IMG/VR virus record: IMGVR_UViG_3300020056_000210
Coordinates: 1-20,512 of that record
Length of the DNA stretch: 20,512 nucleotides
Reading direction: 5' to 3' (one strand)
DNA from: a virus
The notes below the pieces were generated by a model. That model was not told the origin of the DNA, ran no database searches, and was given only the letters and a program-made list of their open reading frames with translations. A program made the position numbers and the translations under genes. Below are positions 1-20,512 of the stretch, one piece after another (position 1 is the stretch's first letter; the number at the start of each line of letters is the position of its first letter).

Positions 1-2
1 GC

Positions 3-209
3 GATCACTCTGGTTCTTCATACGGCACTGTTGGCCTTGAGCCACCCGGAGAGTCGTTTGTAGAGTGGGATGACATCACCGAAGCAACGGCTGTTGGCTG
101 GGCTAAGGCGGCTCTGGGTGACGAGCAAGTGTCCTCCATTGAAGCGGCTATTGATGCACAGATTGCAGAGCAAGCTAATCCTACGTCTGGCACTGGCGTT
201 TCTTGGTAA
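3..209 (+). CDS. small phage protein, 3' part only (resembles DUF7936-type proteins)
   Basis: Open from the window edge to TAA at 207-209, giving 68 residues; the start lies outside. It begins with a YGTVGLEPP segment, then has DITEATAVGWAKAALG, a region resembling QVSSIEAAI, and ends in SGTGVSW. This layout (a small beta segment, a helix with the pattern W-x-K-x-A-L-G, then IxxQxNP and a terminal W) matches a small hypothetical protein I recall from many marine phages, where it is now called a DUF7936-type protein. The function of that family is unknown to me. It sits 8 bases before the next gene and probably belongs to the same transcript. The family name is from memory and was not searched. 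Confidence 0.6.
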   Translation, partial: DHSGSSYGTVGLEPPGESFVEWDDITEATAVGWAKAALGDEQVSSIEAAIDAQIAEQANPTSGTGVSW

Positions 210-217
210 GCTAATGG

Positions 218-685
218 ATGGATCCTCTATCACTTATTGCTATGGCGTCTACAACCTTCAAAGGTATACAGACGCTAGTAAACAGAGGTGCTGAAATTGA
301 GGCTGTGGCTCAGAAACTGGGGCAGTGGTATTCCTTTGCTGCTGACATAAAACAAGCAGAGAAAGAAGCTGAGAGTCCCGGTGTCTTCAAGAAGTTATTC
401 GATGGAGAAACTGTAGAACAACAAGCACTCAACAGTATAATAGCCAAGAAGAAACTAGAGGAACAAGAAAAAGAAATACGAGAACTAATTGTTTGGTCTT
501 ACGGTGTTGAGACTTACCAAGAGATGATAATGCTCAGACGTAAGATTAAAGCACAGAGGGAAGAGGTAATCTACAAACAACGCAAGAGGCAACGTATGTT
601 ACTAGATAGTATTTTGTTGTCTATCGCCGCTGCTGTAACAGCCGGGATCATCTACGGTACAGTAGCAATTATTAAGGGTGCATGA
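218..685 (+). CDS. coiled-coil protein with C-terminal membrane helix, unknown function
   Basis: 155 residues ending in TGA. The N-terminus (about 1-48) is a mildly hydrophobic helical region. Residues 70-125 are highly charged (K/E/Q/R-rich) and look like a coiled coil. Residues 128-152 form one strong transmembrane helix followed by a short tail. There is no signal peptide. It resembles uncharacterised membrane proteins of marine podoviruses that lie next to holin genes, but I cannot assign a reaction. The ATG at 218 is preferred over the ATG at 214, which is in another frame and gives only a short ORF. The tail-anchored layout and the two holin-like genes directly after it suggest a lysis or envelope role. 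A spanin is less likely, because inner-membrane spanins normally carry the helix at the N-terminus. Confidence 0.75.
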   Translation: MDPLSLIAMASTTFKGIQTLVNRGAEIEAVAQKLGQWYSFAADIKQAEKEAESPGVFKKLFDGETVEQQALNSIIAKKKLEEQEKEIRELIVWSYGVETYQEMIMLRRKIKAQREEVIYKQRKRQRMLLDSILLSIAAAVTAGIIYGTVAIIKGA

Positions 686-687
686 GG

Positions 688-861
688 ATGGCAGATCAAG
701 GGATGAAAGAGGTAATGGATACGGTTTCCGTAGCAACAGGTGTTGGTGCTTTGGCTGGCGTACTGCCTTCCTTGGCTGCGTTGTTTACACTCGTGTGGAC
801 AGGTATACGTATCTGGGAAACAGACACAGTGCAAGGCTGGCGTAACAGGAGTAAGTCGTAG
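688..861 (+). CDS. small holin-like membrane protein
   Basis: 57 residues. A short acidic N-terminus is followed by one long hydrophobic helix at about 19-42 (ATGVGALAG, then LAALFTLVWTGIRIW) and a positively charged tail ending RNRSKS. Size, single helix and basic tail fit a phage holin or antiholin and match small proteins I recall beside 3TM holins in marine phages. The start at 688 is supported by AAGGG at 674-678 with 9-base spacing. An alternative ATG at 682 would overlap the previous stop as ATGA and add two residues. The TAG stop at 859-861 touches the GTG start of the next gene, and both are in the same frame. Predicted role: inner-membrane hole formation or its timing. Confidence 0.65.
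   Translation: MADQGMKEVMDTVSVATGVGALAGVLPSLAALFTLVWTGIRIWETDTVQGWRNRSKS
847..851 (+). promoter_or_regulatory. ribosome binding site for the GTG-started holin gene
   Basis: AGGAG with 10-base spacing to GTG at 862. It decides this start, because the codon directly before the GTG is the TAG stop of the preceding gene, so no earlier in-frame start exists. Confidence 0.6.
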
Positions 862-1239
862 GTGTGGCAAGCGCTCATTAGTCCTATTGCTGGACTCGCT
901 AAGACTTGGCTGAGTAATCGCCACGAGCAGTCGCAAGCAAAACACCAAGCCACAATGCAGGTTATACAGAACACTGCTACGTGGGAACAACACATGGCAC
1001 AGGCTAGTGCGTCCTCGTGGAAAGACGAGTGGTTCACAGTAGTCCTGAGTGCGCCTGTAATAGCAATTATGTGGGGCGTAGGTATGAACGATCTTGATAT
1101 CATTGGTCGCGTAGGTATGGCCTTTGCAGAGCTAGACAGGTTACCTGAGTGGTATCAATATCTTTTGTACGTTGCAGTCACAGCCAGCTTTGGCATACGT
1201 GGTGCTGACAAGCTGATGCAGCTAAAGGGTGGTAAATAA
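862..1239 (+). CDS. phage holin, 3TM / gene-transfer-agent type
   Basis: 125 residues, GTG start. The N-terminal 20 residues are hydrophobic and amphipathic (ISPIAGLAKTWL) and are followed by a polar, His/Gln-rich stretch (20-50). Then comes the motif SSWKDEWFT at about 51-59, which is characteristic of the holin family related to gene-transfer-agent holins (GTA_holin_3TM). Membrane segments follow at about 58-74 and 97-113, and the tail is basic (KLMQLKGGK). The expected role is to open the inner membrane at the end of infection. No endolysin is visible in the window, so the cell-wall enzyme must be encoded elsewhere. The TAG before it and the AGGAG site at 847-851 set the start. Confidence 0.75.
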   Translation: MWQALISPIAGLAKTWLSNRHEQSQAKHQATMQVIQNTATWEQHMAQASASSWKDEWFTVVLSAPVIAIMWGVGMNDLDIIGRVGMAFAELDRLPEWYQYLLYVAVTASFGIRGADKLMQLKGGK

Positions 1240-1242
1240 GCT

Positions 1243-4200
1243 ATGGCTAACGGGACTACTTATGTACCGCCTACATCCGGTGAAGTTTTTTCAGAGTTAG
1301 GCGAAGGCGGCAAGTGTAAAAACGAGAGCCACATTCCTGTTTTTATTGATGGTAAAAAAGTAGGCTGCGGCAGTGCTTCTTTTTTTAAAGATTACTACGT
1401 TGCTGGTGCGGGTGTAGATAGTGTTCCTTTTATACAAGGAACTGCGGATCAAATTTACTCTATGCTTTACGGTGAGTTGCCTGATGGTGAGTACTATGAA
1501 ACTGGAGACTTAAACGGAGACGGCGTTAACGAAGTTTATAGTTATACTTTTGATGACATAGGATTAAAAGTTAATCAAACTGTTTACGGCTACGATAACG
1601 ATGGTAATGTTACTCAAACACCTTATGACGAGTGGAGCGCCCCAGACCTCACTGAGTTAATTGAGAAGTACGGTGAAGACGTTGTTAATGACCTCAAGGG
1701 TAAGTACGATGAGCTTGTAGACTTCATCGGAAACATACCAGAAGATCCTCTTGGATCTCTAAAAAAGATGGCAGAGATTTTTATAGAGGGTGCTACAGGG
1801 ATACCTCCTGAGTGTCAAAAAGTAAGCGGAGGTCCTCTAGACGAGTGGTATAAAAATTGTGTTACTGTCGGTATTCTTATTGAAATTGGTATTCCCGGCC
1901 TTCCTAGCGGTATAGGGGGCATATTTAAAGGGGCCACTATAGGAGAAATAGAAGAAGCTCTAAAAAAGATTGGCAAAAAGTTTGAAGATATTGTAAACGG
2001 TACTCCTACCTGTGGAGAAGACGGTAAACAAGAGTGTACTCCAGAAAACATACTAGGAGATTTAGCACGAGAAGTAATAGACAGTATTGGTAGCATTTTT
2101 GAAGATGCAGAAGGTAATATAACTGTTGAAAGCGTTCTTGGAAAACTAGGCGGTATTTTTGGTAGCGTTCTTGGCGGCATAATATACGATCAATTTAAAG
2201 ACTTAATTAACGAAGAAATTGAAAATGTCATAGGCATACCTGTTATACCGTTTGCTCCTTTGCAAGAGTGCGAAGACAAAGGTTTAGTAACTATAGAAGA
2301 CCCCGCTGGATCTGGGAATTTTAAATGTGGTACAAAATGTAAACAAGAGGGCTTTACTCCTACAGGGCCACAAGGAGAGTGTGTTGATCCTAATGCTGTT
2401 GACGCTTTTGACGAAACTAAGTGCGTAGAAGAAACTTACTTTAACGAGAATAAAGCTGATTGTGAAGCCGCTGGTTACGTAAACTGCGAGGGCGGTGAAA
2501 ATTCACAAGCACAAGAAACAACAGGCGGTATAATCAAAGGAACACTTGATGACTGTAATGTAATACAAGATCCACAGTGTATAGGAGATGGTAGTTGGGA
2601 TGGGGAAAAATGTGTATGTCCTGATGGAACCGATAAGGCAGGAGAAGAAGAGCCTTTAGATGGAGATTGTTCTGATGAAGAAGATCCTACAGAAGACACA
2701 GAAAACGAGTGTACCAAACAAGGAAAAGTTTTACACAAAGGCGATTGTTACGACGTAAACGATATGTGTTTCGCTGATCCGGGTGAAGGGTGTATGGTAG
2801 GTAGCATTCAACCAGACGGGTCGTGTAAGTGTGATCCGTACGAGTCTTGTCCTGCGGGGTCTGAAGTAGAAACGCCACAGTACAACGCAAACGACGTTAC
2901 TAAAAGCGGATCTTTTACTTTAGACGGCAAGGAATACACGTACGAGCCTTGTAATCCTTCTCTTGCTCCTGTAGAAGTTGTAGCTCCTGAACAAACCTGT
3001 GACAACAACGCAGTAAACTACCCTGATTGTAACCAGTGTGAAAACGGAGAACACCCAGACGCACACGTAGACAGCGACTGTAGCAAACCGCCAAAAGAAA
3101 CCGGGACAAACCCCGGAGACGCTTGTGATTTAGGAAACAACGAAGTTGGCGTTGTTGATAAAAACGGTGACTGTAAGCGTGTAGGTCAAAACTGTAGGCG
3201 TAGTAAGTACGGGTACACTTCTAGTGATAACTGTGACACTGGATTGGGTTTTAATACGTCCTCTGGAATTATAGACTCTAGCGGAGACTGCGTGTGTAAC
3301 ACCGTGTGTGATGATCCAAACAGAAGGGTACACTCCACTACCGGTGCTTGCAGAGATGATTGTAAATCAGGATGGAAAAAAGACGCAGAAGGAAACTGTA
3401 CAGTAGAAATCACTGATTTTGAGTGTGATAACGGAGCAACTAAAGAATCTGATTGTAACGAGTGTCCTAAAGGACAAAAATTTGGAACTTTTTATCCTAA
3501 GCGGTGTATCCCAACGCAAGAATGTATCGCAGAAGACGCGTACACAGATCCAACAAAGGCAGAAGAGTGTGGTAAAGTAGCGTGTCCACCAGACAGTGAA
3601 AAGCCTTACGCAGACTCTCTGGATCAGTGTGTAGAAGTTGTTACAGAAGAACCCTGTGAGCAAATAAACCCAGCTACAGGACAGCCATCTCCGAAAGACG
3701 ATCAAGGAAACTGTTACGATTGTACTGATGAAGCAAACGCGCTGGTCTGTGGTTGGGCTGAGTGTCCTGACGGAATAAGCATGGCTCCTACATTAGAGGA
3801 CTGTGGAGGCACAGTTCCACCAGAAACCTGTAGCGACCCTAACGCTGTTAATGATGGACAAGAGGGGCCTTGTGAGTGTAAGCCCGGATTTAGTAAAGAC
3901 CCAGAAACACTGCTTTGTGTAAGAGGTGTTGAATCTTGTGACAACGGCGCTACAGTAGAAAGCGGATGCGACATCTGTCCAGACGGTAGTAATGTTCTTG
4001 AGCACGAAGACGGAATGTGCCCTAGTGAGCCGCCGCAAGAGTGCACTAACGGAGCCACAGATTACCCAGACTGTACTGTGTGTCCCGAAGGTCAGTCAAT
4101 GGACTCAGAAGGTAACTGTACTGACTGTTCAGACTGTAGCTGTGCAGAGTACGCAGCGGCTAATCCTGAGGAGTGTATTACGGAGCCTCCTGTAGAGCCT

Positions 4201-4383
4201 CCAGAAACAGGCGGTGGCGGTGGCGGCGGTGGTGGTGGCGGGGGCGGTATGTTTAATCCGTTCTTGGCTGGCATCAGTTACACACCTCAGGCTGTACCAG
4301 AGCCTCCAGCACCACCACAGAAGGACTACATGGCTGAACTAGACAACCTAATTAAACGAAGTTTGTTTGAGGGCATGGCATAA
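1243..4383 (+). CDS. giant cysteine-rich acidic protein, probable virion surface or tail-associated protein, function unknown
   Basis: 1046 residues with no signal peptide. Residues 1-335 hold only 6 cysteines. They include a calcium-loop-like DLNGDGVNEV (89-98, FG-GAP/dockerin style) and two glycine-rich hydrophobic segments (207-232 and 297-320). Residues 343-978 contain about 64 cysteines by hand count, with EGF-like CxC pairs (457/459, 528/530, 683/685, 877/879) and four copies of a C-x9-C-x2-C-x11-13-C unit. Residues 979-989 are Pro/Glu-rich, 990-1002 are 13 glycines, and the last 44 residues form a tail (MFNPFLAGISYTP to LIKRSLFEGMA). That tail resembles C-termini I recall from uncultured marine phage proteins. 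It lies between the holins and the tail neck genes, so a virion role is inferred. A receptor-binding or host-surface decoy role is possible but unproven. Confidence 0.7.
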   Translation: MANGTTYVPPTSGEVFSELGEGGKCKNESHIPVFIDGKKVGCGSASFFKDYYVAGAGVDSVPFIQGTADQIYSMLYGELPDGEYYETGDLNGDGVNEVYSYTFDDIGLKVNQTVYGYDNDGNVTQTPYDEWSAPDLTELIEKYGEDVVNDLKGKYDELVDFIGNIPEDPLGSLKKMAEIFIEGATGIPPECQKVSGGPLDEWYKNCVTVGILIEIGIPGLPSGIGGIFKGATIGEIEEALKKIGKKFEDIVNGTPTCGEDGKQECTPENILGDLAREVIDSIGSIFEDAEGNITVESVLGKLGGIFGSVLGGIIYDQFKDLINEEIENVIGIPVIPFAPLQECEDKGLVTIEDPAGSGNFKCGTKCKQEGFTPTGPQGECVDPNAVDAFDETKCVEETYFNENKADCEAAGYVNCEGGENSQAQETTGGIIKGTLDDCNVIQDPQCIGDGSWDGEKCVCPDGTDKAGEEEPLDGDCSDEEDPTEDTENECTKQGKVLHKGDCYDVNDMCFADPGEGCMVGSIQPDGSCKCDPYESCPAGSEVETPQYNANDVTKSGSFTLDGKEYTYEPCNPSLAPVEVVAPEQTCDNNAVNYPDCNQCENGEHPDAHVDSDCSKPPKETGTNPGDACDLGNNEVGVVDKNGDCKRVGQNCRRSKYGYTSSDNCDTGLGFNTSSGIIDSSGDCVCNTVCDDPNRRVHSTTGACRDDCKSGWKKDAEGNCTVEITDFECDNGATKESDCNECPKGQKFGTFYPKRCIPTQECIAEDAYTDPTKAEECGKVACPPDSEKPYADSLDQCVEVVTEEPCEQINPATGQPSPKDDQGNCYDCTDEANALVCGWAECPDGISMAPTLEDCGGTVPPETCSDPNAVNDGQEGPCECKPGFSKDPETLLCVRGVESCDNGATVESGCDICPDGSNVLEHEDGMCPSEPPQECTNGATDYPDCTVCPEGQSMDSEGNCTDCSDCSCAEYAAANPEECITEPPVEPPETGGGGGGGGGGGGGMFNPFLAGISYTPQAVPEPPAPPQKDYMAELDNLIKRSLFEGMA
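2998..4119 (+). repeat. four-copy cysteine repeat in the large Cys-rich protein
   Basis: Residues 586-613, 728-755, 899-926 and 934-959 share the spacing C-x9-C-x2-C-x13-C (x11 in the last copy). They begin CDNNA, CDNGA, CDNGA and CTNGA, and a Gly follows the third Cys by three residues. The units are interspersed with other Cys-rich sequence rather than strictly tandem. This is a protein-level repeat; the DNA copies have diverged. Confidence 0.7.
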
Positions 4384-4384
4384 G

Positions 4385-5032
4385 ATGACATATTTAAACT
4401 TAGTAAACAACGTTCTCAGACGCTTGCGTGAAGACGAGGTGTCTAGTGTACAGGACACTACTTACAGCAAACTTGTGGGTGATTTTGTAAACGATGCCAA
4501 GAAAATGGTAGAAGACGCTTGGGATTGGTCAGCACTCAGGACTACCCTGACGGTTACAACGTCTGCTGGTACTTTTAACTATGTACTCACGGGGTCACAG
4601 AACAGGATCAAGGTACTAGACGTGCTTAACGATAGTTCCAACTTGTTTATGACTTACCAGACAGCACATTGGTTTAACGATGCTTACCTTAACCAGAGTC
4701 CCGTGTCAGGCATCCCTGAGTACTACACGTACAACGGTGTTGACTCTAACGGAGATACGCAGGTTGACCTGTACCCTAAACCGGATGACACGTACAGCAT
4801 CAGGTTCAACTGTATCCTGCGTTCTGATGACCTGAGCGCAGACGAAGACGATCTTACGATCCCTGCTCAACCCGTGATTCACCTTGCAGTAGCTCTGTTA
4901 GCTCGTGAGCGTGGCGAGACAGGCGGTACATCAGCACCTGAGTACTTTGGTATTGCTGATAAGTATTTGTCTGACGCGATTGCTCTGGACGCACAGAAGC
5001 ACCCTGAAGAAACTATCTGGTACACTCCGTAG
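4385..5032 (+). CDS. head-tail adaptor protein (SU10/P22 gp4-like neck protein)
   Basis: 215 residues. It opens with a helical MTYLNLVNNVLRRLRED segment, followed by KLVGDFVNDAKKMVEDAW and WSALRTTLTV (about 30-58). Next is a beta-rich middle with DVLNDSSNLFMTY and PEYYTYN, and then a C-terminal helix-rich part (VIHLAVALLARERGE). This N-terminal helix pattern and length fit the phage SU10-type adaptor family, functionally like P22 gp4, which sits under the portal and joins it to the tail nozzle. The start at 4385 lies just after the previous TAA (4381-4383) and is preferred over upstream ATGs that overlap the Cys-rich gene. The TAG stop is 11 bases before the nozzle-like gene, which fits an adaptor-nozzle pair. 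T7 gp11 would be the alternative comparison. Confidence 0.72.
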   Translation: MTYLNLVNNVLRRLREDEVSSVQDTTYSKLVGDFVNDAKKMVEDAWDWSALRTTLTVTTSAGTFNYVLTGSQNRIKVLDVLNDSSNLFMTYQTAHWFNDAYLNQSPVSGIPEYYTYNGVDSNGDTQVDLYPKPDDTYSIRFNCILRSDDLSADEDDLTIPAQPVIHLAVALLARERGETGGTSAPEYFGIADKYLSDAIALDAQKHPEETIWYTP

Positions 5033-5043
5033 GAGCCTAGAGT

Positions 5044-6687
5044 ATGGCACAGCCTCTCCAAAGCATTAATTTAGTTGCTCCGGGTTTCAAGGGAGTCAAC
5101 ACAGAAGACTCTCCGATTGGACAGGACTTCTCTTTTGCTGACGTTGCTGACAACGCTGTAATTGACAAGCGTGGGCGTATTGCTGCACGTAAGGGTGTAG
5201 ACTTGTTGACTGCTGTAAACACACCTCTTGGTTCTGATTACGCTGTCAAGATTCACCACTTTTACGATGACGCTGGTAACGAAGAAGTGTTCGTCACAGG
5301 CAACAACAAGATATTTAAGACTACACAGACTACTAATCCTGATGACACGCTTACTGACATTACTCCGGGTTCGTACACGATTACAGCAGACAACTGGAAG
5401 ATAGTCAACTTTAACGACAAGGCTTACTTCTTCCAGCGTGGACAGGAGCCGCTTGTGTACGATAACACAAATGGACTCAGGACGTTTACCACAGCTACAG
5501 GTACGTCTACTAACAGTAACTTCTATTGTCACGAGGCTCTAGCAGCGTACGGTAGGCTGTGGATCGTAGACAACGCAGCAGACACCCAAACAATATACTG
5601 GTCTGATCTGTTAATAGGCACAGACTTTACTGGCGGTTCCAGTGGTTCTATAGATGTATCTAAGGCTTGGCCTGATGGGTACGACGAAGTAAGGGCTTTG
5701 GTAGCCCACAACAACGCTCTACTTATTTTAGGCAAGCACAGCATTCTTGTATACAATAACGCCTTTAGTCCAGCAACGATGGCTCTGGCTGACACTGTAG
5801 CTGGCGTTGGGTGCATCTGTAGAAACTCTGTACAACACATTGGTACTGATGTGTTGTTTATGTCTCAGAACGGTCTGAGGAGCTTTGGCAGAACAATACA
5901 AGAAAAGTCTTTACCTCTGTCTGACTTAAGCGCAAACATAAAGACTGAGCTTATTAGTTTGATTAGCACACGTACTGCTCCTACGGCATCTGTGTACAGC
6001 CCTGAGAACTCGTTCTATCTGATTACGTTTCCAGATACTAACACAACGTACTGCTTTGATCTCAAAGGTAGACTAGAGAACGGTGCGTACAGAGCCACAC
6101 GTTGGACCTCTGCGCCGTTCAAGTCGTACGAGAGAAAGAACGATGGTACGTTACTGGTAGGAACTGATGATGGCGTGGGTGAGTACGCTGGGTACGCAGA
6201 TGAGTACAACGACTCAGGAACAATCAAGACTTCTAGTTACCGCTTCAGGTACTACAGCCCCGGATTAACTTTTGGTGATCCGTCGAAGGTTAAGTTCCTA
6301 AAGAAGCTACGTCCTACGTTGGTAGGTGCTAACAGTGCCACCGTGTTTGTTAAGTGGGCGTACGACTTTGGAACATCGTACAGCACACAGGAGTTTACGG
6401 TAGGTAATCAGACCCCTTACTACTTTTCTAATCCAACAGACGGTGCAGGAAATCCTATCGCTGCTGGAGGATTGGCTGAGTTTTCTAATCCTGTGGACGG
6501 AGACGGTAATCCTATTGCTACCGGAGGACTAGCTGAGTTCACCGGAGGAGCAACAACAACCAGACCTCCTGTAAATGCCACAGGTGGCGGTTCTATTATT
6601 ACTATTGGTCTTGAGTCAGAAATAAACGGTTTTGCTTTATCTCTCCAAGAAATCAACGTATTAGCACTTATGGGTAAAACATTATGA
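5044..6687 (+). CDS. tail nozzle / stabilization protein (P22 gp10 or SU10 nozzle-like)
   Basis: 547 residues, mostly beta structure. The N-terminus (LVAPGFKGVNTEDSP, then ADNAVIDKRGRIAARKG) and the centre (WSDLLIGTDFTGGSSGS at 186-202, RALVAHNNALLILGKHSILVYN at 217-238, LFMSQNGLRSFGR at 271-283) follow the plan of podovirus stabilization or nozzle proteins. These form the lower neck of the tail. The C-terminal region carries a perfect-length tandem duplication (residues 461-498). TAGGAG just upstream gives 8-base spacing to ATG 5044. Its stop overlaps the next start as ATGA, so translation is probably coupled. Order (adaptor, nozzle, small fibre-like protein, ejection proteins) supports the call. 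T7 gp12 is the functional equivalent in T7-like phages. Confidence 0.75.
   Translation: MAQPLQSINLVAPGFKGVNTEDSPIGQDFSFADVADNAVIDKRGRIAARKGVDLLTAVNTPLGSDYAVKIHHFYDDAGNEEVFVTGNNKIFKTTQTTNPDDTLTDITPGSYTITADNWKIVNFNDKAYFFQRGQEPLVYDNTNGLRTFTTATGTSTNSNFYCHEALAAYGRLWIVDNAADTQTIYWSDLLIGTDFTGGSSGSIDVSKAWPDGYDEVRALVAHNNALLILGKHSILVYNNAFSPATMALADTVAGVGCICRNSVQHIGTDVLFMSQNGLRSFGRTIQEKSLPLSDLSANIKTELISLISTRTAPTASVYSPENSFYLITFPDTNTTYCFDLKGRLENGAYRATRWTSAPFKSYERKNDGTLLVGTDDGVGEYAGYADEYNDSGTIKTSSYRFRYYSPGLTFGDPSKVKFLKKLRPTLVGANSATVFVKWAYDFGTSYSTQEFTVGNQTPYYFSNPTDGAGNPIAAGGLAEFSNPVDGDGNPIATGGLAEFTGGATTTRPPVNATGGGSIITIGLESEINGFALSLQEINVLALMGKTL
6424..6537 (+). repeat. 57-bp in-frame tandem duplication in the nozzle gene
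   Basis: Two adjacent 57-base units (6424-6480 and 6481-6537) encode 19-residue copies that differ at three positions: FSNPTDGAGNPIAAGGLAE and FSNPVDGDGNPIATGGLAE. A fragment of a third unit (FTGG) follows. Many third-codon positions differ between copies, so the duplication is not brand new. Confidence 0.9.
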
Positions 6688-6917
6688 GCAACTATACAAA
6701 GACAACTAACTTTGCTAATAAGGATAGTTTGCCTTCTGGAGATGCTGGCAAAATTATTCGGGGCACTGAATTTAACACAGAGTTTGACGCTATTGCGGTT
6801 GCTGTTGCAACTAAGTCAGACACTGCTTCACCTACGTTTACAGGTACTGTGACGATTCCAAATTTAACATTTACAGGAACTCTGTCTACAGGGACGATTG
6901 ATGGAGGTACTTACTAA
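6684..6917 (+). CDS. short fibre-like phage protein, unknown role
   Basis: 77 residues. The N-terminal half (NFANKDSLPSGDAGKIIRG, then TEFNTEFDAIAVAVATKSD) is a motif common near the N-terminus of marine phage tail and structural proteins. The second half (SPTFTGTVTIPNLTFTGTLS) is a Thr/Gly-rich beta repeat of the kind seen in tail fibres, and the protein ends IDGGTY. It is far shorter than a full fibre, so it may be a fibre-derived remnant, a small baseplate or neck plug, or an adaptor for another fibre. ATG 6684 overlaps the previous TGA, and its TAA overlaps the next ATG as TAATG, so it is embedded in a translationally coupled series. I see no good Shine-Dalgarno of its own. Confidence 0.65.
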   Translation: MSNYTKTTNFANKDSLPSGDAGKIIRGTEFNTEFDAIAVAVATKSDTASPTFTGTVTIPNLTFTGTLSTGTIDGGTY

Positions 6918-7966
6918 TGCCAGAGTGGTTACAGAAACTTTTAGGAATTGGTGGCGCTGTTGGTGGTGGTTTGCTTACAGCAGAGGCTATAAACCGTCTC
7001 AGTGATATTGGCGAGCAGTCTCTACTAGGGACAACAGTAGACGGGCGGTATATTCCCGGTGCCCTTGAGCTAGCACAACAAGCCGTGGGAATGTCTCAGT
7101 TTAGACCGTTTACTGTGGCGTCTACGATGCCCGGAGGTGGGTTTTCTGCAATGCCTAAGTTTGACGAGGAAGGCAACTTTCTTGGCGTAGGCACGAGCAT
7201 GACTCTTTCTCCTGAAGAAAAAGCGTTCCAACAGTCTATGCTAACTCGCGCTCAACAGCAGCTTGCTGGTACTCCTTTTGGTCAAACACAGGGACGAGCA
7301 GCGGCAAAACAGGCGTTTGGTTTGGGCAGTGGCATGATGCGAGACTTGCGCGACACTGACATGGCGCAACGCGAAACAGACATTTATGAGCGTATCAGGG
7401 CTGCACAGTCTCCTGAAGAGCAACGACAGGCACAGGCAATGGAAGAGCGCTTGGCTGCACAGGGACGCTTAGGTGTACAGACTGCACAGTTTGGTGGCAC
7501 ACCAGAGCAGCTTGCTATGGCTAAAGCTCAGTCAGAAGCTAGAAACACAGCCATGTTGCAAGCTATGGGTCAAGCACAGGCAGAACAGGCTCAGTTGGCA
7601 CAGCAAGCACAGATGTTTACAGGCATGGGTAGTCAGTTGTCTCAGGCAGACTTGCAACAGCTTGCGGCACAACAGAACCTTGGTGTTGGCTCTATGGGTG
7701 CTGCTTACCTACCACAGACTCAGATGATGCAACTACAACAAGCTATGTTGCCATACCAGCAGATGCAACAACAGGGACAACTGTTTGGTGCTGGTCAGTA
7801 CGGTGAAACAATGATGAGTGGTCTTGAGGCTAGGTTGGTAGCAGAGCAGGCTCAAGCTAATCTGTTGGGTAGCCTTGGTACTGGTATTTTAGGTGGACTC
7901 TTTGGCTCAAGCAAAGATGGTGGAATCTTAGGAGACATCTTTGGTATATTAGGGGGAGGTGAATAA
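6917..7966 (+). CDS. glutamine-rich internal virion / DNA ejection-type protein
   Basis: 349 residues. A glycine-rich hydrophobic N-terminus (LLGIGGAVGGGLLTAEAI) and a glycine-rich hydrophobic C-terminus (LLGSLGTGILGGLFG, then ILGDIFGILGGGE) flank a long Gln/Ala/Met-rich helical middle (about 110-300). This amphipathic, membrane-seeking layout is typical of podovirus ejection proteins such as P22 gp7/gp20 or T7 gp14, which leave the capsid and line a channel through the envelope. No enzymatic motif is visible. GGAGG precedes the start with good spacing. The gene overlaps both neighbours by a base, and it is the first of four consecutive helical proteins that probably work together. Confidence 0.6.
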   Translation: MPEWLQKLLGIGGAVGGGLLTAEAINRLSDIGEQSLLGTTVDGRYIPGALELAQQAVGMSQFRPFTVASTMPGGGFSAMPKFDEEGNFLGVGTSMTLSPEEKAFQQSMLTRAQQQLAGTPFGQTQGRAAAKQAFGLGSGMMRDLRDTDMAQRETDIYERIRAAQSPEEQRQAQAMEERLAAQGRLGVQTAQFGGTPEQLAMAKAQSEARNTAMLQAMGQAQAEQAQLAQQAQMFTGMGSQLSQADLQQLAAQQNLGVGSMGAAYLPQTQMMQLQQAMLPYQQMQQQGQLFGAGQYGETMMSGLEARLVAEQAQANLLGSLGTGILGGLFGSSKDGGILGDIFGILGGGE

Positions 7967-9393
7967 TGGCTAGATTTTCACAACAGATGCTAGCGGGTCT
8001 TTTGAACCCCTCGTATCAAAAAGAGTTGACTCAGGTTGGTCGTGCCATTGGTGGTACTCCTCGTAGTATGATGATGCGTCAGCAGAAAGAGCAACGGCAA
8101 GCAGAGATACAGGAGCTGCTTCAGCAACACGCGAATAACCCTGCGAAGCTACAGCAACTCGCAAACCAGTATCGTGCACAAGGCAACGAGGAAGCTGCTA
8201 CTGCGTTTACTAATGCGGCTACTCAGGCAGTTACATCAGGTTTAATCCAACCAACAGGCATTACTCCAGAGCAGCTTTTAAATGCCGCACAACAAATGAA
8301 TAGTCTTGGGCGCACACAAGAGGCATTAGATTTAGCACAGCAAGCTAGGGATTTACAGGCATCAACTCAACAAGGAGTCGCTCTACAGGCAAGAAGAGAG
8401 TCTATTGCAAGTTCTGCCAGAAAACTAGGCCTTGACGAATTAGCTGAAAGAGCTTTATCTACAACAGATGAAGAATCTTTAAGAGCTATTCAAAAAGATT
8501 TAAGAGCTTTTGAAATAAAAGATGTTATTAGAACTCGTGGAATACCGGGGAGAAAAGCGCTGGCTAAAAACGCTGGTATTGAGTATGAAGAGTATATGTC
8601 CGACTTATCCGATGACGGTTTTGCTAAAGTATTAGAAGGCTCTGAAGCAACTCTTAAATCGTTTATTGATCCCAACGGCAATGAAATAATGCTTGAGGTA
8701 AATAAACAGGGCAGAGTTAAAGAACCAACGACTGAAAAATTTGTTAGGGCTAGTGATCTAGGCTTGCGTCCAGCGCCTAATAGACAGCAAGTTGAAAATA
8801 TTGCAAACTTTACTAACGAAAAACTAGCGGAAGCTGGCGTAAAACGATACGATGATCTGGCTAATGCGGCTGATGACGCAACTAAAATGATGAACAATAT
8901 CACGGAGGTGCTACCTAATGTAGATGAGATGATTACAGGTCGGCTAGCAAACGCAGAGCTTTTTGTGCGGGGCGCGAAACAGGCTATTGCTTCTGCCGCT
9001 GGTTTAGACCCTAGTGATCCTAAATTAGAAAATACTCAGGTGTTTATTGCTCTTGCGGCTCCTCGTGTTGCTACCATAATTAAGGACTTTGGTGCAGGAA
9101 CTGGATTGTCAGACGCAGATAGAGAGTTTGCACAGCTTGCGTCAGCCGGGGATATTACGATGACCGCCACTGCTTTAAGAAACATTTTAAAAATTCTTAA
9201 GGATGATGCAGACAGAACTTTGTCTTTATTTGATGATATTACAGCAGACATAAGAAAAGACCAAGGACAAGACCCTTTAATTTTTTACAGGATCCCCTCT
9301 CTAAAGGCTAGACCAACTCTAGAACAGCCCACGGTAACGACTACAGATGATACAGGTATTCCTGCTCTTCCTCCGGGCGCAACCTTAGACTGA
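7966..9393 (+). CDS. probable internal virion protein
   Basis: 475 residues starting MARFSQQMLAGLLNP. Residues 40-150 are Gln/Ala-rich helices that resemble helical repeats, with a run of Met (MMMRQQKEQRQ). A middle segment (about 205-260: GFAKVLEGSEATLKSFIDP, then EIMLEVNKQGRVKEPT) resembles a small beta domain I recall from marine phage internal virion proteins. The C-terminal third is again helical (IITGRL-type through FDDITADIRKD) and ends in a Pro/Thr-rich tail. No transglycosylase or protease motif is visible. The start overlaps the previous stop (TAATG) behind AGGGGGAGG. It is AT-rich in parts (9181-9240 counts 15 G+C in 60). The function is inferred from position and composition only. 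Confidence 0.55.
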   Translation: MARFSQQMLAGLLNPSYQKELTQVGRAIGGTPRSMMMRQQKEQRQAEIQELLQQHANNPAKLQQLANQYRAQGNEEAATAFTNAATQAVTSGLIQPTGITPEQLLNAAQQMNSLGRTQEALDLAQQARDLQASTQQGVALQARRESIASSARKLGLDELAERALSTTDEESLRAIQKDLRAFEIKDVIRTRGIPGRKALAKNAGIEYEEYMSDLSDDGFAKVLEGSEATLKSFIDPNGNEIMLEVNKQGRVKEPTTEKFVRASDLGLRPAPNRQQVENIANFTNEKLAEAGVKRYDDLANAADDATKMMNNITEVLPNVDEMITGRLANAELFVRGAKQAIASAAGLDPSDPKLENTQVFIALAAPRVATIIKDFGAGTGLSDADREFAQLASAGDITMTATALRNILKILKDDADRTLSLFDDITADIRKDQGQDPLIFYRIPSLKARPTLEQPTVTTTDDTGIPALPPGATLD

Positions 9394-9400
9394 GGTTTTT

Positions 9401-11014
9401 ATGCAGACAGCTACTAACCAAGAAACAGGACAACGGTACTATTTAGATCCTGAAACAAACCAGTGGACTGAAATGAAAACCGCCTCTGTTCAACGAACAG
9501 GACAGAGGTTTGGTTTGGTTGGCGGTCAGTGGGTAGAGATTGAAAAAGGACGCGCACAGGAAGAAGCAGAAAGAATGACTGCTTTTATGGAGCGTGTGCC
9601 TGAGGCTCTCGAACGAGGCGTAGAAGAATACCAAGAGCGTACCGATGCTTTACGTATTGGTGGGTATGAGCCTAGCGCGTCGCAAAAAGTTACCACGGCT
9701 ATTGCGACTGCTGGTATGACAGCAGGAGACATTATTACTGACTTTGCTATCACCTCGCTGCCAAACTCTATACGAGAGGGTGCTCAGCAACTTTTTGGAA
9801 GCGTTAAAGATACTGATTCATTTAAGACTGCGGCACAAATGGCAGAAAAAGGTCTGGAGGCTTACGAAAGTTTTAAGGAGACTAACCCAGCCGCTGCCGC
9901 AACATTTGAAAACGTGGTTGACGTATCTGTTTTGTTTAGCCCACGACCAGACTTAAAACTTTTTGAGGCCCCTGCTGAAAAAGCAAAGAGTAGGGCTAGT
10001 TGGCAGAAATTTAACCAAAGAAGACAAGGCATCAATCAGCTACTCGCCCCAGAAACTTTAAAACCAAACGAAAGAACAGCGCCTACTGGATTAATCGGCA
10101 GAGAAGAATATGTCCCTGATAGAGAAACACTTACTATCACAGGAATACTTGAGGGAATAACTGACGTAGATCCTAAGGCTTCATATCATCACAACATGAG
10201 GGCTGTTCAAAAGCACATCACAGAACAGTCCAAAAAGCTGCGGCAGTTTATTATGCAGGCGGGTAATCCACGAATCCGTAAAAATGACTTAGCTGCCGAG
10301 ATGGGACAAGCAATCGAAGAGTACACCAAATCATCTGGTTACAGGGGCATAACACCGGACGCTCAAACGATTGTTCAAGCGCTTGCCGAAGACGCTTTAA
10401 AGCTAGTGTCACAATCAGGAACTAAAAACACTGTTTCTGCTATGGACTTGCTCAACATTCGTCAACAATTTGATGACTTACTGAACGAATCATACGCGGG
10501 TGTTTTAGAAGCTACTTCGGCTTCTGCTAGGGGTAAGGCGTCTCGTGTAGTTAGAAACATACTTAATGACACGTTAAAGAGAATAACTCCCGGAGATGGG
10601 GCACGTCAGTTGCTGGACAGACAACATAACGCCTATTTAGCGCGTGATAGAATGAACAACAAAAGAAACAAAGAGGCCAATACTACTATCGGCATTGTTG
10701 CTCGTAGATTAAAAGACGCCGCCCTTCTTCCCTCTACATTAGGCTCTTTATATTTTACAGGTAAAACTTTTGTTGAAGGTGCTGGTGGTGTTGGTGCTGT
10801 TGCGCTTGGCGGGGCGGCGGGATTAGGGATCTATGGCACTATAAGATTAATGTCAAAGCAGAACAGACTTGACTTATACGCTGAAACACTATCGGGTTTA
10901 AACAAGCTAATCAGGAACACAAAAGAATCTGATAAACTTTTTGAGTTAAAAGCGCATAGACTAGTAATCTTGGACTTGCTCAGAGGTGAACAGGAGTCTG
11001 AAGACGATGAGTAA
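9401..11014 (+). CDS. probable internal virion protein with duplicated N-terminal motif
   Basis: 537 residues. The N-terminus carries two degenerate copies of a TGQR...QW-x-E-x-x-K motif (residues 9-26 and 33-49). The body is helical and charged. Residues about 440-480 (LLPSTLGSLYFTGK, then GVGAVALGGAAGLGIYG) form one or two glycine-rich hydrophobic segments that could insert into a membrane, and the C-terminus is acidic (EQESEDDE). These features, plus its place in a series of ejection-type proteins, suggest a virion protein that enters or crosses the host envelope. I recognise no enzyme motif. GAGG at 9392-9395 gives short spacing to ATG 9401. The stop overlaps the following start region by 8 bases. 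Confidence 0.55.
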   Translation: MQTATNQETGQRYYLDPETNQWTEMKTASVQRTGQRFGLVGGQWVEIEKGRAQEEAERMTAFMERVPEALERGVEEYQERTDALRIGGYEPSASQKVTTAIATAGMTAGDIITDFAITSLPNSIREGAQQLFGSVKDTDSFKTAAQMAEKGLEAYESFKETNPAAAATFENVVDVSVLFSPRPDLKLFEAPAEKAKSRASWQKFNQRRQGINQLLAPETLKPNERTAPTGLIGREEYVPDRETLTITGILEGITDVDPKASYHHNMRAVQKHITEQSKKLRQFIMQAGNPRIRKNDLAAEMGQAIEEYTKSSGYRGITPDAQTIVQALAEDALKLVSQSGTKNTVSAMDLLNIRQQFDDLLNESYAGVLEATSASARGKASRVVRNILNDTLKRITPGDGARQLLDRQHNAYLARDRMNNKRNKEANTTIGIVARRLKDAALLPSTLGSLYFTGKTFVEGAGGVGAVALGGAAGLGIYGTIRLMSKQNRLDLYAETLSGLNKLIRNTKESDKLFELKAHRLVILDLLRGEQESEDDE

Positions 11015-12674
11015 AGAAAACCTGTACGACCTGCGAAAGCAATACAGAGAAAAAGCCAGACAAACAGAGCGTGAATACAGTCAACAAGCAACGTCTGCTG
11101 CTGCGGAGGCTGTAGACACAGCCCTAAACGCGCCTAGAAGATCTTTAAAAGGACTTATGTCAGGTAACCCAGAAACTTGGGGCCTGCCTGATTTCTCCTA
11201 CGATGTAAACATAGGTAACAGAGCGGGGTACAGAGGAGCAGCCACAATAACAGATGAGATTGCTGAAGGCGCGTTAGATGTTGTTGCTGACCCTGTAAAT
11301 TACATGGGTGCTGGTTTTGTGTCTAGCGCGATGAGAGCTGCTCCTAGAAACGTAAGAACTATGATTCCGGGTTTTTACCAAGGTCCTGTAAAGAAGGCAA
11401 AGGGCGTTACGCAAGAGGCGGCTAGGGCGTTGCCTTACTCTATTCATGAGGCGCTATCCCCTACAGCAGCGACAACAGCTAGAGAATATGGCACAGGATA
11501 CGGACGCAGGGCAGAACAACTAAACCCTGTAGACGAAAAGGGAAAAATATCCCCATCTGTGAGACAAGGCAACATGGTGGCGTCTCCCTATATGACTCAG
11601 CAAGCCAGAGGCGCTTCTGGCGAGTTTGGTGATACTGTAGTAGAGGCAATGCCTACATTTAAAAACGAAGTGTTGGCTACTGGAAACATGGCTGATGACG
11701 CCGCGCTTAAAAAAGTGTTAGCAGAAGAAGGTGACATACCTCAAGATGTAGTGGACAGGGCCGCAAGACACGTTAGGGCTGTTCAAGGAACAAATTCAGG
11801 AACAGTTGTTGCTCGTAATAAAGCTGCTGCAGGAAGTCAACTAGGCGAGGAAGCCGCTGGGGTGGCTAAAGGTACTGCCCCAGAAGTTGCAAAAATGCTG
11901 AGCAGCCCTAAAGCTCTGCAAGCATATAAAGACTATGCTGGTGAACAGCTTGGTGAGGCCCAGTTACGCGAGTATTTAGGCATCATCAATGCGATAACGC
12001 AGAGAGCAGGAAAAACTTGGACGGGTCGTAACTCTTTGAGCAAGGCTTTTTATCAGGGAGAAGAAATGAAAAGCCTAAAGAGTGCGTACCTAGCAGAAAC
12101 ATATTGGAAAGCCAAAGCGAGACAGAAAAAGGGCTTGAAGATAGCAAAAGGTGGACCACAAGAAGAAGCCCTGAAGTTTGTTAATGGATACATTGCCAAG
12201 CATCCTATTACAATAAAAGATATGAACGGCAAGCTGGTTCTTCAGCAATCATTTAGATCGTCTGCTAAAGACTTAGGTGGAATGAACGCTTTTGTTGTCG
12301 TGGACCCAAAGACTCAGGAGTTTTACACCATGCTTTCTGATGGGCATGACCTGTTTGGGCTTACTCCTCCGGGATGGTCTGATTTAACTACAGTGCTTCC
12401 TATTCAGCGCAGACGAATAGGCGATCAAGAGATGCCTAGAGGATCTGAAGCGCAGAATCTAGCGGCTAAACAGGCCAGACAAGACGCTGTAGAAGGTCTA
12501 GAGAGAGCGTCAGGAATGAAAATGATGAGAGGCGAATCTATCAAGGCTTTTGAAGATAGAGTTGCCAGAGACTTCAGAGCGGCTCCTACGATGGGCGACA
12601 GGGCTAGAGCGCTGTCTAACCAGATAGGAGCAGCGGGTATGCTAACCGGAGGAAACCGTGAAGAACAAAGATAA
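11007..12674 (+). CDS. probable internal virion protein, fourth of the series
   Basis: 555 residues. It opens with a charged coiled region (about 1-45). A Gly/Ala-rich segment follows at about 85-110 (EIAEGALDVVADPVNYMGAG), then a long helical body, and near residues 395-470 a more globular part (GYIAKHPITIKDMNGKLV, then FVVVDPKTQEFYTML and LTPPGWSDLTTVLP). The globular part could be a distinct domain, but I cannot name it. ATG 11007 is chosen because AGGAG at 10992-10996 has 10-base spacing to it. An upstream in-frame ATG at 10986 would overlap the previous gene further and lacks support. It ends 17 bases into the next small gene. Confidence 0.55.
   Translation: MSKENLYDLRKQYREKARQTEREYSQQATSAAAEAVDTALNAPRRSLKGLMSGNPETWGLPDFSYDVNIGNRAGYRGAATITDEIAEGALDVVADPVNYMGAGFVSSAMRAAPRNVRTMIPGFYQGPVKKAKGVTQEAARALPYSIHEALSPTAATTAREYGTGYGRRAEQLNPVDEKGKISPSVRQGNMVASPYMTQQARGASGEFGDTVVEAMPTFKNEVLATGNMADDAALKKVLAEEGDIPQDVVDRAARHVRAVQGTNSGTVVARNKAAAGSQLGEEAAGVAKGTAPEVAKMLSSPKALQAYKDYAGEQLGEAQLREYLGIINAITQRAGKTWTGRNSLSKAFYQGEEMKSLKSAYLAETYWKAKARQKKGLKIAKGGPQEEALKFVNGYIAKHPITIKDMNGKLVLQQSFRSSAKDLGGMNAFVVVDPKTQEFYTMLSDGHDLFGLTPPGWSDLTTVLPIQRRRIGDQEMPRGSEAQNLAAKQARQDAVEGLERASGMKMMRGESIKAFEDRVARDFRAAPTMGDRARALSNQIGAAGMLTGGNREEQR
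12648..12652 (+). promoter_or_regulatory. ribosome binding site for a GTG start
   Basis: GGAGG five bases before GTG 12658, inside the end of the previous gene. It is the main evidence that the 60-residue ORF downstream is translated. Confidence 0.55.
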
Positions 12675-12840
12675 ACACACAGTAGAGTACACATCCATCG
12701 ACTACCACAGTATGTGCCAGAAGTCAAAAGATCGCATCAAGAAGATGCAAGCGCAGGGAATACCTACGCCCCATGACCCTAAAGATAAGCCAGAGGACGT
12801 AGGTAAGTCAGAGGGCTACTCCATATTCTTCATGTCATAG
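12658..12840 (+). CDS. small basic protein, unknown function
   Basis: 60 residues, GTG start with a strong GGAGG. It is hydrophilic and Lys/Asp-rich: KNKDKHTVEYTSIDYHS, then KSKDRIKKMQAQGIPTP, HDPKDKPEDVGKSEG and the end YSIFFMS. I recall similar short proteins from uncultured marine phages but know no function. It overlaps the previous CDS by 17 bases. Its TAG (12838-12840) runs 6 bases into the stop region of the convergent ribonucleotide reductase gene, so it is the last gene of the plus-strand block. Its presence between blocks explains why there is no intergenic terminator here. Confidence 0.6.
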   Translation: MKNKDKHTVEYTSIDYHSMCQKSKDRIKKMQAQGIPTPHDPKDKPEDVGKSEGYSIFFMS

Positions 12841-14706
12841 TTCACAGTTGTTCCCTGTACAGGCCAGTTGTTGTGATCCTTCGGTCATGTCGCTGGCCTC
12901 CTCTATGTCCCAAGAAATGTCCTTTGGGAAATCCTTAGCTAACTGGTTGTACGTCTTCTTGTCCACAGGTTCGTAAGGAGCCTGTTGGTACGTGTGGTCT
13001 GAGTAGGGCAGGAAAGAGATACCACTGACCTTATCAAACTTGTTGTACAACCACTGTCCCACCTCCAGAAATTCCTCGTCACGGTAGTAGCAAGTCATGG
13101 AAGGCTTGTGTTCACACCAGTAGTCCTGATAGATCTCCCATAGCTCTAGTTGCTCCATAGCACCCATCTCTGAGGCTGTCACAGCGCCCTCAGGAGACGC
13201 GATAGGGAAGGAGAATACCCTAGTACTGGGTGACATGAGATCGTCCTCTACAGGGACACCAGCGGCCTCTAGGACGGAACAAAGGGGGTCACGAGCATCA
13301 GCACGGACTCGTCTAACATATTGACTGCTGTAGCGAGGGTGAATACCACTAGCAGAATCGACCAACTGACTAACAGTGCCTGAAGGCTTAACAGCAGTAA
13401 TTGCACTAGAAGGGTTAATACCAAGTTGTTTAGCCCAGCGATTATTTGTGACAACAGCTTCATTACGCATCTCCGTAAGCCACTTCTTTAGCTTTGCCTT
13501 GTCCTCCCGTCCTGATAGGATAGGATGGTCCATAATACCCGTGAGGCTTACGCCCAGCAGTGCTTCCTCTTCCGTGTTTACTCTCCAAATATTTCTGAGG
13601 TATCTGAAGTTTGTGAGGGTAGCCTGAAGAGTCCCAAGGATAGTCGCAACCCGAACTTTTCGTTTGAGGCTTGCGAGTGTATCCTGTGGCCTAACAACAA
13701 CCTCTGAAAGATTACAGAACTGGTAGGGTCTGAGGATGATTTCGCTACACGGATTAGTTCCGAAATCATAGGTAGCATCTCTTCTGCCATTTCGTTCAGC
13801 TTGTTTTTGACTTGCGACTCTACTAAATACTCCTCGCTCCCCGGATCTGGATTCATATAAGCTGGTCCACTCATTTAAAAATGCCTCAAAGTCTGGTTTC
13901 TCTGTGTAACAGGCAGAGTTATTGGCTAGCCCACGTTGGGGATTATCTACCCACCACTGTCCGTGTTTGCACCTTCGGAGTCTATCGTCGGTGAGGTTAC
14001 TGAGGCTGATGAGTGCTGATCGTCTGACTCCTCCGACGACAACGATTTGAGCAATCTTGCAGCAAAGATCGTGACATTCAATGGAGCTAAGTTTTCGTCC
14101 AGCAGCTTCCCGAAACAGGTCCACCGTGAATCGGAACAACTCGACGAGAGGTTCAGGGCCACTTGCACGACCTCCGAAAGTTTTGAGCGGGGCACCTGAA
14201 GGTCGTACTCTGCTAACGTCCCATCGGGGAACTTGACCTGTGTACAGCAGTGATACCAACTCCCTAAACGATTTCGCCCATCCGATCTTCGAATCTGCAA
14301 CATTGATAACTGTATCTGTTTCATGGAACTCCTCCGCTACTTCTGGTAACTTTTGTATGTACTGACGCTCAACACTGAAGCCTACGCCTGTGCCACACAG
14401 AAGGACGTACATGAGTTCGTCAAACGCCTTAGGGTGATCTATAGGCAGATAGCTACAGTTAAACCCTGCTACGTTGTCACGCTCCAGCGCCTCACCAGCA
14501 GTCATCAGCGCCCTCATGCTGGGCATTACGTCCAGCTTGTGCACAGCATCGAATATTTCTGATACGTCAAAGTCGTTGAGGTGTCCACGGTCAACCCAGA
14601 AGTTGATGTATCGGTTTACTGTCTCTTCCCAAGTCTCCCTACGCTTCTCCTCAGGTAAGTACCTAGCGTACCGTGACTTGTGTATGTACTGTTGGTATGC
14701 GTCCAT
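12835..14706 (-). CDS. nrdJ: class II (adenosylcobalamin-dependent) ribonucleoside-triphosphate reductase
   Basis: 623 residues. It makes deoxynucleotides from ribonucleotides using a B12-derived radical, with no second subunit. Key residues align with the monomeric Lactobacillus-type enzyme: N-terminal redox Cys84 in FNCSYLPID; NPCSE at 318-322, giving radical Cys320 and Glu322; and redox partner Cys331 in QFCNLSEV. The 320-331 gap of 11 matches the family. The C-terminal swinging pair is Cys616 and Cys621 in ACTGNNCEL. GGVRRSALI (225-233) and KPSGTVSQL (440-448) are further family motifs. It is shorter than the roughly 740-residue bacterial enzyme. AGGAG lies 11 bases before the ATG, which directly follows the upstream TAG. 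Supplying dNTPs for phage replication is the expected role. Confidence 0.93.
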   Translation of the reverse strand: MDAYQQYIHKSRYARYLPEEKRRETWEETVNRYINFWVDRGHLNDFDVSEIFDAVHKLDVMPSMRALMTAGEALERDNVAGFNCSYLPIDHPKAFDELMYVLLCGTGVGFSVERQYIQKLPEVAEEFHETDTVINVADSKIGWAKSFRELVSLLYTGQVPRWDVSRVRPSGAPLKTFGGRASGPEPLVELFRFTVDLFREAAGRKLSSIECHDLCCKIAQIVVVGGVRRSALISLSNLTDDRLRRCKHGQWWVDNPQRGLANNSACYTEKPDFEAFLNEWTSLYESRSGERGVFSRVASQKQAERNGRRDATYDFGTNPCSEIILRPYQFCNLSEVVVRPQDTLASLKRKVRVATILGTLQATLTNFRYLRNIWRVNTEEEALLGVSLTGIMDHPILSGREDKAKLKKWLTEMRNEAVVTNNRWAKQLGINPSSAITAVKPSGTVSQLVDSASGIHPRYSSQYVRRVRADARDPLCSVLEAAGVPVEDDLMSPSTRVFSFPIASPEGAVTASEMGAMEQLELWEIYQDYWCEHKPSMTCYYRDEEFLEVGQWLYNKFDKVSGISFLPYSDHTYQQAPYEPVDKKTYNQLAKDFPKDISWDIEEASDMTEGSQQLACTGNNCEL

Positions 14707-14964
14707 CTATTCTGTTACTCCTAGTGTTTCGTTTATGATTGCCTGTGCCGCTAACTGTAGGAGCATATACACTCCATCGGGGTACTGCTCGTTGGACGCT
14801 ACTTCAAACATCTCACCGTCCTCATACATGACCACGACTACCTTTGGTTTCTTGCCCTCGTTCTCCTGTAGCGTAGCCTTTGCAGCAAACGCAGCCAGAA
14901 ACTCAGCCGTGGTTATCTCCTTTTCTTCTGTCTTTGTTCCAAACTTGCCGTCGATGACCTTCAT
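14707..14964 (-). CDS. small phage protein, unknown function
   Basis: 85 residues. It has an acidic/basic mixed N-terminus (MKVIDGKFGTKTEEKEITT), a predicted helix (FLAAFAAKATLQ), a beta hairpin (KVVVVMYEDGEMFEVAS), and a C-terminal helix (MLLQLAAQAIINETLG). It looks like a compact alpha/beta fold. I recognise no family. AAGGAGG at 14972-14978 sits 7 bases before ATG 14964, and that ATG overlaps the previous gene's TGA as ATGA. The TAG stop is directly adjacent to the reductase ATG, so it is co-translated with the nucleotide genes. Confidence 0.75.
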   Translation of the reverse strand: MKVIDGKFGTKTEEKEITTAEFLAAFAAKATLQENEGKKPKVVVVMYEDGEMFEVASNEQYPDGVYMLLQLAAQAIINETLGVTE

Positions 14965-15299
14965 GCGGCAACCTCCTTGATGAGCCAGTCTAGGTACACT
15001 CTGGCCTTCCTGAGATCCTCTATCCCGTTCTTGTACTCGTATCTCCAGAGGTACTTCAGGCAGTTGCCCTTGAGGTATCCCTTGTACTCTTGTGGGTGCA
15101 TGGACGCCTTGATTGCTTCTATAGCTTCGATAGCGCCCTTGTTGTAGTGATCGGGCTGTGTCACAGGGTTGCTTCCGTCACTGGGGTGATACAGTTTTCC
15201 GTAGGCGGTTTTACTCTTGTTCACCTTATCCCACTCCTGTGGCGGTACATCGTCTATGGATTTATAGTCAGTCCACTCGTTATCACCACTGCTCTTCAT
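14961..15299 (-). CDS. DUF3310-family phage protein (nucleotide kinase-like annotation)
   Basis: 112 residues. The second half carries the DUF3310 signature: VTQPDHYNKGAIEAIEAI at about 46-63, then YKGYLKGNCLKYLWRYE and KNGIEDLRKARVYLDWLI. The family is widespread in phages, and some members are annotated as nucleotide kinases by relation to T7 gp1.7. I see no P-loop, so that activity is not supported by sequence alone. The N-terminal 45 residues are a polar, phage-specific extension. GGAGG is six bases before ATG 15299. It overlaps the upstream acidic gene by 17 bases and the downstream gene by 4. Its place beside the reductase suits a role in nucleotide metabolism. Confidence 0.8.
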   Translation of the reverse strand: MKSSGDNEWTDYKSIDDVPPQEWDKVNKSKTAYGKLYHPSDGSNPVTQPDHYNKGAIEAIEAIKASMHPQEYKGYLKGNCLKYLWRYEYKNGIEDLRKARVYLDWLIKEVAA

Positions 15300-15465
15300 A
15301 TTCTTCCTCCTCTAGTTCTTCGTGAAACTCTTCTAACCTTTTCAGAAGTTTGTCTTCAAATCTGTCTAGTAATTCTTCAGAGGAGATCTGCAGGGCTTCC
15401 AGAAGATCGTCAGGGTCGTACAACCGCAACAAACGATCCTTAATTTCTTCTAGTGTCAGAGACAT
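15283..15465 (-). CDS. small acidic helical protein
   Basis: 60 residues, nearly all helix-forming and strongly acidic: SLTLEEIKDRLLRLYDPDD, LLEALQISSEELLDRFEDK, then HEELEEEEYEEQW. The DPDDLLEAL-I-SEELLDRF pattern recurs in marine phage small proteins I recall, without known function. AAGGAG lies about 10 bases before the ATG. It overlaps the endonuclease I gene by 26 bases and the DUF3310 gene by 17. The acidic tail could bind a basic partner or mimic DNA, but this is a guess. Confidence 0.7.
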   Translation of the reverse strand: MSLTLEEIKDRLLRLYDPDDLLEALQISSEELLDRFEDKLLKRLEEFHEELEEEEYEEQW

Positions 15466-15850
15466 AATCGACTAACTCCTTAAGCGTATCTATATTATAC
15501 CATAAAATTTCATGTTTGTCACACCATTCTGCCATAGTAAGTTTGGTACTTTTACTCACTTTCTGATTAGGCTTCATCAGTACAAATATGAGTTCTTGCG
15601 TCTTTGGGAGACACTTAGAGATCGCTCTATACTTCTGCGTGTCTCCTGCACGAAAGTATCCTTTGCACTCAATGAGGTACGACCGTCCCCGGTACTCGTA
15701 CACAAAGTCTGGTGTGTACTTTCGTGGGATGATATAGTCCACTTGGAACGGCTCGTAGCTAAAGCCAAATGGTTGTAACTGCTTTGCGACATCTTTTTCA
15801 AACTCCGACCTGAAGTTTCCTAGCTTAGACTTCCGCGACCTTCGGCTCAT
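15440..15850 (-). CDS. T7 endonuclease I-like Holliday junction resolvase
   Basis: 136 residues, close to the 149 of T7 gp3. It aligns well with T7 endonuclease I: FRSEFEKDVAKQL matches the T7 helix that holds Glu20, giving Glu18 here. YTPDFV gives Asp48 (T7 Asp55), and LIECKG gives Glu61 and Lys63 (T7 Glu65 and Lys67). All four catalytic residues are therefore present. EWCDKHEILWYN (about 108-119) matches the T7 EFCEKHGIKF region. The enzyme cuts branched DNA, and in T7 it resolves replication intermediates and helps break host DNA. GAGGTGG precedes ATG 15850. The start overlaps the upstream exonuclease gene by 26 bases. Confidence 0.9.
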   Translation of the reverse strand: MSRRSRKSKLGNFRSEFEKDVAKQLQPFGFSYEPFQVDYIIPRKYTPDFVYEYRGRSYLIECKGYFRAGDTQKYRAISKCLPKTQELIFVLMKPNQKVSKSTKLTMAEWCDKHEILWYNIDTLKELVDYVSDTRRN

Positions 15851-16679
15851 TGACCACCTCTGTTAAATATCTGGGGCCGCTTGAGTAAAGGAAAGTTCTT
15901 ACTCCGGGCCAGCAGGTATGCTTGTAGGGACAGTAGGAACAACCGACGGCGAGCTTCATGTTTCCACTTTTGCCATCTGGTACGGTTTCGTGGCAGTGCT
16001 CTGGTGCTTCCGGTTGCTCTACGAGCTTTTTTACGCGTTCAATGTGCTCCTCTATGTCGTAAGAAATCTTATCGTACACAGGCGCTTGTGTGTCCTCAGA
16101 ATCGTACATCAGGTACGTCAGGTGTCCGTTCTGTTTGTCCATAGCTAACCAACCAAACGATGTTTCACCTTCGGAGTGTGCGTACCCTTTAATTTGAGCA
16201 ACGTATCCAAACGGATCATCATAAGCAAGACTTCCGTCCTTGAATTTCTTAAACCCAAATGTCGAGACACTTTTAATATCAGTGACAACCCCATCAATTT
16301 TGCAGTCCATAGAACCTGTAACACCCGCAACTTCACACTGTTTCTGTTCATCTGTAACCTCGTGTCCTGATAGTCTGGTGAGAAACAACAGCATCTCTTC
16401 GATCAGATGCCCGTACATAAACTTGACGTACGTGTTAGGCGTCATCTCCTCCTGTACGTCTGGGTTGTTGACTACGTTCCACAGGTAACGATCATCACGC
16501 CCGATGTTAGACATACGCAGCTTACGTCCGTCACGTTTCTCTGTGAACAGGTTAGTCATCAGACGCTTACAGTTTTCACCGAAGCGGTCTATCTCATCGT
16601 AGAGGTCAACACCGTCAGCAGGAGTTTTCTCAGAAACCACCTTGTAGATATCGTCTACCAGTGAGTAAAGTTTGTTCAT
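15825..16679 (-). CDS. Cas4/RecB-like PD-(D/E)XK exonuclease with iron-sulfur cysteines
   Basis: 284 residues from the ATG at 16679. Nuclease motifs: GHLIEE (90-95), GSMDCKIDG (122-130, Asp125/Asp129), TDIKS with Asp134-x-Lys136, and AQIKGY giving Gln162-x3-Tyr166, the QxxxY motif of the RecB/Cas4 group. Four cysteines, Cys37, Cys247, Cys250 and Cys256 (one near the N-terminus, then C-x2-C-x5-C), match the 4Fe-4S arrangement of Cas4 and AddB nucleases. It probably degrades DNA ends, filling the role of T7 gp6 exonuclease. The start at 16679 is preferred over an ATG 24 bases upstream: it forms an ATGA overlap with the preceding gene and has AAGGA a few bases before it. No CRISPR genes are present, so this is not an adaptation protein here. 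Confidence 0.85.
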   Translation of the reverse strand: MNKLYSLVDDIYKVVSEKTPADGVDLYDEIDRFGENCKRLMTNLFTEKRDGRKLRMSNIGRDDRYLWNVVNNPDVQEEMTPNTYVKFMYGHLIEEMLLFLTRLSGHEVTDEQKQCEVAGVTGSMDCKIDGVVTDIKSVSTFGFKKFKDGSLAYDDPFGYVAQIKGYAHSEGETSFGWLAMDKQNGHLTYLMYDSEDTQAPVYDKISYDIEEHIERVKKLVEQPEAPEHCHETVPDGKSGNMKLAVGCSYCPYKHTCWPGVRTFLYSSGPRYLTEVVNEPKVAEV

Positions 16680-16975
16680 GCTGTGTCCTTGTGGTTTATC
16701 CATCGTAGTTTGCGAGTCTTAGGGTGAAAACCTAGAAATCTTACGTTGTATTTAACTTGTTGTTCTGTCCTAGTGTGCTTTATCTGTCCCGTTTTGTGCT
16801 TATTGTGTAGTGTTTTTACGTCAATTAAGATACACTCTCCGTCTTTCCAAGCCACCATATCTACAAATCCGGTTGATCCGGGATTGAGGTAAACTTCGTA
16901 ACCGTTGTCCCATAGCCAAGTAACCGCATAAAACTCTGCTATATCGCCTACTCTACTTGGATCCATTAGTTTCAT
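16676..16975 (-). CDS. small PD-(D/E)XK nuclease
   Basis: 99 residues from ATG 16975. GDIAEFYAVTWLWDNGYEV puts Glu14 in the first helix, GFVDMV puts Asp39 in the core strand, and LIDVKT gives Asp52-x-Lys54: the order E...D...DxK of the PD-(D/E)XK fold. It resembles small phage and archaeal nucleases of the PDDEXK_5 kind. Its substrate cannot be told; a junction or repair nuclease is possible. The chosen start makes a TGATG overlap with the polymerase stop, and GGAG lies 8 bases before it. A longer reading to 17065 would run 90 bases into the polymerase gene and is disfavoured. Confidence 0.75.
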   Translation of the reverse strand: MKLMDPSRVGDIAEFYAVTWLWDNGYEVYLNPGSTGFVDMVAWKDGECILIDVKTLHNKHKTGQIKHTRTEQQVKYNVRFLGFHPKTRKLRWINHKDTA

Positions 16976-18624
16976 CAGTGTGTCTCCGACCACGTTGATC
17001 CAACTTTGTACTCTCCGTCGAGTGGGCATCTGAGTTGAAATGATAGACCAGCCGCCTTGATGCACTCCACTGCGAGCCAGCCGAATTTCTCTGCTTGTTC
17101 TGAAGCCACCTCCGATTGTATCTCGTCATGTACGTTCCCTATAAACTTGTAGTCTATCTTGTGTTGCGTTGCGTAATCGTCCAGTAACACCAGAGCCTTC
17201 TTCATAATGATAGCACCTGCCGCCTGTAGTAACGTGTTCAGTGCACTATGTTCTGATCTGACCCAGAGTTTCCTTCCGTCAAGTCCGATAAGGTGACCCT
17301 TCCTAGACGCTTCTCCAACTCGTTCTCGTAGAGTTTCAAGAGCAGGTGTGTTTCGTAAAAAGCGCCGCTTAAGTTTGCTGCCGTCACCTGCAGTTCCTCC
17401 GACGATGCTTCCAATCTTTGCGTCTCCTGCTCCGTAGAGGAAAGCATAGATGAAAGTCTTTGCCTGAGGCCTAGTTGCAAGTCCCGCAGCAACTTGATTT
17501 CTGGTGTGAATGTCTTCTCTAAGTAGGACATCAGTAAACTCCTCGTCTCCCATGTAGTGAGCCAGCATACGTAGCTCTAGTCCACTAGCGTCAACACCCA
17601 CTAGCTTACGTCCCTCTGGTACAATCCAGCAGTCACGGCACTCCTTGCCAAACTGTGAGTTAACCGAAGGAACCTGTGCCATGTTTGGGTTCTGGTGCGT
17701 CATGCGTCCGGTGACAGCACCGTTTGTTGTAACCCTTCCGTGTACTCTACCGTCGTCCTGTACGTGTTCTATCCACGAGGAGACTTGTGCGTACCGCTTT
17801 TGCAAGAGTAAGTACTCCAGTACACAAACAGCCTCCGGTACGTGTTTGTTCTCTTCCAGCGTCCTCTCGTCCACCTGCGGTCTACCGGACGGCGTGAGTT
17901 CCGACCATACCGCACCCTTAGCTTCAAGTCGTTCAGCCACCTGTTGACGGCTACCGGGGTTAAATACCGTAACCTTATCCTTAAGGCGCTTGCCTGTTTT
18001 CTCAGACCACCTCTCTTCAACAATAGGCGGGAACACCCTCTGGAGTTCTTCCTCAATCTCATACATACGCTCCTTGAACCTAGCGCACAGTGTGTGACAC
18101 AAACGCTGATCCAACAGCCACCCGTTGCGCTCCTGTCCCTGTATGATCCACTGCACCTGATGCTCTAGGTCAATGGATTCCCGTGAGAAACCGTCTAGCT
18201 CCACTCGTAGCCTTTTGTACACCGCCTCAGTCAACTCTACGTCACGTATGCAGTAGTCGATCATGGCTGGAGATAACCTAGTCCAGTCCTCGTGGTCGCC
18301 TTTTGCAAAGCCTAGTATGTTTCCCCAGTTACGCAGAGAGTGTCCACCAGACCTGCTTGGGTCAGCTAACCTAGAGAGGACAAGTGTATCAACGACACTG
18401 CTCCTATCAAAACTAAAGTTCCAGATACGCTCAATAACAGGAACGTCGAAGCCAATTCCGTTGTGGAATATGAAGCTAATCGGCGCTTTGCGAGCCACGT
18501 AATCCTTGAAATCTTTTTCATTACATATTACCTCACTCTCTAGGTTGTGTCGGCAGACTGCACACCAGATTACACTGGGGTTTAGCCCGTCGGTTTCTAT
18601 GTCACAGAAGACTAGGTTACTCAA
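16975..18624 (-). CDS. family A DNA polymerase, T7 gp5-like
   Basis: 549 residues. The 3'-5' exonuclease domain has DIETDG (Asp8, Glu10), HNGIGFD (Asp60) and YCIRD (Tyr124, Asp128), all intact. The polymerase domain has motif A VDASGLELRM (Asp345), motif B RPQAKTFIYAFLYGAG (Arg385, Lys389, Tyr393, Tyr397) and motif C VHDE (499-501). The C-terminal half is very close to T7 gp5 (FIYxFLYGAGDxKIG, HxALNTLLQxAGA). Tyr393 corresponds to E. coli Phe762 and T7 Tyr526. At 549 versus 704 residues it appears to lack the T7 thioredoxin-binding insertion. The start is TTG 18624, overlapping the helicase stop as TTGA. GGAG 8 bases before it supports this, and any later start would lose the first exonuclease motif. 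Confidence 0.93.
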   Translation of the reverse strand: MSNLVFCDIETDGLNPSVIWCAVCRHNLESEVICNEKDFKDYVARKAPISFIFHNGIGFDVPVIERIWNFSFDRSSVVDTLVLSRLADPSRSGGHSLRNWGNILGFAKGDHEDWTRLSPAMIDYCIRDVELTEAVYKRLRVELDGFSRESIDLEHQVQWIIQGQERNGWLLDQRLCHTLCARFKERMYEIEEELQRVFPPIVEERWSEKTGKRLKDKVTVFNPGSRQQVAERLEAKGAVWSELTPSGRPQVDERTLEENKHVPEAVCVLEYLLLQKRYAQVSSWIEHVQDDGRVHGRVTTNGAVTGRMTHQNPNMAQVPSVNSQFGKECRDCWIVPEGRKLVGVDASGLELRMLAHYMGDEEFTDVLLREDIHTRNQVAAGLATRPQAKTFIYAFLYGAGDAKIGSIVGGTAGDGSKLKRRFLRNTPALETLRERVGEASRKGHLIGLDGRKLWVRSEHSALNTLLQAAGAIIMKKALVLLDDYATQHKIDYKFIGNVHDEIQSEVASEQAEKFGWLAVECIKAAGLSFQLRCPLDGEYKVGSTWSETH

Positions 18625-20231
18625 AACTCAGTCTCCGGTGGGTTAGGGTTAGCGCACTCGTGGATGCGTCCTGTAAACTTGTCGTACCGTAGCCAACAGG
18701 CTGGGCCGGTTTCACCTGAATAACGATTCTTGAGTATCCTCACTGTCGTAGTGTTCCTTGTGTCCTCGTCCTCGTGTTGTTGGTTGCGCTCCATACCTAT
18801 GACAATATCGGATAGCTGTGCAATACTCTGGCTACCCCTGAGATCCTGCAAGCTAATGCGTCCTCCGTCTTCATGTGCAGTGCCAGAGCTACGTCGCAGG
18901 TGAGACACTAAGAACAAAGTGATCCCTGTCTCTGCCACCAGTGTACGTAGCTTTGTCATAATCTCGTCTATAGCTTTCCGTTCGTCCCCGTTCTCTTGAG
19001 AAGAAACCACGATTGACAGGTGGTCGAGGATGATATATCGGCAGTCACAGGCCTTTGCCATGTGCCGTACTCTTGAAAGAAGCTCGTCGGCAGACGTTGA
19101 TCCCCAGTGATCGAACAGGTAGTAACGTCCAGACCCCATCGTTGCTTCCCAGTGAGGTCTAAGCTCATCAACAGGCGTGTCTTCCTCCAAGTGGAGTCGC
19201 CTAGATGCTGCCACCGACATAATTCCCAGAGATGTTGTTGCGACATCCTCCTCCAGTGCAAGTACACCGATATTGGCGTCTGTGCGTTGGAGCAGATCGT
19301 ACTCAAGTTCTCTGATAAACTGGGACTTTCCCATACCACTACCGCTTGTGATAGTGACCAATTCGTATGGTCTATGACCTCTCGTGATTTCATTTAGTCC
19401 GTCCCACGGGTACGGTATGCTCTGTACCTGTCGTTTGTTTACTAGTGCTTCCCATGTGTCAGCGCCGGCGATGATACCGTCTGGTCTGTACACCTTTGCG
19501 TCCCACCACGCCTGTGTAAACTCCTGCACACGGTTAGCCATGAGCATTTCAGAGGCGTCCTTCAGTGGTAGCTTACAGATCTTCAGCTTGTTAGGGCTAA
19601 AGAGATCCTTCACCTGCTCTACGGCTAACTCACCGGCCTTGTCTTGGTCAAAACAGATGACCACGTTATCGTAGCCCTCAAGCCACTCTAGCTGTGCCTT
19701 AATCTCCTTTGCTGCACTACTAGCGCCTGACCTGAGTGATACCACATCGTACTTCTGTCCGAACATCTCGTAGACAGACATGGCGTCCAGTTCGCCCTCA
19801 GTGATCGTGACAAACTTACCTCTACCACGGCACTGCTTCTGACCAAACAGACCTACGTTGGACATTGTGCCCGACGATAGGAAGTCCTTGGTCTTGACCA
19901 CGCGAGACTTAGCAGACACTAGCTCGCCTGTATCTACATCGTAGTACGGGTAGTAGTGCCTAGCGATCTTACCGTTAGCGTCGTACTCCACCGTGACCTG
20001 ATAGTGCCTAGTGGTCTTGGCAGACAAACGACGCTCTGGTATCTCAGCTACCACACCGCCCATGTTTAGGTTACTAGGTGTTGACAACTCAGTTTCCTCT
20101 CCTGTTTCACCGTTTACGTGGTAATCGCAGTCAGCAGAAAAACAGTGGCGGCCCCCATTGGAGTACACCGCCACATTGTTCCTACTCCCGCACTTAGGAC
20201 ATTCCTCGTGGTGTAGGAATTTAGACTCCAT
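18621..20231 (-). CDS. bifunctional primase-helicase, T7 gp4-like
   Basis: 536 residues (T7 gp4 has 566). The N-terminal zinc site has Cys11, Cys14, Cys30 and Cys35 (C-x2-C...C-x4-C). The TOPRIM primase core has TITEGELDA (Glu145) and CFDQDKAG (Asp195, Asp197). A linker follows at about 240-275. The DnaB/gp4 helicase domain has Walker A GSGMGKS (297-303, Lys302), ALEE (325-328, catalytic Glu), Walker B YIILDHLS (Asp403), the LVSHLRR segment (441-447) and a C-terminal KNRYSGETG motif (501-509). It makes RNA primers and unwinds DNA at the fork as a ring, working with the polymerase encoded directly after it. ATG 20231 overlaps the upstream TGA as TGATG. Confidence 0.94.
   Translation of the reverse strand: MESKFLHHEECPKCGSRNNVAVYSNGGRHCFSADCDYHVNGETGEETELSTPSNLNMGGVVAEIPERRLSAKTTRHYQVTVEYDANGKIARHYYPYYDVDTGELVSAKSRVVKTKDFLSSGTMSNVGLFGQKQCRGRGKFVTITEGELDAMSVYEMFGQKYDVVSLRSGASSAAKEIKAQLEWLEGYDNVVICFDQDKAGELAVEQVKDLFSPNKLKICKLPLKDASEMLMANRVQEFTQAWWDAKVYRPDGIIAGADTWEALVNKRQVQSIPYPWDGLNEITRGHRPYELVTITSGSGMGKSQFIRELEYDLLQRTDANIGVLALEEDVATTSLGIMSVAASRRLHLEEDTPVDELRPHWEATMGSGRYYLFDHWGSTSADELLSRVRHMAKACDCRYIILDHLSIVVSSQENGDERKAIDEIMTKLRTLVAETGITLFLVSHLRRSSGTAHEDGGRISLQDLRGSQSIAQLSDIVIGMERNQQHEDEDTRNTTTVRILKNRYSGETGPACWLRYDKFTGRIHECANPNPPETEF
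18633..18636 (-). promoter_or_regulatory. ribosome binding site for the TTG start of the DNA polymerase
   Basis: GGAG on the minus strand with 8-base spacing to TTG 18624, within the last codons of the primase-helicase gene. It decides the unusual start codon. A rare start may keep polymerase levels below those of the helicase. Confidence 0.5.
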
Positions 20232-20512
20232 CAGAAGTCCACAGCTTCTTCTGACACCTCTGCTAACTCCAGCACCTTGACAGCTTCCAGATACACTGGA
20301 GTACCGTGTACTGGGTGTGCTGGGCCTGTCTTGTACTTCAGGCGTACACGGGAGTTATAGGGAACCTCACCCTCAAAACGATCACCTTCGGAGTTGTACA
20401 TACCGATGGTGTACTTGGACTTAAACTTGCGTTGCTTGTTGCCCTCGTACTCCTTGATCTTTACACCCTGTGCCGCCAGTGTAGCCGCATCGTCCTCTGA
20501 CATGGTGATGGT
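20231..20512 (-). CDS. probable ssDNA-binding protein, C-terminal part (T7 gp2.5-like), cut by window edge
   Basis: The frame is open to the window edge, giving 93 residues of an incomplete protein; an internal ATG at 20503 should not be taken as the true start. Beta-rich segments (KFKSKYTIGMYN, RFEGEVPYNSRVRLKYKTG, GTPVYLEAVKVLEL) look like OB-fold strands, and lysines and arginines are frequent between them. The C-terminus is acidic and ends in an aromatic residue (VSEEAVDF). An acidic tail ending in Phe is the hallmark of T7 gp2.5, whose tail contacts polymerase and helicase. Its position directly before primase-helicase and polymerase supports this. The upstream half is needed to settle it. 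Confidence 0.6.
   Translation of the reverse strand, partial: TITMSEDDAATLAAQGVKIKEYEGNKQRKFKSKYTIGMYNSEGDRFEGEVPYNSRVRLKYKTGPAHPVHGTPVYLEAVKVLELAEVSEEAVDF

Follow-up and report, generated by a model that had tools for sequence, protein, structure and literature searches.

A hypervariable protein with even cysteine counts between holin-like and neck genes of a tailed-phage lineage, a candidate disulfide-hardened virion stalk

Why would a tailed phage encode a protein with 70 cysteines among its structural genes? The question is raised by an open reading frame in a 20,512-base virus record (IMG/VR record IMGVR_UViG_3300020056_000210), the whole of which is called the window here. The frame, X (1243..4383, + strand), runs uninterrupted from ATG to stop and translates into 1046 residues, 6.7% of which are cysteine; a second contig, L001, carries an identical frame. 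Six cysteines lie before residue 343 (at 25, 42, 191, 206, 257 and 265) and 64 at residues 343–978, and a sequence-only reading that had counted about 70 by hand, divided in the same way, proved exact on recount. The other proteins of the structural block in the window contain 0, 0, 1, 4, 0, 0, 0, 0 and 0 cysteines (range 0–4), which excludes chance as the source of the cysteine richness of X.

The gene order around X was established from profile matches and open reading frames. Upstream are a 155-residue protein with a C-terminal hydrophobic segment (218..685, +) and a 125-residue holin-like DUF3154/phrog_2524 protein (862..1239, +; matched to phrog_2524, with the DUF3154 annotation found in a relative). 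Downstream are an SU10-type head–tail adaptor (4385..5032, +; PF24175, E = 8.7e-15), which served as the anchor gene of the analysis, a tail nozzle-like or structural protein (5044..6687, +; phrog_5107 and phrog_3287), a 77-residue protein and four cysteine-free proteins, after which replication genes follow on the opposite strand. X starts 4 bases past the end of the 125-residue gene and stops 2 bases ahead of the adaptor ATG. This arrangement, with small membrane-type proteins on one side and adaptor and nozzle-like proteins on the other, matches the earlier placement of X between holins and neck genes. The nozzle-like protein contains an internal near-repeat (window:6430-6620, FSNPTDGAGNPIAAGGLAEFSNPVDGDGNPIATGGLAEF) and is 547 residues long, compared with 505–521 in some relatives. 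The 77-residue gene (window:6684-6917, MSNYTKTTNFANKDSLPSGDAGKIIRGTEF...GTIDGGTY) resembles the N-terminal part of longer proteins of 458 residues in G001 and 632 residues in G002, and looks like a detached fibre N-terminus.

Loci for comparison were fetched from IMG/VR contigs through the conserved adaptor gene, X being taken as the frame that ends at the adaptor start. The comparative set comprised 95 distinct full-length X proteins, all in the same position. The N-terminus is variable in every member. The middle is either cysteine-rich or of low complexity (DG, TPAE or DTT repeats) with few or no cysteines, and most members combine a glycine-rich segment with a short motif at the C-terminus, of the form MF.PF.AGISY...DYMAELDNIIKRSLFEG or GDPQLLSRTEFPITDFLAGLF. 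In the X of the window, an iterated profile search within the family delimited a small N-terminal domain, N1 (residues 60–131; 1420..1635, +), which is common to 16 other X proteins, cysteine-poor ones included, and contains DLNGDGVNEVYS, a sequence that may form an EF-hand- or dockerin-like loop. A within-family profile search also delimited a conserved core module, H (residues 138–322; 1654..2208, +), common to 46 X proteins, cysteine-rich and cysteine-free alike. H holds 2, 4 or 6 cysteines in members of the cysteine type and has glycine-rich hydrophobic stretches, with a maximum Kyte–Doolittle value of 1.64 at residue 206.

The cysteine-rich region itself (residues 343–978, 64 cysteines; 2269..4176, +) is very acidic, with 135 D/E against 41 K/R. 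It includes four four-cysteine repeats, all on the + strand: CDNNAVNYPDCNQC...C (2998..3081), CDNGATKESDCNECPKG...C (3424..3507), CDNGATVESGCDICPDG...C (3937..4020) and CTNGATDYPDCTVCPEG...C (4042..4119). A run of 13 glycines, a likely flexible linker (4210..4248, +), leads into the C-terminal motif MFNPFLAGISYTPQ...KDYMAELDNLIKRSLFEGMA (4249..4380, +), a proposed anchor that is conserved in kind in cysteine-rich and cysteine-free members. Relatives keep the core module and/or the C-terminal motif while the cysteine region is replaced by acidic, T/P-rich or collagen-like repeats; the distant relative L287 has collagen-like GPX repeats in its place.

The number of cysteines is even in every X protein that has any. 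These make up 63 of the 95 full-length proteins, with counts from 2 to 84, and 50 of the 63 have at least 18. The rule was first seen on the initial sets; 19 of the 63 were fetched later and are out of sample, and all 19 are even. The X of L099 / G002, which is split over a terminal repeat and is additional to the 63, also gives an even total (33+40-3=70). Redundancy does not explain the parity. Depending on the identity cut-off, the cysteine-containing proteins fall into 8–56 clusters, and at 80, 50 and 30% identity they form 51, 28 and 8 groups, within which the cysteine count changed at least 4, 21 and 24 times, respectively, every step being even. With in-cluster changes included, a coin-flip calculation, as distinct from a full phylogenetic model, gave p of about 2e-10 at the 30% cut-off. 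Parity also held for each module separately (before H, H and after H) in 28/28 proteins. By comparison, X copies truncated at the 5' end by a contig end were odd in 7/24 cases, and nine other cysteine-bearing genes of the same viruses (nozzle, capsid, portal, RNR, exonuclease, polymerase, primase, VRR nuclease and GP88) were odd in 64/231 frames; the control pool leaves out the adaptor and the 125-residue protein, which mostly have 0–1 cysteines.

X thus shows the pattern of a disulfide-bonded extracellular protein, in which an even number of cysteines is kept through change. Even counts in all 63 proteins indicate that its cysteines are paired in disulfides, and we hold it highly probable from these counts that X is a disulfide-paired protein, as anticipated in the earlier suggestion that the cysteines become oxidised. 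The parity of each module points to local pairing within modules, able to form unaided. Among the proteins of the virus the even bias is limited to X, which argues for an oxidising place other than the cytoplasm, and it is likely that X acts outside it. No signal-like hydrophobic stretch was found by hydropathy at the N-terminus of the window X, in agreement with the earlier claim that it lacks a signal peptide, nor in any of the 95 full-length proteins by a simple hydropathy scan for the N-terminal signal of Sec or Tat secretion. Given an N-terminus of this kind, oxidation after lysis would be the simplest route.

Metal binding was the other use that had been proposed for the cysteines. Coordination of zinc or iron would make X a metal-loaded adhesin or a metal scavenger; the window X does have eleven CxC/CxxC motifs, and its very acidic region could supply Ca2+ sites. 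In the discovery set, however, the counts were 2 modulo 4 in 26 proteins and 0 modulo 4 in 15, a mixture that indicates cysteines in pairs rather than metal-binding tetrads and led us to reject zinc-binding Cys4 sites. Histidines total only 194 against 2406 cysteines, and the commonest cysteine spacings are 11–12 residues. We therefore consider metal binding by the cysteines very improbable, although acidic, EF-hand-like Ca2+ loops may exist.

Searches for known families placed X in none. There was no significant match in Pfam or PHROGs, no match among 50,697 phage records (INPHARED) and so no homologue in an isolated phage, and only glycine-linker artefacts in a profile search of the PDB; across these four resources no known fibre domain or homology was found, and Pfam gave no lytic enzyme domain. 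Homologues of the cysteine region were also absent from the cellular genome contigs searched. An earlier idea, that X mimics an EGF-like surface protein, was not upheld as homology: at the curated cut-off, the EGF family (Pfam cEGF and relatives) was not detected in the window X, and a cEGF match of E = 0.009 appeared in one of 50 X proteins scanned. AlphaFold2 models of residues 576–1046 and 1–345 were both poor (mean pLDDT 51.7 and 53.5), and Foldseek returned nothing at E <= 0.001 for either. The best match of the cysteine part was megalin/LRP2 (E = 1.2e-3, TMq <= 0.13, on the model with pLDDT 51.7), and other weak top matches on the same poor model were LDLR and Pfs25, both with TMq < 0.14, and ApoER2. 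These are strings of small disulfide domains, and the models suggest at most that X has the composition and spacing of that class. In the literature we found no account of such a protein, and none of a structural-locus protein that needs dozens of disulfides in any tailed phage infecting mesophilic bacteria. X is a real finding without a known family, as the earlier suggestion of an undescribed protein had it.

Judged by replication genes, pelagiphages and roseophages are the closest isolates, with 48% identity in DNA polymerase; for the capsid and portal proteins of one relative, identity to the isolates listed is no more than about 22–32%. These values point to a lineage that is uncultured and probably marine, in which near-complete relatives measure ~34–39 kb. 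L099 / G002 (35,873 bases) has a 127-base direct terminal repeat, with the X gene split over the ends, and the repeat suggests that it is a complete genome. Host assignment via genome bins was abandoned, as the taxa were inconsistent (Sphingobacteriales, Rhodospirillaceae, Kapaibacterium and Planctomycetaceae). Related phage contigs (L282–L287) occur in bins of unrelated phyla, and X is cysteine-poor or absent there. In L286, a deeper relative with an adaptor 50% identical, there is no X at that place, which indicates that the virion plan does not depend on X. Related genomes encode a Peptidase_M15_3 endolysin and a Peptidase_S74 receptor fibre, each as its own gene; we accordingly rejected both the endolysin and the main receptor fibre as roles for X.

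Compared with its neighbours, X is hypervariable. Between L016 and the window the 125-residue gene is 100%, the adaptor 87% and X 8% identical over the length of X; for L020 the corresponding values are 100%, 86% and 17%. In marine phages, many of the variable genes of this sort that can be identified serve host recognition (PMC3909814), but internal virion proteins and terminases may vary as well (PMC3861242). The downstream internal-protein genes of the window are likewise rather divergent from those of relatives, and variability by itself is therefore no proof that X is exposed.

Where, then, would X be found after lysis? Its gene adjoins a holin-like gene, and X could be made late beside the lysis genes and released rather than carried on the particle, as a disulfide-stable extracellular factor such as a decoy or a binder of debris or receptors, which oxidising seawater would reach. 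We regard this as unlikely: the gene directly abuts those for adaptor and nozzle, the C-terminal peptide is conserved and docking-like in cysteine-rich and cysteine-free proteins, and one relative has a collagen-like spacer of the sort typical of virion fibres. It is also improbable that X travels inside the virion, leaves together with the DNA at ejection and becomes oxidised in the periplasm of the newly infected cell, there helping to form a conduit or blocking superinfection. Cysteine-free proteins of internal-virion type are among its downstream operon neighbours, the H module has glycine-rich hydrophobic stretches, and some members have weak PHROG matches to tape measure or internal virion families. 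Those matches may be compositional, however, 64 reduced cysteines would have to last inside the capsid, and hypervariability together with the swapping of stalk-type spacers fits an exposed part better.

A further proposal concerns how X would be kept reduced. A glutaredoxin of 77–79 residues (PF00462, E = 8e-10, WCPAC) is encoded ahead of the terminase gene in two relatives with a cysteine-rich X (L116:5633-5863, + and L118:12231-12470, -), and no glutaredoxin match was obtained in the cysteine-free relatives G004, G005 and G006. A small signal-peptide-like protein adjoins the glutaredoxin in both L116 and L118. X was cysteine-rich in 9/10 glutaredoxin-bearing contigs with a readable X and in 0/5 contigs that have the neighbouring endolysin gene without glutaredoxin (Fisher p = 0.002 between the two groups); 11 further contigs without the glutaredoxin region are uninformative on the association. 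The enzyme might thus serve X specifically, holding it in the reduced state or rearranging its disulfides. We think this doubtful. G013 is one exception, the window is a fragment without the glutaredoxin region, and other marine phages have glutaredoxin too, its presence there being explained by redox state and ribonucleotide reductase (PMC6918029). The association is also confounded by shared ancestry, and it stays a lead.

That X is an external virion stalk or adhesin, surface-exposed, disulfide-hardened and modular, is a proposition to which we give an even chance, and among the three roles proposed earlier the disulfide-hardened stalk is the best-fitting. X would be a modular, surface-exposed virion component, docked to the particle by its conserved C-terminal peptide, probably near the neck or tail, with the glycine-rich linker next to this dock. 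A stalk of small disulfide-stapled mini-domains would hold the core module and the variable N-terminal domain outward. Synthesis in the cytoplasm would leave the cysteines reduced, and they would pair inside each local module after lysis, once the particle is in oxygenated water. Stalk and N-terminal parts would be swapped by recombination, as expected of a host-facing part. We infer all four of the virion location, the oxidation after lysis, the C-terminal anchor and the stalk or adhesin role. Tail fibres are mostly anchored by the N-terminus, and a C-terminal anchor is unusual, which counts against the stalk model. More tentatively still, this may be a tailed-phage lineage with an external appendage of tens of disulfide-stapled modules (up to 42 disulfides per chain), which could not form in the host and would self-assemble by oxidation only after lysis, its modules exchanged like a host-recognition cassette, perhaps with a phage glutaredoxin in control of redox. 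Should X belong to the virion, these particles would mature partly through chemistry outside the cell, and the surface they turn to the host would be diversified much as the extracellular proteins of animals are. Even-cysteine parity is also an inexpensive test, needing nothing but sequence, for virion components whose folding is completed extracellularly.

X can be set beside several known systems. Of 50 X proteins scanned, a single one has the DUF4214 domain (PF13946), and the X of the window lacks it. With tail fibres that bear a Peptidase_S74 chaperone or collagen-like repeats X has stalk-like spacers and modular exchange in common, whereas these genomes encode the Peptidase_S74 fibre separately and X has no chaperone domain. 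Strings of EGF-like, LDLR-A or TNFR-type domains are similar in their short cysteine spacings, acidity, four-cysteine repeats and CxCxPGF-like pieces, although X has no significant profile or fold match to them, the models being poor. The metaviromic islands of marine phages (Mizuno et al. 2014, PMC3909814) resemble the X locus in that a highly variable gene is flanked by conserved structural ones; there the identifiable genes are fibres, lectin-like and C1q-like, and cysteine is absent from the main text of that account. In thermophilic archaea, whose viruses also have disulfides, an even-cysteine bias has likewise been taken as evidence of disulfide bonding (PMC3177088). There the cytoplasm is oxidising and the bias extends to many proteins, whereas here the other proteins of the virus lack it, which suggests that X alone is built for an oxidising place.
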